The notes below the pieces were generated by a model. That model had not been told where the DNA came from. It was given only the letters and a program-made list of their open reading frames with translations, and did no database searches. The position numbers were made by a program, and so were the translations under genes. Positions 1 through 64,000 of a stretch of 64,000 bases of DNA are shown one piece after another. Numbering within the stretch: the first letter of the stretch is position 1; each line of letters opens with the position of its first letter. The DNA is from Bacteroidota bacterium (GTDB taxonomy: Bacteria > Bacteroidota > Bacteroidia > Cytophagales > Cyclobacteriaceae). Location: NCBI GenBank assembly GCA_024280115.1, contig JAJRQT010000185.1:1-64000 (forward strand), written 5' to 3'.

Positions 1-353
1 ATTGCGGATTTCCATCTCCCGGATAAATCGCAATCTTAATGAATCTTTTTTTTCATGATGATTAAATTTTAGTGTCCTAGAATTTAATCATTTCTTCTCA
101 ATTTACCGACTAAAAGGAGGTTTCGTTCAACAATTGGGTAATAGCAATAGCTATTATTTCTTTTATATCCTTTGTGCTAATCTAATGGATTTTTAATTGA
201 ATCGAAAGATATTACAGCCACATAAAAAAACGCTCAATGTCGATCCCAAATGTCTCATTGGGGTATTCCACAAAGAGACCGCATTGCATGCGAAGGATCA
301 ATCTATTGAGGTTCCGCCGTCATCTACACTTTTATTAAACCGCTGTACACACT
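1..353. other. no gene recognised at left edge
   Basis: About 350 bases of AT-rich DNA before the first gene. A plus-strand open frame from 197 to 508 runs antisense into the OmpA-like gene, and its translation has no recognisable motif, so I do not call it. No tRNA, hairpin terminator or promoter consensus was recognised here. Confidence 0.5.
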
Positions 354-1316
354 TTAGTTCAGTCGCAAGACTAATTCTACCCGCCTGTTTATTGACTTAC
401 CACCGTCGGATTGGTTTGTTGATAACGGAGAAAAGGGTCCGGCACCATAGTCCATTAGCTGAGAAGTATTTACACTATATTTTTTCAATTCTTCTATCAC
501 TGCTTTAGCCCTGCCTTTCGAAAGAGAAATATTACTGTCCAAATCCCCCGTATCATCGGTATGACCCACCACATAAAACGATAACCGCGCATTATCTTTT
601 AAATAGGTGGCAATGGCATTTAGGGCAGGTTTCGACTGATCTGTTATGATATCTTTGCCTGTTTCAAAATAAATTCCATGCAACACAGCTTTTCCCTCAC
701 TTTTTATTTTAGCTTTTAACAGCTCAGGGGCAAGTTCAACTGTTCCCTCCCGCATTGTGTTGGTTTCTGAAACATCCACGGAATACAAATCTCTTTGACT
801 GCTGATGATTATCATTACAAAATAGGTCTTATCTTCCGTTTTCTTTTTTGCTGAGAGGTAGTGGCTGGCCCAGCCTACCAGGTAACCCTTATCATTTATG
901 CTCATGGAACCGTAATTCCTGCTTTCCAATTCTTTTTTTGGGTAACCATAAATAGATTTGACCTTCTGTTTTACATTACATTTGCCACTCTCGCAGGCTA
1001 ATAACAAATCAAAATCTGCATTTTCAAGCACTTTCTTGTAGCTCATAAAGACTTCAAATGGTGAAACTTCCGCCGGTCTTTTATAGATATTGCTGTTCAA
1101 AGCCCCCTCTACAATCAGGGTTGATGGATTTTTGTTTGCATCCAGCGGCACTACCAGGAGTGTCAGGGAAGCAAAGCGAGATTGATAGTTTCCCAAATGA
1201 GTACTTCCTTTAAAAGGTGAAACCAATGATTCTAAATCCTGGGCAGAAAGTGAATGCAGTGGCAATACAATTATCGCGATGAGCAGGAGAAATTGATTTC
1301 TTTTGAGTGGTTTCAT
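354..1316 (-). CDS. DUF4892 and OmpA-like domain protein, exported
   Basis: A 320-residue envelope protein. An N-terminal signal peptide (hydrophobic residues about 8-25, ending near SAQ) leads into a middle region of about 170 residues resembling the DUF4892 family (the EVFMSYKKVL stretch and a Cys pair in CESGKC). The C-terminal 105 residues are an OmpA-like peptidoglycan-binding domain: the YFETGKD start, GHTDDTG, LSKGRA and the closing NRRVEL are all present. In this family the domain anchors a periplasmic or outer-membrane protein to the cell wall. No transmembrane barrel precedes it, so a soluble periplasmic or lipid-free form is likely. It stands alone, with about 190 bases between it and the DUF779 gene upstream. 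The role of the DUF4892 part is unknown. Confidence 0.85.
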   Translation of the reverse strand: MKPLKRNQFLLLIAIIVLPLHSLSAQDLESLVSPFKGSTHLGNYQSRFASLTLLVVPLDANKNPSTLIVEGALNSNIYKRPAEVSPFEVFMSYKKVLENADFDLLLACESGKCNVKQKVKSIYGYPKKELESRNYGSMSINDKGYLVGWASHYLSAKKKTEDKTYFVMIIISSQRDLYSVDVSETNTMREGTVELAPELLKAKIKSEGKAVLHGIYFETGKDIITDQSKPALNAIATYLKDNARLSFYVVGHTDDTGDLDSNISLSKGRAKAVIEELKKYSVNTSQLMDYGAGPFSPLSTNQSDGGKSINRRVELVLRLN

Positions 1317-1506
1317 TCTATAGTTCTTTGGTTAATAATTTATAGTTAATTGCATATTATGGAGAAACTATCATTTGGGGCGTCTGCCCGAATCAGGTAT
1401 AAATTTCCAATCCGATATAGTTTCTGGATTTGTCTAAAGATAGTAACTGATTCATAGTCTTCACAATATAAAGAACAGTCGGGATTTCATATTATCGGGC
1501 GGCAGG

Positions 1507-1866
1507 CTACATATTTAGCCCGGCATTTTCTTCATCATTCAAGAGTCTCGAATGAATGATAAACCTCAACCCTAACGGGATTTCAAGTGAAAAACTTGAA
1601 CCTCTTCCTTCCGTGATGTCAACAGTTAAATGAGTGTGTTTCCAATATTCAAATTGGTCCTGGTTCATATAATAGTTTACACCTTCCAGTTGACCAAGCA
1701 AAATATCGCTATCATCAAGGTACATATCCCCTTCTTCAATAACCATTGGCGCAGAACCGTCACAACAACCGCCACTTTGATGGAATATTAAGTCTCCATG
1801 TTTTGCTTTAAGCTGCTTTACTATCTCCGCTGCTTTTTCCGTAATCGCTACTCGTTCAAATTTCAT
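1507..1866 (-). CDS. DUF779 family protein
   Basis: A 119-residue cytoplasmic protein of the DUF779 family, recognised by the HQSGGCCDGSAPM stretch near residues 29-41 and the WKHTHLTVDITEGRGSSFSLE segment further on. The adjacent cysteines suggest metal or redox chemistry, but no activity is established as far as I know. Members are typically encoded next to acetaldehyde/aldehyde dehydrogenases, and here it lies immediately downstream of one on the same strand, 63 bases away. A strong hairpin sits in that gap, so its expression may be partly uncoupled from the dehydrogenase. The gene itself is intact although its partner is frameshifted. Confidence 0.85.
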   Translation of the reverse strand: MKFERVAITEKAAEIVKQLKAKHGDLIFHQSGGCCDGSAPMVIEEGDMYLDDSDILLGQLEGVNYYMNQDQFEYWKHTHLTVDITEGRGSSFSLEIPLGLRFIIHSRLLNDEENAGLNM

Positions 1867-1881
1867 TTTTATTATTTCGAA

Positions 1882-1913
1882 AAATGGCTGACAAATTGTT
1901 TAGTCAGCCATTT
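1882..1913 (-). terminator. hairpin between aldehyde dehydrogenase and DUF779
   Basis: A perfect 11-bp stem (AAATGGCTGAC paired with GTCAGCCATTT) with a 10-base loop lies 17 bases after the dehydrogenase stop codon and just before the DUF779 start. It is flanked by A/T runs, as expected of an intrinsic terminator or an intra-operon attenuator on the minus strand. Confidence 0.6.
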
Positions 1914-1929
1914 ATTTAAATATCATTTC

Positions 1930-3428
1930 CTAAAAGAAACCTAATTTGTTCTTGTCATATGAAATTAACATGTTCTTTGCCTGGCGATAATGATTCATCA
2001 TCATCAAATGGTTCTCTCTACCAAAACCTGACTTTTTATACCCTCCAAAAGGTGCATGAGCCGGATATGCATGATAACAATTTACCCAAACTCTACCTGC
2101 TTTTATCGCTCTTGGAATTTGATACAGTTGATGCGCGTCTCTTGTCCAAACACCTGCGCCTAATCCGTAGAGCGTATCGTTAGCAATTTCTATTGCTTCC
2201 ACTTCATCTTTAAATTTAGTAACCGAAACTACCGGACCAAAAATTTCTTCCTGGAAGACACGCATTTTATTGTGCCCTTCTAAAATTGTGGGTTCAATGT
2301 AAAAACCGTTTGCAAGCGCTCCATCTAATTTACAGGCATTTCCACCGGTTAAAACTTTTGCGCCTTCTTCCTTACCAATTTTAAGGTATGAAAGAATTTT
2401 TTCGTATTGGTCATTGGATGCCTGGGCACCTACCATTGTATTTACATCATAAGGATTGTCTTGAACAATTGCTTTTGTTCTGGCAACAACTCTTTCCATA
2501 AACGCATCATAAATATCTTCTTGTACAAGTATTCTTGAAGGGCAGGTGCAAACTTCACCTTGATTGAACGCAAATAGCACAGCGCCTTCAATCGCTTTAT
2601 CTAAATATGCATCATCTTCATCCATTACTGAATTGAAGAATATGTTAGGTGACTTACCCCCTAATTCCATAGTTACGGGATTCAGGTTTTTAGAGGCGTA
2701 TTGCATGATTAACTGACCTGTAGTGGTTTCTCCGGTAAACGCAACTTTATCGACTTTTGAGTGAGACGCCAAAGGTTTTCCCGCTTCCGGGCCAAAGCCA
2801 TGAATGACATTGACAACTCCCGGAGGAAATACTTCCGCGATTTTCTCCATTAATAAGGTAGCGGTTGAAGGTGTTTGCTCTGCGGGTTTTAAAACCACAC
2901 AGTTTCCTGCGGCTAAAGCCGGGGGCAATTTCCACGACAACATCAACAATGGAAAATTCCAGGGAATAATTTGAGCAATGACTCCAAGAGGCTCCCTGAT
3001 TATCATTGAAAGTGTATTGGCATCCAACTCTGTGGCAGAACCTTCTTCCGCCCTGATAGCGGCTGCAAAATAACGCCAATGATCAACAGCTAAAGGAATA
3101 TCTGCATTCAGGGTTTCTCTAATCGGCTTACCATTATCACAAGTTTCCACCAGGGCAAACTCTTCTAAATTTGCCTCAATAATGTCTGCAACTTTATTTA
3201 GCAATCCCGATCTTTCGGCTGCAGAAGAGTTTCCCCAGGCATCCTTGGCATTATTGGCCGCTGCTACCGCATTGTCCACATCTTCTTTTGCGAACGTGGA
3301 TACTTAGCAATCAGCGAATTGTCAACTGGGGAGGTGTTGTCAAAATATGCTCCTCCTGCAGGGTCAACGAATTTTCCGTTGATAAAATTCCCATACTTTT
3401 CTTTAAATTTTGGCTTTGAATAACTCAT
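1930..3428 (-). pseudogene. NAD-dependent aldehyde dehydrogenase, frameshifted near N-terminus
   Basis: Encodes an aldehyde dehydrogenase of the AldB/AcoD/ExaC acetaldehyde-dehydrogenase type, which oxidises short aldehydes to acids. Visible motifs are [10 protein letters not shown], the KPAEQTP nucleotide-binding stretch, [10 protein letters not shown], the general-base MELGGKSPN, the catalytic-cysteine region [18 protein letters not shown] and PFGGYKKSG. The reading frame is broken. The natural start ATG at 3426-3428 begins MSYSKPKFKEKYGNFINGKF and runs about 45 codons, then the frame shifts by one base at about 3291-3296 (CGTTC followed by GCAAAAG). The rest, from AKEDVDNAV onward, is open to 1930. 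Restoring one base gives a normal protein of about 500 residues. Either a recent one-base deletion or a sequencing error; the first internal ATG would remove part of the NAD-binding domain. The DUF779 partner lies downstream. Confidence 0.85.
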
Positions 3429-3874
3429 ATTATTTTGTTTTTAACTAAATAACGCCTACTCTTTTATAGATTTTCGGTTTTCTCTATTTTTTTCTAATGA
3501 ATTTCAACAATATTGGCATATATCGAATCTGAGGTATTTATTCACCCTATTTTTTAGTTTAAATCTAACGAATTGTGGAGACATTGCATACTGATTATTG
3601 CATTAATCATCATACAGGCCTGTCCTACTTTGTATATTGTCTATTGTTAATCGCATGTTGTGGTAAAGCTGCTAAGCATGGCGCCCGCATAGTTTAACCC
3701 AAATGCTCCAAACTATAGATCGCTTCGTTCCTCGCAATGACGTTCGGGGCTTAACTTACTGACAATTCTAAAATCATTAACGTTCAACATAATCTATTAT
3801 TGATAATTGAAACAAAATGGCCTATATTCCATAAAACTTTATCAACAATGATTTCGCAACTTTCTTTAAAATCA
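3429..3874. other. intergenic region with one dispersed repeat
   Basis: No gene seen. The only recognisable content is a short dispersed repeat near 3713-3742, listed separately. It serves as the divergent upstream region of the aldehyde dehydrogenase and the beta-helix lipoprotein. I see no clear promoter consensus. Confidence 0.5.
3713..3742. repeat. short dispersed repeat (GCGAGGAACGAAGCGAT type)
   Basis: On the minus strand this reads GTCATTGCGAGGAACGAAGC followed by GATCTATAG, a sequence type I recognise as a widespread dispersed intergenic repeat in many bacterial genomes. Only one copy is in this window. Confidence 0.5.
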
Positions 3875-5932
3875 ATGCCCTTAAAAATCAGGCAGCTAAC
3901 GATTGCGCTATTTCTCCTCTCCTCCATAGTGGCCTGCTCCCCCGAGCAAAATTATTTTATTTCGCCGGATGGCAATGACCAGAATGATGGCACCATTGAT
4001 CAACCTTTTGCCACGCTTGAACGGGCTAAAATTGCGATTAAAGAGGCTGCCGAAAAACCAGTCACCATCTTTCTTCGGGAAGGTTACTACCAACTTCAAC
4101 AATCTTTTGTTTTAACAGGAACCGATGTACCGGGCAATATACCTGTTTTAATTTCCGCCTACCCCGGAGAGGAAGTCCACCTGATCGGTGGTCGGGAAAT
4201 CAAAGGCTTTAAAGCAATGGATGAACAATCAAAAGCCGGCAAACAAATAAAACCAAAATATCATCATCAAATTTTACAGATAGATCTAAGAGCCCTGGGA
4301 ATTAGTGAATACGGAGAAATGTCGGCCAGGGGATTTGGCAAACCTATTCAGCCTTCAGGCCTGGAATTGTATTTTGATGAGCGGCCTATGACCCTCGCCC
4401 GCTGGCCCAATGACGAATGGGCAACAATTGGGGAAGTCCCTGAGGCACTAGATGGGAAAGGTTTTATTTACTCGGGAAACAGACCTTCAAGCTGGCTCGG
4501 AGCGCCGGATATCTGGCTACACGGCTACTGGAAGTATGATTGGGCAGATACTTATGTAAGCATAGCTGATATAGATACGCTTGAAAAGGTGATAATTTCT
4601 GAAACCCCATCCGGATATCCCTACACAAAAGGCAAGCGCTTTTATGCACTTAACCTGCTGGAAGAGCTTGACACTCCCGGTGAATGGTACCTGGATCGCG
4701 CAACTGGCATCCTATATTTCTGGCCGCCATCAGATCCTGAGAATGTAAAAATATTCGTCTCCTTATTGAAGGAGCCACTCATACAATTGAAAAATACGAG
4801 CAATGTTGCCATTAAAAACCTGACACTGGAATATAGCTGTGGCGGTGGAGTTGAAATCATTGGCGGATCAAATAATGTGATAAAAGATTGTACACTGAGA
4901 AACATGGGAACAGTGGCTGTGAGCATTGGAAAGTTGGAGGGCAACATCAGCGGCCTGATCTATAATAATACTCTTTATAACGGAGATGCCGGAACGGGAA
5001 ATGGTGTGTCCGGTTGCACCATCCACACTACAGGCGAGGGCGGTGTTATGCTTGGAGGAGGTGACAGAAAAACGCTGACACGGGGAAACAATTATGTCGA
5101 GAACAGTGATATTTACAATTCTTCGCGATGGGTGCGCACCTATCGTGCAGGTATCTTCATGTATGGCGTGGGCAACATCGTGAAACATAATGAAATTCAT
5201 GACCTGCCACATACCGCGGTATTTTTCTGGGGAAATGACCATCTCATGGAGTACAATGAGATTCATCATGTGTGCATGGAAACCGGGGATGCAGGCGCTT
5301 TCTATAATGGCCGCGACTGGACCCAACGCGGCAGCATGATCCGGCACAATTATTTTCATCACCTGCACGGGGTAGAAGGCCAACAAGGCTGGAATGAGGT
5401 AATGGCCATTTACCTTGATGACTGGTCGAGTGGCGCTACGATATTTGGAAATATTTTCTACAAAGCCGGTCGCAGTATCATGATTGGTGGTGGCAGGGAC
5501 AATATCGTAGAAAATAATATTGTGATAGACGGACAGCCGGCTGTGCATGTAGATGCGCGGGGCCTGGGCTGGGCAAAATACTATTTCAATGGAGGTGACA
5601 GCACACTTTTCAAACGGCTTCAGGCCATTCATCCCCTGGATCCACCATATAGTGAACGCTATCCACAGCTTGTTAATTTGCTCGAAGATGATCCTGTCCT
5701 GCCCAAGGGAAACAGATTTTTGCGAAATATCAGCTCCGGCGGCAGATGGATAGATTTGCTGAATGGTGTCAATGATACGCTGGTTTATTTTCAGAATAAT
5801 CAAATCGACCTGGATAACTCATTTTATACTATTGAAGAAGATAGCTACAGGTTAAAATTTGATGCTGACATGTATCCGCCAGGCTTTCAGGCAATTCCTT
5901 TTGAAAAAATAGGCTTGAATGCAACTGATTAA
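3875..5932 (+). CDS. right-handed parallel beta-helix lipoprotein
   Basis: A secreted lipoprotein of about 685 residues. I chose the ATG at 3875 because it begins directly with a lipoprotein signal peptide (MPLKIRQ, hydrophobic core, lipobox SIVAC). Upstream in-frame ATGs at 3800 and 3848 would add an odd leader. After the Cys comes the SPDGNDQNDGTIDQPFATLE opening typical of parallel beta-helix carbohydrate-active proteins (DUF1565/Beta_helix type). It is followed by short beta repeats with many N/G turns (NNVIKDCTLRN, HNEIHDLPHTAVFFWGND, EYNEIHHVCMETGDAGAFYN), concentrated around residues 310-560. Such proteins bind or cleave polysaccharides at the cell surface, but the catalytic type cannot be named from sequence alone. 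A sugar-type Gfo/Idh/MocA oxidoreductase follows on the same strand. Confidence 0.8.
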   Translation: MPLKIRQLTIALFLLSSIVACSPEQNYFISPDGNDQNDGTIDQPFATLERAKIAIKEAAEKPVTIFLREGYYQLQQSFVLTGTDVPGNIPVLISAYPGEEVHLIGGREIKGFKAMDEQSKAGKQIKPKYHHQILQIDLRALGISEYGEMSARGFGKPIQPSGLELYFDERPMTLARWPNDEWATIGEVPEALDGKGFIYSGNRPSSWLGAPDIWLHGYWKYDWADTYVSIADIDTLEKVIISETPSGYPYTKGKRFYALNLLEELDTPGEWYLDRATGILYFWPPSDPENVKIFVSLLKEPLIQLKNTSNVAIKNLTLEYSCGGGVEIIGGSNNVIKDCTLRNMGTVAVSIGKLEGNISGLIYNNTLYNGDAGTGNGVSGCTIHTTGEGGVMLGGGDRKTLTRGNNYVENSDIYNSSRWVRTYRAGIFMYGVGNIVKHNEIHDLPHTAVFFWGNDHLMEYNEIHHVCMETGDAGAFYNGRDWTQRGSMIRHNYFHHLHGVEGQQGWNEVMAIYLDDWSSGATIFGNIFYKAGRSIMIGGGRDNIVENNIVIDGQPAVHVDARGLGWAKYYFNGGDSTLFKRLQAIHPLDPPYSERYPQLVNLLEDDPVLPKGNRFLRNISSGGRWIDLLNGVNDTLVYFQNNQIDLDNSFYTIEEDSYRLKFDADMYPPGFQAIPFEKIGLNATD

Positions 5933-6284
5933 TCCGGCGCTGAACAGTAAGTAATTGAATCCACTCCGAATGTTAAAACACTCCTAAATCCCTTAAAGGC
6001 CCGCCTGCGGCTGGCAGATTTAATGGAAGTTGTTTCAAAAAGACTGAAGTCAGAAATCAGCAGACCGAAGTATTAGATGTTGAGAATCCTAAAAAATTGG
6101 AAACCAGAGTTTTTAACCATTTCCCCATCTGTCATAATTCGCAAACTTAACTTCCGACTCTGGGCTTCTGTCTTCGGACAAATCATTATTTCAATTAAAT
6201 TAACAGTAAAAGCATAATTCTTATTGGCAAGATATCTTGAATATTAGAGAATGGTTTTGGATATTAGACAAAACACCTATAACT
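5933..6284. other. intergenic, short GC-rich and word-like repeats
   Basis: About 350 bases without a gene. They contain the GC-rich fragment CCCGCCTGCGGCTGGCAG near 6000 and degenerate words such as GACTGAAGTCAGAAATCAGC and ACTTCCGACTCTGGGCTTC (6040-6180). Words of the same style recur near 27210. No promoter or terminator was recognised. Confidence 0.5.
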
Positions 6285-7655
6285 ATGAAAAAAATTCACA
6301 GAAGAACATTCGCAAAAAAAGCCGCTGCTGCATCCTTAGCCTTGACAACTGCACCTTATATTTTCGGTAAAAACAGTAATTGGAAAGGCGCAAATGACAG
6401 ATTAAATGTTGCAGTCATTGGCATTCATGGCATGGGGCAATCGCATATAAAATCCTACAATGAATTAAAGGATGTTCATGTTGCCGCCATTTGCGATGTA
6501 GATGAAAATCTTTTTGAAGAAAGAATCCGGAAACTTTTTATTGACAAGGGAATTCAAAAACCAAAAATTTACACAGACCTAAGAAAGCTATACGAAGACA
6601 AAGATATCAATGCGGTTTCGATCACCATGCCAAATCACTGGCATACACTGGCTGCTATTTGGGCCATACAAGCCGGTAAGCATGTATCGGTAGAAAAACC
6701 ATGCTGTCATACATTTCATGAAGGGCAAAAGCTACTGGAAGCCGCGAATAAATACAATGTGATCGTTCAGGATGGCGCCGAACAGCGCAGCAATCCATGT
6801 GCACAATCAATGGCAGATTACCTGCATACCGGTAAACTTGGTGAGGTTTATTACGGAAAGGCGATGTGTTACAAAAGAAGAGATACCATCGGGCATACTC
6901 CAAATGAACCCGTCCCCGATGGTGTACACTACGACTTATGGATGGGTCCCGCCCCGGAAAAACCATTTTCGCAAAACAGGTTTCACTACAACTGGCATTG
7001 GCAGTGGGATTACGGCAATGGAGATATGGGCAACCAGGGCGTTCACGAGATGGATGTAGCGCGTTGGGGATTAAATGTCGGTTATCCAACCAAAATTACT
7101 TCTACAGGAGGGCATTTCATGTTCGATGATGACCAGGAAACGCCAAATACACAGATTTCCACTTTCGAATTCGATAACCCAAAAGGAAAAGGAGCAAAGA
7201 AAAAGATGCTCGTTTTTGAAGTGCGGCATTGGGACCATAATTTAGAAGGATTCTCCGGTAGAAAAAAAGATGATGATGGCGGATATATGACAAGCAGCGC
7301 CAACACAGTTGGTAATATTTTCCTGGGTTCTGAGGGATTTATGTTAAAAAATGTTGACAAATGGGAAACATTTCACGGTAAGGAAAGAACACCTGTTACG
7401 AGTGGAAGTGGTCTAGGCAATCACTATTTAAATTTTACTGAAACCATCAGAAATAATGACCCAAATCATTTGAATGGAAAAATTGAAGAAGGCGTGAAAT
7501 CCTGCTCATTGATACATTTGGCTAATATATCATATCGTCTGGGCCGAAGTCTCGAATTCGACCCTGTTTCCAAAAGATTTAAAGGTGATGAAGAGGCCAA
7601 TGCTATGCTGACCAAAAAATACAGGGCTCCATATGTGGTTCCGGAAATGGTGTAG
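6285..7655 (+). CDS. Gfo/Idh/MocA family oxidoreductase, Tat-exported
   Basis: A 456-residue NAD(P)-dependent oxidoreductase of the Gfo/Idh/MocA family, which oxidises or reduces sugars and cyclitols. The start at 6285 is preferred because it gives a twin-arginine signal (RRTFAKKAAAAS, then an Ala-rich segment ending near PYIFG). The Rossmann motif VAVIGIHGMGQSH follows, then ITMPNHWHTL and the family's EKP motif in SVEKPCCHTF. The closing NAMLTKKYRAPYVVPEMV is typical of the secreted Bacteroidota/Planctomycete branch. A twin-arginine leader implies folding with cofactor before export. It follows the beta-helix lipoprotein, which fits a small surface or periplasmic sugar-processing locus. A second paralogue lies at 30255-31532. 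Confidence 0.87.
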   Translation: MKKIHRRTFAKKAAAASLALTTAPYIFGKNSNWKGANDRLNVAVIGIHGMGQSHIKSYNELKDVHVAAICDVDENLFEERIRKLFIDKGIQKPKIYTDLRKLYEDKDINAVSITMPNHWHTLAAIWAIQAGKHVSVEKPCCHTFHEGQKLLEAANKYNVIVQDGAEQRSNPCAQSMADYLHTGKLGEVYYGKAMCYKRRDTIGHTPNEPVPDGVHYDLWMGPAPEKPFSQNRFHYNWHWQWDYGNGDMGNQGVHEMDVARWGLNVGYPTKITSTGGHFMFDDDQETPNTQISTFEFDNPKGKGAKKKMLVFEVRHWDHNLEGFSGRKKDDDGGYMTSSANTVGNIFLGSEGFMLKNVDKWETFHGKERTPVTSGSGLGNHYLNFTETIRNNDPNHLNGKIEEGVKSCSLIHLANISYRLGRSLEFDPVSKRFKGDEEANAMLTKKYRAPYVVPEMV

Positions 7656-8053
7656 TAATAGAATTTATAAAACCTGAGTCAGCTCAGAAAGGTATAATAC
7701 CCCAAAATCTCCTGAAGGCCCACCTACCCAACCTTGACGGACAGGAGGCTAGGCTCATGTCAATTACTATTGTTCGCTCTTCAAAGAAGAAAATTCCTTA
7801 ACATATTGACATCGGCCGGCGAGGCAGTGTTCTTTACTCAACTTGTTGAATTTCAATGATCAATCATTATATTTTTAACTGATTTAGAAAAATACCGTAT
7901 ATCATAATGGAATCAATTGACAATTGATGATTGAGATTGCGAGTTGCATAAAACCAAGTTGCCGGCGACCCGCAACCTTCACAATATTTGCTGAGTACAC
8001 TAACATAAAATTTGGTGAAATTGACAACATATTAGTCTAACATAATTAAATTG
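7656..8053. other. intergenic, fragments of GC-rich repeats
   Basis: About 400 bases with no gene. They hold fragments of the same GC-rich short repeats seen elsewhere (CCTTGACGGACAGGAGGC near 7732 and GGCCGGCGAGGCAG near 7813). No tRNA, hairpin or promoter consensus was recognised. Confidence 0.5.
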
Positions 8054-8458
8054 ATGACGATGAATACAAAAATTACTGCACTGACAATCGCCCTTCTTGG
8101 TTTTTCCTCAATTCTATTTGCACAGGATTCAAAATTTCAAAGGCTGGCGCCTTTCGATAGCGCGAAATTTAATGAACGCTTTGAGGAGTTCGATATATTA
8201 AGTATGGATTCTCTCAAGATCATTGATGGTGCTGTTTTTCTAAAAGATGAAAACAAAAATAAATATGCTATGAGGTGGTTTAAATTAAACGAAGATGACA
8301 TGGCTCCGATGCCTAAAATGGGGATAAGTAAGGATTTGCATTATAATATGAATATCAAAAAATATGAATCCTATCCAAAATTTGATGATTCTTTAAAATT
8401 GGAATTACTCGAAGAAAATAAAGACTTGAACAAACCCATGAAGAAAAAGAAGGAATAG
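8054..8458 (+). CDS. small secreted protein, unknown
   Basis: A protein of about 134 residues that I do not recognise. It begins with a clear signal peptide (TALTIALLGFSSILFAQ), so it is exported. The mature part is charged, rich in Lys, Asp and Glu, and ends in a run of KKKKE. Starts at 8054 or 8060 are both plausible and give nearly the same signal peptide. It sits alone between a sugar oxidoreductase and the GCS2-type enzyme, about 190 bases upstream of the latter. The coding character looks real (single long frame, normal composition), but no function can be offered. Confidence 0.6.
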   Translation: MTMNTKITALTIALLGFSSILFAQDSKFQRLAPFDSAKFNERFEEFDILSMDSLKIIDGAVFLKDENKNKYAMRWFKLNEDDMAPMPKMGISKDLHYNMNIKKYESYPKFDDSLKLELLEENKDLNKPMKKKKE

Positions 8459-8645
8459 GCAGGCCCCTCTAATTACATTTTATCAGTTATTTTCTCACTA
8501 CTGTCCACCAAATATTTTGTGTCATATGAGGCACTATTTTAAAGGAACCAAACAAATCAGCTAATCCGGTTGATTTTTTAGTAAATTTTTTATGCTTTAA
8601 CCACGAAAAGTCATAATTTATTTACTGAAAACAAATGTCAGAGTA

Positions 8646-10550
8646 ATGGGCCAAAAAACAGTATCCATTATTTCCAATAGTAAAGACAAGGAACGCTTTG
8701 TTAAGTACCTCTTAAATGACATCAAAGCCCTTGAAATCATGATTGAAAAAGACATGATAGAAAAGGGCAAAAATAGAATTGGCGCTGAACAGGAACTTTG
8801 CCTTGTCGATGCAACATGGAGACCTACACCAATCATTTTAGACATTCTTCCTAAAATAAACGATAAACATTTTACTACCGAATTGGCAAAATTCAACCTT
8901 GAAATCAATCTTGATCCAATTGAATTCAAAGGGAATTGCATTTCTAAACTTGAGGAAAATTTGCTCAAGTATATCAATAAGGCAGAAAAAGTACTGAGTG
9001 AACAAAATGCCAAAGTTATCCTTACCGGAATACTGCCAACAATCAGGAATAAAGATCTCAACATTTCAAATATGACCCCACTGGAGCGGTATTATGCACT
9101 TGCAAATAGTCTCAGTAATCTCAGGGGCGGTCAATTTGAATTCCACATCAGTGGCACCGATGAGCTGATCACTGCCCATGATACAGTGATGTTCGAAAGC
9201 TGCAATACCTCCTATCAATTGCATTACCAGGTATCATCGGATCAATTTGTTGATCTTTATAACTGGGCACAATTGATTTCCGGTCCGGTCCTCGCCTCCT
9301 CGACCAACTCACCAATTCTATTGGGCAAAAGACTCTGGAGAGAGACGCGAATCGCACTCTTCCAGCAATCCATTGACAGCAGACAATCAAATGATCACCT
9401 GCGGGAAAGAAGCTGCAGGGTCTCCTTCGGTAACAGGTGGATTTATGATTCAATCGTGGATGCATTTAAGGAGGATATTGTGAGATTTGAAACTTTGCTC
9501 AGCAACGATGAAAAGACCAATTCCCTGAAGATGCTGGAAGAAGGGGAAATTCCTACATTGGACGCCTTGCTCGTGCATAACAGTACCATTTATAAATGGA
9601 ACAGGCCATGCTATGGAATCTACGATGGAAAACCACATTTCAGAATAGAAAACAGATACTTTGCTTCCGGTCCAACCATACCCGATCAGGTTGCCAATGC
9701 TGCATTTTGGTTTGGGCTGATGTCTGGAATGCCGGAAGAATTCAAAAATATCCAGAACAAATATGAATTTGATGATGCTAAGACAAATTTCTTAAAAGCG
9801 GCCAGAGATGGGTTAGACAATAAATTTCTATGGATTGATGGTATAAAATACAGTGGTCAGGATCTGATATTAAAAATATTGATTCCTATTGCAAAAGAAG
9901 GGCTCCATAGAGCAAAAATTAAAAAAGAGGACATTTCGAAAAATCTTGGGATCATCGAAGAAAGAGTGAAATCCGGGATGACCGGCTCGCAGTGGATGTT
10001 AGACTCTTACAGTAATTTAAGGAAAAATGGCACAAGGGATCAGGCGCTCGTCGCAACCACGGCTGCTATTTATAACAGGCAAAAAGAAATGAAACCAATA
10101 CACGAGTGGAGCCTTGCCAATATCGATGAGGCTGGAAATTTCCTGAATTATTATTTACATATCGATCAGATCATGAGCACTGATATTGTGACGGTTATGG
10201 AAGATGATTTGATTGATCTGGTCGCAAATATTATGGATTGGAAACAGGTAAAAGATGTGCCTGTTGAAAATGATAAAGGAGAACTAGTAGGATTGATGAC
10301 TGCCGGACTTTTAGTGAATTTTTTATGTAAAAGCAACAAGGAAAAGAAAATCAATTCCAGGATCAAAGACTTTATGATAAAAGACCCGGTATCCGTTTCT
10401 CCCGAGACGAGTATATCAAATGCCCTGAAAACCATGATCACACTTAAAGCCAGCTGCCTGACTGTTGTTCAGGATAAAAAACTAATTGGAATGGTTACAG
10501 ACCGTCATTTTGTGAAGGTTTCCGCAAAGCTGATCAGAGATTTAAAATAA
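8646..10550 (+). CDS. glutamate-cysteine-ligase-like enzyme with C-terminal CBS pair
   Basis: A 634-residue cytoplasmic protein. The first 470 or so residues are a glutamate-cysteine ligase fold (GCS2 type): the acidic metal/ATP-binding motif IGAEQE at 45-50, FNLEINLDP, GGQFEFHISG, SYQLHYQV and RSCRVSFG follow in the expected order. The enzymes of this fold join an amino acid to the gamma-carboxyl of glutamate, or an amine to another acid, using ATP. The last 125 residues are two CBS domains (about 510-570 and 573-634), which usually sense adenine nucleotides and regulate the attached enzyme. The next gene encodes an aspartoacylase/succinylglutamate-desuccinylase-like hydrolase, so a ligase/hydrolase pair acting on a gamma-glutamyl or N-acyl compound is likely. 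The actual substrate is unknown, and it should not be assumed to make glutathione. Confidence 0.82.
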   Translation: MGQKTVSIISNSKDKERFVKYLLNDIKALEIMIEKDMIEKGKNRIGAEQELCLVDATWRPTPIILDILPKINDKHFTTELAKFNLEINLDPIEFKGNCISKLEENLLKYINKAEKVLSEQNAKVILTGILPTIRNKDLNISNMTPLERYYALANSLSNLRGGQFEFHISGTDELITAHDTVMFESCNTSYQLHYQVSSDQFVDLYNWAQLISGPVLASSTNSPILLGKRLWRETRIALFQQSIDSRQSNDHLRERSCRVSFGNRWIYDSIVDAFKEDIVRFETLLSNDEKTNSLKMLEEGEIPTLDALLVHNSTIYKWNRPCYGIYDGKPHFRIENRYFASGPTIPDQVANAAFWFGLMSGMPEEFKNIQNKYEFDDAKTNFLKAARDGLDNKFLWIDGIKYSGQDLILKILIPIAKEGLHRAKIKKEDISKNLGIIEERVKSGMTGSQWMLDSYSNLRKNGTRDQALVATTAAIYNRQKEMKPIHEWSLANIDEAGNFLNYYLHIDQIMSTDIVTVMEDDLIDLVANIMDWKQVKDVPVENDKGELVGLMTAGLLVNFLCKSNKEKKINSRIKDFMIKDPVSVSPETSISNALKTMITLKASCLTVVQDKKLIGMVTDRHFVKVSAKLIRDLK

Positions 10551-11778
10551 TTTTTATAATAAATTCACAGACATCGAAACTCCGCTACAACAAAAATCAC
10601 TGAAAAGAATAATTGGATCTTACCAGGGAAATAAGGAAGGTCCAAATCTCGTCTTTTTTGGCGGTATCCATGGCAATGAATATTCGGGCATTCATGCGCT
10701 CATCGATGTCATTGATGCGCTCCATAATCTTAAACCCGATTTTAAAGGGAACATATATGCTATTGCAGGTAATTTAAAAGCCATTAATGAAAATAAAAGA
10801 TTCTTAGGTAAAGATCTCAACAGGATCTGGTTTCCCAATACCATGATCCCAAAAGAAGAAAGATCTCATATCCCGGAATACAAGGAGAAAATAGAGATTT
10901 TAGATCAATTAATTGAGATTCTCAGAAATGGTAAACCAACCTATCTGTTTGACCTCCATACCACCTCATCGCACAGTATGCCATTTATCTCGATAAGCGA
11001 CACATTGAAAAACAGAAAGATTATCCAAGGTCTGCCTGTTCACCTGGTACTGGGTCTGGAGGAATTGCTCGATGGCCCGATGTTCAGTTTTTTCAGTGAG
11101 CTTGGGCTCCCGGCTGTTTTGTTTGAAGCCGGTCAGCATGACGCTATTTCTTCATTAGAAAATCATATCGCTTTCATTTGGATGATCCTTGCCCGGTTAA
11201 AATGTATAAAGAAAAAATCCATCACGGATTATCAACAATTCCGGCAAACACTTAAAAAAAATAATCCCACAGGTCAGCAAACATTTGAAATAAAATACCG
11301 GTATCTCATTAAAAATAATGAGCAATTTAAAATGAAGGATGGGTTCGTGAATTTTCAGGCATTGAAAAAAGGGACATTGATTGCGACCAACAAAGATGGA
11401 AAGATAAAAAGTTCAATGAACGGCTTTATTTTTATGCCCTTATATCAATCTCAGGGTTGCGATGGATTCTTTATTGTCAAAGATATCGCGAGAGTCTGGC
11501 TTAGATTTTCTTCAAGAACCAGGAAGTGGAAGCTGGACAAATCGCTCAAACTATTGCCGGGAATAAGTAAATCAGCCAAAGGTCAGGATACCTATGTGAT
11601 CGATAAAAGCATTGCCAAATGGCGTGTAATATCGCTTTTGCATTTGCTTGGGTATCGCAAAGTAAGAGATAACGGTCAAACCCTTACAATGTCAAGAAGA
11701 CCTTATGACTCCAGATTTCCCAAAGCGAATAAAGTCCTCGAAAATTTCATTAAATACCAAAAACTCCTCAATAGTTAA
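10546..11778 (+). CDS. aspartoacylase/succinylglutamate desuccinylase-like zinc hydrolase, start codon missing
   Basis: A zinc hydrolase of the AstE/AspA family (M14-like), which removes acyl groups from N-acyl amino acids. The zinc ligands are visible: HGNE at 10669-10680 and DLH at 10951-10959, followed by LPAVLFEAGQHD. The first ATG in frame is at 10843, downstream of the HGNE motif, so it cannot be the true start. Homology-like sequence (FTDIETPLQQKSLKRIIGSY) extends up to about 10561, and the frame is open from 10546, but it holds no ATG, GTG or TTG. Inserting one G after 10560 would create ATG AAA TTC in the correct frame, so a one-base deletion in the start codon is the simplest explanation. 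It lies directly after the GCS2-CBS gene, effectively overlapping its stop, and was probably co-translated with it. The last 170 residues are a family-specific extension of unknown role. Confidence 0.75.
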   Translation, partial: NNFYNKFTDIETPLQQKSLKRIIGSYQGNKEGPNLVFFGGIHGNEYSGIHALIDVIDALHNLKPDFKGNIYAIAGNLKAINENKRFLGKDLNRIWFPNTMIPKEERSHIPEYKEKIEILDQLIEILRNGKPTYLFDLHTTSSHSMPFISISDTLKNRKIIQGLPVHLVLGLEELLDGPMFSFFSELGLPAVLFEAGQHDAISSLENHIAFIWMILARLKCIKKKSITDYQQFRQTLKKNNPTGQQTFEIKYRYLIKNNEQFKMKDGFVNFQALKKGTLIATNKDGKIKSSMNGFIFMPLYQSQGCDGFFIVKDIARVWLRFSSRTRKWKLDKSLKLLPGISKSAKGQDTYVIDKSIAKWRVISLLHLLGYRKVRDNGQTLTMSRRPYDSRFPKANKVLENFIKYQKLLNS

Positions 11779-11780
11779 TT

Positions 11781-11904
11781 AGTGCCTGTCCATAAAGTCC
11801 ACTATCTGCGTTACGCTTGCTCTCAAAATGGTCATTTACGAAATGTAAACTCACATTTTTCGAGCTGTGCAAACCTTGATAGTAAACTTTCTGAATCAGA
11901 CACT
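11781..11904. repeat. 124-base imperfect palindrome, family A
   Basis: The two ends are inverted repeats (AGTGCCTGTCCATAAAGTCC on the left; AGTGTCTGATTCAGAAAGTT when the right arm is read on the other strand). The arms share further blocks such as GCGTTACGCTTG. It begins two bases after the stop codon of the hydrolase gene. Related elements of almost the same length lie at 20335-20463 and 20487-20609, also next to gene ends. It may act as a terminator as well as being mobile-element-derived. Confidence 0.65.
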
Positions 11905-11929
11905 GAGTTTATTTACAGAAACTAGCAAA

Positions 11930-12480
11930 TGTCTGAATCTCTGAAAACTTTGTACCTCTGGACCTTTGAACCTCTGAACCTTTGAACCCTTGACGCCTGA
12001 AATATGAAATAAGGAATAAGGAATCAATGTCGTTTAGTTAAGAAGATAATTGTCTTACCTCTCCCTTCACCCTCTCCAGAGAGGGATAATAGGAGCTTAA
12101 ATAAACGACATTGAATAAGGAATAAGAGACAATAGCCCAGAACCACTTGACCTTATAAACCTTTGAACCTTGAAACCTGAAATAAGAAATAAGGAACATG
12201 AAACCAGAGCCCAGAACCACTAAACCTTTGAACCTTTGAACTCCTGAACTCTTAAACCCCGATGTCTGAAATATGAAATAAGGAATAATAAATAAGAAAC
12301 ATGAAACCAGAGACAAGAGCCCAGAACCCAGAACCACTTGACCTTATAAACCTTTGAACCACTTTTGAACCATTGAACCCTGAAATATGAAATAAGGAAT
12401 ATGAAACCAGAGCCCAGAACCCAGGACCCAGAACCTATAACCCCTAAACCTTTGAACCCATGAACCCTTTATCCCCCCAA
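11930..12480. repeat. degenerate word-like direct repeats
   Basis: About 550 bases made of recurring short words: AACCTTTGAACC, GAAATATGAAATAAGGAATA and AGAGCCCAGAACC, in changing order and with small errors. No gene is supported; a minus-strand open frame of 99 codons here is just these repeats read through. A MITE-like element (12025-12113) is embedded. Similar words occupy the other side of the following permease gene (15004-15163). Confidence 0.75.
12025..12113. mobile_element. MITE-like element, copy 1
   Basis: An 89-base element with inverted terminal repeats: it begins CAATGTCGTTTAGTTAAG and its other end reads CAATGTCGTTTATTTAAG on the opposite strand. The interior carries a small hairpin (CCCTCTCC/AGAGAGGG). 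A second copy with the same ends and interior is at 35772-35882. It has no coding capacity, so it would need transposase supplied elsewhere. Confidence 0.7.
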
Positions 12481-12582
12481 CCATCATCCACTAAAACAAT
12501 ATTTTCACCATTTCTATAATACAGCTCGTCTGGTACTGCCCAATAATGTATATTTTTGTGTTGTATCAATTAATGCGTCAAT

Positions 12583-15003
12583 ATGTTTCGCAATTACCTG
12601 AAAGTAACCATACGAAGTTTTATTAATCAGAAGTACTATTCCATTATAAATACACTTGGCCTTGCCATCGGGCTTGCTGCCTGCATTATGATATTTCTAT
12701 ATGTTCAGGATGAGCTGAGCTATGAAAAGTCAATTAAAAATCACGAAAATATTTATCGCCTGGTTCAGGACTTTCCTATGGGAAATCACCTTTCGCAATC
12801 TGCCACGGTACCTTTTCCAACAAAAAACACGATGGAAGAAGATTTCCCTGAAATCACAAATAGCGCATTTGTTTACAGGCCTTCAAGTTGGGGAGATCCA
12901 ACACTCATCACATATAAAGACAACATATATTATGAAGATGACTTTATATTTGCCGAGCACAATATTCTTGAAATTTACGATTTCAGGTTTATTGAGGGTG
13001 ATCCTGCAAAAGCGCTCCTCGGACCAAATGAGCTTATCATCACAAAGAGCACCGCAATAAAATATTTTGGCAATGACAGTGCAATCGGAAAAAGACTCAA
13101 TCTGAACAAATTTATTGATTTAGAGGTAATAGGGGTAATCGAAGACTTACCTGAGAATACCCATATACAATTTGATATGATGTGTTCTTTTGAAACATTC
13201 AGATCATTTTTTAATAATCCCTCTTTTTTTGATACCCAATGGGTGTGGGTTGCTGCCTGGTTGTATTTTACCGTTGATGATCCCATGGAGACTGAAAGGA
13301 TAAGGTCACAGCTCCCGGAATTCGTCAAGAGGCATTATCCGGAGGCTCTTACTGATAAAGGCGTGGCCCTTTATATTCAAAATGCTGATGATATTCATTT
13401 AACCTCCCACAGGGAATTAGAATTCAAAATCAATGGAAACATTCAGCACGTGTATATTTTTTCTTCTATTGCGGTATTAATCCTGATTATCGCTATAATA
13501 AATTTCATGAATCTCGCGACTTCAAGATCAACAAAAAGAAGCAAAGAAGTCGGTCTGAGAAAAGCGATGGGCGCAAAAAAGGAAATGTTGATTTTCCAAT
13601 TTATGGGAGAGGCAATATTGACTACGTTTCTCGCCTTGATGATAGCCCTATTATTTATATACCAGTTTTTACCGTGGTTCAATGAAATCACAGGGAAAAG
13701 TTTTTCTATAAATTTATTCCAAAATCCGAGCCTGCTCATTGGAACAATTGCCTTATTGATAATTGTAGGAATATTATCGGGAAGCTATCCTTCTTTTGTA
13801 ATGTCATCATTTAGTCCTACCGAAGCCTTAAAAAGTAAAATTGTAAACACCAATTCATCATCAAATTTACTTAGAAAAATACTGGTGATCGGTCAGTTTG
13901 TTGTATCAATTACCTTACTCATTTGCATAGGAATAGTATATAAACAGCTCAATTATGTGCATAATATAGACCTGGGATTCAATAAAGAGCAAATCTTACT
14001 GGCAGATGTTAATTTCAATCAATTAAATAAATATGAGACTTTTAAAACTGAACTGGAACGTCTTCCGGAAATCGATGCCGTGTCTATGATGGGCGGTAGT
14101 ATTCCCGGACAGGAATCACTAATTGAGAATGCATTTGTTTCCGGAGGGGCTCCGGCAGAGGATCAACAATGGTTCAGCTTTTTCTTTGGTGCGCATGATT
14201 TTGAGAAAGTTTTGAATATTGAATTTATAGATGGGCATAGTTTTCAGGTTGGTAATTCTGTTGATTCCGCTGGTTTTATCATCAATGAGTCAGCCGCAAG
14301 AGCCCTGGGGTGGGAAAAGGATATAATTGGAAGATCTTTGGACAGGCTGAACTCCACAAATGGAACTAAGCTGCAATCGGGAACTGTAATAGGACTTGTA
14401 AAGGATTATCATTACAGACCACTTTATGATCCCATCAAACCATTGGTGATTGGTTTTGCAAAAGGCGCCGCAAAACTTTGTATTAAACTCTCAGGAAAAG
14501 ATTCAAGAAATACCATTGCTAAAATCGAAGAATCCTGGAAGGCCCAGTTTGACAATACACCCTTCAGATATTCCTTTATGGATAGTGATTATGATAAGCT
14601 CTATGAAAAAGAAGAAAAGCTGAGCAAAGCAATCCAATACTTTTCTATAATTGCCATATTCATTGCATGTCTCGGGCTATTGGGGCTGTCTTCATTTTCA
14701 ATAGAAAACCGTAGAAAGGAAATCGGAATCAGAAAGGTGAATGGGGCGAGTACTTTTCAATTAATCGCTCTACTGACAAAAGACTTTTCAAGACTTATTT
14801 TGATTGCATTTCTAATTTCAGTCCCTGTTGCATATTACTTTGGCAATCTATGGCTCAACGATTTTGCCTATAAAACAGAAATTAATGCCTCTGTATTCAT
14901 TATAGCAGGATTATCAGCACTCTTCATCGCATTGCTTACAGTAAGTTTTCATACTGTGAGGGCTGCACTTACAAATCCGGCAGATTCATTGCGATACGAG
15001 TAG
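12583..15003 (+). CDS. ABC transporter permease, FtsX/MacB-like, two FtsX domains
   Basis: An 806-residue inner-membrane protein. It has the layout of the large MacB-type permeases of Bacteroidota: an N-terminal membrane helix (residues about 20-42, LGLAIGLAACIMIFLYV), a large periplasmic MacB_PCD region, three helices of a first FtsX domain (about 285-415, with RSTKRSKEVGLRKAMGA), a second helix and periplasmic region, and a second FtsX domain at the C-terminus (IENRRKEIGIRKVNGAS, ending NPADSLRYE). These proteins work with a separate ATPase to transmit force across the envelope, for example in lipoprotein or drug export. No ATPase gene is adjacent, so it must use one encoded elsewhere. A possible promoter -7 box (TATTTTTG, 12551-12558) lies 25 bases upstream. 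Repetitive DNA flanks the gene on both sides. Confidence 0.88.
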   Translation: MFRNYLKVTIRSFINQKYYSIINTLGLAIGLAACIMIFLYVQDELSYEKSIKNHENIYRLVQDFPMGNHLSQSATVPFPTKNTMEEDFPEITNSAFVYRPSSWGDPTLITYKDNIYYEDDFIFAEHNILEIYDFRFIEGDPAKALLGPNELIITKSTAIKYFGNDSAIGKRLNLNKFIDLEVIGVIEDLPENTHIQFDMMCSFETFRSFFNNPSFFDTQWVWVAAWLYFTVDDPMETERIRSQLPEFVKRHYPEALTDKGVALYIQNADDIHLTSHRELEFKINGNIQHVYIFSSIAVLILIIAIINFMNLATSRSTKRSKEVGLRKAMGAKKEMLIFQFMGEAILTTFLALMIALLFIYQFLPWFNEITGKSFSINLFQNPSLLIGTIALLIIVGILSGSYPSFVMSSFSPTEALKSKIVNTNSSSNLLRKILVIGQFVVSITLLICIGIVYKQLNYVHNIDLGFNKEQILLADVNFNQLNKYETFKTELERLPEIDAVSMMGGSIPGQESLIENAFVSGGAPAEDQQWFSFFFGAHDFEKVLNIEFIDGHSFQVGNSVDSAGFIINESAARALGWEKDIIGRSLDRLNSTNGTKLQSGTVIGLVKDYHYRPLYDPIKPLVIGFAKGAAKLCIKLSGKDSRNTIAKIEESWKAQFDNTPFRYSFMDSDYDKLYEKEEKLSKAIQYFSIIAIFIACLGLLGLSSFSIENRRKEIGIRKVNGASTFQLIALLTKDFSRLILIAFLISVPVAYYFGNLWLNDFAYKTEINASVFIIAGLSALFIALLTVSFHTVRAALTNPADSLRYE

Positions 15004-15163
15004 CCGGTTACCAGTTGCCAGTTGCCAGTTACCAGGTATCAGTTGTCAGTGGTAGTAGCAGTAACCAAGTACCTATCACTCATTTGCTATTAGTAGCTGC
15101 AATCACCCAGTTGCCAGTTGCCAGGACCTAGAACCCAGGACCCAGGACCTAGAACCAAGTAAA
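15004..15163. repeat. word-like repeats downstream of permease
   Basis: The gap consists of recurring words such as CAGTTGCCAGTTGCCAGTTA and ACCCAGGACCCAGGACCTAG. They follow the permease stop codon directly and run to the end of the convergent hydrolase gene. They match in style the block at 11930-12480. Confidence 0.65.
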
Positions 15164-17068
15164 TCACTTCGTATAAATCTCAACTCCGTTCTCTGGTTTT
15201 AACTGCTCCCCGATGGTTACCGTGCTCGAACCATAAACCGTTATCATACCAGCTGTAAAATCAGATTCATCTGCTTCATAGATATTATCGACAAATTTTT
15301 GTGGGTTTCTATCGATATAGGGAAACCATGTACTATGAATCTGAATCATCACCCTGTGACCTTTCTTGAAAGTGTGCAGTATGTCCTGTAAAGGAAAATC
15401 GACCTCCGTTTTCTCATTTGGGGTAAAAGCCTCCGGATGTTCAAAACTATTTCTAAACCGGCCGCGCATGGCTTCATGTCTAACCAATTGCTGATAACCT
15501 CCCATCATTATGTAAGTCGGTGTTGCTTTTGTAGGTGGCTCATCATCAGGATAGACATCAATTAATTTCACTATAAAATCGGCATCTGAAACTGACATAG
15601 ATATGATGAGTTTTACAAAAATCTCACCGGCCAAAGTTAAATCTGCCGTAAGAGGTTCTGTCTTAAAAGTAATTACATCTGGGCGCCTAGCAGCATGTCT
15701 CTGGTCATCCGTCATAAATGGTCTTGGCGTACTCCTTACTGGAGCTATCTCTGATCTGTATGGCACCGGTTTGTTCGGGTCGCTTAGATAGGTAAAACCT
15801 TCCTTCGGATCTACATTCCCATTAATCACTAATTTCCCGCCTTTTTCAAATCTCAGGGTTGCAGGAGGAATTTCTGTAGGTGGCCAAACATCAAATTTTT
15901 TCCATGATTTCACGCCGGTGTCAAACATATACGCTTCCGGCAGTTTAGACTCCCCCTTTCCTTTCAAATAATAATTGAAAAAAGGCAATTCAATATTTCT
16001 CTGATAAAAAGTGGATATGCTGTCTCCAAAATAAATATGATTTACCGCCTGATATCCCTTTTCCCGTGACCAGTCACCATGGCTCCACGGCCCCATCACA
16101 ATGGTGTTTTTACTACCTGGATTATTTTTTTCAATCGTTTTATAAATATTCAGTGGACCGTAAAGATCTTCTGCATCAAACCAACCGCCCACTGTCATAA
16201 CCGCGTGATCTATCCCATTCAAATGTGGTAGAATGTTGCGTTTCTGCCAGAAATCGTCATAATTTGGATGTTCGGTAATTTGCCTCCAAAAGAAATCATC
16301 AGGATAATATTGTTTAACATTTTTTAACGGCCCGATATCCATATTAAATTGATAAGCATCGTTTTTATTGCCAGATTCCAGAATACGCTCCTGGTGTTCA
16401 CCATACCATGCCTTTGTTGTCAGCGAATCCTTTTGATAACCAAAAACAGGAAAAATAGATAAGTAGCTCTGTACGAAAGCACCCATATGATGAAAATCAT
16501 CAAAATAAAAATCCGAAATCGGCGCCTGGGGCGATGATGCTACAAGGGCGGGATGTGCCTCAGGAAGCGCAGCAGCAGTATAGAAGCCTGGATATGAAAT
16601 CCCCCATTGGCCAACCTTGCCATTATTGTTATCAACATTTTTCAGCAACCACTCAATAGTATCAAAAGTGTCACTGCTTTCATCTATTTCAGCTTTGTTT
16701 TTCTGATCATTTCCCGGGATGTGTGGTCGCATATTATCAAATGTCCCCTCAGACATATACCGCCCTCTTACATCCTGATAAACAAAAATATACCCTTCTT
16801 CCATAAGGAATTTTGAAGGGCCGAGACTTGAAGCATAATTGTCCGCTCCATAAGGCCCGATACTATAGCAGGTACGTTTCATAAGAAATGGATATTTCTG
16901 CTTAGTGTTTTTGGGAGAATAAACAATTGTGTAAAGCTTGACGCCATCCCTCATCAGAATTTGATATTCTGCCTTGGTGAAATGCTTTTCTACATAATTA
17001 TCATCTGAAGCACAGCTTAAAATTGAAAATGCATTGAAACTGATTAGTAGAGTGAATATGAATTTCAT
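15164..17068 (-). CDS. CocE/NonD family hydrolase (X-Pro dipeptidyl-peptidase type), lipoprotein
   Basis: A 634-residue alpha/beta hydrolase of the S15 (cocaine esterase/glutaryl-7-ACA acylase) family, which cleaves esters or amides. The N-terminus is a lipoprotein signal (FNAFSILSC, Cys at 19), placing it on a membrane facing the periplasm or cell surface. The nucleophile is Ser158 in GQWGISYPGF. Nearby are VYQDVRGRYMSEG and the acid/His region (GGWFDAEDLYGPL and GPWSHGDW). The C-terminal third is the jelly-roll domain of the family (DFPLQDILHTFKKGHRVMIQ, STWFPYIDRNPQ). Length and motifs are complete, so an active enzyme is expected; the substrate is unknown. It is a single gene, convergent with the FtsX-like permease. 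Confidence 0.9.
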   Translation of the reverse strand: MKFIFTLLISFNAFSILSCASDDNYVEKHFTKAEYQILMRDGVKLYTIVYSPKNTKQKYPFLMKRTCYSIGPYGADNYASSLGPSKFLMEEGYIFVYQDVRGRYMSEGTFDNMRPHIPGNDQKNKAEIDESSDTFDTIEWLLKNVDNNNGKVGQWGISYPGFYTAAALPEAHPALVASSPQAPISDFYFDDFHHMGAFVQSYLSIFPVFGYQKDSLTTKAWYGEHQERILESGNKNDAYQFNMDIGPLKNVKQYYPDDFFWRQITEHPNYDDFWQKRNILPHLNGIDHAVMTVGGWFDAEDLYGPLNIYKTIEKNNPGSKNTIVMGPWSHGDWSREKGYQAVNHIYFGDSISTFYQRNIELPFFNYYLKGKGESKLPEAYMFDTGVKSWKKFDVWPPTEIPPATLRFEKGGKLVINGNVDPKEGFTYLSDPNKPVPYRSEIAPVRSTPRPFMTDDQRHAARRPDVITFKTEPLTADLTLAGEIFVKLIISMSVSDADFIVKLIDVYPDDEPPTKATPTYIMMGGYQQLVRHEAMRGRFRNSFEHPEAFTPNEKTEVDFPLQDILHTFKKGHRVMIQIHSTWFPYIDRNPQKFVDNIYEADESDFTAGMITVYGSSTVTIGEQLKPENGVEIYTK

Positions 17069-17227
17069 GTCATGAAAAGGTTATTATTGAATTCATGAAA
17101 ATAGAAAATAATATTCATTTTTAAACAAGGTGACTATGGAAAAGGCCATTAAATGGAGTATCGGTTATTGATATAAAAAGTCATATCACATCCCGGAATA
17201 GGACATAACCCAATTTAAAAAAAGATG

Positions 17228-17428
17228 CTAAAGCGCTTTTATGACTCTAAAAGGGAAAAGCAATATTCCTCCAACGATTTTGAATATCATCTCAATTGTA
17301 AATCCAAGAATCTTGAATGGAATGAGAATAATCCAGAAGATCATAAAAAAGATAAACAGTCCGATGGCCAGGGGCCAGCACATCATAAACAAGATACACA
17401 AAAGTAAAAAAGCAATGATAGTTTTCAT
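17228..17428 (-). CDS. small membrane protein, unknown
   Basis: A 66-residue very hydrophobic protein with two probable membrane helices (residues about 3-35 and 40-60) separated by a Pro-containing turn (ILIPFKI). The plus-strand frames over the same bases give charged, motif-free peptides, so the minus-strand reading is the more credible. I do not recognise a family. It lies between the CocE-type hydrolase and the DUF190/crcB pair and overlaps neither. Confidence 0.5.
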   Translation of the reverse strand: MKTIIAFLLLCILFMMCWPLAIGLFIFFMIFWIILIPFKILGFTIEMIFKIVGGILLFPFRVIKAL

Positions 17429-17775
17429 TTTCTAATATTTTAAAGCATCCTACGCAATAACCGGACCTTTAGAGTAAAAATCAGACACACAGGAATTTAT
17501 AATAATCAGGGGAAAAATATTTTCAATTAACGAACAGCATAGTGTACTAAAATGAACATCATCAGGTCATTCAATCGCATGCGTTTATTATATCTACAAC
17601 TGGGGTTTTCTTTCAGTCAATAGCTGCCTCAAATATCAAACTAACCATTTAGGGGCAGTCCATAATGATTTTCTTCCTTTTTCCATATTATGCTATAAAT
17701 GAAACGTTTGAGTCCATTGAAATTTGGTACAATAGAAAAAGAAGACACTCCTGTTTAGGCATGTGGATCTAAGAA
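17429..17775. other. intergenic, nothing recognised
   Basis: About 350 bases between the small membrane protein and the terminator of the DUF190 gene. A short motif GGGGCAGTCCATAATG near 17651 resembles the terminus of the palindrome family at 11781 and 20335, but no matching second arm was found. Confidence 0.4.
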
Positions 17776-17802
17776 TTTGGTCACCCTGAGATTGTGACCA
17801 AA
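17776..17802 (-). terminator. intrinsic-type terminator after DUF190 gene
   Basis: A perfect 9-bp stem (TTTGGTCAC/GTGACCAAA) with a 9-base loop, 13 bases after the DUF190 stop codon on the minus strand. It closes the crcB-DUF190 operon. Confidence 0.65.
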
Positions 17803-17815
17803 TGGAGATTCCTGT

Positions 17816-18172
17816 TTACCTCCTTTTATCCCCTTGTTTAAAAAATTCGACATTTATCTTTTCTTTGGTAATCAGGCTACCATAACGGATTTTCTCAAAC
17901 CAGGGCTGAATTTTATCTAAAAATCCATCAATTTCTTTTTCCTTCCCGATAATTTCAATGACCACGGGCAGTTTTTCACTTAATTCCCAAAGATTAACAG
18001 AATGAATCACACTGCTCGAACCAAAACCCATTACACCTTTTAGTACGGTAGCACCGCCCAATCCGTAACGCTTTGCTGCAAAAACAATCATTTCATATAA
18101 TGGTGAATGCTTGAATTTATCGGTATTGCTGATATAAATCTTCAATAGTGTTGCTTCCCCTTTGGCTATCAT
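17816..18172 (-). CDS. DUF190 domain protein
   Basis: A 118-residue cytoplasmic protein of the DUF190 family. The features are LLKIYISNTDKFKHSPLYE at the start, the glycine-rich AKRYGLGGATVLKGVMGFG in the middle and PVVIEIIGKEKEID near residues 69-82. The fold is thought to resemble PII-like signalling proteins. It starts two bases after the crcB stop codon, so the two are certainly co-transcribed and probably translationally coupled. This pairing with fluoride channels is common and suggests a role in fluoride tolerance, possibly regulating the channel. That role is an inference. Confidence 0.87.
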   Translation of the reverse strand: MIAKGEATLLKIYISNTDKFKHSPLYEMIVFAAKRYGLGGATVLKGVMGFGSSSVIHSVNLWELSEKLPVVIEIIGKEKEIDGFLDKIQPWFEKIRYGSLITKEKINVEFFKQGDKRR

Positions 18173-18174
18173 AA

Positions 18175-18552
18175 CTAAAATGTTTTTGAAATTAAACTTC
18201 CTGAAAACACGGCTAACAGTCCTAAAAATATCGTCATTCCGGTATATACGGCAAACAGGAAAAAACTTCCTTCTTTCAATAAAGCTAAATTCTCATTGGC
18301 GAAAGTAGAAAATGTAGTGAAGCTGCCGCAAAAACCCACCGCCAGGAATAATCGCCATTCATAATCAAAAAAACTTAATCGCTCTGATAAACCAAATAAA
18401 AAACCTATCAGCAAAGAACCAAGAATATTGACAATAAAGGTTCCCCATGGAAATGCGGATAGTACATTATTTTGAACATACAGGGAAACGAGATACCTCA
18501 GCACTCCCCCAAAAAAACTACCTGTCCCAATGATTAATATTGTTTTTAACAT
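18175..18552 (-). CDS. crcB: fluoride ion channel CrcB/Fluc
   Basis: A 125-residue, four-helix inner-membrane protein of the Fluc family, which lets toxic fluoride leave the cell as a dual-topology dimer. Diagnostic motifs are GGVLRYL near the start, PWGTFIVNILGSLLIGFLFG, and the GFCGSFTTFSTFANE segment whose Phe and Thr side chains line the pore in characterised homologues. I use the ATG at 18550-18552. An earlier in-frame ATG at 18624 adds 24 residues without homology. No fluoride riboswitch is visible upstream. The gene is followed two bases later by DUF190. Confidence 0.92.
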   Translation of the reverse strand: MLKTILIIGTGSFFGGVLRYLVSLYVQNNVLSAFPWGTFIVNILGSLLIGFLFGLSERLSFFDYEWRLFLAVGFCGSFTTFSTFANENLALLKEGSFFLFAVYTGMTIFLGLLAVFSGSLISKTF

Positions 18553-18666
18553 ATGCCTGTTATTGCCGGAATATTTGAGAAAAAATATATATGCAAGGTA
18601 ATCGGTTTTTAAATTAAATATCAAAAGCCGAGAAGCATTTGTTTAGAATTCATTTTAGGAGGAAAT

Positions 18667-18694
18667 TTCGGTCGCAATGGCCATTGCGACCGAA
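18667..18694 (-). terminator. perfect 28-base palindrome after NmrA-like gene
   Basis: TTCGGTCGCAATGG and its exact complement CCATTGCGACCGAA meet without a spacer, 19 bases after the stop codon of the NmrA-like gene. A hairpin of this size should end transcription and separate that gene from crcB downstream. Confidence 0.6.
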
Positions 18695-18713
18695 TGGTTC
18701 TTTTTATAACATT

Positions 18714-19664
18714 TTATTCAAGCGGAATACGATCCTTGTTTTCAGCAAGCCACTCCTCAAATGATTGAAGGGATGGGTTTAAGGCCTTGGAAACATCCAG
18801 TTTTCTTGCATTGCAAAAGTAGTCGTTAAAATCGCGTTTATATTGAAACATATTGCCCAAGTCTTCCGCACCTGGAAAACCAAAGCTGCGAAAAGTCGCC
18901 GGATCAACAGAATTATAAACTACCTTCTTCCCCAAAGCATTTGTAAAGGCTGCCGCCATTTCCGCACCGGTAAGGTGACCTCCGGTAATCCCTACTGTCT
19001 TACCGAAATATTCTCCACCTTTTTTGAAGATTTCATACGCACTTCTACCTATATCTTCAACAGCAATACCCGGCAACTTCTTGTCATCCATCGGGAATGT
19101 GATGGCCAACGTTCCATCTGGTCCTGGCTTTGGCCCCATACCAAAGTAGATGAAGTTTTCCCAATAAAATGATGTTAAAAGAAGTGTCGTAGGAACCCCG
19201 CTTTCGGTAAATATTTTATCAGCTTCACCTTTAGCATCAAAATGAGGAACCTTGTATTTCTCCATTAATGTAGGCATCCTGTCATCGCTAAGAGGAACTT
19301 TTTCCCTGGTATCTTCCAGCGTGGACCAAATGAGGTGATTAACACCCGCACTCTTTGCCGCATTGGCAAGATTACCAGCTTGGGCGATCTCTTTCTCAGG
19401 AGAAAAATGTTCCCAAAAATTGGTGACGCAATAAGCCCCATGGGCACCATCAAAGGCCTTTTTCAAACTTTCAATGTCATCGAGGTCAGCTTCTACAACT
19501 TCTGCCCCTAGTTGGGCAAGCGCTTTTGCCTTATCCGAACCGGCATTTCTTGTGATGGCACGTGCCAGAAAAGGACTTTCAGGATCATTCACAATAGCTC
19601 GCACGAGACCTCCGCCTTGAGCTCCGGTAGCTCCGATTACAGCAATGATTTTCTTTTCACTCAT
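18714..19664 (-). CDS. NmrA-like NAD(P)-binding protein
   Basis: A 316-residue atypical short-chain dehydrogenase of the NmrA/HSCARG family. The N-terminal dinucleotide-binding motif is IAVIGATGAQGGGLVRAI (residues about 6-23), followed by AITRN, the ADLDD segment near 60 that contacts the cofactor, and a C-terminal region ending in FEEWLAENKD. The family's proteins bind NADP(H) and often sense redox state or act as quinone or unsaturated-carbonyl reductases. Catalytic Tyr-x-x-x-Lys is not clearly present, in line with a binding or sensor role. It is monocistronic, bounded downstream by a palindromic terminator. Confidence 0.85.
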   Translation of the reverse strand: MSEKKIIAVIGATGAQGGGLVRAIVNDPESPFLARAITRNAGSDKAKALAQLGAEVVEADLDDIESLKKAFDGAHGAYCVTNFWEHFSPEKEIAQAGNLANAAKSAGVNHLIWSTLEDTREKVPLSDDRMPTLMEKYKVPHFDAKGEADKIFTESGVPTTLLLTSFYWENFIYFGMGPKPGPDGTLAITFPMDDKKLPGIAVEDIGRSAYEIFKKGGEYFGKTVGITGGHLTGAEMAAAFTNALGKKVVYNSVDPATFRSFGFPGAEDLGNMFQYKRDFNDYFCNARKLDVSKALNPSLQSFEEWLAENKDRIPLE

Positions 19665-20102
19665 GATATTTATTGTTTTAGGTTAATATTAGTTCACAAA
19701 TTATAACTCTGTATGCCAGTCATTGTTTCAGCAGATTTCAATCTTATCACTCTTATATTTTGTGACATTTTTACTTACACCAACTATCGAAAGTTCAGTA
19801 TTTCTTTGAACAGATTGTCTCAAAATAGATTGCGGCTAATAAATGAACCGAGTTTGCTATTTGCTTTTCAGATGACAATCAACGACCATGCATACCTATT
19901 GTAAAAATATTGGCTGTATTCTCAACAGCCATGTGCTGGCGCGCATTTGCAATGCGTGCCTAATCTCAAGTTCAAAGACAATAGAGGGATTTGGAATCCC
20001 AAGTCGGCTATCACATACTGCCGCAGGTTTACCGCAGCGTAACTTGTCGATAGAAACGAAATGGTTTACATCTTGTATTTTCAGATAGAAATCAACGACT
20101 AT
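19665..20102. other. intergenic with direct-repeat-flanked insert
   Basis: No gene is supported. Two 30-base imperfect direct repeats (25 of 30 identical), at 19865-19894 and 20078-20107, enclose about 180 bases that contain a strong hairpin (GGCGCGCATT/AATGCGTGCC, 19938-19960) and a GC-rich segment (ACTGCCGCAGGTTTACCGCA). This looks like a small inserted or duplicated repeat unit next to the CWC gene. Confidence 0.5.
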
Positions 20103-20306
20103 TCATATGATTGGAGAGTTATTTCTCGCCTCCTCTGCAACCTCCCTCAAGCAATTGACACAAAGACAATCATCATATCGTTCCGATATCATTTGCCTGG
20201 CCAAGCTGTTAAGTGGCACCGTAATGCAGACACAGTTGGAAATATTTTGATTGTTGCAGATAAAACTACTCCCGCATTTCGGGCATTTTTTTATTTCTCC
20301 CTTCAT
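20103..20306 (-). CDS. cysteine-rich CWC family protein
   Basis: A 67-residue protein of the Cys_rich_CWC family. It has the conserved spacing of cysteines: KCPKCGSSFIC at residues 7-17, a central CVC at about 25-27 and CLCVNCL near 48-54. These probably bind zinc. Function is not established. It lies on the same strand as the cobalamin-uptake operon, about 300 bases beyond its last gene. My recollection that CWC genes can accompany vitamin B12 transport loci makes a link possible, but two palindromic repeats intervene. The gene is short but the motif spacing makes it convincing. Confidence 0.75.
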   Translation of the reverse strand: MKGEIKKCPKCGSSFICNNQNISNCVCITVPLNSLARQMISERYDDCLCVNCLREVAEEARNNSPII

Positions 20307-20334
20307 TATTGTCGCTACTTTTGGACTTTTATTT

Positions 20335-20463
20335 AGACTCTGTCTATAAACTCCAATTCACAAAAAGCAAAACACAAACCCGCCGGCTGGCGAGGCAGGT
20401 AAATTCCAATATTGAAAATTGTTATTTGTTTTTTATAAAACGGTGACTTTATGGACTGACACT
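20335..20463. repeat. palindromic element, family A (second copy)
   Basis: The outer ends are inverted repeats: AGACTCTGTCTATAAACTCC on the left and AGTGTCAGTCCATAAAGTCA when the right end is read on the opposite strand. The right terminus matches that of the element at 11781. The interior contains a GC-rich repeat fragment (CCGCCGGCTGGCGAGGCAGG). The word ATTTAG occurs on both sides (20331-20336, 20464-20469). Confidence 0.55.
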
Positions 20464-20486
20464 ATTTAGAACCCGTCTATAAAGTC

Positions 20487-20609
20487 AGAGTTTGTTCAGA
20501 ATGTTCGAGATCAAGGCTTGTGCAGTTTCTAAAAAATGGAGTTTACGTACGTAAATGAGATTTTTAGAAACAAGCGTAACGCTGAGATCGGGCATTATGA
20601 ACAAACTCT
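20487..20609. repeat. 123-base imperfect palindrome at end of cobalamin operon
   Basis: The arms begin AGAGTTTGTTCA and mirror each other around the exact centre TTTACGTACGTAAA (20542-20555). Shared blocks include TTTCTAAAAA and GCGTTACGCTTG, as in the element at 11781. It overlaps the last two bases of the stop codon of the DUF5074 gene, so it probably serves as the operon's transcription end. Confidence 0.7.
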
Positions 20610-21699
20610 ATTTAAACATAAAATGAAATGGCCCGATTGAAGTAATCTGATTATCCAAAGCTAATCCGTCAACATCATAAACCATGATTTTTCCATTGCC
20701 GGAAAAACCTGCAGCATCGGCTACATATAGTTTATCTGTGGTTTCGTTAAATCCAATACCATTGAAATTTTCTCCGGAAACCAAGGCATCACTTCCAAGG
20801 GTATTTGTTTTCGTATCAAATACAAATACTTCTGTTTCTGTTGCAGGCCAGGGTTGAGCAGTCAATAGATAAATATTTTCTCCGGAACCATCAATGGCCA
20901 ATACTCCGTCATCTGACAGTCCGGGTATTTTGACGAATGAGTTTTTCGAATCAGTAGAGGTATTGATGGCCTGCAAACCAACTTTGTCTTCCGGATGAAC
21001 GCCAAAGTTTGAGCTTACAGTCACCCAAAGCGTCCCGGAACCATCCATAGCGAAATGCTGCGGCGCGGCATTTAAATCAATTTTTTCAGAAGAATCATCA
21101 GACAAATTGACCACTGTAACGGTGGTCTCAAATGAATTGGCGATGTACAATTTGTTGTTCACAGAAACAATACCTTCCGGTCCCGAACCACACTCCAAAG
21201 AGTCAATTATTTCTTTTGAGTTTAAATCCATCACGGCAATATAAGATTCTTCCAAGGTGAAATTCTTACTCCAGGGGCCCCAGCAAGTAATATATGCTTT
21301 ATCTCCGGCAACTGTCATATATCTTGGCTGAGAAATGCTGGTGGTCGGATTGGCTAAATATTTGTAATCTTCCACACTGAAAAACTCTACCTTATCCGTA
21401 GCATTACACACTAAAAATCCAACGCCCTCGTGCTGATATATCGATTCTATTGTAGCGCCAATATCTGATCCGTTATTGGCATCTTTAATTACATTATTAG
21501 CGATAGTTCCCACTTCTTCATCATAGAAAGAGACACTCCCATTCCCCTGTCCAAAGTTGCCTGCATTCACAATAAGTACGCCTGTTTTCATAGGAATCTC
21601 TTCACCTCCACTGCTACTATCGCAGGATGAAAAAAATACTAACCCGGCAATGGTTACCGCTATTGACATAAAATTGTTTATTCTGTTCATATTCATCAT
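20608..21699 (-). CDS. DUF5074/YncE-like beta-propeller lipoprotein
   Basis: A 363-residue surface or periplasmic lipoprotein. The signal peptide ends in a lipobox (VFFSSC, Cys near 26), followed by a Ser/Gly/Glu linker. The mature part starts GVLIVNAGNFGQGNGSVSFY, and repeated blade-like segments follow (DKAYITCWG, NKLYIANSFETTVTVVNL, ENIYLLTAQPW, DKLYVADAAGF), as in seven-bladed YncE/NHL propellers and DUF5074 proteins. It is the last gene of the riboswitch-controlled operon, three bases after the TonB receptor. A role at the cell surface in cobalamin or cobalamin-precursor capture with that receptor is the likely function. This is inferred from context, since the fold alone does not specify the ligand. 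Confidence 0.82.
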   Translation of the reverse strand: MMNMNRINNFMSIAVTIAGLVFFSSCDSSSGGEEIPMKTGVLIVNAGNFGQGNGSVSFYDEEVGTIANNVIKDANNGSDIGATIESIYQHEGVGFLVCNATDKVEFFSVEDYKYLANPTTSISQPRYMTVAGDKAYITCWGPWSKNFTLEESYIAVMDLNSKEIIDSLECGSGPEGIVSVNNKLYIANSFETTVTVVNLSDDSSEKIDLNAAPQHFAMDGSGTLWVTVSSNFGVHPEDKVGLQAINTSTDSKNSFVKIPGLSDDGVLAIDGSGENIYLLTAQPWPATETEVFVFDTKTNTLGSDALVSGENFNGIGFNETTDKLYVADAAGFSGNGKIMVYDVDGLALDNQITSIGPFHFMFK

Positions 21700-21702
21700 A
21701 GG

Positions 21703-23607
21703 TTATTTATTAATTATAAAATTCAAACTCAAGAGATAATTTCGGCCAGGCATCGCGTACCTTTTTACATTCTGATACTCAGTGTCCAATAAATTGAGCA
21801 CCTGTCCCTCTACTGAAATCATATTTTTTCCAATAGAGAAATTTTTACTCATCGTAATGTTGGTAATGAAAAAATCATCGATTTCTTCATTGATAACATC
21901 AATGCCATATCGCTTTCCCGTGTAATAATTATTGATGGAAAATCTATACTTTTTAAATATAAGACTTGCATTCAGTCCAAATCTGTGCTTTGGCGTATAG
22001 GGCAATTGATACCCGACGGATGGATCGTTTTCAGAAATTCCCTGCAACAAAACAGACCTGTTGTAGGCGTACATGCCACCTAACTCAAATTTTCCGTGAG
22101 GTATTCGCCAATTCAGCTTTCCATTCAATTCAATTCCGGAAGCTTCCACCTTTTTCAAATTGAATGGCCGCCATAAATTACCCGATGGTTTCCAGGCAAT
22201 CCAGTCATCAACGATCATATAATAAGCAGCCACATCAAAGTCCATGGAATAATCTCCTTTTTCCCAAACCAGGTTATGCCCTACTTCCATGCTGTACCCT
22301 TTTTCCGACTTTAGATCGGCTCTGCCTTGCGCTCCCCAGTATCGGTCATTAAATGTTGGAATGCGGTAGCTCCGTTCAACCTGAGCACGAAAAGTCAGAT
22401 CCAAATCATGTGCTTTAATCAAATAGCTCGTTGAAATTGATGGTGCTACTGGGGATTCTGTGAACGGCACAAATGTCTTTCTGGCATTTAAACTTAATTG
22501 CCAGTGCTCTAATATTTCTTGACTTAATGAAAGAAAAACATCTTCTCTCCACTCGGTAAGATCCTCTTCATAGGACCAAACATTCGGTACAATGTACTTG
22601 GCATTCCCTCCGGCATTGATTACTGTTTTATCACTCAGGTTCCATTCGTAACTCAGGTTGGCAGATAACCTTTTTGTTTCTATAACATCCGTTTTATTGA
22701 ATAGCTGATAATCCCAAACATAGCCTACACCTGATTGAAGAATCCCCTTTTTAAAAAAGTGTTTATATGCTCCAACTAATCTCAGGTTTTTATCCTGAAT
22801 TTCATCTCCGGTTTGGTCTTCCCCAGGTGCCGTGACCATTAATGGTTGGACCTGATGGAAATTTTTGCCCATCCATCCTTTCAATGACAGATAACCCTTG
22901 CTAGAAATTTTTCTGTTAAATTCCTGGAGGAGGGCATAATTATGTACCTCCGCATTTTTCTGCTCAATTTCAAAATTGTCTCCTAATCTATCGGTGATGT
23001 TATAGCTAAAATCATTCCTGAGGACTCTGTTAAAAATCCTTGTCTTTGATTCCCATTTTCCATTACCCAGATCTAACTTAATTCCGGAAAATACATTCCC
23101 GAAACTCCCAAAATCTTGTCTCAATTGCAGCTTTACTCCATCTGTCCATCTAGGGTTGGAGCTCAGATGAATGCTCCCTCCTATCGCATCGCTGCCGAGA
23201 AGAGAACTCGCTCCGCCGTATTGGACAGTAATCTCATCAAATAAAAACAGCGGTACCCCATTGAAATCGGAATTCCCTAGCGTGAGCGAATTGAGGTTAA
23301 TTCCATGCCAGAAAACACCCGTATGCGAAGAGCCGGTTCCGCGGAAAGATACGGACGCCAACATCTTATTCCCCTGCTCCTTTATGTATACAGTGGTATT
23401 TTGTTGCATGTAGTCAGCTAGTGTTCCCTGCCCTAGAATCTCCAATTGCAGACTGTCTGATTTTTTAATTTTGCTCCCGGAAATGAACTTCTCAAATGGA
23501 AGCGCCTCAATAGTAACTCCATCCAATTCTACGGTTTTCATTTGCGAAATCGCATCAAATCCAATGCAACCGAAAAGTATAAATGATATGGAGAAAATAA
23601 TTTTCAT
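21703..23607 (-). CDS. TonB-dependent outer-membrane receptor, BtuB-like
   Basis: A 634-residue outer-membrane protein with a signal peptide, an N-terminal plug domain (about 40-150, including MLASVSFRGTGSSHTGVFWHG and the SLLGSDAIGGSIHL end of the plug) and a 22-strand barrel ending YLLSLNFIINK. No N-terminal carboxypeptidase-like domain is present, so it is of the shorter vitamin B12/siderophore type. It is the fourth gene of the operon led by a cobalamin riboswitch, and its start overlaps the ATPase stop by four bases (ATGA). That control makes corrinoid import across the outer membrane by far the most likely role. Confidence 0.9.
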   Translation of the reverse strand: MKIIFSISFILFGCIGFDAISQMKTVELDGVTIEALPFEKFISGSKIKKSDSLQLEILGQGTLADYMQQNTTVYIKEQGNKMLASVSFRGTGSSHTGVFWHGINLNSLTLGNSDFNGVPLFLFDEITVQYGGASSLLGSDAIGGSIHLSSNPRWTDGVKLQLRQDFGSFGNVFSGIKLDLGNGKWESKTRIFNRVLRNDFSYNITDRLGDNFEIEQKNAEVHNYALLQEFNRKISSKGYLSLKGWMGKNFHQVQPLMVTAPGEDQTGDEIQDKNLRLVGAYKHFFKKGILQSGVGYVWDYQLFNKTDVIETKRLSANLSYEWNLSDKTVINAGGNAKYIVPNVWSYEEDLTEWREDVFLSLSQEILEHWQLSLNARKTFVPFTESPVAPSISTSYLIKAHDLDLTFRAQVERSYRIPTFNDRYWGAQGRADLKSEKGYSMEVGHNLVWEKGDYSMDFDVAAYYMIVDDWIAWKPSGNLWRPFNLKKVEASGIELNGKLNWRIPHGKFELGGMYAYNRSVLLQGISENDPSVGYQLPYTPKHRFGLNASLIFKKYRFSINNYYTGKRYGIDVINEEIDDFFITNITMSKNFSIGKNMISVEGQVLNLLDTEYQNVKRYAMPGRNYLLSLNFIINK

Positions 23608-24623
23608 GAATGTCCCCCCTTCGGTTTCAGAAAATCTGTCAATGCAGCAATAGAGGTGTAGATGCGCTTTTCATTCTTCGATGAATAGCTCCACGACCAT
23701 TTATTATCAAGGTGATTAATCTTAATAAAATCATACTCACCTTCATCATTAACCACCGTATAACCCAGTCGTTCCATAGCGCGCTTTGTCCAAAAAACAC
23801 CTACTTCATCTCCTGTGATACCGATCTCGGCACAATGTGGTTCAACAACCTTAAAAATCCCATGGCTTTTATCATACTCAATTCCTTCCTTTGTGAAAGC
23901 ATTTCCAAAAACATCATTGAGCACGAGATCTTCCGGAGCACCGGAAAAAGTTATATTTTCCACCGTCATCAGCCATATTTTATCCGCTGCCTGCAGTGCG
24001 AGGTCCAGCTCATGAGTTGACATGATGATGGCTTTTCCCGTTTCCCTCGCAAGTTTTCTCAGCAACCTGATGATGTCAATTCGATTTGGAATATCTAAAT
24101 GTGCCGTAGGCTCGTCGAGTAAAATGATGGGTGTATCCTGTGCCAATGCCCTGGCAATCATCACCTTTTGCAATTCCCCATCACTGAGCTTGTGAATGCT
24201 TTTATGGACCAGGTGTTGAATATTTGTGCTCTCAATTGCCTTGGCGATTTTCCTTTTGTCATCCGAATTTAAATTGCCAAACCAGCCGGTATAGGGTGTT
24301 CTTCCAAAAGAAATCAATTCGTAGGAAGTGAGGTTACCATAACTAATCCGTTCCGTAAGTACCACACTTAATAATTTCGCCAGGTCTTTTCCTCTGACAG
24401 CGGATAATTTTTGCTGCATCAATAAAACTGTCCCGTGGAGTGGTTCCTGAATTCCTGCAATGGTTCGCAATAAGGTTGTTTTTCCCACGCCATTCGGACC
24501 GAGCAGACATATCAACTCACCCTGTTCCAAAGCAATATCGATTGGTCCGGCGACCTTAACCGGTGCTCCTTTCCTTTGAGGATAACCTATTTCAAGTTTC
24601 GATATTTCTAATGCTTTATCCAC
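23604..24623 (-). CDS. btuD: cobalamin ABC transporter ATP-binding protein with C-terminal extension
   Basis: A 339-residue ATPase. Motifs are the Walker A GPNGVGKTT, the ABC signature LSDGELQKV, Walker B IILLDEPTAHLD and the switch His in STHELDLALQ. The first 250 residues form a FepC/BtuD-type nucleotide-binding domain that powers vitamin B12 import. The final 85 residues are an extra domain (DEVGVFWTKRAMERLGY, then NKWSWSYSSKNEKRIYTSIA), absent from E. coli BtuD and of unknown role. It follows the permease by two bases and overlaps the TonB receptor start. The btuD assignment rests on the shared riboswitch rather than on specific residues. Confidence 0.87.
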   Translation of the reverse strand: MDKALEISKLEIGYPQRKGAPVKVAGPIDIALEQGELICLLGPNGVGKTTLLRTIAGIQEPLHGTVLLMQQKLSAVRGKDLAKLLSVVLTERISYGNLTSYELISFGRTPYTGWFGNLNSDDKRKIAKAIESTNIQHLVHKSIHKLSDGELQKVMIARALAQDTPIILLDEPTAHLDIPNRIDIIRLLRKLARETGKAIIMSTHELDLALQAADKIWLMTVENITFSGAPEDLVLNDVFGNAFTKEGIEYDKSHGIFKVVEPHCAEIGITGDEVGVFWTKRAMERLGYTVVNDEGEYDFIKINHLDNKWSWSYSSKNEKRIYTSIAALTDFLKPKGGHS

Positions 24624-24625
24624 TC

Positions 24626-25714
24626 TTAAAAAGCTGTTCTTAAATTTCTATTTTTCAAAATCACCCAAACCACAACCGGAGAACCCAATAAGGCAGTAAT
24701 GGCATTTATCGGTAGTGAAATCTGACTGCCGGGCAATTGGGCAATAATGTCGCAAAACAACATCAGAATTGCTCCCAAAACCATTGTTGCAGGAATCAGC
24801 ACCCGGTGATCCGAAGTGCCGAGCAAAGACCTGGATAAATGAGGAACTGCTATACCCACAAAGGCAATTGGACCGCTAAAACCTGTAACCGTTCCTGCCA
24901 GAATACTTGTCGTAACAATCAGGTATATCCTTGTAAGCTTTATATTGAGTCCAAGGCTTCTCGCATAATTTTCACCGAGCAACAAAGTATTCAATGGTTT
25001 GGAGCCAATAAAAGCCATAATTAATCCAATTGATATAATACCAATAAAGATGCTCAACTGACTTGAAGTGACGCCGCCGAGACTACCGAATGTCCACATC
25101 AGGTAATCCTGAATCTGTTCGGGCGCACTAAAATATTGCCATATACTCACAATAGAGATGGTGATATTACCTATCATAATTCCCACGATAAGCAATGATA
25201 TATTGTCCTTAATCCTGGCGCTCAGCATCAATATCAGAGCCATGACCAAGCCAGAACCCGTTGCAGAAGCGATTACAATTAGCCAGCTTCCCGCCATACC
25301 TAGCTGCCTGATGGTATATATACTTGCGACGCCGCCGGTTGTCAGCATTACCAAAGCGACTCCAAGGCTGGCTCCCGCAGTGATTCCCAAAACCGATGGT
25401 CCTGCCAATGGATTTCTGAATAAAGTTTGCATTTGTAATCCTGCAACTGCCAAAGCTCCGCCTGCGAGTACTGCCGTTATAGATTTAGGCAAACGAATCA
25501 TATAAACTATCTTGTGCCAAAGCTCATTTTCAACCTGCTGACCCGATAGCAATTTCAGAACATCCACAGGAGGAATGGACACTGAACCTAATCCGAGATC
25601 TACTAAAAACAACATTGCGAGTACTGCAATTGAAATTCCAAATAAAATCGACCTGGAAAGACCAAATGGGTTCGTTTGATTTGTGGTGGCGATATGGTTT
25701 TCAGAATTTGTCAA
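24626..25714 (-). CDS. btuC: cobalamin ABC transporter permease (FecCD family)
   Basis: A 362-residue polytopic inner-membrane protein of the FecCD/BtuC family, with about ten predicted helices. Recognisable segments are RLPKSITAVLAGGALAVAGLQMQTLFRNPLAGPSVLG near residues 72-108, the GFSGPIAFVGIAVPHLSR loop that contacts the ATPase, and LPINAITALLGSPVVVWVILK at the end. It forms the membrane channel for vitamin B12 import with the ATPase encoded next. The start overlaps the end of the binding-protein gene by four bases, showing tight translational coupling. Confidence 0.9.
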   Translation of the reverse strand: MTNSENHIATTNQTNPFGLSRSILFGISIAVLAMLFLVDLGLGSVSIPPVDVLKLLSGQQVENELWHKIVYMIRLPKSITAVLAGGALAVAGLQMQTLFRNPLAGPSVLGITAGASLGVALVMLTTGGVASIYTIRQLGMAGSWLIVIASATGSGLVMALILMLSARIKDNISLLIVGIMIGNITISIVSIWQYFSAPEQIQDYLMWTFGSLGGVTSSQLSIFIGIISIGLIMAFIGSKPLNTLLLGENYARSLGLNIKLTRIYLIVTTSILAGTVTGFSGPIAFVGIAVPHLSRSLLGTSDHRVLIPATMVLGAILMLFCDIIAQLPGSQISLPINAITALLGSPVVVWVILKNRNLRTAF

Positions 25715-26901
25715 TAGAGTTGGTGATAATAAAATAACTGATGATCCGGCAGTAATTCAGGATGCAATATTTTAATCATATCGGCCAGGATGATGTGCGG
25801 ATTTATAATTCCAGACTCCCAATAGTCATTGGCGGTGCCACGGGATACTCTCTTGTTATTATTGAAAATTTTACCTCTTTTAAATGAATTAAAATCCGCG
25901 AGCCGTTCATCTTTGTCAAGGATATCAGATTTAGATTGCGCGAAATCAGGACTGATCCAATATTCAGCATTAATTCCCTTTGCATAGACACTTTCAAAAT
26001 CCAACTGAATACCACCCGTCCCTTTGTCATCAGACCACAGGTAGGTCGCGCCCGCATCATCTAACAAATTGCTGACATAGCTATTTCCTCCGGGAACATA
26101 CCAGGACCCTTTGAAAGGCAGATTGGTAATGATCGTTGGTTTATTTTTAATTTCTTTAGAAATAGATAGCAACTCATGATATTGCTTTTCTATTGCTTTA
26201 AAACGAATATCAACACTTTCCTCATTCCCTGTCAGTTCTGCCAAAAGCTTTACCCATTCCATTCTTCCCAACAAATTTGTCTCCTGCCAATCAGAAAATA
26301 CCAGGACCGGAATTCCCAACTCTTCAAGCAACTGACTGCTTTTATTAGGAGCATTGGGAAATCCCACAGTTACTACAAGCTCTATGCCTAGTGATAGTAA
26401 CTTCTCCCTGTCGAGTGACTCTCCATAACCCACTTCGGGCAATTCGCCATTTTGAACCTTAGAATATATATCATCATCATAAATATATTTAGCCTCGGAG
26501 ATTGCACTTAGCTGATCTATCGCTCCGCAAAAATTGAAAAATGGCAAATAGGAAGAATGAAGCAGCGCTATTTTTTTAACAGGTGTTATAATTTGCCGGT
26601 AGTCCCGGAACTGAGGTGCAATTTCTACCTCCTTTGATTTTAAAACATAGTTAAGGGTATCTGAGGATTCATTATAATGACTAAAAAGTCTGAGAATTTT
26701 ATAATCATCATAGTGGGAAATATCAAAACCAATGGCATATTCTATAGAGGATTTTCCTTCGCTTACAGTTTGAGCAGGCTCGACATCCATCTTCCTCTGC
26801 TCATTTCTATTGCTGCAAGCGCATAAAAATAACAAGGAAATAAATAATCCCCCGGGAAATAATTTAAAGAAATAAGAAACCGAATTATTTATGTTTGCCA
26901 T
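25711..26901 (-). CDS. btuF: cobalamin ABC transporter substrate-binding lipoprotein
   Basis: A 396-residue periplasmic binding lipoprotein. The signal peptide ends in a lipobox (SLLFLCACS). The core is the helical-backbone type of BtuF/FhuD protein: KKIALLHSSYLPFFNFCGAIDQL, VELVVTVGFPN at the hinge region, TIITNLPFKGSWYVPGGNSY, and YWISPDFAQSK in the second lobe. It is the first gene of the operon and begins about 30 bases after the cobalamin riboswitch, so it should be repressed when cobalamin is plentiful. It delivers corrinoids to the permease. The Bacteroidota version has an N-terminal extension of about 60 residues before the first lobe. Confidence 0.88.
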   Translation of the reverse strand: MANINNSVSYFFKLFPGGLFISLLFLCACSNRNEQRKMDVEPAQTVSEGKSSIEYAIGFDISHYDDYKILRLFSHYNESSDTLNYVLKSKEVEIAPQFRDYRQIITPVKKIALLHSSYLPFFNFCGAIDQLSAISEAKYIYDDDIYSKVQNGELPEVGYGESLDREKLLSLGIELVVTVGFPNAPNKSSQLLEELGIPVLVFSDWQETNLLGRMEWVKLLAELTGNEESVDIRFKAIEKQYHELLSISKEIKNKPTIITNLPFKGSWYVPGGNSYVSNLLDDAGATYLWSDDKGTGGIQLDFESVYAKGINAEYWISPDFAQSKSDILDKDERLADFNSFKRGKIFNNNKRVSRGTANDYWESGIINPHIILADMIKILHPELLPDHQLFYYHQLY

Positions 26902-26929
26902 TGTTTCTGCCTTAGTCCCGAAGCTATTT

Positions 26930-27110
26930 CACTATGGCAGGTCTTCTGACTTTCCCAGATTTGACATCCTTCCCGGCCCGATTCATCGGGACAGTGGAGA
27001 TTGACTTGATCAAATCTCAATATGGGATTACAGCAGCGGGAACTGTTTCGGATTCTCACCGAATTCCCTTTTAATGCGTTGTAGCCGAATGCTACTCAAC
27101 AACCATAATT
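26930..27110 (-). promoter_or_regulatory. cobalamin (AdoCbl) riboswitch
   Basis: Read on the minus strand this region has the conserved aptamer pieces in order: AAAAGGGAAT, GGTGAGAATCCG, ACAGTTCCCGCTGCTGTAA (the B12-box core), GGGAAGGATG and AGTCAGAAGACCTGCC. It ends about 30 bases before the start of btuF. Binding of adenosylcobalamin would reduce expression of the whole uptake operon down to 20608. I recognise this class from sequence with high confidence; exact ends are approximate. Confidence 0.93.
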
Positions 27111-27115
27111 CATCA

Positions 27116-27123
27116 CAAAACTA
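27116..27123 (-). promoter_or_regulatory. probable -7 box of the riboswitch operon
   Basis: TAGTTTTG on the minus strand matches the Bacteroidota -7 consensus TAnnTTTG and would place the transcript start just at the 5' end of the riboswitch. The -33 position is TTTT rather than TTTG. Confidence 0.45.
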
Positions 27124-27449
27124 ACAGGTAATTTTCAGAATGAAAATATATGTCGAGATTTTTATTGAAAGATATGGTTCTTCAGTAATTTTAATGGAAA
27201 CCTTGCTGTAAAGGACGGAAGACCGAAGTCGGGAGTCGGAAGATTCTCCGTGACATGTGACCAATATGAACCCATGAATTCCTCTCGTATTATTTACTCC
27301 AGAATTTCAACATTCAAAACACGGTCGCTCCTTGCAAAACATCTAGGGATGGAAAACATATAAACCTCCTCAACATTCTTTATACTATCAATAATATAAA
27401 CCATTTTCAATATAGGCACTGGGAACATTCGATAGAGTAGATTGTTCTA
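27124..27449. other. intergenic, nothing beyond word-like repeats
   Basis: About 330 bases between the riboswitch operon and the end of the GTPase gene. The segment GAAGACCGAAGTCGGGAGTC near 27218 is of the same repetitive style as near 6040-6180. No gene or RNA was recognised. Confidence 0.45.
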
Positions 27450-30041
27450 CTACTTTTTTAAAAAAGGCTTTGGGACCTGTGGTAAACCCGCCCACTGTGC
27501 AATATCATTATAACCTTTGGCAATATCTTGCGCAATACCTATTCCATGCTTAATGCCTTTTACTGTTTTATGCAGTTTGGAATCTTCATCCTCCAAATCT
27601 TTGACTAAGCGCTGCAACCTGCTGGCAATACCTTTTTTCTTCACTTCTTCCGGGCTTTTACATTTTTCAGCGAGTTCTAATGCTTTTGCCGCATTTTCCA
27701 GTTCTAATGCTTCTTCTTTATTACCTCCTTCAGCTAGCAATAAAGACAATTCATTCATACTGCCTTGTAGGTTAATATTGCAATTGTGAAAATTAAAAGT
27801 GGTATGGGAGGATTTATCATCAATTAATTGATTCCTATCTCCCATTATTAAGTTTCCTACCTCTATTTTGTAATTATTTACGACACCTATCATTGGAATA
27901 TCCTGGCCTGTGATATAGTCAAAATATGGTTTTAGCCATTTATTATGATTCATAATTTGTCTATCGGATAACCAAAGGGGATATTTAGTCTCCACTATAC
28001 TTGGTATCAATCCAAACCGCATTATCCTATACTGCAATTCCGGCTTCTCACTTTTATAACTATTAAAGATCGTATTCAGTGTTTCTCGTAAGACACTAAT
28101 GTAATTTGTTTTATCTTGCCCTTTTACAGAAACATTTATGGTACGATCTTCTTCCCGAATCAATGCAATGCTGCCTTTCCCATCTTCTAATATTACTCCA
28201 TATCGCCATACTAAATAATTCTTATTTTCCTTTTTTATTTCCTGGTTATGCCGGACGATAAAACGAGAAATCGTATTTGGCGGTAAGGGCTGTTCTGCCT
28301 CATATCGTAACATTAAGCTATCTCCGACAGAAAAAACGGGTAGTTTCTCCAGCCGGTCTTCATTAAGCAAATGAGGTAAAATTAATCGATCTCCGCTTTT
28401 TGTTTCATAACCCAGCTCATAATGCATGATCAACTTAAATAGAAATTTATGTTGTTTCTCTGGATACCGATTTTTATCCTCACTAAAAACGAATCTAAAA
28501 TCATCAATAGATAATGAGAATTTTTCATTATTGCTTAACCAATTGATTATTTTATACACACCATGACTTATCCATTCAGGATTCAAAATCAACGTATTGA
28601 ACTCCTCCATGTCCTTATACCAGAAACTTACACCCAGTTCATGTAAGTCTGTTAATAATTCCTCTATATTATCAACATTATGTCTCTCAGCTATTTTGTC
28701 AAATTCTTCTTTTGTAATATGTTCCCGGCCTCTTTCCTTTTTGCCCTTTACGAAAAATTCTTCTAATTCTTCTTTTACATCATAGTAATCTGTTGGTATC
28801 TTTTGCTTTTCCCAAGATGGGTTGTGTTGTATAAACCCGGCAACTTTATTACGAAACTTATTCAGTTCATTGATATCGTCCTGAATAGAAAATGTATAAA
28901 CTTCTTCTATAGGATATTGCTCTTTTAAGGAATAGATTGGAATATCCACACGATTCTGATCACGTTGGTTAACCAACATAATGGCTTTTGAATCACCACC
29001 GTAGTTTTTCATATGGTCGAGCCAATATTGCAGCCTGTTTCGTTCTTCGCTGCGTCCGTCATAAACTATAATGTAGAGACAACGCTTCGATAAGAAAAAC
29101 TTATGTACAGTATGGGTAACCGTATGCCCGGCAAAATCCCAAATACGCACATTTATATTTTCTTTTTCAAGTTTCCATAGTGTTGTATCTACTCCTGGAG
29201 TACTTTCCTCATCAGTGGTCATTGGTGCATCCGGATCAATCAATCTTCTTGCCAGGCACGTTTTACCGGCGCCTTTCTCTCCCAGAATAATAATACGTGC
29301 TTCGTTCAACCGGACAGCTCCTTTCGCTTCCATATCTTCCAAAAATTTGGCTACTGCCGCTGCTCCTTGCCCACGTTTTTCATTTGGGATACTCATGCGT
29401 CTTTCAAGGGACTCTTGATCCACTTCAAATCTATTATCAAAGATGTTTTGATACAGCTTACCCCAATATGCGCAACCTTCAGTTTCGAGCGCTTTTTGAA
29501 AATTATTCCATATTTCACCATACACATCTGTTGATGTAGATTGCCCTCTACCTTCTTTCAAGGCTTGCAAATCTTGTAGGATTGTTATTTCCAAATTTAT
29601 ATTATTCTTAATGGCGACAATTGCGGCAACGGCACCTGCCCACGCTGCGTAAGAGATATAGGCATCAGGGGTGGTATAGGGAGTGTATGCATTGGTGATG
29701 TAAGTGTCGTCCGCTGCATAGGCAGCGGCGGCGGCGCAAATGGCTGCGGTATAGCTGTCGGATTCAGCGATAGAGACATCATAGTCTGAGTCGGCTGCTG
29801 CATAGGCAGCCCAGACGTAATCGGCATAGACTGTATAGGCAGCGGAATTAACATCCAATGCATAAAAAATAGTGTTAATACGCGCTTGTCTATCTTTTAT
29901 ATCCCAAAAGTCAAAATTACCTTGACTACCCAAAAAAGGCAAGGCGCGCACTGCACAATGCCATGCAAATTTTATAGTCTGCTCTTTATTAAGAGTTTTT
30001 AATTCTTGTTCTATCTTTTTCCTGAATGTTTCCCTGTTCAT
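27450..30041 (-). CDS. Roc/COR-like GTPase with Ala/Tyr-rich N-terminal module
   Basis: An 863-residue cytoplasmic protein resembling bacterial Roco proteins without leucine-rich repeats. Residues 1-65 are helical (FAWHCAVRALPFL). Residues 66-143 are a striking segment of Ala, Tyr, Asp and Thr. A Ras-like GTPase follows: G1 GEKGAGKT at 254-261, a Thr in the switch-I region (TPGVDTT), G3 DFAG at 302-305 and G4 NQRD at 358-361 in place of NKxD. Next is a COR-like region (about 420-690; ILNPEWISHGVYKIINWL and HYELGYETKSGDRLILPHLL). After about residue 735 comes a linker (NLIMGDRNQLID, TFNFHNCNINLQGS) and a helical, possibly coiled-coil tail. Such GTPases act as switches; many related multi-domain P-loop proteins serve in conflict or defence, but here there is no recognised toxin or nuclease domain and no partner gene. 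Function is open. Confidence 0.75.
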   Translation of the reverse strand: MNRETFRKKIEQELKTLNKEQTIKFAWHCAVRALPFLGSQGNFDFWDIKDRQARINTIFYALDVNSAAYTVYADYVWAAYAAADSDYDVSIAESDSYTAAICAAAAAYAADDTYITNAYTPYTTPDAYISYAAWAGAVAAIVAIKNNINLEITILQDLQALKEGRGQSTSTDVYGEIWNNFQKALETEGCAYWGKLYQNIFDNRFEVDQESLERRMSIPNEKRGQGAAAVAKFLEDMEAKGAVRLNEARIIILGEKGAGKTCLARRLIDPDAPMTTDEESTPGVDTTLWKLEKENINVRIWDFAGHTVTHTVHKFFLSKRCLYIIVYDGRSEERNRLQYWLDHMKNYGGDSKAIMLVNQRDQNRVDIPIYSLKEQYPIEEVYTFSIQDDINELNKFRNKVAGFIQHNPSWEKQKIPTDYYDVKEELEEFFVKGKKERGREHITKEEFDKIAERHNVDNIEELLTDLHELGVSFWYKDMEEFNTLILNPEWISHGVYKIINWLSNNEKFSLSIDDFRFVFSEDKNRYPEKQHKFLFKLIMHYELGYETKSGDRLILPHLLNEDRLEKLPVFSVGDSLMLRYEAEQPLPPNTISRFIVRHNQEIKKENKNYLVWRYGVILEDGKGSIALIREEDRTINVSVKGQDKTNYISVLRETLNTIFNSYKSEKPELQYRIMRFGLIPSIVETKYPLWLSDRQIMNHNKWLKPYFDYITGQDIPMIGVVNNYKIEVGNLIMGDRNQLIDDKSSHTTFNFHNCNINLQGSMNELSLLLAEGGNKEEALELENAAKALELAEKCKSPEEVKKKGIASRLQRLVKDLEDEDSKLHKTVKGIKHGIGIAQDIAKGYNDIAQWAGLPQVPKPFLKK

Positions 30042-30254
30042 TTTTTGATTAATTTTAACCTTGGTGTCTGACCATTCATAGGCACCACATTATTTCCAGG
30101 GCTGAAATACGCATATTCTGCCGCAACATACTTTAAACTATCAATAATAAACGGACAGAGTCCTACAAACCATTTTCATCACAGGTTTGGAAAAGCTGCG
30201 GTAGTGAAGTTCAATTCCCAGAGCCAGAAGCCCAGCATCCAGAATCACTTCACA

Positions 30255-31532
30255 TCATACCAAATCCCACTTTTCTCTTGGCTTTCTGGATAGCATGGCA
30301 TTGGCCTCATTGTCATTGACAAAAAGCTCCTTTTCCGCATCCCATTGGAGCTTTCTTCCCAATATGTCTGAAATTAATCCCAGGTGCATTGGCAGAGTCA
30401 TTTTCCTGGCATATGGTAGATTAGATTCCGGTTGATTCCTCGATTTCACAGCATCCACGAAATTTTGCTGATGTCCAGGAGATCTCGGAATTGTTTTAGG
30501 AATGCCTGGAATATCATCCATAGTCTGTCCATTTATGGTAATAGACCTGGTATCATAATCACAGATCAATGTGCCTTTATCTCCTTCAAAATATGCCCCT
30601 ATTCCGCGATCTTTTGCGCCGGGTACTTTTGGAGGTTTAGTCGTCCAGTAGATCTTAAGATCATCAAATTCAAAATCGGCCTTCATCGATTTAGGCGCAG
30701 TGCCAATTCCCTTTGGCTTTTTCCCTTTTGCATTAATTGATTTTAATCCGGTCGGATTGATCGCCCACCAAACTACATCTGCAATATGGCACCAGAAATC
30801 AGCATACACACCGCCGGAATAATCGAGAAAATATCGATATGTTTTGTGAACTCTGTTAGGTTCATAATCGACATAGGGTGCCGGTCCGAGCCACATGTCA
30901 TAATTAAAAGTTGCCGGAATAACAGGATTTTTTGTAGCTTTCATTTTGGGTGAATTGCCGGTTTTCCATAACCTCACCGTATGTACTTTGCCAATCGCTC
31001 CCGACTTAATGATCTCCACTACCCGGTGATAATTGTCTCCCGCATGAATTTGAGTGCCAAGCTGAAAAACCCTTTTGTATTTTTCCATATTTTCCAGCAT
31101 CATCTGACCTTTTTTTACACTATAGGAAAGCGGCTTTTCTCCATACACATCCTTCCCTGACTGAAAGGCTAATATCGCCACCCGGGAATGCCAGTGATCG
31201 GGTGTTGCACATGTGATGGCGTCAATGTCATTTCTTTCTAAAACGTGCCTGAAATCTCCATAACCTTCTACCTTTCCTCCGGGTTTCAACGCTTCAAGAT
31301 TTTTAAGGCTGTTGTTCAAATGATCTTTGTCAACATCGCATAAAGCCACTGTTTCTACCTCAGGCAATGCTGCAAACCATCTAATATGATTGTTGCCCAT
31401 TCCATTGATACCTATATGGGCTACTCTTATCCGGTCACTGGCGGCAACCTTGTTCCCGAGTGATGGTAATATTGTAAATGCTAATGACCCGAGGGCGCTT
31501 TTCTTTATAAATGATCTTCGATTGTCGTTCAT
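30255..31532 (-). CDS. Gfo/Idh/MocA family oxidoreductase, Tat-exported (second paralogue)
   Basis: A 425-residue secreted oxidoreductase. The N-terminus has a Tat-like leader (NRRSFIKKSALGSLAFTILPSLG), then the Rossmann motif RVAHIGINGMGNNH, CDVDKDHL, TPDHWHSRVA and the EKP motif in VYGEKPLSYS. The carboxy end, NEANAMLSRKPREKWDLV, closely parallels that of the enzyme at 6285-7655, so the two belong to one lineage-specific family. These enzymes probably act on sugars or cyclitols in the periplasm. The exact substrate is unknown. It is monocistronic, about 210 bases upstream of the Roc-like GTPase gene and without any visible functional link to it. Confidence 0.87.
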   Translation of the reverse strand: MNDNRRSFIKKSALGSLAFTILPSLGNKVAASDRIRVAHIGINGMGNNHIRWFAALPEVETVALCDVDKDHLNNSLKNLEALKPGGKVEGYGDFRHVLERNDIDAITCATPDHWHSRVAILAFQSGKDVYGEKPLSYSVKKGQMMLENMEKYKRVFQLGTQIHAGDNYHRVVEIIKSGAIGKVHTVRLWKTGNSPKMKATKNPVIPATFNYDMWLGPAPYVDYEPNRVHKTYRYFLDYSGGVYADFWCHIADVVWWAINPTGLKSINAKGKKPKGIGTAPKSMKADFEFDDLKIYWTTKPPKVPGAKDRGIGAYFEGDKGTLICDYDTRSITINGQTMDDIPGIPKTIPRSPGHQQNFVDAVKSRNQPESNLPYARKMTLPMHLGLISDILGRKLQWDAEKELFVNDNEANAMLSRKPREKWDLV

Positions 31533-31932
31533 ATTATTAATAGTTTTCGTGGATTTTCAATTTAGCGGCTAATTTCTGAAATCTCTGTATTATTCGATGT
31601 TTTTTTTATAACAGAGAGGACGGTGGGTATTGGATTCGCGACAACCTCAGAGTCCCCTGTCGGGAGAATTCTGAGGAGGATTAGCAGAGTAGGCTCTGGG
31701 TGATAGGCTCTATGTACCGGGTGCTTCTTGGAATCAATCTCTCATCCCTCCTACGCCAAAGCTTCGGCGGACAAGCAATCTCTATTATCAATCATTTCAA
31801 TCTCAAATACATCTGCTCCAAACAACAAATTACCTGTGCAAATCAAAACATCAGATTTTGCCACAATAAAAAAAATATCTACTTTCACCGTATTAACTTC
31901 TGAATTCCATCATATCTATTTTCAATATCCTC
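31533..31932. other. intergenic with dispersed repeat
   Basis: About 400 bases of divergent spacing between the oxidoreductase and the acylase. Apart from the repeat at 31745-31776 and word-like DNA near 31620-31720, I see no gene, RNA or promoter consensus. Confidence 0.5.
31745..31776. repeat. dispersed repeat (CTACGCCAAAGCTTCGGCGG type)
   Basis: This GC-rich unit contains a short hairpin (GCCAAAGCTTCGGC). When translated by gene callers it yields the familiar spurious peptide SYAKASADK. It is a well-known kind of dispersed intergenic repeat, here in one copy. Related GGCGGACA fragments lie near 7735 and 35822. Confidence 0.55.
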
Positions 31933-34353
31933 ATGAAAATTTTGCGATTCTTAATCTCCCTTTTCATTACAGTTGCTATTGTAATAGCGCTTAATAAAAA
32001 AATTGGATCTATTCCTCCTCTTGGCAAATTTCTGGATCCGGTAAATGGATTTTGGGCCAACGCAGAGTCAGACATTTCCATGCCGGACAATTTCTCTATT
32101 GACGGCTTGCAGTCTCCGGTAAAAATATTGTACGATGATATGCTCGTACCTCATGTATTCGCTGAAAATGAAGACGATCTTTTTATGTCTATCGGATACG
32201 TACACGCATATCACAGGCTTTGGCAAATGGAGTTTCAAACCCATGCCGCCGCCGGAAGATTGTCAGAGATCGTAGGTGATCTCGCCCTCGATATGGATCG
32301 CGGACAAAGGCGAAAAGGCATGGTTTTCGGCGCTGAAAATTTCATTAAATATATGGATCAAAACTCGCTGAATGCTATTAAACAATATGCCAAAGGAGTT
32401 AACGCTTTTATTGACCAGCTGTCATACAATACATACCCATTTGAATACAAGTTGCTCGACTATCAACCGGAAACATGGACAATATTAAAATCCGGATTAC
32501 TCTATAAGTTTATGTCGGACATGCTGAACTCTATGGAGAAAGACCTTGAAAATACAAATTTTCGATCAATCTATGGGAAAGAATTGTTAGATCTCATTTA
32601 CCCTGATGTTGATAATTACAATGATCCTGTGGTTGACAAGAAAAACTCCTGGGATTTTAAACCAATTACAAAAGAAAATAGTGAAACCTCCATAAATGAT
32701 TTGGTAGCCATAGACTTGTTGGATCCACCAAATCCTAACAATGGTAGTAACAATTGGGCAGTTGGGCCATCCAAATCTGCAACTGGCAATCCCATTCTTT
32801 GCAATGACATGCACCTGAGTTTGTATATGCCCTCTTTGTGGTTCTACAATCAGCTCAACTGCGGTGAAATGAATGTATTTGGTCATAGCTTGCCCGGAAT
32901 CCCAATGGTCATCACAGGCTTTACGGACTCCATTGCCTGGGGCTTTACCAACGCCCAGAGAGATTTGGTAGATTGGTATAAAATTGAATATGAGGATGAA
33001 AACAGAGATAAATATCTACTGGATGGCGAATATATTCCGGCCCTGAAAAAGGTTGAAGAAATAAAAATCAGGAATAGTGAAACTTATTATGACACCGTTG
33101 TTTACACAGTTTTTGGACCGGTTACTTATGACAATACTTACAGATCGGAATCACAAAAAAACGGTTATGCAAGAAGATGGATCGATCATGACGCCTCTGA
33201 TGCTTTTAAAATGTTTTACTCGATCAATCATGCAAAAAATTTCCATGACTACATGGAGGCGCTCGATAACTTTTCTTCACCTGCGCAAAATGTCATTTTT
33301 GCATCTGTTCAGGGGGATATTGCCCACAGGGTTCAGGGCAGATATCCACTGAATAATTTTGAGGAAGGTAAATTTCTCAAAGATGGAACCTTATCATCTA
33401 ATAACTGGACTGAATACATTCCCAATGAGCACAATGCTTTCTGGAAAAATCCAGAAAGGGGTTTTGTCGCCTCTGCCAATCAGCATCCTGCTGATTCAAC
33501 TTACCCATACTACATCACTGCTTTCTCTTACGAATCCTATCGAAACAGGCGCATCAATGAAGTACTCAGGGCAGATAATGAGGTAACAATTGAAGACTTG
33601 AAGAACCTGCATTATGATAATTTTAGCCTTAAAGCATCTGAAAGCTTACCTACTATGATAGAAAAGATGAATGGGCAGAACCTTTCTGCCATAGAAATGG
33701 ACATTATAGAAAGTCTGAAAAAATGGGATTATTACTTTAACAAAGATTCCAAAGAAGCTGTGTATTATGATATTTGGTTCGAAAAACTTTACTTAAGTAT
33801 TTGGGATGAAATAATAAAATCGGGAGATGAAAATATTCCGCTAAAATACCCGACAAACAATTCCACCATTAGATTGATGAAGGAATTTCCCAATCACGAT
33901 TTCTTTGATAATAAGTTAACAGATACAACGGAAACAGTAGAAGACCTAATATTATACGCTTTTAGGGAAATGATGAAAGAAGTGGCGGAGCTAAAAGAGA
34001 AAGGAGATTTCACATGGTCATCATATAAATCGACTTTTGTCCTTCATCTATTGAGAATTAAACCTCTTGGATATTACAATATTGAATCGGGTGGAAGCGG
34101 TGGAGATGTCGTAAATGCTACGGGGACCAATCACGCCCCAAGCCAGCGGATCATCATAGAATTAGATCCTAAGGGAGTAAAAGCCTGGGGGCACTATCCT
34201 GGCGGGCAATCAGGTAATCCAGGCAGTAAATTCTATGATAATATGGTCGAGGCCTGGGCAAAAGGCGATTATTATGATTTACTATTTTTAACTAACCCAG
34301 ACGAATCGAATACCCGAATAATTTTTTCTCAAACATTAACCTCGAATAAATGA
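31933..34353 (+). CDS. penicillin acylase family protein
   Basis: An 806-residue Ntn-hydrolase precursor. An N-terminal hydrophobic segment (residues 3-20) exports or anchors it. The alpha-chain carries YVHAYHRLWQMEFQTHAAAGRLSEIVGD. The autoprocessing site and catalytic residue are Ser272 in GSNNWAVGPSKS; cleavage before this Ser would create the beta-chain nucleophile. Later segments VFGHSLPGIPMVITGFTDSIAWGFTN and ATGTNHAPSQRII are typical of the family. These enzymes cleave amides such as acyl-homoserine lactones or beta-lactam side chains; quorum quenching or peptide catabolism are possible. It overlaps the next gene by four bases (ATGA), so the two form an operon. Confidence 0.9.
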   Translation: MKILRFLISLFITVAIVIALNKKIGSIPPLGKFLDPVNGFWANAESDISMPDNFSIDGLQSPVKILYDDMLVPHVFAENEDDLFMSIGYVHAYHRLWQMEFQTHAAAGRLSEIVGDLALDMDRGQRRKGMVFGAENFIKYMDQNSLNAIKQYAKGVNAFIDQLSYNTYPFEYKLLDYQPETWTILKSGLLYKFMSDMLNSMEKDLENTNFRSIYGKELLDLIYPDVDNYNDPVVDKKNSWDFKPITKENSETSINDLVAIDLLDPPNPNNGSNNWAVGPSKSATGNPILCNDMHLSLYMPSLWFYNQLNCGEMNVFGHSLPGIPMVITGFTDSIAWGFTNAQRDLVDWYKIEYEDENRDKYLLDGEYIPALKKVEEIKIRNSETYYDTVVYTVFGPVTYDNTYRSESQKNGYARRWIDHDASDAFKMFYSINHAKNFHDYMEALDNFSSPAQNVIFASVQGDIAHRVQGRYPLNNFEEGKFLKDGTLSSNNWTEYIPNEHNAFWKNPERGFVASANQHPADSTYPYYITAFSYESYRNRRINEVLRADNEVTIEDLKNLHYDNFSLKASESLPTMIEKMNGQNLSAIEMDIIESLKKWDYYFNKDSKEAVYYDIWFEKLYLSIWDEIIKSGDENIPLKYPTNNSTIRLMKEFPNHDFFDNKLTDTTETVEDLILYAFREMMKEVAELKEKGDFTWSSYKSTFVLHLLRIKPLGYYNIESGGSGGDVVNATGTNHAPSQRIIIELDPKGVKAWGHYPGGQSGNPGSKFYDNMVEAWAKGDYYDLLFLTNPDESNTRIIFSQTLTSNK

Positions 34354-34712
34354 CTAGTTTTAAAGTTCTTGTGAAAATTTTACTGACAGCGTTGCTGGCT
34401 TACCTTTTCCAGACAATGCTGCCCTGGTGGTCCATAGTTATTGCAAGTTCCACAATAAGTTTTATTATTTCCACAAAAGGATTTTCTTCTTTCGTCGGTG
34501 GATTTCTCGGCATTGGAATGCTATGGTTTTTAATGGCAACGATAATTGACATTCAAACTGATTCAATTCTCACAGAAAGAGTGGCGGGGATTTTCTCTCT
34601 TCCAAACAACTGGCTGTTAATTCTGATTACATCAATAATTGGTGGACTTGTGGGTGGATTTGGAGCATTGACAGGAAGTTATTTCAGAAGTTGGGTCATG
34701 CCAACAGAATAA
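34350..34712 (+). CDS. small integral membrane protein, unknown
   Basis: A 120-residue protein with about four membrane helices (near 7-25, 28-45, 48-67 and 88-112) and glycine-rich turns (GGFLGIGM, GGLVGGFGALTG). No family was recognised with certainty. Its start overlaps the acylase stop by four bases, indicating translational coupling. Membrane partners of this size commonly accompany such acylases in Bacteroidota, but the role is unknown. A strong bidirectional hairpin follows the stop codon. Confidence 0.7.
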   Translation: MTSFKVLVKILLTALLAYLFQTMLPWWSIVIASSTISFIISTKGFSSFVGGFLGIGMLWFLMATIIDIQTDSILTERVAGIFSLPNNWLLILITSIIGGLVGGFGALTGSYFRSWVMPTE

Positions 34713-34714
34713 AC

Positions 34715-34746
34715 TTGTAGGTGGGCATTACAATGCCCACCTACAA
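34715..34746. terminator. bidirectional hairpin terminator
   Basis: A perfect 15-bp stem (TTGTAGGTGGGCATT/AATGCCCACCTACAA) with a two-base loop lies between two convergent genes, three bases after one stop and 14 before the other. It can serve both strands. Confidence 0.8.
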
Positions 34747-34760
34747 ATTATTGATTTGTA

Positions 34761-35576
34761 TTATTTATTAATCCACGAACGATAAAACTCATTAAATCCC
34801 TTTAGATCGTCCACATTAATCCAATCAGCGCCTTCATCCAACAATTTTTCCCACACTTCTGTCTTGTTCGGGCATCCCCAAAACCTGACTTTTCTACCGA
34901 CTAAGTGCGCCTTTTCGATAAGTCTTTTCAACTCCGCTTCTTCAGATTCCGGCATCTCTCCTTTGCCATACCATTTAAAATAATTTCTGTAGTTGGTGCT
35001 CGCCCGGGGCATCAGGTTTACCGGATAATCTTCGGACCATTGATCAACTGCCCCATCAACATAAAAATACCTTGTTTGTTCCTTTTCAATGATGTCAATT
35101 GGTGGGCCTCCGGTGAGCAAAACTTTTATGGGGCCCCAAATCACTTCCTCACCCCGATGCCATTCGATAATGTCCAGATACTTTTCAAATAAGCTTCTAA
35201 GTGCATAATAGGTGACTTCTTTGTCAGATTTTAAATCCACCATAAGCACCAGCTGAGTGCTGTCATTTTTAAAAACAGTTCCACCATTTTGCTCAATGAT
35301 CGATCTCAAAGGATTGAGATACAATTCCTCAATGGCGGGTTTTTCATTTAATTTTTTGTCATCGTGCGTAACGACCAATCGATTATCCTGCAGAAAAACA
35401 TCAACTTCAATGCTTGTGTATCCATATTTTAATGCATCATATAAAGGCTGCTCCCTGGTATAATCATTATGGGAATGACCACTATGCAGAATTATAAAAT
35501 CCTGGGCTATCATGTAGGTATAATTAAGCGATATGAATCCGGCAATAAGTAAAAAAATAATTGGACTAGTTTTCAT
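34761..35576 (-). CDS. secreted glycerophosphodiester phosphodiesterase-like protein (PI-PLC/GDPD superfamily)
   Basis: A 271-residue exported protein; residues 1-24 are a signal peptide. The TIM-barrel motifs of the PI-PLC/GDPD superfamily are present: HSGHSHNDY at the start of the mature protein, YTSIEVDVFLQDNRLVVTHDD (metal-binding Glu and Asp plus the catalytic His), LVLMVDLKSD, and near the end KVRFWGCPN and EGADWINVDDL. Family members hydrolyse phosphodiester bonds in phospholipid head groups. The HSHNDY start resembles the AIM6-like subgroup. It is monocistronic and convergent with the acylase operon, from which the palindromic terminator separates it. Confidence 0.82.
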   Translation of the reverse strand: MKTSPIIFLLIAGFISLNYTYMIAQDFIILHSGHSHNDYTREQPLYDALKYGYTSIEVDVFLQDNRLVVTHDDKKLNEKPAIEELYLNPLRSIIEQNGGTVFKNDSTQLVLMVDLKSDKEVTYYALRSLFEKYLDIIEWHRGEEVIWGPIKVLLTGGPPIDIIEKEQTRYFYVDGAVDQWSEDYPVNLMPRASTNYRNYFKWYGKGEMPESEEAELKRLIEKAHLVGRKVRFWGCPNKTEVWEKLLDEGADWINVDDLKGFNEFYRSWINK

Positions 35577-35920
35577 GAGGTATAAATTGTGATGGATATA
35601 AAACTTCTATTATTATTGGATTTAACAATTTGTATATGGATAATCGCCTTTTTAAGAATCATGACATCTATCAATTTCCAATATAGATCGAAATATTTCC
35701 AACTTTGTTAAAATTAAAACAATATAATTTCATCTATTCCATTTTCGCAAGTACTTTTAGCTATAGTATTTCAATGTCGTTTAGTTAAGGAGATTATTGA
35801 CTTACCTCTCCCCTCCTGATCCGGCGGACAGGCCTTCACCCTCTCCAGAGAGGGATAATAGGAGCTTTACTAAACGACATTGTATTTTATTTACTAAAAG
35901 ACACTTAAAACACCATAATA
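35577..35920. other. intergenic region holding a MITE-like element
   Basis: About 340 bases between divergent genes. Apart from the element at 35772-35882 no gene or RNA is seen. The element ends 38 bases before the sulfatase start and may influence its promoter. Confidence 0.5.
35772..35882. mobile_element. MITE-like element, copy 2
   Basis: A 111-base element with ends CAATGTCGTTTAGTTAAG and, on the opposite strand, CAATGTCGTTTAGTAAAGCT, almost identical to those of the copy at 12025. It is flanked on both sides by TATTT (35767-35771 and 35883-35887), a possible 5-base target duplication. Compared with copy 1 it contains an extra block of about 22 bases (around CCTGATCCGGCGGACAGG), itself a dispersed-repeat fragment. 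Confidence 0.75.
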
Positions 35921-37462
35921 ATGAATAAGACTAATTCAATAATTTATTTTTTGTTGATATTTTCAGCAATAATCACAGGTTGTTCAACAGACAAGGAAAA
36001 ACCTAAAAAGCCAAACATCATTTACATTCTGGCCGATGATCTGGGCTACTCAGAATTAGGATGTTACGGCCAGGAAAAGATCGAAACTCCGCATATAGAC
36101 CGCCTCGCTGAAACAGGGATGAAATTTACCCAACATTACGCCGGAGCGCCGGTATGTGCTCCTTCAAGATGTGTATTGCTTACCGGAAAGCACAGTGGTC
36201 ACGCCGTAGTAAGAGGAAATGATGAATGGGCATCTCGAGGAAAGGTGTGGGACTATGTTGCTATGATTAAGGATTCAACACTCGAAGGACAAAGACCAAT
36301 GCCAGAGGGAACAGTAACAATAGGCTCTCTGTTGCAGGAAGCTGGATATAAAACAGCTATTGTCGGGAAATGGGGATTGGGAGCTCCACATACTTTAGGA
36401 ATCCCCAATAAGCAGGGCTTTGATTTTTTTTATGGATACAATTGTCAGCGGCAGGCACACACCTATTATCCTGTTCATTTATATAAAAATGAAAACCGGG
36501 TTTACCTCAATAATGACACCATTCCTCCAAATACAAAATTAGATGAAGGCGCTGATCCACTCCTCGAGGCATCCTACGCCAAATACAATCTCAATGACTA
36601 TTCCCCCGATTTAATGTTTGATGAAATCACCCAATTTGTCAATGACAATAAGGAAAATCCATTCTTTCTCTATTGGGCAACACCAATACCTCATAACCCA
36701 TTGCAGGTGCCCAAAGAATGGGTCGATAAATATGTGGCAAAATTTAGCGATGAAAAACCATATTTGGGAGAAAGGGGATATTTCCCTCACAGATATCCTC
36801 ATGCAGCTTATGCGGGAATGGTCTCCTATCTAGATGACCAGGTAGGGAAATTGGTTCAGCAACTTATGCAATTGGGTCTTTATGAGAATACGCTGATCAT
36901 CTTCACATCAGATAATGGACCTACCTATAGTGGAGGAGCAGATTCCCCCTGGTTCGATAGCGCCAAACCTTTTAAAAATGAACGGGGATGGGCCAAAGGA
37001 TATACGCATGAAGGAGGAATCAGAATTCCTATGATCGCATCCTGGCCGGGAAAAATTGCTGAGGGGAGCCAATCAGATCATATTTCTGCTTTTTGGGATG
37101 TGCTCCCTACGCTTTGTGATGTTGCAGGTTATTCAACGTCTTATCAATCTGACGGGATCAGTTTTTTACCAACGCTGATCAATTCCAAAATGCAGGAAGA
37201 GCATGAATTTCTCTATTGGGAGTTTCCGTCGTATCAGGGACAGCAAGCAGTTAGAATGGGTAAATGGAAAGGTCTGAGGTTGAATATTTTTAAAGGCAAT
37301 ATGGATATAGCGCTATTTGATCTTGAAAATGATCCCCGTGAGCAGAATGATATCGCAGCTCAACATCCTGAAATCGTGAAGAAAATAGAAGAAATTATGG
37401 TTGAACAGCACACTACTCCGGAAATCGACCGTTTTAAAATGAAAGAGCTTGGAGATATCTAA
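35921..37462 (+). CDS. sulfatase (arylsulfatase family), lipoprotein
   Basis: A 513-residue type I sulfatase. The signal peptide ends with a lipobox (IITGC). The metal-binding start is NIIYILADDLGYSELGCYG, and the formylglycine site is Cys79 in VCAPSRCVLLTGKHSG (C-x-P-S-R consensus), so maturation by a formylglycine-generating enzyme is required. FLYWATPIPHNPLQVP, TSDNGPTYSGG and the C-terminal RMGKWKGLRL follow. It removes sulfate esters from polysaccharides or other organic sulfates in the periplasm or on the surface. No second sulfatase, SusCD pair or maturase gene is adjacent, so it is not in a recognisable polysaccharide utilisation locus here. Confidence 0.92.
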   Translation: MNKTNSIIYFLLIFSAIITGCSTDKEKPKKPNIIYILADDLGYSELGCYGQEKIETPHIDRLAETGMKFTQHYAGAPVCAPSRCVLLTGKHSGHAVVRGNDEWASRGKVWDYVAMIKDSTLEGQRPMPEGTVTIGSLLQEAGYKTAIVGKWGLGAPHTLGIPNKQGFDFFYGYNCQRQAHTYYPVHLYKNENRVYLNNDTIPPNTKLDEGADPLLEASYAKYNLNDYSPDLMFDEITQFVNDNKENPFFLYWATPIPHNPLQVPKEWVDKYVAKFSDEKPYLGERGYFPHRYPHAAYAGMVSYLDDQVGKLVQQLMQLGLYENTLIIFTSDNGPTYSGGADSPWFDSAKPFKNERGWAKGYTHEGGIRIPMIASWPGKIAEGSQSDHISAFWDVLPTLCDVAGYSTSYQSDGISFLPTLINSKMQEEHEFLYWEFPSYQGQQAVRMGKWKGLRLNIFKGNMDIALFDLENDPREQNDIAAQHPEIVKKIEEIMVEQHTTPEIDRFKMKELGDI

Positions 37463-37665
37463 TTGGGAAGCATGCAGAAGTCAATTGAGATTGAAGGAAG
37501 ATTGATAATCAATCGTCTCAATACATTCACCCTTTTCTCATTCACTCTTCTATACCTTTAAACAGGGTATCCGCAACCCGTAATTGATTTAAATAACATG
37601 TCGATATTGGCCATACTGAAGTTATCTATTTTAAAACCTATTAATGAAATATTTGTTTACTCAAC

Positions 37666-38112
37666 ATGATGAATTGGAATGATGTAATCAGCTATGCAAA
37701 TAATGGCAGTCCTGCCCCGGAAAAGGAAATAAGAAAATCTGAAAAGGAATGGAGGGATCAATTAACCCCCGAACAATTTAGAATTACCAGGAAAAAGGGA
37801 ACTGAAGTGGCCTTCTCTGGGGAGCTATGCCATGTTCATGAAGAAGGGAAATACAAATGTGTTTGTTGCGACACACCTTTATTCGATTCATCAATAAAAT
37901 TTGACTCTTCTTCGGGATGGCCAAGTTTTACTGAACCCATTGTGAAAAATGCCATTAAATACAAAAAAGATGTTTCTCTTGGCATGACCCGGGTAGAAGC
38001 GATGTGTAATACCTGCGAAGCGCATCTTGGTCATGTTTTCCCCGACGGACCAAAGCCTGGCGGTTTGCGATTTTGTATTAATTCTGAGTCTATAAAACTG
38101 CTTAAAAACTAG
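37666..38112 (+). CDS. msrB: peptide-methionine (R)-S-oxide reductase
   Basis: A 148-residue repair enzyme that reduces the R form of methionine sulfoxide in proteins, using thioredoxin. Two zinc-binding Cys pairs (CVCC near residues 65-68 and CNTC near 113-116) and the SSGWPSF segment identify MsrB. The catalytic Cys is in GLRFCINSES at the end. There is no signal peptide, so it acts in the cytoplasm. The start is either the ATG at 37666 or the next one three bases on. It is monocistronic and convergent with the serine-hydrolase gene, 32 bases away. Confidence 0.93.
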   Translation: MMNWNDVISYANNGSPAPEKEIRKSEKEWRDQLTPEQFRITRKKGTEVAFSGELCHVHEEGKYKCVCCDTPLFDSSIKFDSSSGWPSFTEPIVKNAIKYKKDVSLGMTRVEAMCNTCEAHLGHVFPDGPKPGGLRFCINSESIKLLKN

Positions 38113-38144
38113 TGTAGATAAGACTACTATTCAGCCCTGGATCA

Positions 38145-40733
38145 TCACTTTTCCAAGGCCTCATAAATGATCTCCTGGATATTTGTTCTAATATTAAGCT
38201 CATACAGTTTCCTGTTTTCCCTGGTAGGATAAACCCTGTTTGAAAGAAAAATATATACAATATTATATTCCGGATCCGCCCAAGCAAAAGTCCCTGTAAA
38301 TCCAGAGTGGCCAAAGCTTGATTGACTTACGGATTTAGCTGTATTTCCATTTTCGTGGGGTTCGGGGAGCGGCCTGTCAAAACCAAGTCCTCTCCTATTA
38401 TCATTCTCAGGATATTGACACCTGGAAAATTCTTTGATTGTTTCTTCCTTTAAATATTCCTTCCCTCCAAACTTTCCGTAATTGCAATACATTTGAAAAA
38501 GCTTTGCAAGATCATTTGCATCTGCAAAAAGCCCTGCATTGGAAGAAACTCCCCCCATCATGGCAGCGCCTTCATCGTGAACTTTTCCATGAATAAGCTG
38601 CTTTCTGAAAAGCGAGTCATACTCTGTTGGAACAATCCTTTCACTGTCAAATTTTTTCGTGGGATTATAAGTTAAAGTTGTTGCTCCCAGCGGTTTATAA
38701 AAATTATTATAAATATAGTCTGTATATTGTTCACCGGTAATTGATTCAATTATATCCGGAAATAAATAGAACGTAAGACCTGAATATTTATATTTCTTTT
38801 CTCCTAATTTTGTTTTTTTTATCTGTTTGTAAATTTTCTTTTTGTAGTCTTTATGTATAAATAATCCATTAGAAATTTCGTATGGATAATCAGCAGATTG
38901 TGTAATGCTTATTGTCTTCCTTCGATACTTTCCGCTTTTCTTTATGGCAGTTTTCCAGTAAACTATATATGGCTTAATCCCCGATTGATGGGCCAAAATT
39001 TCACGAAAAGTCAACTCTTTTTTATTACTCCTTTTAAAATATTTTAAATAAGTCCCTAATGTGGCATCAAGATCAAACCTGCCTTCTTCATAGAGTTTCA
39101 TCAAGCCGGGAAGCGCCCCGGAGACCTTGGTTACCGAAGCCAAATCGTATAAGTCACTGTCAGTCACCTTGTGTAAACTGTCATAGGTATGATACCCAAA
39201 TGATTTCTTATAAACCACCTTATTGTCTTTTGCAATTAACACCTGGCATCCCGGGGCTGCCTTTATGTGTATGGCATAACTTGCAACAGAATCGATTTTG
39301 TTTAATATTCGACTATTCAAACCTGCTTCCTCAGGTAGTAAATAACTGAACCTTCCCAATCCCCTCACCGGTATTCCATATCCTTTTTTATGAATTTCAT
39401 CAATGTCCTGAGGTAACACACCAGCGGCGTCAATACCTCCAAATATTAATTGGGCTGCCAGTGCGTTCGTCAGTTGATTATCCTCATAAGCGAGGACCAG
39501 AACCGGAGCATTTAGTATTCCACTTGCATTGTGCAATAAGGCTGGATCGCCGAAAAAAGTAATCATCCCTTTCCCCGAATTATTGAGCCAGTTCATAAAG
39601 GTTGTAAATTCAGCCTCTCCATCTACATTTCCTTGTAAAAAATCAGATTCATATAATCCGGCAATAATAATATCATAGGAATTCAGTTTTGACCACAGTT
39701 CAGAGTAAGTGTTTTCAGAATTATTGTAATCGGTATAATATTGATCTACTCGCGTATAATGATTCAAGTAATCTTCAAAAATAAGGTTGCTGTCTTTTCC
39801 AATGGTGAGGCAGGCTATTTTCTTATTCTCCAACTGACTTATGGGAAGCAGACCAATATTATTCTTTAAAACAGTCAGCGAGGCGCTTGCCAATTCATGC
39901 TTGAGCAGCTTGCTTTCAATGGAGTTAAGTTCATCTTTTAGATTGGAAATGTTTACTTTCTCAACATTATCCAATCCGGCCCAATACTTTAGGGCGAGAA
40001 TCTTCCGGCAATTTTCGTTTAGCTGATTCATGAGGGTTTGATCATTTATGATTGCTTTATGAATGGATCGATGAATTTCAAGGACACTGTCTGAATCAAT
40101 CACCATCATCATTGGTTGATCTGAATCCAACATTATATTCAAATTAAAATCTTTTGCCTGATAGAATTTCACAAATCCCAATGGCAACACCTTCTGATTT
40201 ACAAACCCCTGGTTAATTTCCGACAACCGCCAGGATTCCTGTGAAGCTTGCAATAGTAAACCTTCCTTTTCAGAAATCAATCCATTAATCCCAAGGAGAT
40301 TACATTGTTTTGCGATGGCCAGACCGGTCTCATATAGCAGGTGGGGTTCAGAAATAGCCGCGAGGGTTGTGGGAGTGGCAAAACTAAATACATCATCCAA
40401 TTGCAAGCCGTACGCGTCATTTAAATATGAAAAAACGAATGCCGGTACAACCAAATCATTTTCCAGGGAATTAACCATCTGTCTATGATTTACCGGATCT
40501 TTTGTTGCTAATATTATGCCTCCATAATCAATAGAATCCACGGAATTTTCATAGTTATTTAGTATAAATACTTGACTTATGCGATCAGCAATGGAAAGTG
40601 ATTTATAAACAGAATCCACCCAAGGGTGAGAAATAAATTTATTTATGTCAATATCCTGGCATTGTGACTGGGTAGAAACAGATTGAAGTAAAATGGATAT
40701 AAATACAATTGGCAGTAGTTTCTTTAATCGCAT
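38145..40733 (-). CDS. GH3-like/beta-lactamase fusion, secreted serine hydrolase with degenerate GH3 module
   Basis: An exported protein of about 862 residues. I choose the ATG at 40733, which starts a signal peptide (LLPIVFISILLQSVST); the ATG at 40805 adds 24 poor residues. After the leader comes a region like the front of a GH3 beta-N-acetylhexosaminidase (HPWVDSVYKSLSIADRISQVF, GGIILATKDP) and a GH3 C-like part (ASASLTVLKNNIGLLPI). The block carrying the usual KHFPGHGDT motif and the nucleophile Asp is missing, so the sugar hydrolase should be inactive. The last 390 residues form a beta-lactamase/DD-peptidase fold with the S-x-x-K motif SVTK (about 533-536) and GHSGFTGT near the end. Full-length relatives have about 1,000 residues. 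It may act in cell-wall turnover. Confidence 0.82.
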   Translation of the reverse strand: MRLKKLLPIVFISILLQSVSTQSQCQDIDINKFISHPWVDSVYKSLSIADRISQVFILNNYENSVDSIDYGGIILATKDPVNHRQMVNSLENDLVVPAFVFSYLNDAYGLQLDDVFSFATPTTLAAISEPHLLYETGLAIAKQCNLLGINGLISEKEGLLLQASQESWRLSEINQGFVNQKVLPLGFVKFYQAKDFNLNIMLDSDQPMMMVIDSDSVLEIHRSIHKAIINDQTLMNQLNENCRKILALKYWAGLDNVEKVNISNLKDELNSIESKLLKHELASASLTVLKNNIGLLPISQLENKKIACLTIGKDSNLIFEDYLNHYTRVDQYYTDYNNSENTYSELWSKLNSYDIIIAGLYESDFLQGNVDGEAEFTTFMNWLNNSGKGMITFFGDPALLHNASGILNAPVLVLAYEDNQLTNALAAQLIFGGIDAAGVLPQDIDEIHKKGYGIPVRGLGRFSYLLPEEAGLNSRILNKIDSVASYAIHIKAAPGCQVLIAKDNKVVYKKSFGYHTYDSLHKVTDSDLYDLASVTKVSGALPGLMKLYEEGRFDLDATLGTYLKYFKRSNKKELTFREILAHQSGIKPYIVYWKTAIKKSGKYRRKTISITQSADYPYEISNGLFIHKDYKKKIYKQIKKTKLGEKKYKYSGLTFYLFPDIIESITGEQYTDYIYNNFYKPLGATTLTYNPTKKFDSERIVPTEYDSLFRKQLIHGKVHDEGAAMMGGVSSNAGLFADANDLAKLFQMYCNYGKFGGKEYLKEETIKEFSRCQYPENDNRRGLGFDRPLPEPHENGNTAKSVSQSSFGHSGFTGTFAWADPEYNIVYIFLSNRVYPTRENRKLYELNIRTNIQEIIYEALEK

Positions 40734-40843
40734 CGAGTTCGTGTTTCCGGCAATATAAATATTTGATAGGAACTTGGGAAGTTTTTCACAAATAAGAACC
40801 ATCAAGATTTTTACACGGACAATACAATTGTTTTTACTTTTAA

Positions 40844-40851
40844 TATCTTTG
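40844..40851 (+). promoter_or_regulatory. probable -7 box of EamA transporter gene
   Basis: TATCTTTG fits TAnnTTTG exactly and lies 22 bases before the TTG start codon of the transporter. No good -33 box at the usual spacing. The short leader supports the upstream TTG start. Confidence 0.45.
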
Positions 40852-40873
40852 AGGTTTCACAAATTTCTGGCCT

Positions 40874-41740
40874 TTGAATCATCATGAAGGAACATTTAAA
40901 ATAGGGATAGAAGCGGCTGTGTCATTGATGTTGATGGCGGCTGTGCCAGTATTTATCAAATTCACGGGTGCTAATACTTTTACGATTGGATTTTTCAGGT
41001 TGGGAATTGCCACCGGGCTATTTTTGATTTTTTTAAAACCATTTAAAACAGATAGACCTCTCAATAAATCCATGATATTTCCATTAATATCGATAGGACT
41101 ATTATTTGCACTTCACTGGCTCACATATTTTTTGAGTATTAAAAAAGCCACCGCATCAATAGGTATTTTGGGTATGTCAACCTATGGGATTCATTTGATA
41201 TTTTTAGGATGGATAATCAGAAAAAACCGGCCTGGAATATTTGATATTCTAGCCCTTATAGTGGCAATTATTGGAATGTATTTTATCATTCCGGAGTTTT
41301 CACTTTCCAATGATCATACACTTGGTATAATATTGGGTACGGTCAGTGGATTTTGTTTTGCACTTTTGCCAATTCTTCATCAACAATTCCATTTTATACC
41401 GGAGAGATTGCGCATTTTTGGGCAATTCTTCTTTGCACTGGTGATTTTTACATTCTTATTCCCGCTAACAAACTGGGAACTAAATTTTACAGATTGGTGG
41501 TCTCTATTATATCTGGCCGTATTTGGGACTTTTATCGCCCACACGCTTTGGGTGAGGGTCACAACAAAAATTTCAACAACAATCACAAGTATTATTTTTT
41601 ACCTGCTCATTCCTATGACAATGGTGTTGAGTTATTTTTGGATTGACGAGCTGATGACATTGCCAAAAATTGCGGGGGCAATCCTTATCATATCAGGGAA
41701 TTTGTTGAGTGTCTATGGGAAATTAAGAAAAAGCGATTAA
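40874..41740 (+). CDS. EamA/DMT family transporter
   Basis: A 288-residue inner-membrane protein with about ten helices in two EamA halves (FFRLGIATGLFLIFLKPF and ATASIGILGMSTYGIHL in the first half; TLGIILGTVSGFCFALLPILHQ and GAILIISGNLLSVYG in the second). DMT transporters move metabolites such as amino acids or nucleobases; the cargo here cannot be predicted. The start is a TTG at 40874 (NHHEGTFKIG follows), supported by a promoter-like box 22 bases upstream. The next ATG would remove the first helix. It is divergent from the beta-lactamase fusion gene. Confidence 0.85.
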   Translation: MNHHEGTFKIGIEAAVSLMLMAAVPVFIKFTGANTFTIGFFRLGIATGLFLIFLKPFKTDRPLNKSMIFPLISIGLLFALHWLTYFLSIKKATASIGILGMSTYGIHLIFLGWIIRKNRPGIFDILALIVAIIGMYFIIPEFSLSNDHTLGIILGTVSGFCFALLPILHQQFHFIPERLRIFGQFFFALVIFTFLFPLTNWELNFTDWWSLLYLAVFGTFIAHTLWVRVTTKISTTITSIIFYLLIPMTMVLSYFWIDELMTLPKIAGAILIISGNLLSVYGKLRKSD

Positions 41741-41832
41741 TTCAATAATTATGTATTGAAGCTTCCTCAGAAAATAGATGTGCGAAATGAAACCACCCCA
41801 GTTGGATGAATTGGATTATATTTTCTAAAAGT

Positions 41833-42363
41833 CTAATCCCTGGATTCACTTATAGATTTTAAAATGTTAAGGCCAGCCCCAAAATCTTTATCCATATTCT
41901 TTTCAAAATTCATAAATAGCTTCATAATATTCATTGGATAAGGCATTTGGCTTTTAAACCCCCATGTGACAGTTGTTGCTTCATTGTCTTCAGATAATTT
42001 CACATAGGCATCTGCTATGCTTTTAAAGGGTTTTATAAACTCTAGCTTTGTTTCCAGCAAGCTTGGTTCTTCTACATTTATAATAGTCTGGCTACCTTCT
42101 CCAACATTTTTAACATCACTTTTCCACGATTGCTTGGCCCCCGGTGTGCCGTCAACGCCAGTTAATGTTCTTTGCATATTCGGATCCCTTTCATTCCAAG
42201 GGCTCCATTTGTCCATTGCCGAAAGACTGCTTACATTTTTCCAGACCTGATCGATTGGCGCTTTGATATAAATGGATTTTTCATAATTCATATCTTTTGA
42301 AACAAATAAGGCAACAATAAGGGGGATTAATACGATGGCAACGATTATATAAATTGCAGTCAT
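41833..42363 (-). CDS. SRPBCC family protein, membrane-anchored
   Basis: A 176-residue protein. One N-terminal hydrophobic helix (residues 3-21) is followed by an SRPBCC/polyketide-cyclase-like START fold: YEKSIYIKAPIDQVWKNVSSLSAMDKWSPWNERDPN, then GAKQSWKSD, and a long C-terminal helix. These small domains bind hydrophobic ligands in a deep pocket. The role is unknown. It is a single gene, convergent with the EamA transporter. Confidence 0.82.
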   Translation of the reverse strand: MTAIYIIVAIVLIPLIVALFVSKDMNYEKSIYIKAPIDQVWKNVSSLSAMDKWSPWNERDPNMQRTLTGVDGTPGAKQSWKSDVKNVGEGSQTIINVEEPSLLETKLEFIKPFKSIADAYVKLSEDNEATTVTWGFKSQMPYPMNIMKLFMNFEKNMDKDFGAGLNILKSISESRD

Positions 42364-42640
42364 GGCGGTATTAGGTTTTAGTTAAACAATTGGTCAATTC
42401 CGAAGATATTTATTATAGTCCAATATTGCAAACTGATTATTAAAACGCAGGAAGGAATTTATACCGTGAATAATCAAATACTTCAGATTTTTTCATGGTT
42501 ATTTTTAAATATCAATGTGATTTAACTTTAATGTTTGCTTTAACAAAAAGTAGAGGGTAATCAACTTTTTTAAGGTTTCGAATGATGGAAATAGAATTAC
42601 AGCTGACAAAAATTATTAGAACTATTATAAAATTTTACTT

Positions 42641-42648
42641 TATCTTTG
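42641..42648 (+). promoter_or_regulatory. probable -7 box of FmdB-like gene
   Basis: TATCTTTG, an exact TAnnTTTG match, 30 bases before the ATG at 42679. No -33 box was recognised. Apart from this, the roughly 300 bases from 42364 hold nothing I recognise. Confidence 0.5.
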
Positions 42649-42678
42649 CGGGAATTTTGAAAACCAAATTTGAGTGAA

Positions 42679-42936
42679 ATGCCATTATATGATTACGGAT
42701 GCAAATCTTGTGGAAAGGAAAAAGAAGTTCAGCATCCAATAAGTGAGATAGGGAAAATTAAGGTTATCTGTGATGTTTGCGGACAACCAATGAAAAAACT
42801 ATTGTCAGCGCCAACATTATTAGGATTTGATGATGTTGGAAGGAGCATAAGTAAAAAAGACGCTTCAACAAAATCAGAAAAGAAAAGCACAAAAAAATCC
42901 GAAAGTAAGAAAATTGAAAAAAAAGATGCTGCCTAA
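42679..42936 (+). CDS. FmdB-type zinc-ribbon protein
   Basis: An 85-residue protein. MPLYDYGCKSCGKEKEV starts the FmdB/CxxC_CxxC_SSSS family zinc ribbon, and CDVCGQPMKKLLSAP completes the second Cys pair. The tail is low-complexity Lys/Ser/Glu. I take the ATG at 42679, since family members begin MPxYxY; a TTG at 42670 would add three residues. The zinc ribbon probably binds nucleic acid or protein, but no specific role is known. It is preceded by a good promoter -7 box. Confidence 0.85.
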   Translation: MPLYDYGCKSCGKEKEVQHPISEIGKIKVICDVCGQPMKKLLSAPTLLGFDDVGRSISKKDASTKSEKKSTKKSESKKIEKKDAA

Positions 42937-43069
42937 TATCTGACGCTCAATAACTGAATTAAGTATTTCTTTTATCATAGTATCAAAGCATAACCAAATC
43001 TTTGCCGGAAGAAAAAGAATATTTTTTGAAAATGAAATGTGTCTGAAGTACACATTTAGTGATCGGGAA

Positions 43070-43876
43070 TTATTTTAATATAAAAATAACGCTTGCATAA
43101 TATAGCGCCTTATCTTCTCCGATTCCAATAAGAATTAGTTTGGTAGGCAATTCCCATTTATAAATATTATTTACTTTTTCTTCATCCAATTCTAAAAAAT
43201 TAGGATAATCTTTTAATGCCGTTGGAGCACCATTTTTTTCTGATAAGATCTCTTTTAATTGTATTATCTGGTTCTTTATCGAAGCATCAATTGCCATTGC
43301 ATCTTCCTGGTTTCCAGACATTTCAATTTTATCGAGTCTCTTTTCTGCATTATAGTGAAGTCTTATTTTATATTCATAATCAGATATTTTAATAATACGA
43401 TTGGATGATAGTCTGGCGTCAGTCTCCGGCATACCCAAATAGAGATTTTCAATATCAAATTCTGTGGTAATATTATTTAGAGATTCAGGTTCTGATGACG
43501 CTGTCACTGTTTCTGATGGCATCGTTATTTTTTCTGTTGGCATCGTGACTAACACCAGATTTTTATACTCCTTGCGATTGGATGTATCTAATACTGAGTT
43601 TATTTGAATGTAACCTTCAAATATTCCATTCGGATAGTATTCATCTTTGCCGAAAAAATTTGACACTTTAAAGAACTCTGCATATTTACCCTTATAATTT
43701 ACCCAGGTTTCTTCCTTTAATTTCAGTAATTCAACTTTGTCATCTTTATAGCTATCATAAACTGTTGTATTAGATCTTATTAGCAACACTGACTGTGCTG
43801 TAGCTTGCCACTGTATAAACTGAAAAATTGAATAAATCAATGTTAGCCGAATAACAGAAGGATGAGCTTTGATCAT
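43070..43876 (-). CDS. secreted protein, unknown
   Basis: A 268-residue protein with an N-terminal signal peptide ending near ATAQS. Residues 35-100 have an SH3-like flavour (NTTVYDSYKDDKVELLKL, NYKGKYAEFFKV). A low-complexity Thr/Ser/Pro linker follows (VTMPTEKITMPSETVTASSE). The C-terminal part, LYLGMPETDARL onward, slightly resembles small outer-membrane assembly lipoproteins, without enough for an assignment. I do not recognise the protein. It stands alone and is divergent from the adhesin gene. Confidence 0.6.
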   Translation of the reverse strand: MIKAHPSVIRLTLIYSIFQFIQWQATAQSVLLIRSNTTVYDSYKDDKVELLKLKEETWVNYKGKYAEFFKVSNFFGKDEYYPNGIFEGYIQINSVLDTSNRKEYKNLVLVTMPTEKITMPSETVTASSEPESLNNITTEFDIENLYLGMPETDARLSSNRIIKISDYEYKIRLHYNAEKRLDKIEMSGNQEDAMAIDASIKNQIIQLKEILSEKNGAPTALKDYPNFLELDEEKVNNIYKWELPTKLILIGIGEDKALYYASVIFILK

Positions 43877-44137
43877 TTCTCTAAAATTGGTTAAGGCAAT
43901 AAAAATAGTCGGAAATTTGCCAGAGAGCTATTTTAACACTAACTTCAAAATTAATAATTATTTTTAGAAATAATTGCATTTATTTAATTTTAATCAAACA
44001 ATATTCAATTCAAATCATTATATCTTTAAATTTTGCATAAAGAATTCCTTGAATGAAACTATAAAGTTCGGTTTTCTATTGGTCTTTTGAAATTGAATTG
44101 ATATTGATCGCTTTTTTTTATTAAGGTACATAGTTTT
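43877..44137. other. AT-rich intergenic region
   Basis: Very AT-rich divergent spacing upstream of the adhesin. No gene or hairpin is supported; a minus-strand frame crossing the adhesin start is a shadow. Confidence 0.5.
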
Positions 44138-44145
44138 TATATTTG
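44138..44145 (+). promoter_or_regulatory. probable -7 box of adhesin gene
   Basis: TATATTTG matches TAnnTTTG and lies 38 bases before the ATG. The -33 position is a T tract. Confidence 0.4.
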
Positions 44146-44183
44146 TACCAGTTGCTAAAACAAAATTAATTAAAATTATAATC

Positions 44184-46856
44184 ATGAAATATCTTATTTC
44201 ATTATCTATATACTTGCTCTTCGCAACACCCGCATTCGCACAGTTTGATTTCTTTAATAAGCCACCGACCATTGATAAAATCAAAGATTTCACAACATTT
44301 GAAAATTCAGGCGCTCAAAAAATTGTGCTGACAGGGATAGGTCCTGGAAGGGGGGAAAGTAACCAAACTGTAACAATTAAGGCATTTTCTAATAACCTGA
44401 ATTTAATTAATCATCCAAAAATAGAGTATGACCAGAGTACAACAGCAGTTTTAATCTTTACAGCCAAAACAAACAATAGTGGGAAAGCTACTATTACTGT
44501 AGAGCTGGACGATGGTCAGAATTGGAATAATACAACTGAAACTTCGTTTGACATCATAGTTAAGCCCATAAATAGCCCACCATCATTTAAACTGAGTACA
44601 AATGTGGTAAATGTTGATGAGGGCAAGGGAAAAGTAAAAATTAAAAAATTTGCCACACAAATTGAAGATGGCGACCCTGACAAGAAGCAAAATCTTGCAT
44701 TTATAATTACATTAAAAAAATCTGATAATAGTTTGACCTTCAAGTCGTCTCCAAAGATTGATGTGAGAAATGGAGATCTCAGTTTTGAAGCAAATATAAA
44801 CAGTTTTGGAAAAGCTACTTTTTCGGTCATTCTGAAGGACGATGGTGGAACTGAAAATGGAGGAAACGATACGAGCACATCATCTGATTTTACTATATCA
44901 GTAAAAAATATCAACGATCCCCCAACGTTGGCTGACATTAACCCGGTTACATTAAATGAAGATCCCGGTGAAAAATCAGTTGGCTTAAAGGGTATTTCAT
45001 CAGGAGCTAATGAATCTCAAAAATTGACTATAAAAGCTGTTTCTGATAATCCAAATCTTATTACTAATATTAAAATTGCATATACACAAGGTAAGACAAC
45101 AGCAACACTGAAATTCACTCCAAAATTGAATCTATTTGGGAGTGCTGTAATTACTGTAACGGTTAATGATGGCCAGTCAAAAGACAACATTATTTCCAAA
45201 GAATTATCTGTCACCGTAAACCCTGTTGCAGATACCCCAAAGGTCACCAATGCGATTGTAAAGAATGGCAAACAGACGACGTCAGGATTGGTAATTAGCA
45301 GGAATACTGCCGATGGTGATGAAGTTACTCATTTCAAAATCACCAGTATTGCAAATGGAAAATTATATTTTAATGATGGTAAAACTCAAATCGTAAACAA
45401 TAAATTCATCACCATCAAACAAGGAAATACAGGTCTTAAGTTTACTCCAAAAACAGGCCCTCCAGTCAATGGAAGTTTTAAAATTCAAGCGGCCACAGGC
45501 GCTAAAGATAGTAATTTGGGTGGCGGAATTATTACAGCAAAAATAACCATAGATAATTCACCACCAGTTATTACTTCAAATCCAGTTGTTACCGGTGAAG
45601 TGGCAAAATTATACACCTATAATATCAAAGCTACCGATCCAAATGCACTGGATAAACTGACATTTAGTTTCGTAATTCCTAATGCGATTAAACCCTGGCT
45701 TAAATCCACTGACAACAAAAATGGAACTGCAAAGATATTTGGCACACCCCCTTCGGGAACAGATGGCCTTTATAAAATTAGTATTAAAGTAAAAGACCAA
45801 CTTGGCAAATCAGCTCAACAAACATATAATCTTAGAGTCAATAAAAAGAATCAGAAACCGGTATTAACCCCACTTTCTTTTAATATTCAGGAAGATGATT
45901 CAGTATTTTTCTCATTTGAGGATTTTGATGCCCACTACACAGATCCGGAAGGTGATGCCATGAAATTTATAAAAATTGCCAGCCTTCCGCAATATGGCAC
46001 GCTAAGATTAGATAGCATGACACTAAACCAAAATGATCTAGTAGAAATTGAAAAAATCGACCAGTTTAAATATATCCCAGATCCAAATTACTTCGGATTG
46101 GATATTTTTGATTGGAATGCTTCGGATGGAAACAATTTTGCACAGGTACCCAAGAGAGTAAGTGTTACAATAGCTTCCGTAAATGATTTACCAGAAATCC
46201 GTGATTTTGAACTTAACCCTTTTGTCTTTGAATTTGGTGATATTGGGGTATCACTAACAGATTCAGGAAGAGTCATAGATGTTGATGGAGATAAGTTAGA
46301 AATGGTTACAGTTTCCATTGCTGAAAACTACATCAATGGTGAAGATTCATTGTATTTTCAATATGTTAATGGTCTAACTTATGATTGGGCTGATTCTGCC
46401 GGGATATTAACCATTCGCGGTATTGAACCCCCATCTGTTTACCAGGAGGCGATAAGGTCTTTGCAATATATCAATCTCAACAGATTATCACCAACTGGCA
46501 GTTATCGTAAAATAGACATTGTCTTGCACGATCCGGATACATTTAGTTTACCATATTCCCGTCTTATCAATTTTGAAAACACCTTCGTGGATTTGGATAT
46601 TCCAAATGGATTCACTCCCAATGATGATGGTGTAAATGACACTTGGAATATAAAAAATTTAGATAGGTATGAAGATTTTCATATTGCTGTTTTTTCCAGA
46701 ACCGGTCAGGAGATATATAAATCCGATAATTATTATTTAAACGAATGGGATGGTAGTTATAATGGAGAACCAGTACCAACAGGAACTTACTATTACTTAA
46801 TTACCCTGAATAAATTTCAAAAAGTTTTCAAAGGGGCATTATTTGTCATGAAATAA
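44184..46856 (+). CDS. large surface adhesin with tandem Ig/cadherin-like repeats and type IX sorting domain
   Basis: An 890-residue secreted protein. After a signal peptide (LLFATPAFAQ) come several domains of about 100 residues with the pattern PPTLADINPVTLNEDPGE ... ATLKFTPKLNLFGSAVITVTVNDG, repeated near 28-120, 132-235 and 250-350. More divergent cadherin-like (Tandem-95, He_PIG-like) modules lie at 355-800 (PVITSNPVV, NQKPVLTPLSFNIQEDD, LFDWNASDG-like ends). The last 85 residues (DIPNGFTPNDDGVNDTWNIK to the C-terminus) are the gliding-motility CHU_C / type B sorting domain, which directs export by the type IX secretion system. A role in surface attachment or matrix is likely. No operon partner is apparent; the gene is convergent with feoB. 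Confidence 0.9.
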   Translation: MKYLISLSIYLLFATPAFAQFDFFNKPPTIDKIKDFTTFENSGAQKIVLTGIGPGRGESNQTVTIKAFSNNLNLINHPKIEYDQSTTAVLIFTAKTNNSGKATITVELDDGQNWNNTTETSFDIIVKPINSPPSFKLSTNVVNVDEGKGKVKIKKFATQIEDGDPDKKQNLAFIITLKKSDNSLTFKSSPKIDVRNGDLSFEANINSFGKATFSVILKDDGGTENGGNDTSTSSDFTISVKNINDPPTLADINPVTLNEDPGEKSVGLKGISSGANESQKLTIKAVSDNPNLITNIKIAYTQGKTTATLKFTPKLNLFGSAVITVTVNDGQSKDNIISKELSVTVNPVADTPKVTNAIVKNGKQTTSGLVISRNTADGDEVTHFKITSIANGKLYFNDGKTQIVNNKFITIKQGNTGLKFTPKTGPPVNGSFKIQAATGAKDSNLGGGIITAKITIDNSPPVITSNPVVTGEVAKLYTYNIKATDPNALDKLTFSFVIPNAIKPWLKSTDNKNGTAKIFGTPPSGTDGLYKISIKVKDQLGKSAQQTYNLRVNKKNQKPVLTPLSFNIQEDDSVFFSFEDFDAHYTDPEGDAMKFIKIASLPQYGTLRLDSMTLNQNDLVEIEKIDQFKYIPDPNYFGLDIFDWNASDGNNFAQVPKRVSVTIASVNDLPEIRDFELNPFVFEFGDIGVSLTDSGRVIDVDGDKLEMVTVSIAENYINGEDSLYFQYVNGLTYDWADSAGILTIRGIEPPSVYQEAIRSLQYINLNRLSPTGSYRKIDIVLHDPDTFSLPYSRLINFENTFVDLDIPNGFTPNDDGVNDTWNIKNLDRYEDFHIAVFSRTGQEIYKSDNYYLNEWDGSYNGEPVPTGTYYYLITLNKFQKVFKGALFVMK

Positions 46857-46891
46857 AATGATATTGATACAATGGTCCTATATCAGCAATT

Positions 46892-46938
46892 GTAATTGAT
46901 TTTCAATAACCCTCTTACCATTTCCTGTAATCAATTAC
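46892..46938. terminator. possible weak terminator between convergent genes
   Basis: A 10-bp perfect stem (GTAATTGATT/AATCAATTAC) with a long 27-base loop between the ends of the adhesin and feoB. AT-rich, so weak at best. Confidence 0.3.
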
Positions 46939-46968
46939 TTTAATCCTTTTATATGATCATCAATCTTT

Positions 46969-49206
46969 TTATAAAAATATTCTCCACAGAAACGCGATAG
47001 AAGCCGTAATAACAACACCTAAAACAATTGGTAGGAATGTTGACACAAGCGTCCATTTAACACTTTTAGTTTCTTTAAAGATCGTAAAGATGGTTGTACT
47101 GCAAGGATTGTGAATCAAGCTGAAGAGCATTAAGTTGATGGCTGTCAAAAGCGTCCACCCTCCACTTTTTAAAATTGATCCCAAAGATTCCGCTGAGTCT
47201 GTTTCAAATATAACTCCAGCTCCTTCATTAATACCATTTACACCGGTCATCAGCACAATTAACATCAGCACCGTTGGAATTACAATCTCATTAGCAGGAA
47301 TCGCTACGATATAAGCAACCAGAATAATTCCATTCAATCCCAAAAACCAGCCTAACGGATCGAGAAAATTAACCATGTGGGCGGCAATTGGTTCCCCTCC
47401 AATATTAATATTGGAAATTAACCATATAATCGCACCAGCCGGAAGGGCAAATACAACTGCTCTCCACAAAACAAACATCGTCCGGTCGATCATTGAAGTA
47501 TAAATGGTTTGCCAAAATTTAGGCACCCTGTACGGTGGTAATTCCAGACTGAAAACTGAAGGTTGCCCCTTTAAGACTGTATTTGATAACCCCCAGGAAA
47601 TTACGAATGTCAAAAATACTCCTAAAAGCGCAACTCCGACAACTGCCATTGCAGAAACAAATCCTGCCAGATGCGCGGGTACCAAAGCTCCAATAAAAAT
47701 AGTAGCAACCAATATTTGGGTAGGCCAGCGCCCATTACAAATGGCAAAATTATTAGTTATAATCGCAATTAACCGTTCGCGTGGTGAATCTATAATTCTT
47801 GTCGCCACCACTCCAGCAGCATTGCATCCAAATCCCATCATCATGGTCATCACCTGCTTTCCATGTGCACCGGCTTTTTTGAATAAATTATCCATATTAA
47901 AAGCCACTCTGGGCAAATACCCAAAATCCTCCAGAAGGGTAAATAATGGAAAGAAAATTGCCATTGGTGGTAGCATTACGCTGATGACCCAGGCAGTAGC
48001 GAGATACATTCCATCAATTAGAAAACCACTCAACCACCATGGAAAATTTAAGATTTCTGCCAGATTCTTTAGAAAAGGATGAACATTTCCAACCAGCATA
48101 TCAAAAAGAAAAGCAGATGGTTTATTTGCTCCCGCAATAGTCAGCCAAAACATGAGGGCAAACAACAGGAACATTACAGGGTAGCCAAAAAACGGACTGA
48201 TAAAAATCCTGTCTAAGAAAAGATCGAGATTGAATTTTTGTTTTTCACCAAGCTTGATGATTGATTTCTGTGAAAGTTTACCTGCTTCCTTAAAAATTCC
48301 CTCTACTAATTTATCGTGAAAGTCTGGAATTAATTGGCTTTTAAACTTTTCAGCACTCTGAATTACCTTTTCAGCTTTTGAATATAAACTTTCACCTGTA
48401 TCTATCTGGTTTTCGCCATTAGAATACAAATGCTCCAATTCACCCTTCCTTAAAGCTCCCATTAAATTTTGATCACCATCAAGGAGCCTGGTTGCCAGCC
48501 ATTTAGAATTTGGCATATCGGGGTATTCTTTTTTTATGGTTTGATTAAGGGAGTTGACCGGTTGCTCAATTTCAGGTGGTAATTCCAGAACAGATCGCGC
48601 TTTAATCGGGTCAGCTGAAATGGCAATTTTCTCGATATTTATAAGCAAATCATAAATTCCTGTCTGGCTTCTTGCGGCCGTCAATACAACTGGTACGCCT
48701 AAATCCCTGGACAATACTTTAGAATCAATCCGAATCCCCTTCTTTTCTGCTTCATCAATTAAATTGACACAGACAATCGCCCGAGATGAAATCTCTAACA
48801 TTTGTAATACAAGGTTAAGATTGCGCTCTAAGCGGGTGGCATCAACTACGATAATAGTTACATCGGGTTTGCCGAAAAGAACAAAATTTCGTGCAATTTC
48901 TTCCTCCATGCTGGAGGATATAAGAGAATAAGTACCCGGTAAATCAACAACTTTATACTTTTTTTCATGAAAGGAATAGCTCCCTTCAGATCTCGCGACT
49001 GTCTTACCTGTCCAGTTGCCTGTATGTTGTTTTAAGCCGGTAAGTGCATTAAAAAGTGTGCTTTTCCCCGTATTAGGATTCCCGGCCAACGCAATAATGA
49101 AATTAGCATCTTCTGCATTAATGCCTAATTTTTGAAGATTGAGTTTATCATGAACAGGACAGTCTGCGCAATTCTTATGCACTGATTTGAACTTGATAGA
49201 AGACAT
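46969..49206 (-). CDS. feoB: ferrous iron transporter FeoB
   Basis: A 745-residue inner-membrane Fe(II) importer. An N-terminal extension with CADCPVH precedes the G-domain: G1 GNPNTGKST at 42-50, VVDLPGTYSL for G3 and CVNLIDEAEKKG for G4 (NLID in place of the canonical NxxD). The core membrane region has GFGCNAAGVVATRIIDSPRERLIA and the conserved NNFAICNGRWP segment, then a second gate-like region (RTMFVLWRAVVFALPAGAIIWL). It ends in helices and NPCSTTIFTIFKETKSVKWT. The gene lies 12 bases after feoA in an operon with one promoter. It is close to standard length. No FeoC gene is adjacent, which is usual in Bacteroidota. Confidence 0.94.
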   Translation of the reverse strand: MSSIKFKSVHKNCADCPVHDKLNLQKLGINAEDANFIIALAGNPNTGKSTLFNALTGLKQHTGNWTGKTVARSEGSYSFHEKKYKVVDLPGTYSLISSSMEEEIARNFVLFGKPDVTIIVVDATRLERNLNLVLQMLEISSRAIVCVNLIDEAEKKGIRIDSKVLSRDLGVPVVLTAARSQTGIYDLLINIEKIAISADPIKARSVLELPPEIEQPVNSLNQTIKKEYPDMPNSKWLATRLLDGDQNLMGALRKGELEHLYSNGENQIDTGESLYSKAEKVIQSAEKFKSQLIPDFHDKLVEGIFKEAGKLSQKSIIKLGEKQKFNLDLFLDRIFISPFFGYPVMFLLFALMFWLTIAGANKPSAFLFDMLVGNVHPFLKNLAEILNFPWWLSGFLIDGMYLATAWVISVMLPPMAIFFPLFTLLEDFGYLPRVAFNMDNLFKKAGAHGKQVMTMMMGFGCNAAGVVATRIIDSPRERLIAIITNNFAICNGRWPTQILVATIFIGALVPAHLAGFVSAMAVVGVALLGVFLTFVISWGLSNTVLKGQPSVFSLELPPYRVPKFWQTIYTSMIDRTMFVLWRAVVFALPAGAIIWLISNINIGGEPIAAHMVNFLDPLGWFLGLNGIILVAYIVAIPANEIVIPTVLMLIVLMTGVNGINEGAGVIFETDSAESLGSILKSGGWTLLTAINLMLFSLIHNPCSTTIFTIFKETKSVKWTLVSTFLPIVLGVVITASIAFLWRIFL

Positions 49207-49218
49207 GTCTTTCTGCGA

Positions 49219-49500
49219 TTACGCAGGGGAAATTTGAATTTTGGAGGCTTGGATTCTCCGCAAAGCAATTAATCCTCCTTTAATTCTGTATGCTGTAGGG
49301 TCTCTGAATGGGCTGCGTATTTCCACTTCTACCAGTGAACCGGGAACAAAGCCTAAATCCATAAGTCTTTGCCTTTCAATTCCCTGGCAGTCCGGAGATA
49401 TTTTTTTCACAAATGCTTTCTGTCCTGGAATTAATTCAGACAGTATGACTTTTGATTCACTTATTATTTCTTTCCCTTTCTTTTTAAATATCTCAAACAT
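49219..49500 (-). CDS. feoA: ferrous iron transport protein FeoA
   Basis: A 93-residue cytoplasmic SH3-like protein. After a 17-residue lead come the FeoA segments LSELIPGQKAFVKKIS, RQRLMDLGFVPGSLVEVE and TAYRIKGGLIALRR. It is needed for full FeoB activity and probably binds it or its G-domain. It is the first gene of the feoAB operon, preceded by an excellent promoter match. I see no obvious Fur box, but iron regulation is expected from the family. Confidence 0.92.
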   Translation of the reverse strand: MFEIFKKKGKEIISESKVILSELIPGQKAFVKKISPDCQGIERQRLMDLGFVPGSLVEVEIRSPFRDPTAYRIKGGLIALRRIQASKIQISPA

Positions 49501-49538
49501 TGTTTTAAAGTCGTTAAAACTAATCGTCTATTATATTA

Positions 49539-49569
49539 CAAATTTAAACTTTGATATAACAAATCCAAA
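49539..49569 (-). promoter_or_regulatory. feoAB promoter, exact Bacteroidota consensus
   Basis: On the minus strand TTTG (49566-49569) and TAAATTTG (49539-49546) are separated by exactly 19 bases, the ideal spacing for the -33/-7 elements of Bacteroidota. The transcript start would be about 30 bases upstream of the feoA ATG. Confidence 0.75.
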
Positions 49570-49829
49570 AATATTGTTAATATAAAAATATTTTTAGGTT
49601 CATCTAAATATTATAACGATATATACCTGGAAAAAGTTCCACGCATTAAAAAATAGTATGCTTTTTGTGAATACTATTCGAAAGGTACTGTGTTTATTTA
49701 ATACAGAAGAAGAAGCACCTACAATTGTAATTCCAAAGAGGACAATTTATTGGAGGACAATAAAAAAACCGTTCCGCTTTAGCCAAAACAGGTCGGTCAC
49801 TTAATGATTTCTGAACCGTATTGGTTTAG
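49570..49829. other. intergenic, nothing recognised
   Basis: About 260 bases between the feo promoter and the end of the hexosaminidase remnant. No gene is supported. Confidence 0.45.
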
Positions 49830-50129
49830 TTAATTTATTATGCTTGTTCTGCTTGATTTACCACTAGCATCAAAAGCCTTCATCCTCACCTGACCACTTA
49901 CATCAACGGGGCCATCATATTTTATTGAATTTACATTGGGTTCTGAGCCATCTGTTGTATATCTGAGCTCAAGACCAGGAAATTCAATGTTTGCAATCAA
50001 TTTACCATTTTCAATGATAGCCCCAGGCAAAGGAATACGATAATTATAACCACCATTCAGGTAACTTAACCGTTGTAATTCTTTTTGAGCCAGGGTATTA
50101 GCAAATGTATTCCAACGAGAATTTATCAC
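49830..50129 (-). pseudogene. C-terminal remnant of GH20 beta-N-acetylhexosaminidase
   Basis: The 99-codon frame encodes only the far end of a family-20 hexosaminidase: RWNTFANTLAQKELQRLSYLNGGYNYRIPLPGA followed by the CHB_HEX_C-like module (LELRYTTDGSEPNVNSIKYDGP, VRMKAFDASGKSS). A full enzyme has 600-750 residues with the catalytic Asp-Glu pair far upstream. Here a TAG stop lies in frame 21 codons upstream of this frame's GTG start, and no more of the enzyme was found before the YfiR gene. It is thus a decayed 3' fragment, not a functional gene. Confidence 0.8.
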
Positions 50130-50261
50130 TTTTTCTCTATTACTTTTATCTTCACAGTGAAAAAACTATGGACAATGACGAGAATTTGATCGTATATAAA
50201 TCTGAATATAATTACCTCTAAACAGGGTAATTTTTTATTTAAAAAATAATGGTAATGGGGC

Positions 50262-50771
50262 TTAAATAATAATCGCAAGGCTTGCCAATGATCCTGAAAC
50301 TACCAATCCTCTACTGGAAGCTTTGGATTCGTTGAGTTCAAACCTAATTCTACCATCTTTTTCTACAAAGTTTATCACAGACCCTTTTTTTGCCATCCCG
50401 GGAGTGTCGGTTATGATAAGTATTGGTTTTGAAGAGGTCCCTACATCAATTTCAATGAGATTTGAAATTGTATTCTCTGAAATAAACAAAATATTACAAT
50501 CATCGATCTCTTCAATTGAATCATATTTCTTTACTACAATAATTGACCCGCTACCAGTTTTCTTTTTTGAAGCAACCATGGAATTCAAGGAATTGATTAT
50601 GTTGGAATTACCATAAACACCGATCACAAAATTTCCTTCGTTATAAGTTTCCGGCCACTTAATATATTTGGTGAAGTTGTAAATAAATAAACTTTGGAAT
50701 TTTTCCTTCTGTGCATGACTTGTCTCAAAGACTGCCATCAATAAAAAAAATAAAAGGAGTATCCTCTTCAT
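50262..50771 (-). CDS. YfiR family protein
   Basis: A 169-residue periplasmic protein. The signal peptide is residues 1-20 (ending SHAQ), and the YfiR/DUF4154 start FQSLFIYNFTKYIKWPE follows directly. NFVIGVYG, ILFISENTISN and ILIITDTPGMAKKGSVINFVEKDGRIRFELNESKA match the family. In Pseudomonas YfiR inhibits a membrane diguanylate cyclase; in Bacteroidota, genes of this family often accompany sensor kinases or TonB systems. No such partner is nearby, so its target is unknown. Confidence 0.88.
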   Translation of the reverse strand: MKRILLLFFLLMAVFETSHAQKEKFQSLFIYNFTKYIKWPETYNEGNFVIGVYGNSNIINSLNSMVASKKKTGSGSIIVVKKYDSIEEIDDCNILFISENTISNLIEIDVGTSSKPILIITDTPGMAKKGSVINFVEKDGRIRFELNESKASSRGLVVSGSLASLAIII

Positions 50772-51036
50772 AATTAAACTAAATTTTCTTTGTCATATTA
50801 ACCTACGAGTTTTTCCTGACAAGAAGGCTTAAATTAGTATTTTCCTATTTATTCATTGATTAATGCAATTGTAACCGGCGGCATGTAATATATTTATCAA
50901 AAAGTGATTATTTTGTATCTCCTTTTTTTGATATAACCCTCCCACTAAATTGCCTTCAGACCGAACCAGCATCCATTTACAATCTTTGCATTTGAACAGG
51001 ATGAATATTTTAAGGTTCATTACATTATAGGTTTAA
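50772..51036. other. intergenic, nothing recognised
   Basis: Divergent spacing between YfiR and the Kir-channel pseudogene, roughly 260 bases up to the promoter box. No gene, repeat or RNA was recognised. Confidence 0.45.
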
Positions 51037-51044
51037 TAAATTTG
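51037..51044 (+). promoter_or_regulatory. possible -7 box of Kir-channel gene
   Basis: TAAATTTG fits TAnnTTTG and lies 34 bases before the ATG. No -33 box. Confidence 0.35.
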
Positions 51045-51078
51045 TTGAAATAAGATTAATCACAAACCCGGATTCCTC

Positions 51079-52024
51079 ATGGTAAAAATTTTTTTAAAAC
51101 AATTTGATGAATATAAGTTTTCTGGCTTTGGTACAAAGACCGACCATCAACCAGAAAGGCTAATCAACAGCGATGGATCGGTAAATGTCGAAAAAAAGGG
51201 ATTAGGTTTTTTCGATCACTTCAGTGTGTTTCATTTTCTTGTTTCAACCAATTGGTTTACTTTTAATTTACTTGTAATAGCTTCCTATATTTCAATAAAT
51301 ATTCTATTTGGTATCATTTACTGGTCAATTGGAATAGATGAAATTGGAGTCAGGCATGAAACGGAATTGGAAGATTTTTTTGAATCCATCTACTTTAGTG
51401 CCCAAACATTTTCCACTGTTGGATACGGGAGAGCAAACCCAGGTAGTCATCTGGCAAATTTTGTTGCCTTTTCAGAAATGCTGTCCGGAATGATGTACCT
51501 CGCACTTGCTGCGGGCCTATTATTTTGCAAGATTTTCGAGGCCTGTTGCCAAAATAGTTTATGGAAAAAAAGCACTAATTGCTCCATACAGGGATGGAAA
51601 AGGGTTTATGTTCAGATTGTCAAATGCAAAAACAAATCTATTACTTGAGGTAAGTGTAAAATTACTCCTTGTAATGAACATTGAAGAGGATGGAAAAGAA
51701 GTTAGAAAATTCTACAATTTATCATTGGAAATGTCAAAGATTAATATGCTCGCTTTAAGTTGGACAGTTGTTCATCCTATAGATAAAAACAGTCCATTAT
51801 TTGAAATTGACAAGGAAACCCTCGATAAATCTAAGGCAGAATTTATGGTATTAATGAACGGAATCAACAATACACTTTCACAAAATGTTCACTCGAGAAC
51901 TTCTTATAAGCATTACGATGTAGAATGGGGTGCGAAATTCTCACCGATCTTTAAATATCATAAGGGCAAAGCAGTTATAGCTGTTGATAAAATCGGATCT
52001 TTTGAAAAGGTGAACTCTTTATAG
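51079..52024 (+). pseudogene. inward-rectifier potassium channel (KirBac), frameshifted
   Basis: Encodes a bacterial Kir channel of about 315 residues. The front half (from 51079) has the first membrane helix (LLVIASYISINILFGIIYW), the pore helix and the selectivity filter FSTVGYGR. The cytoplasmic gating domain begins ARFSRPVAKIVYGKKALIAPY in a different frame, continuing to 52024. The break is in the second membrane helix at about 51520-51526: the run CTATTATTTTGCAAG has one T too many; with TTT the helix reads LAAGLLFARFSRPVAKI. As written, the first frame stops at 51648 after a nonsense tail. A real mutation would give a truncated pore without gating domain. An insertion in a T tract is also a typical sequencing error. 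Confidence 0.85.
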
Positions 52025-52215
52025 TTTTGGTAAATTATTCCGGCCACTCTTCGTTCTGTTTTGGCTTCTTAAAGTCAATGCACTTGTCTTCAAGACACAA
52101 CATCCAGTAGGAGGATTAAACACAATTTCATTGTATTGGCAGATTGAAATTTTTTTCAAGGAATATACACATAAAATAAGTTCCCAACTTTTTCTTTCTT
52201 TATGTATAGAAAAAG

Positions 52216-53448
52216 CTACTCGTATCTCAATGCATCAATGGGATCCAACTTAGAGGCTTTGTAAGCTGGGTAATAACCTGAAATGAGCCCAACAATTAGA
52301 CAAACCACAAAACCCATAATAACCCACTCCCACGGTGCTACAAAGTTTCCTGATTTAATAATATTTGCAATTACATTCCCAATACTCAATCCAATAATTA
52401 CCCCAGCAATTCCACCCATTAAACATATAAGAACCGCTTCTATAAGAAATTGAAGTCTTATCTTAATGGGCGTAGCGCCAATAGCTTTCCTCACTCCTAT
52501 TTCACGTGTTCTCTCGGTCACCGAAACCAGCATAATATTGATCAAGCCAATTGATGCTCCGATAAGGGTAATTAATCCGATGGAAAATCCGCCAATTCTC
52601 AGGTAACCGGTCAACTGATCTAATTCTTCCGCCAGCGTTTTATTTAACTTTATATCAAACGACTCCTCTTCCCCAATAGGATCTCTTCGTATTTTCCTCA
52701 TCAAGCTGGTCGCCTCGCCAATGGAATGATTCATTTTTGTCGGATCATTTACATTTACTGTTATCTGGTAATCTAAATACCCTCTACGGGAAATTCTAAT
52801 AGCATTTTTAAAAGGCACAAAAACTGTTCTATCCGAATAAGTATTCCCTCCAAAACCTCCCTTTTTTTCCAAAACTCCAATCACAACAAATTTGTTACCG
52901 TAAAATGATATTTTTTTATTTATAGGATCTTCATTTTCAAAAAGATTATTAACTACCTCATTACCTATAATTACATAGTTTACTCCTTTTTGTATATCAA
53001 GTGAGGTGAAATTACGACCATTACTGATATTGTAATTTCGAATAATCATATAATTCTCATCCACACCTCTGATCGTAAAATTTGGAGTTGTCTTCTTAGA
53101 TAATCTCTTGATCTCGGCCCCGCCTGATACGTATAAATGTAGCGTTGCCATACCCTCCGAGAATCTTTCTTTAAATTCCAATACCTCATCTTTTTGCAAT
53201 AGTGGATATTTTTTTTGCTCTTTCCCCTCCTGAACAGTTCTATCAGGTCTTTTTCTTGATATATCGAAAGAATTTGCACCTAAACTTGAAAAGCTGGTGT
53301 CAATTGATGCCTTAATGCCATCAATAGCAGTCAGGATACCTACCAATGAAGTAATTCCTATGGCTATGATGGAAGCGGTAAGAATCGTTCTCAGTAAATT
53401 TGACTTAATAGATTTAATACCTTCTCTTATATTTTCTTTTAAATTCAT
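52216..53448 (-). CDS. ABC transporter permease, MacB-like
   Basis: A 410-residue inner-membrane permease of the MacB family. The first helix is at 20-42 (RTILTASIIAIGITSLVGIL), followed by a MacB_PCD periplasmic domain (FSSLGANSFDISRK, NRIR-like later segments) to about 275. Three FtsX helices follow, with VTERTREIGVRKAIGATPIKIRLQFLIEAVLI between the first two, and the conserved end SGYYPAYKASKLDPIDALRYE. It is the compact MacB-type permease with one FtsX domain, unlike the two-domain version at 12583. Partner ATPase and adaptor genes are not adjacent. Confidence 0.9.
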   Translation of the reverse strand: MNLKENIREGIKSIKSNLLRTILTASIIAIGITSLVGILTAIDGIKASIDTSFSSLGANSFDISRKRPDRTVQEGKEQKKYPLLQKDEVLEFKERFSEGMATLHLYVSGGAEIKRLSKKTTPNFTIRGVDENYMIIRNYNISNGRNFTSLDIQKGVNYVIIGNEVVNNLFENEDPINKKISFYGNKFVVIGVLEKKGGFGGNTYSDRTVFVPFKNAIRISRRGYLDYQITVNVNDPTKMNHSIGEATSLMRKIRRDPIGEEESFDIKLNKTLAEELDQLTGYLRIGGFSIGLITLIGASIGLINIMLVSVTERTREIGVRKAIGATPIKIRLQFLIEAVLICLMGGIAGVIIGLSIGNVIANIIKSGNFVAPWEWVIMGFVVCLIVGLISGYYPAYKASKLDPIDALRYE

Positions 53449-53605
53449 AATTTTGAATCTGATGCCTATGTCATTAAATTTTCAATCATATTTAGGCTTT
53501 CAAATGAATTATTATAATGTAAATCTATAATAAGGTAGGTGTTTCTTTAACAATTATTATTTTAGATTCGTTATAAGTACATCATCGGTCGAAAAGGTTT
53601 TTAAA

Positions 53606-54871
53606 ATGCGATTACGAATTATCTTGCTCATTCCAATATTGGCGCTTTGCTCAATTTTAGTAAAAGCTAATACTATTTTCATCTCAATGGATGAAGCCCA
53701 GGCAAATCATCTAAAGGCATATGGAATTGCCTATTGGGTGATTGAACAAGGGGTTGAGGTTGACTGGCTGCTCAACTATAAAGGTGGTAGTTTTATGATT
53801 AATTATTTTCAAAAAATCGAAAATGAGTTGATCATTCGGGGCGTTAGCTATACAATTCTTTCCGATGCGGAACACAACCGTATATTGAGTGAAATTGCCA
53901 ATCCTGCTTCCAATACCGATGTGATGAAATTGGAAAAGGCTCCTAAAATTGCAGTTTATTCACCAAAAAGTGCGCTCCCATGGGACGATGCCGTTACTCT
54001 CGTCCTGACCTATGCTGAAATTCCATACGATGTTATTTTCGATGATGAGGTGATGTATGATGAGCTACCGGAATACGACTGGCTACATCTGCACCATGAA
54101 GATTTCACTGGACAATTTGGGAAATTTGAAGCTTCCTATGCCAATTTCCCGTGGTATAGGCGACAAAAAATGGAATTCATGGAATCTGCCAAAAAGCATG
54201 GATTTTCGAAAGTTTCGGATTTGAAACTTGCTGTTGCGAAGAAAATCCAAACTTATGTCGGTGGTGGTGGATTTTTATTTGCAATGTGCTCGGCTACTGA
54301 CACTTATGACATTGCACTCTCTGCCGAAGGAGTTGATATCTGCAGTTCAGTTTACGATGGCGACCCTCCCGACCCCGCAGCGCAAAGCAAGCTTGATTAT
54401 GCTAAAACTTTTGCTTTTAAAGACTTCAAGCTTCGAATGAATCCATATGAATATGAGTACTCGGATATTGACAATCAACCCGCTGCCCGTGGCTTGACTC
54501 AAAATAATGATTATTTTACCTTATTTGAATTTTCTGCTAAATGGGATCCGATACCCACTATGCTAACTCAAAATCACGAAAAGATTATAAAAGGATTTAT
54601 GGGGCAAACCACTGCATATAAAAAGAAATTAATTAAATCAGATGTAGTTATCCTGGGAGAGACAAATGGCATCGATGAAGTGAAATACCTTCACGGGATA
54701 TTTGGTAAGGGATTCTGGACATTTTATGGTGGCCATGATCCGGAAGACTATCAACACCGTGTTGGAGAAGATCCCACAGATTTAAACCTCCACCCAAACT
54801 CTGCCGGATATCGGTTAATTCTCAATAATATCCTATTTCCCGCAGCAAAAAAGAAAAAGCAAAAAACCTGA
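53606..54871 (+). CDS. secreted protein of unknown function (often labelled asparagine synthetase B)
   Basis: A 421-residue exported protein. A signal peptide (ILLIPILALCSILVKA) is followed by NTIFISMDEAQANHLKAYGIAYWVIEQGVEVDWLLNYKGGSF, a start I recall from Bacteroidota proteins that are labelled asparagine synthetase B in databases. I see neither a glutaminase nor an ATP-pyrophosphatase domain, and an exported protein would have no ATP, so this label is probably wrong. Segments such as PKSALPWDDAVTLVLTYAEIPYDVI, EYDWLHLHHEDFTGQ and YVGGGGFLFAMCSATDTYDIALS, plus a His-rich end (YGGHDPEDYQH), suggest a glutamine-amidotransferase-like or metal-binding fold, without certainty. It is convergent with the porin gene. 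Confidence 0.75.
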   Translation: MRLRIILLIPILALCSILVKANTIFISMDEAQANHLKAYGIAYWVIEQGVEVDWLLNYKGGSFMINYFQKIENELIIRGVSYTILSDAEHNRILSEIANPASNTDVMKLEKAPKIAVYSPKSALPWDDAVTLVLTYAEIPYDVIFDDEVMYDELPEYDWLHLHHEDFTGQFGKFEASYANFPWYRRQKMEFMESAKKHGFSKVSDLKLAVAKKIQTYVGGGGFLFAMCSATDTYDIALSAEGVDICSSVYDGDPPDPAAQSKLDYAKTFAFKDFKLRMNPYEYEYSDIDNQPAARGLTQNNDYFTLFEFSAKWDPIPTMLTQNHEKIIKGFMGQTTAYKKKLIKSDVVILGETNGIDEVKYLHGIFGKGFWTFYGGHDPEDYQHRVGEDPTDLNLHPNSAGYRLILNNILFPAAKKKKQKT

Positions 54872-54946
54872 TCTTGTTCCGAATCAGTATTAAAATCATC
54901 TTAGTAATTCAATTGAAAATGATGGGAAAACCAATGCTTTTCGTGA

Positions 54947-56785
54947 TCAATTAAAAAACATCCAACGAACACCGGCATCAAAAATCCTCTTTTGACCGAT
55001 ATAATGTGGATGTGTAAAATACCCACTATTTGCAGATTGGTTAATATGTTCAAATTTAAGGAATACGGAAAAATGCTCTATTTGAAATTCAAGAAATGCA
55101 TTGGCCACCACATAGGAAGGAATTAAAAAATCATCCTGCAAATAAAACTGTTGCAATACCGGATTATAGTTTGGCGCAAAATATTCGCTTTTATAATTGG
55201 CATCAACTCCTATTGTTACATAAATTTTTTCATCAAAAAGGAAACTGCCAAAGTAAAGCTTCGAATTCACAAAAATTTCCGGGATTCTAAATGAGTTCAC
55301 AGCTTCCTGATCTCCGGTAATCTGAGTATAAATAGCCTCATTTTCCCAAAAGATCTTTTTCCCAAAAACAAAATTTAAATTGAGTCCGAAATGTAATATC
55401 TGAGCTGAACCCGAAGCCTGAGATGGCGTTTGGTCGTAGTCATAATAGATGTTATTCTTCACGTTAGTGACTGATGCGAATGGTTCTATTCTCATGAACT
55501 TATTTCCATATATCAGGCTGCCTTTCAATAAATCGGATGCAGGAGTAGCAAAATTGTTATTCCATTCATGATGATTCCCAAAATAAGTATTCTCAATAAT
55601 TGCAGGTCGATACTGTGTACGCCAATACTCAACTGTAAAAAATTTCATAAAATACGATCCTCCAAACCTGTAATAACCTCCCAAAATATATTCACCGGCA
55701 GCTTTGATATTTTGTAAAGAATCAAAATCATACCTGAGGTTAAAACCTCCGGAATTTTCTATAAACAACTGATCTCCCGGAAGATATCTTGCCCGATGCT
55801 TCACATTTCTGAATTTCACATAAAAGTTGTAAAACATTTTGGCCAAATCCCCTTTCAATCCGAATTCATTGATCATCTGGTTTGTTTGAGTTTGATCCGT
55901 TGTTGAATCAACGTCTATCAGAATCTGATCATAAAAATTCGCATCTGTACTCAAGGGAATGTCTTTATAAAAGTTTCTGTTCTGGATGTATTCAAACGAG
56001 TGATAAAGTTGAAATTCATTTCGTACCTTATACTGATTGTAAACATGCAAGGCTATTCTGAAATCCTGACTTTGGGCATTGTCGAGATTTACATCAGCAT
56101 TGTCATCAAAATAAGAATTGATCGGATCACCCTCCGGAATAACGACGCCACCCTGCTCCCAAACTTTATGATTGATCCTGGACAGGCTTGCCAATCCACG
56201 GTATTTGCCATCTTCAGATTGGTAGTCGGTATTAAGAAAATAAGCTATTGAAGTGGTCTGATTGTCTCCCTTCCCACCGGATGCTACCTGCTTGTCAGCA
56301 TTAATTTTCCTGAAATGAAATCCTGCATTCCAATATGGCGTAATATTCCTTGTGTGCTTTACATTGGTTACGGCTCTACCACTACCCCCCAATACAACAT
56401 CCAGTGGCGTATAAGGTGATTTAGTGTCATAATAATCAATTTTATCCGCCGAAATATAATAGGGAACATAGGCGTCATATCCTGACCTGACGCCAATCTG
56501 GGTGGGCGGGGTATAAAAAACAGGCCGTAAGGCAGTTCCCAGATTTCCAAGATTCACGTATTTATTTTTAAGCTTTTCCACCATACTGAATCTGTGCATG
56601 TTTCCTATGGTAGAATCTACTTTATGGAGATTATCCCTATTATATTTTATATCATCAAATGTCTGGAAATAAGTTGTATATGGACCATAAACCTGTTTCG
56701 TAGAGTCATCCACAATATTGCTTTGAGAAAAAGCGCCTATTGAAATAAATAAGAAAAAAAATATAATTCCGCCCCTAACCCACAT
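54947..56785 (-). CDS. putative porin (Porin_10 family)
   Basis: A 612-residue outer-membrane beta-barrel protein. After a signal peptide (FLFISIGAFSQ) it has the Porin_10 hallmark region YGPYTTYFQTFDDIKYN, YVNLGNLGTALRPVFYTPP and TPLDVVLGGSGRAVTNVKHTRNITPYWN. Alternating strands follow, ending in the aromatic residue needed for barrel assembly (GVRWMFFN). It probably forms a diffusion channel. Its gene is followed five bases later by lpxK on the same strand, an order that suggests an outer-membrane biogenesis operon, the porin being upstream-independent and lpxK... in fact lpxK (57858 to 56791) is transcribed first and the porin follows. Confidence 0.87.
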   Translation of the reverse strand: MWVRGGIIFFFLFISIGAFSQSNIVDDSTKQVYGPYTTYFQTFDDIKYNRDNLHKVDSTIGNMHRFSMVEKLKNKYVNLGNLGTALRPVFYTPPTQIGVRSGYDAYVPYYISADKIDYYDTKSPYTPLDVVLGGSGRAVTNVKHTRNITPYWNAGFHFRKINADKQVASGGKGDNQTTSIAYFLNTDYQSEDGKYRGLASLSRINHKVWEQGGVVIPEGDPINSYFDDNADVNLDNAQSQDFRIALHVYNQYKVRNEFQLYHSFEYIQNRNFYKDIPLSTDANFYDQILIDVDSTTDQTQTNQMINEFGLKGDLAKMFYNFYVKFRNVKHRARYLPGDQLFIENSGGFNLRYDFDSLQNIKAAGEYILGGYYRFGGSYFMKFFTVEYWRTQYRPAIIENTYFGNHHEWNNNFATPASDLLKGSLIYGNKFMRIEPFASVTNVKNNIYYDYDQTPSQASGSAQILHFGLNLNFVFGKKIFWENEAIYTQITGDQEAVNSFRIPEIFVNSKLYFGSFLFDEKIYVTIGVDANYKSEYFAPNYNPVLQQFYLQDDFLIPSYVVANAFLEFQIEHFSVFLKFEHINQSANSGYFTHPHYIGQKRIFDAGVRWMFFN

Positions 56786-56790
56786 ATAAA

Positions 56791-57858
56791 CTATTTTTGC
56801 TCAATTTTTTTAGTCCCTGTATGCATCTTCCTATTTAAATAATTCGCAAAAAAATCTCCATTTTCCAAGAAATACAATTCAATTGGTAAATAAAAAACGG
56901 CATATTCTCTCAAAAACCTTGCCCTTTGTCCCATACTGAGAAGCCTGACCATGTCTTTTTCTGTTGTGAGGAAACATTTATTTGGCTCTTCTATCTGATT
57001 AAAGGAATGCACCAGTTTTTTCAGGTCCCGCTCTGTAAACGAATAATGATCAGGGAATTGTTTATTTGCCAGCAAATTGAAATGATCATCCACATATTTT
57101 TCCAATGGCTTTGAATTTGCGATTCCTGAAAACAGCACAACATTACCACTAAAATCCTCATCGCCAAAAAGTTTTAAAGGCTTCAGATAATTAATTCCTG
57201 TAAAAAACACTTCTTTACCGATACCGCTATATTTTTGAATATTTTCACGAATCAGCAACATTTCATCCTTTTTCAACGATGGAGGACATTTAGTGACCAC
57301 CACACAATCGGCTCTTTTTGCATGTATTCTATATTCTCTCAATAATCCTGACGGCATCACAAAATCATGGTAAAAAGGTCTGTTATAATCATTTAAAAGT
57401 ATGTTTAAATCTCGTTTCACACTTCTGTGCTGGTAGGCATCGTCTAATATTACGACTTCGATATTATTGTCATTTTCAATTATTTTTGAAATGGCCATCG
57501 CTCTTTTTTCACCCACAGCCACTGTAATTTCTCTACCATATTTTGTGAAATATTGAAATGGTTCATCTCCAACAGTACCTGCATGATCATGTTCATTTAC
57601 CTGCCTGAACCCTTTGGTATTCCTGCCATATCCCCTACTTAATATCGCCAGCCTATACTCTTTCTTCATCAACCTGATGAGCAACTCAACAAATGGCGTT
57701 TTTCCCGTACCGCCAACCGTAAGATTGCCAACACTTATAACATACTTGTCAAACTGAATTGATTTCTTCTTCCCGGTATCATAAAGGTGGTTTCTGATAT
57801 CGGTTATCAATTTATATAAAAATGCAAATGGTAAAAGAAGTATCCTCAATAGCGGCAT
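56791..57858 (-). CDS. lpxK: tetraacyldisaccharide 4'-kinase
   Basis: A 355-residue lipid A biosynthesis enzyme that phosphorylates the 4'-position of the disaccharide precursor at the inner membrane. I choose the ATG at 57856-57858, since MPLLRILLLPFAFLYKLIT is the usual membrane-associated start. The upstream ATG at 57939 would extend into the divergent nif3-like gene. The Walker A-like GNLTVGGTGKTP, SRGYGR, VGDEP and the VVILDDAYQHRSVKRDLNI region are all present. It is the first gene of a pair with the Porin_10 gene, five bases apart, so lipid A and outer-membrane protein production may be linked. Confidence 0.93.
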   Translation of the reverse strand: MPLLRILLLPFAFLYKLITDIRNHLYDTGKKKSIQFDKYVISVGNLTVGGTGKTPFVELLIRLMKKEYRLAILSRGYGRNTKGFRQVNEHDHAGTVGDEPFQYFTKYGREITVAVGEKRAMAISKIIENDNNIEVVILDDAYQHRSVKRDLNILLNDYNRPFYHDFVMPSGLLREYRIHAKRADCVVVTKCPPSLKKDEMLLIRENIQKYSGIGKEVFFTGINYLKPLKLFGDEDFSGNVVLFSGIANSKPLEKYVDDHFNLLANKQFPDHYSFTERDLKKLVHSFNQIEEPNKCFLTTEKDMVRLLSMGQRARFLREYAVFYLPIELYFLENGDFFANYLNRKMHTGTKKIEQK

Positions 57859-57909
57859 GATCAAATGGTGGAATTGATTATTTTTGAGCCTCTGCAAAGT
57901 TCTACAATT

Positions 57910-59007
57910 ATGACTAAAATAAAAGACATCATTCAACATTTGGAATCATGGGCTCCACCTGCATACCAGGAAGGCTATGATAACTCAGGGCAAATCACCG
58001 GCAATAAAAACGATGAGGTAAATGGCGTTTTAGTATCACTTGATTGTATTGAGGCCACAATAGATGAAGCCATTGAGAAGAACTGTAATCTAATCATTGC
58101 ACATCATCCAATCATTTTCCGGGGAATAAAAAAACTGACAGGTAAAAATTATATTGAAAGAACGGTTATAAAAGCGATAAAAAATGATATTTCAATATAT
58201 GCCATTCATACAAATCTCGACAATGTAGCTCATGGTGTGAATAAAAAATTTGCAGATAAGCTCAGTTTGATCAACACTAAAATTTTAAAACCAAAAGGAG
58301 CAACGCTGGCTAAGCTCACCACCTTTATACCAAAGGAAAACACAGAAAAGGTCATGGCAGCTTTGCACAAAGCCGGGGCTGGTATGATCGGCGATTACAA
58401 AAATTGCAGTTTTAGAATAGAAGGAACGGGCACTTTTCTCCCTGAAGGAAATGCCAATCCGGCCATCGGAAAAATTGGAATTCCGGAAAAAGTAACAGAG
58501 GACCGGGTGGAGGTCATATTCCCGTCATTCCTGAAAAAGCGAATTTTAGAAACTCTTTTCAAGGTTCATCCCTATGAAGAAGTCGCTTATTATCTACATG
58601 ATCTCGCCAACGAAAATTTGGATATAGGTTCTGGATTGATTGGAGAATTAGAAAATCCAATGGAATCGATGGAATTTATACAAGCGATTAAAAATAATCT
58701 CGAATTATCGATGATCAGGCATACGGCAATTGTAAAAGCTAAAATCAAAAAAGTTGCACTTTGCGGAGGTTCGGGTAGCTTCTTATTACACAACGCTATA
58801 GCCGCCTCAGCCGATATTTTTATTAGTGGCGATTTTAAATACCACGAATTTTTTAATGCTGAAAATCGTATAATAATTGCCGATGTCGGGCACTATGAAA
58901 GCGAACAGTTCACAAAAGAATTAATTTATGAGAATTTAAGTGAAAAATTTGCTAATATTGCACTCCATTTTACGGAAGTGAATACAAATCCTATATTTTA
59001 CGCATAA
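57910..59007 (+). CDS. Nif3-like dinuclear metal-centre hexameric protein
   Basis: A 365-residue cytoplasmic protein of the Nif3/YbgI/YqfO (DUF34) family, often named GTP cyclohydrolase 1 type 2. Start at 57910 (MTKIKDIIQHLESWAPP), since the earlier ATG at 57865 overlaps the divergent lpxK control region. Metal ligands are seen in IIAHHPIIFRGIKKL, YAIHTNLDN and the C-terminal DVGHYESE. The inserted middle domain (about 125-230, with VHPYEEVAYYL) is the PII-like CutA-type insert of the longer versions. Function is debated; it is very widely conserved. The C4 zinc-ribbon gene follows after six bases, a conserved pairing. Confidence 0.9.
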   Translation: MTKIKDIIQHLESWAPPAYQEGYDNSGQITGNKNDEVNGVLVSLDCIEATIDEAIEKNCNLIIAHHPIIFRGIKKLTGKNYIERTVIKAIKNDISIYAIHTNLDNVAHGVNKKFADKLSLINTKILKPKGATLAKLTTFIPKENTEKVMAALHKAGAGMIGDYKNCSFRIEGTGTFLPEGNANPAIGKIGIPEKVTEDRVEVIFPSFLKKRILETLFKVHPYEEVAYYLHDLANENLDIGSGLIGELENPMESMEFIQAIKNNLELSMIRHTAIVKAKIKKVALCGGSGSFLLHNAIAASADIFISGDFKYHEFFNAENRIIIADVGHYESEQFTKELIYENLSEKFANIALHFTEVNTNPIFYA

Positions 59008-59013
59008 TAATTA

Positions 59014-59802
59014 ATGGAAAGTACTGTTGCACAAAAACTAGATTCCTTAAAAAAACTCCAGCAAATTGATTCAAAACTTGACGACATCGTTAAAATCAGA
59101 GGTGCGTTACCTGAAGAGGTTGGAGATTTAGAAGATGAGATAGTTGGGTATCAAACCCGGATATCGAAATACAATGGTGAGATTGATGATCAAAATGATC
59201 AGATATCCAACAACAGAAATGCTATTGTTGAGGCGAATAAGCTGATAAAAAAATATGAAGAGCAGCAAATGAATGTTAGAAATAACAGGGAATATGATGC
59301 TATTACAAAAGAAACTGAGCTGCAATCTTTAGAAATTCAGATTTGCGAAAAGCGAATTAAAGAAGCTGAAGTAAAAATAGAAGCCAAAAAAGTCGAGATC
59401 GGTGAAACTGAAGTAATTCTGAATGAAAGGAATAAAGATCTTGAAAGCAAGAAAAAGGAGCTCATCATGATTACCTCTGAGAGCATGGAGGAAGAAAATA
59501 AGCTCAATGAAAGCAGGGAAAAGGCGGCTTCTAAAGTTGAAGACCGATTATTAAATTCATATAACAAAATAAGAAACAATGCCAGAAATGGTCTGGGAGT
59601 TGTTTCAATAGCAAGAAATGCTTGTGGCGGTTGCTTCAATGTTGTGCCCCCACAAAGACAAGCCGAAGTAAGAGAAAGGAAAAAAATTATCGTTTGCGAA
59701 CACTGCGGAAGAATATTTGTTGATATCGAAGACATTCCGATTGTAGAAGAGAAAAAGAAAAGAACAACGAGAACAAAAACAAAAGCAAAAGCAAAAAAAT
59801 AA
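59014..59802 (+). CDS. C4-type zinc-ribbon coiled-coil protein (DUF164 type)
   Basis: A 262-residue cytoplasmic protein. Residues 5-185 form a long coiled coil rich in Glu, Lys and Asn, including the conserved NNREYDAITKE stretch near 91-101. The C-terminus has the zinc ribbon, Cys pairs in ACGGCF and CEHCGR, as in the zf-RING_7/DUF164 family, followed by a Lys/Arg/Thr tail that could bind nucleic acid. It is in operon with the nif3-like gene, six bases away. The role is unknown, though Nif3-zinc ribbon pairs recur across bacteria. Confidence 0.88.
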   Translation: MESTVAQKLDSLKKLQQIDSKLDDIVKIRGALPEEVGDLEDEIVGYQTRISKYNGEIDDQNDQISNNRNAIVEANKLIKKYEEQQMNVRNNREYDAITKETELQSLEIQICEKRIKEAEVKIEAKKVEIGETEVILNERNKDLESKKKELIMITSESMEEENKLNESREKAASKVEDRLLNSYNKIRNNARNGLGVVSIARNACGGCFNVVPPQRQAEVRERKKIIVCEHCGRIFVDIEDIPIVEEKKKRTTRTKTKAKAKK

Positions 59803-59816
59803 TAGCCAGAAGCGCT

Positions 59817-61304
59817 ATGTTGTTCAAAATATTAACAGAAAAGGCGAATCATGGCATTCGCCTTTTTTCATTTATTTTCTCATTGATAATTTGTCAACAT
59901 AGTTTTGCGACAGATTACCAAGAAGATCACTATCTGAATAAGGCTCTTCATCAATATTTCGACCTACAACTCGATTCATGTAAATTAAGCCTTGGGCGCA
60001 TCGAAGACAATCCATATGGCATCTACCTTGAAATACTTGTTGAGTCCACGAAAATTTTTATTTCTGATGATGTAAATTATTACCGTGCGCAAAAGCAAAA
60101 GGAAGCTCAGTTTTTAAGCAAAATAGATGCTTTTGACGGTCAGGATTCAGTGAAAAATTTTTTAAAGGCTGAACTAAAAATGCAATGGGCATTTATAAAA
60201 CTTAAAAATGGAGATGAGTTTTCAGCCTTTTGGAGTTTGCGACAGGCTTATAATATTGCCAAAGAAAACTCAACGCGATATCCACAGTTTCTTCCATCGT
60301 ATAAGACTCTCGGATTATTACATATTTTATACGGTATTTTTCCGGATAAATACGATTGGATATTATCGCTTTTCGGTATTGAGGGAGATGCAGATCGAGG
60401 AATTATCGAAATTGAAAAAGTATATTTAAGCTCGCATTTTCTATCGCTCGAAAGTGGCATAACCATTGCATTGGCAAAATCATATTTGTTGAATGATGTT
60501 AGCGGCGGAATGGAATATATGTCTAGGATTCATGAAAAAAACAAGTTCTTGCTGACAGACTATGCATTTGTTTTAATTCTCATGAAAAATGCCCAAAGTG
60601 AACTCGCCGAAGAGATTATTTCAGCTTCGGAAAAGAAATACCCTACGCCATTTATACTTCCCCATCTTTACTATTTAAAAGCAGAAATCTTTTTACAGAA
60701 AGGAAAGATAGATGATGCCATCGATAACTATCGGCTATTTATTGCTCATCAAAAAGGTCTAAACCTCATCAAAGATGCACATTATAAAATAGGAATCTGC
60801 TACCTTGTCAAGGATCAGCCAGAATTAGTTGAAGAATATTTTAATAAAGCAAGAGAAAAAGGATGGGCTAAAAATGAAGCCGACAAGTATGCGGAATACG
60901 CATTGAAATCCGAATCCAGATCTAAAAAAGAATTATACGAATTGAGGTATGCAACCGATGGAGGATATTATGAAAAAGCATTAAATATCCGTGAATCTAT
61001 TGAGGAAAATGTATTAAATCCTCATGACCTCTGCGAGTATCTTTACAGGACAGCAAGATTATATCATAAAATGAATAATGAATCTGAAGCACTGGAATAT
61101 TATCGGAAAACCATTGAAGTCCAGAAAAATGAATCCTGGTATTTTGCCCCAAATTCAGCCCTTCAGGCAGGTTTGATATTCAAATCACGGGGAGATGAAA
61201 AATTGGCTGAAATGAATCTAAAACTGATTGGTAATTATAGCGGCTATCCTTATCAAAACAGCATAAAACAAAAGGCTAAGGCAGCAATAAAGGATCTCAA
61301 TTAA
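59817..61304 (+). CDS. tetratricopeptide-repeat protein, exported
   Basis: A 495-residue protein with an N-terminal export signal (GIRLFSFIFSLIICQHSFA) and helical TPR-type repeats. Clear repeats lie at the C-terminal half: PHLYYLKAEIFLQKGKIDDAIDNYRLFI, DAHYKIGICYLVKDQPELVEEYFNKA and EYLYRTARLYHKMNNESEALEYYRKTIEVQKN. TPR proteins act as scaffolds. The ATG at 59817 lies 14 bases after the zinc-ribbon stop. A terminator-shaped hairpin (59839-59868) overlaps codons 8-18. No alternative ATG exists nearby, so this start is kept. The stop codon overlaps that of dnaB on the other strand. Confidence 0.78.
   Translation: MLFKILTEKANHGIRLFSFIFSLIICQHSFATDYQEDHYLNKALHQYFDLQLDSCKLSLGRIEDNPYGIYLEILVESTKIFISDDVNYYRAQKQKEAQFLSKIDAFDGQDSVKNFLKAELKMQWAFIKLKNGDEFSAFWSLRQAYNIAKENSTRYPQFLPSYKTLGLLHILYGIFPDKYDWILSLFGIEGDADRGIIEIEKVYLSSHFLSLESGITIALAKSYLLNDVSGGMEYMSRIHEKNKFLLTDYAFVLILMKNAQSELAEEIISASEKKYPTPFILPHLYYLKAEIFLQKGKIDDAIDNYRLFIAHQKGLNLIKDAHYKIGICYLVKDQPELVEEYFNKAREKGWAKNEADKYAEYALKSESRSKKELYELRYATDGGYYEKALNIRESIEENVLNPHDLCEYLYRTARLYHKMNNESEALEYYRKTIEVQKNESWYFAPNSALQAGLIFKSRGDEKLAEMNLKLIGNYSGYPYQNSIKQKAKAAIKDLN
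59839..59868 (+). terminator. terminator-shaped hairpin inside 5' end of TPR gene
   Basis: AAAAGGCGAAT and ATTCGCCTTTT form a perfect 11-bp stem with a six-base loop (CATGGC), followed by more T. It lies 37 bases after the zinc-ribbon gene and looks like its terminator, yet it falls within the signal-peptide codons of the next gene. Confidence 0.7.
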
Positions 61305-62866
61305 AAAGGAGCGGTGCCCGGAGGAACGCCCTTATCCCCTTGATCCGATTTATTAGCTTTACTTTGGAAGGTAATGGTATTGGTCTCCTGGTTAAACTGA
61401 CCTTCAAAATTATCTCCTGATGGAAATCCCCCATATTGGCTTCCTGAATCGAGGTCACAGAATTTTGTGAATTTGCCAATAAATTTCAATTTCGAAGTAT
61501 CCAGCGAACCATTTCTATGCTTGGCGATAATTACCTCTCCCACTCCCTGCACACTGTTACCATCTTCATCTGCGGTGATACCGTAATATTCAGGTCTGTA
61601 TAAAAATAGTACCATATCTGCATCTTGCTCAATGGAGCCTGATTCCCTTAAATCTGAAAGTTGGGGTCGCTTATCTCCTCCCCTTACTTCTACCGCTCTA
61701 CTCAATTGGGAAAGTGCAATGATCGGAATGTTCAGCTCTTTGGCAATATTTTTTAATGATCTTGAGATTGCGGCAATTTCCTGCTCCCTGTTTCCCTGGC
61801 CTCCACCACCTCTTGAGTTATCTCCTGACATCAACTGCAGATAGTCAATAATAATGAGTTCTACCCCATGTTGAGCGACCAGTTTTCTGGCCTTTGCTCT
61901 AAGTTCTAAAATCGTTAATGCCGGTGTATCATCGATAAAAATTGGTGCGTCTGATAACTTGGCGGTCTTATGGATCAATTGCTCCCATTCGTAGTCTTCC
62001 AGGTTCCCTTTTTTAATTTTATCACTTTCGAGTTCAGCTTCTGCAGAAATCAACCTGTTAACCAATTGAATACTTGACATTTCAAGTGAAAAAATGGCAA
62101 CGGCTTTATTGAAATCTACAGCAGCATTTCTCATGGCCGAGACAATAAACGCTGTTTTTCCCATACCAGGGCGTGCGGCTATAATCACCAAATCAGATTT
62201 CTGCCAACCGGAAGTCACCCTGTCAAGAGCTGTAAATCCTGTAGGAATACCTGTCAGTCCATCCGCTTGTTGCTTTTTAATTTCCAGCTCCAATATAGCC
62301 TCATGCATAATCGATCGCATATCGGCATAATTTTTCCTGATATTTATTTCAGAAACATCAAACAGCGCCTGTTCTGTTTTATCTAACAGTGCAAATACAT
62401 CTACGGTATCTTCATAAGCTTCCTTGTGGATTTCAGAAGCCACTCTTATCAATTCTCTTTTTATCGCTTTTTCAATAATGATCCTGGAGTGGTACTCAAT
62501 ATGAGCTGCTGAGTTTACCCTGGATGTCAATTCAGTGATGTAATAAGCGCCACCGACAAATTCAAGCTTTCCTTTTTTACGGAGGTGATTAGTAACGGTT
62601 AACAGGTCAACAGGTTCGGAATTATTGAAAAGATCGACAATGGAAGCATAAATTTCCTTATGGTTATCTTTATAAAAAGTATCGGGTTTTAATATGTCAA
62701 TTACATTTGTAAGGGCATCCTTCTCCAGCATTAAGGCGCCGAGCACAGCTTCTTCAAGATCCACTGCCTGCGGAGGCACCTTTCCAAGGCTTGCTCCCAA
62801 ATCCTGGCTTACCAATGCTCTTGTTTTTGTCCCTAGCCTTCCTGATTGAGATTTGCCTGTTTCCAT
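61301..62866 (-). CDS. dnaB: replicative DNA helicase
   Basis: A 521-residue hexameric helicase that unwinds DNA at the replication fork. The N-terminal domain begins GKVPPQAVDLEEAVLGALMLEKDAL. The RecA-like domain has Walker A in AARPGMGKTAF, IFSLEMSSIQLVNRL, the IIIDYLQLMSG Walker B and SQLSRAVEVRGGDKRPQLSDLRESGSIEQDADMVLFLYR, all in standard order. The tail is Gly/Asn/Gln-rich and ends KGVPPGTAPF. No intein is present. Its stop codon overlaps that of the convergent TPR gene. Confidence 0.96.
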   Translation of the reverse strand: METGKSQSGRLGTKTRALVSQDLGASLGKVPPQAVDLEEAVLGALMLEKDALTNVIDILKPDTFYKDNHKEIYASIVDLFNNSEPVDLLTVTNHLRKKGKLEFVGGAYYITELTSRVNSAAHIEYHSRIIIEKAIKRELIRVASEIHKEAYEDTVDVFALLDKTEQALFDVSEINIRKNYADMRSIMHEAILELEIKKQQADGLTGIPTGFTALDRVTSGWQKSDLVIIAARPGMGKTAFIVSAMRNAAVDFNKAVAIFSLEMSSIQLVNRLISAEAELESDKIKKGNLEDYEWEQLIHKTAKLSDAPIFIDDTPALTILELRAKARKLVAQHGVELIIIDYLQLMSGDNSRGGGGQGNREQEIAAISRSLKNIAKELNIPIIALSQLSRAVEVRGGDKRPQLSDLRESGSIEQDADMVLFLYRPEYYGITADEDGNSVQGVGEVIIAKHRNGSLDTSKLKFIGKFTKFCDLDSGSQYGGFPSGDNFEGQFNQETNTITFQSKANKSDQGDKGVPPGTAPF

Positions 62867-63072
62867 ATTAAAAGATACGAATAATGCTGGTGAAAATTTA
62901 AGAATTAATCACAAACTTAGATCAATTGCAGAGGTTCTGAAAAGAAATGTTAAAATATAGTTACCCCATAACTTTTCCACTGATATCAGTGATTATCCAC
63001 AAGGGTAATCCACACTTCCTTCAGGATCTTTACCTATCAATTTCACTTCATAAAAAGGAGTGTTTCATTATA

Positions 63073-63103
63073 TTTGACACAAGTTCATTTTATTCTATCT
63101 TTG
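63073..63103 (+). promoter_or_regulatory. mpl promoter, exact Bacteroidota consensus
   Basis: TTTG (63073-63076) and TATCTTTG (63096-63103) are separated by exactly 19 bases. The expected transcript start is about 14 bases before the ATG at 63124. Confidence 0.78.
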
Positions 63104-63123
63104 AAACGATAATTACCTGATAG

Positions 63124-64000
63124 ATGACATTAAAAAAGAAAGAAAAAGTTCACTTTATTGCAATCGGAGGCAGTGTAATGCATAGCCTCGCCATAGCATT
63201 AAAATTGAAAGGGTTTGAAGTTACCGGTTCTGATGACAATATTTATGACCCTTCAAAGCAACGACTTGCCGAGCATGATTTATTACCAAAAGAGTATGGT
63301 TGGAGTGAGTCGCATGTTACTGAAGACCTCGATGCTGTAATCCTGGGCATGCATGCTAAGGATGACAATCCTGAATTGATAAAAGCCAAAGATCTCGGTT
63401 TGCCTATTTATTCGTTCCCGGAGTATATTCGAAAACAATCTGACGACAAACAGAGGATTGTTGTTGCTGGAAGTCATGGAAAAACCACGATTACGGCCAT
63501 GATTATGCATGTTCTTAATTATGCAAATCGTGAGTTTGATTATGTTGTAGGCGCCTACCTGGAGGGATTTACCAACATTGTGAAATTATCGGATGCACCG
63601 ATCATTATCATCGAGGGGGATGAATATTTTTCTTCTGCCATTAGCAAAACTCCAAAATTCCTCAACTATGAACATCATATAGGATTGATAAGCGGGATTT
63701 CCTGGGACCACATCAATGCCTATAAAACGATGGATGATTATGTGAAACAATTTGAAATTTTTGCGGATGCAACACCGAAAGCCGGCACACTGGTTTTTTG
63801 TGAGGATGATGATATGGCCATGGTGATCGCGAGCAACCAAAGAACAGATGTAGTTCAACTGCATTACGCCGTTCATCCCTATGTGATTAAAAATGGTATT
63901 ACTTATTTAAAAACAGAGACTGGTCTTGTACCGATAAAAATATTTGGAAAGCACAATATGCTCAACCTGAACGGAGCGAGGAAGCTATTGAGCAGGATTG
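63124..64000 (+). CDS. mpl: UDP-N-acetylmuramate:L-alanyl-gamma-D-glutamyl-meso-diaminopimelate ligase-like (Mpl), truncated by window end
   Basis: The first 292 residues of a Mur-ligase family enzyme; the frame is open to the last base. The N-terminal FIAIGGSVMHSLAIALKLKGFEVTGSDD binds the UDP part. The ATP-binding P-loop is AGSHGKTTITAM, followed by IIEGDEYFSSAI (metal and acyl-phosphate site) and GISWDHIN. The EGDEY motif and shorter spacing fit the Mpl peptidoglycan-recycling branch better than MurC. Mpl attaches recovered murein tripeptide to UDP-MurNAc. It starts 14 bases after a consensus promoter start. The C-terminal third lies outside the window, so completeness is unknown. Confidence 0.85.
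   Translation, partial: MTLKKKEKVHFIAIGGSVMHSLAIALKLKGFEVTGSDDNIYDPSKQRLAEHDLLPKEYGWSESHVTEDLDAVILGMHAKDDNPELIKAKDLGLPIYSFPEYIRKQSDDKQRIVVAGSHGKTTITAMIMHVLNYANREFDYVVGAYLEGFTNIVKLSDAPIIIIEGDEYFSSAISKTPKFLNYEHHIGLISGISWDHINAYKTMDDYVKQFEIFADATPKAGTLVFCEDDDMAMVIASNQRTDVVQLHYAVHPYVIKNGITYLKTETGLVPIKIFGKHNMLNLNGARKLLSRI

Follow-up and report, generated by a model that had tools for sequence, protein, structure and literature searches.

Pairs of enzymes that modify proteins or peptides include RimK with RimB and PafA with Dop, and RimK-RimB type glutamylation with GCS2 neighbours is said to have been described by Iyer and co-workers in 2009. The AstE/EutE/aspartoacylase group deacylates N-acyl amino acids, and beta-Asp-Arg is an isopeptide. 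The cyanophycin dipeptide hydrolase CphZ binds this last compound, according to the titles of its PDB entries (8ein, 8eip). GCS2-like ligases occur near genes for thiol peptidases or Aig2-type gamma-glutamyl cyclotransferases, and the synthesis of glutathione or related peptides was predicted for these neighbourhoods in the accessible part of PMC2588565.

The window (the whole stretch of 64,000 nucleotides analysed here) encodes on its plus strand a ligase of 634 amino acids (8646-10550) and, directly behind it, an open frame for an AstE/AspA-like zinc hydrolase (10546-11778). Like the neighbourhoods above, this locus places a GCS-like ligase beside an enzyme that might break gamma-glutamyl compounds; however, the partner enzymes differ, and the accessible part of PMC2588565 makes no mention of CBS domains or of a hydrolase of the AstE/AspA type. 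The locus also resembles RimK-RimB type glutamylation in having a ligase and an AstE/AspA-like hydrolase within one unit, but the unit lacks RimK (PF08443), which such a system requires, and the strong RimK matches of its relatives lie elsewhere in their genomes.

The ligase and its CBS domains

A GCS-fold ligase with CBS domains had been proposed in the initial annotation, and the ORF, Pfam and predicted structure all agreed with this reading, with the GCS fold at approximately residues 25-480 and the CBS pair at approximately residues 504-630. For the members tested, no curated Pfam or NCBIfam model matched the catalytic part above its cut-off; against GCS2 (PF04107), the window ligase scored 17.5 bits (curated cut-off, 21), and a GCS2 search of its own genome returned zero matches at E 0.001. 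Because CBS-containing chains were among the matches listed (60 of 145) when the ligase profile was compared with solved-structure sequences, structures were compared instead. The nearest matches of the predicted structure (AF2; mean pLDDT, 91.1) were YbdK (PDB 1r8g; Z approximately 36 over 348 residues), the plant glutamate-cysteine ligase (PDB 2gwc; Z 31 over 377 residues) and the yeast glutamate-cysteine ligase (Z 29). The ligase thus shares its fold and GhExE motif with the YbdK/GCS2 family, although it scores under the family cut-off and carries a C-terminal CBS pair and an adjacent hydrolase. With 2gwc it shares the alignable motifs GTEHE, RRED..P..RY and NSP, whereas identity in the structural alignment was 19%, the 2gwc chain has approximately 450 residues and so lacks the CBS part, and no match to GshB, the one kind of glutathione synthetase searched for, was found in the genome of the window.

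Both the GS/GCS fold and the GhExE metal-ATP motif, the criteria of the carboxylate-amine ligase superfamily (motif definition from the accessible part of PMC2588565), were found in the ligase, the latter as G-A-E-Q-E at residues 46-50. G46, E48 and E50 were invariant in 44/44 rows of a wider alignment, as were 20 ligase motif residues picked from columns already known to be conserved. A profile alignment with 2gwc (local E 2.7e-4, probability 42%; global E 3.3e-6, probability 75%) placed GAEQE in the same columns as GTEHE and R148-Y149 with the arginine of KGRYDIM, which we take to be a glutamate-binding residue of the plant enzyme; R148 was invariant in all 44 rows. Alignment with E. coli YbdK alone using hhalign gave no useful result. 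A pocket identical to that of canonical GshA would have refuted the initial annotation; comparison of whole folds did not point that way and placed the model far closer to YbdK and the plant ligase (Z 36 and 31) than to E. coli GshA (Z approximately 20).

The CBS pair (approximately 10155-10535, plus strand) matched PF00571 in two stretches, corresponding to two repeats, at 66 bits (cut-off, 24), and this part of the model resembled several CBS pairs, AcuB among them (Z 17-20). Position 621 in the second CBS domain, where an Asp following G-h-h-T/S is presumably the ribose-binding position of nucleotide-sensing CBS domains, is a His in the window ligase in place of the usual Asp; D was present in 24 and N in 11 of the 44 alignment rows. 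Ligase activity is probably regulated through the CBS pair, by an adenine nucleotide or another ligand. The control by cellular energy state that the initial annotation proposed is more tentative, given this His and the lack of CBS domains in the green-sulfur ligase.

The adjacent zinc hydrolase

The hydrolase had been annotated at 10843-11778, from the first ATG of its frame. Its assignment as an AstE/AspA-type zinc hydrolase stands, but the start was wrong: it leaves out the first zinc motif, and the version from 10843 gave no family match over a cut-off. The full frame of 410 codons from stop to stop (10546-11778, plus strand) matched AstE_AspA_cat (PF24827) at 2.9e-16 with 60 bits (cut-off, 25). 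Upstream of the HGNE zinc motif, the frame contains no ATG, GTG or TTG. The best candidate start, judged from sequence, is the CTG at 10600-10602, which aligns by eye with the ATG of two related loci, L036 (MSRIIG) and L038 (MERILG), and would give a probable translation of 10600-11778; other table-11 codons, such as the ATC at 10573, are also candidates.

The frame contains the motifs HGNE (residues 42-45), DLNR (90-93), DLH (136-138) and FEAG (193-196). Residues H42, E45, H138, R85, D90, N92, R93 and E194, which we take to be the residues that coordinate zinc, bind the carbonyl and carboxylate groups and supply the catalytic Glu, were kept in 26/26 rows (25/26 for H42). The predicted structure (AF2; pLDDT, 91.6) matched AstE (Z 23), aspartoacylase (Z 19.7) and CphZ (Z 18.3). 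The hydrolase is therefore like the AstE/aspartoacylase/EutE-DoeB enzymes (PF24827) in fold (Z 19-23) and in its zinc- and carboxylate-binding residues; however, it scored 50.4 bits against AstE (TIGR03242; cut-off, 305.65) and 46.3 bits against aspartoacylase (NF002601; cut-off, 180), has no Arg in residues 177-193, presumably the region of the aspartoacylase substrate Arg, and in its long form bears an extra C-terminal stretch of approximately 75-80 residues. CphZ is likewise similar in fold, but its identity to the window hydrolase is only 14-16%.

Differences by codon position between the hydrolase and its nearest relative, L051 (0.30/0.17/0.63 and 0.37/0.27/0.67 for two pieces), indicate that the frame is under purifying selection. 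At L051 the reading frame of the hydrolase is broken, and several hydrolase matches in the family and phylum searches cross a stop codon. A slippery-looking T-TTA-AAA lies just before the ligase stop. A -1 frameshift fusing the ligase to the hydrolase was considered and rejected, since such a shift would need a -1 frame and the hydrolase lies in the +1 frame with respect to the ligase.

Distribution and genomic context of the pair

In a phylum sample of 296 genomes, the ligase was found in 88 and the hydrolase in 49, and 42 of the 49 hydrolases lay directly behind a ligase, ligase places being taken only from genomes that also had a hydrolase match. The ligase was present in 47 of the 49 hydrolase genomes (with unlinked genes in five) and absent from two. 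Compared with its presence in 88/296 genomes overall, this gave a Fisher p of 1.5e-27, with kinship ignored and with the green-sulfur genomes among the 88 counted as lacking the hydrolase, theirs falling under the threshold of the phylum search. The pairing of ligase and hydrolase is far above chance. A family set comprised 50 of 98 family genomes, 45 chosen for carrying the ligase and five without it. Of its 48 hydrolase places with E < 1e-20 (six weaker ones were excluded), 41 were directly behind the ligase, the gaps between matched ranges were -2 to 76 bp apart from one of 434 bp, and the five genomes without a ligase place had no hydrolase match. Rare adjacency had been set beforehand as grounds for refutation; adjacency was instead common in both samples, and the pair proved to be conserved.

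Among the best 80 of at least 583 related loci, some of them from the window's own family and with distant relatives under-sampled, the hydrolase was adjacent at 26, near downstream at one, near upstream at one and absent from the four called ORFs on each side at 41; five more were at contig edges, and at six the ligase was lost by the simple ORF caller. At one of these six (L068), the hydrolase lies approximately 30 bp behind the ligase. The 41 loci with no hydrolase nearby suggest that the ligase often works without it. A ligase tree built from the window, 43 of the 80 named loci, 18 of 20 further loci and 19 of 20 family loci, 81 rows in all, required 17 changes between paired and unpaired states; L133 and L150 (no called ligase) and L031 (a copy of L052) were left out, and L060 was set as unpaired, though its hydrolase is one small ORF away. 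Paired loci occurred in records of Bacteroidota, Balneolota, Calditrichota, Planctomycetota, Acidobacteriota, Gemmatimonadota and Binatota. The pair was undescribed in the literature searched (titles and abstract openings, with few subscription papers covered), which is weak evidence of novelty.

Green sulfur bacteria showed a separate pairing: at 5/5 loci, a ligase without CBS domains was directly followed by a different AstE/AspA-type hydrolase, and the one tested (L134) matched PF24827 at 3.9e-9. The bacteriochlorophyll A protein, a marker of the green sulfur lineage, was present in 6/6 such genomes and 0/9 others. A viral-contig scan with a green-sulfur ligase found no relative.

As initially noted, no RimK-type partner accompanies the pair, with no PF08443 match on this contig. 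At E <= 0.001 the genome gave one match, on another contig (C185; E 1.6e-4, 23.3 bits, cut-off 21), which was partial (positions 25-85 of 188), and the assembly (95% complete, 236 contigs) yielded no full-length RimK. RimK near the pair was also sought in relatives and rejected, the matches with E < 1e-60 lying, as judged by eye, either on a different contig from the ligase or 90 kb or more away from it; one genome (G013) has a weaker ATP-grasp match (E 1.1e-17) approximately 38 kb from the ligase. No recurrent third gene emerged: every other family was confined to at most 6 of the 21 family loci (ORFs of at least 80 aa), and none kept a constant place. The Balneolaceae neighbours ScpB, pseudouridine synthase and PriA look like ordinary housekeeping genes. 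A gamma-glutamyltranspeptidase gene lies directly behind the ligase at L121 and L128 and upstream of it, with one or two genes between, at L057 and L061; these four loci among the best 80 of at least 583 are a hint of gamma-glutamyl chemistry.

Proposed function of the pair

The two genes form a module by their folds, conserved motif residues, gene order and co-occurrence, and the separate green-sulfur pairing. From these we infer gamma-glutamyl chemistry, a shared metabolite and regulation by the CBS pair, though an N-acyl compound, the other option of the initial annotation, may also fit. There is about an even chance that one protein is a gamma-glutamyl ligase, the other an amide hydrolase, and that they build and degrade the same compound. 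With ATP, the ligase would convert the gamma carboxylate of glutamate (or of a glutamate-like acid) to an acyl phosphate, which would then react with the amino group of a second molecule; this is most likely an amino acid or a different amine that has a free carboxylate. The resulting amide would be cleaved into its two parts by the zinc hydrolase, and the CBS pair would probably tune synthesis in response to a ligand, which may be an adenine nucleotide. Weighing against this reading are the 41 of 80 related loci with no hydrolase nearby, the 17 changes of pairing state in the tree, the two hydrolase genomes without a ligase and the five with unlinked genes, the small number of gamma-glutamyltranspeptidase loci, the missing common start codon of the window hydrolase, the frame break at L051, the matches that cross a stop codon and the His at position 621.

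The nearest solved folds, YbdK and the eukaryotic glutamate-cysteine ligases, might instead point to a glutamate-cysteine ligase whose product, gamma-glutamylcysteine, serves as a thiol and is recycled by the hydrolase. The window's genome, however, encodes BshC of bacillithiol synthesis and gave no match to GshB (PF02955), the glutathione synthetase searched for, so glutathione is an unlikely product. Green sulfur bacteria also carry a ligase, and glutathione synthesis was once suggested for Chlorobaculum tepidum, yet its extract contained no glutathione, and its thiol is N-methyl-bacillithiol (accessible part of PMC6282198); these findings leave room for gamma-glutamylcysteine. Cysteine is disfavoured as the amine substrate, and we regard this thiol route as improbable. 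Equally hard to favour is an action on proteins or peptides, such as the addition and trimming of glutamates, instead of on a free small molecule: the fold is common to PafA and Dop (Z 18-19), and the genome holds the one partial RimK-family match just over the cut-off on another contig, but the fold is far closer to ligases of free amino acids (Z 29-36), and the pair has neither RimK alongside nor another regularly recurring family.

Somewhat less improbable, though still unlikely, is that adjacency reflects a shared pathway in which the substrate of the hydrolase is some other N-acyl amino acid rather than what the ligase makes. Its place by fold in the AstE/EutE/aspartoacylase group and the many ligases with no hydrolase nearby are consistent with this, whereas the presence of the ligase in nearly all hydrolase genomes and the second, distinct AstE/AspA-type hydrolase paired with the green-sulfur ligase argue against it. 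Such a repeated association marks a real reaction partner. For the gamma-glutamyl ligase and amide hydrolase preferred here, a broader and more tentative possibility is a widespread gamma-glutamyl metabolite cycle, not described before, in bacteria that lack a glutathione route. Its ligase would be controlled by a ligand, and a dedicated zinc hydrolase would have been recruited on at least two occasions, one enzyme in Bacteroidota with allied phyla and a different one in green sulfur bacteria. Should the two proteins indeed form and degrade a gamma-glutamyl compound, current maps would lack a metabolite of the bacteria that bear this GCS-fold ligase, namely Bacteroidota and several other phyla.

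Gene structure and predicted folds of the pair

The ligase gene (8646-10550, + strand) is an open frame of 634 amino acids in which Pfam identified two CBS repeats; its match to GCS2 (PF04107) remained below threshold (17.5 bits against a cut-off of 21), and a PF04107 search of the whole genome gave no match at E 0.001. In an AlphaFold model built from 44 sequences (mean pLDDT 91.1), residues ~25-480 matched the solved structure of the GCS2-family ligase YbdK (Z 36) and the glutamate-cysteine ligases of plants (Z 31), yeast (Z 29) and E. coli (GshA, Z ~20), and residues 501-634 matched CBS pairs such as AcuB (Z 17-20). Twenty positions, chosen from columns already conserved in our first alignment, were identical in all 44 rows of a wider one. 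Profile alignment with the plant glutamate-cysteine ligase (local, E 2.7e-4 and probability 42%; global, E 3.3e-6 and probability 75%) matched up the metal motif and one arginine that is glutamate-binding in the plant enzyme (R219 as counted here, or R220). The second glutamate-binding arginine lies beyond the reliable region of that alignment.

The initial annotation placed a hydrolase directly behind the ligase, and this adjacency held; its start at the first ATG (10843) was corrected, and the version from there had no family match above the cut-off. The frame is open from 10546, and its full 410 codons matched AstE_AspA_cat (PF24827) at 2.9e-16. The hydrolase model (mean pLDDT 91.6) matched succinylglutamate desuccinylase (Z 23), EutE/DoeB (Z 21), aspartoacylase (Z 19.7) and the cyanophycin dipeptide hydrolase CphZ (Z 18.3). 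The predicted zinc ligands, the binders of the carbonyl and of the leaving amino acid's carboxylate, and the catalytic Glu were kept in 26 of 26 alignment rows, one of them in 25. In a Binatota hydrolase (L091:3220-4359), LGNE stands for HGNE, with Leu replacing the first zinc-binding His, and this protein may therefore be inactive or mis-sequenced.

The window's hydrolase frame contains no ATG, GTG or TTG upstream of the zinc motif. Among 17 paired relatives, the first such codon of the hydrolase frame fell within the ligase gene in 15, and 2 and 6 bp 3' of it in the other two; a CTG at 10600 in the window corresponds to the ATG of two relatives (L036 and L038). The nearest relative (L051), whose ligase is 79% identical to that of the window, has TTG codons and no ATG in the start region, and its frame is broken further downstream. 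Five consecutive G lie close to the point where this hydrolase (L051:7077-8298) divides into two frames, and the ligase is followed by an enlarged gap. The gene may have decayed recently in the small window/L051 lineage, or the assembly may be in error. Homology to the window protein extends over both L051 pieces (65% and 55% identity), and in both the third-position differences exceed those at first and second positions, which indicates purifying selection on the hydrolase gene.

Several other features were observed in the window. Low-complexity sequence with degenerate TTTGAACC-like and GAAATATGAAATAAGGAA repeats follows the hydrolase (11932-12480), and the three genomic copies of an exact 18-base repeat unit all lie inside it. 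Genes for a right-handed beta-helix protein, with a sub-threshold match to a GH141 insertion domain, and then a Gfo/Idh/MocA oxidoreductase occupy 3800-7655 (+ strand). Adjoining small ORFs at 17816-18624 (- strand) resemble, by eye, a DUF190 protein and a CrcB-type fluoride channel.

Conservation of the pair

Matches to the ligase query, many of them to the CBS domains only, were found in 84 of 98 genomes of the window's family, with 54 ligase places in 45 genomes. A hydrolase search of 50 family genomes, the 45 with the ligase and five without, gave matches in 43 and in none of the ligase-less five; among the 48 places with E < 1e-20, 41 followed a ligase directly and in the same orientation. 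In 296 genomes drawn evenly from the phylum, independently of ligase content, the ligase occurred in 88 and the hydrolase in 49 (Fisher p 1.5e-27 for co-occurrence, uncorrected for relatedness). Directly behind the ligase were 42 of these 49 hydrolases; five more were in a genome with the ligase and two in genomes without it. The pairing proposed from the window is thus well supported by conservation. In 21 family loci with flanks of up to ~9 kb on each side, 18 were paired, and no third gene family occurred in more than six or at a fixed position.

The initial annotation also remarked on the absence of an expected RimK-type ligase, and this was borne out beside the pair: the window's contig had no match to RimK (PF08443), and the full-length RimK matches of many relatives lay away from the pair when positions were compared by eye. 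The one PF08443 match in the genome, on another contig, is partial (23.3 bits against a cut-off of 21) and may be another ATP-grasp enzyme.

Outside the window's family, the pairing was mixed. Among 80 named loci, the genes were adjacent in 26 (27 with L068) and near each other in two, and 41 lacked a hydrolase in the surrounding called ORFs; five were at contig edges and six were unscored. Paired loci came from Bacteroidota, Balneolota, Calditrichota, Planctomycetota, Acidobacteriota, Gemmatimonadota and Binatota records, many of them MAGs. A tree of 81 ligases required 17 changes between the paired and unpaired states, and the label for a window-type hydrolase required 16, compared with 26.5 on average after shuffling. 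Three Balneolaceae loci (L057:5001-8872, L061:5001-8871 and L063) carry two tandem ligase paralogues upstream of the hydrolase.

A separate pairing in green sulfur bacteria

One family in the phylum sample gave ligase matches that ended ahead of the CBS domains. A bacteriochlorophyll A protein family was present in all six of the genomes with the CBS-less ligase that were tested and in none of nine others, which indicates that the former are green sulfur bacteria. In all five loci retrieved (L134:3590-6168, L131-L133 and L135), the ligase was followed by a hydrolase within ~30 bp or overlapping it. The L134 hydrolase, the only one of the five put to Pfam, matched PF24827 at 3.9e-9 and was weakly similar to the window type (profile E 2.8e-11); the other four were 45-47% identical to it. 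A ligase of this kind therefore occurs with two quite different hydrolases of one superfamily, and the CBS domains are dispensable for the pair. Since the five genomes are related to each other, this pairing counts as a single event.

Regulation, chemistry and product

At the CBS2 position (second repeat) expected to bind ribose, 35 of 44 ligase rows have Asp or Asn. Because the window has His there, control of the ligase by energy state through the CBS pair is something we only infer.

The chemical details are not well supported. The hydrolase residues suit cleavage of an amide with a free carboxylate on the amine side, such as an amino acid that carries a gamma-glutamyl or an N-acyl group. 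A gamma-glutamyltranspeptidase lies directly 3' of the ligase in L121 (6926-8611) and L128 (2454-4172), and 5' of it, separated by one or two genes, in L057 (1700-3256) and L061 (1008-2591), as identified by blastp cluster for L061 and by Pfam for the others. This proximity in four of 80 loci points weakly to gamma-glutamyl chemistry.

Glutathione is probably not the product: the window's genome encodes BshC for bacillithiol, and a search for glutathione synthetase of the GshB type found no match to its ATP domain. PMC6282198 mentions an older proposal that Chlorobaculum tepidum makes glutathione, and reports an extract with no glutathione, the thiol of the organism being N-methyl-bacillithiol; this glutathione result does not bear on gamma-glutamylcysteine.

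None of the publications listed by our literature searches gave an account of this two-gene arrangement. The folds and superfamilies of both proteins are already known, and what may be new is the arrangement of the two genes.
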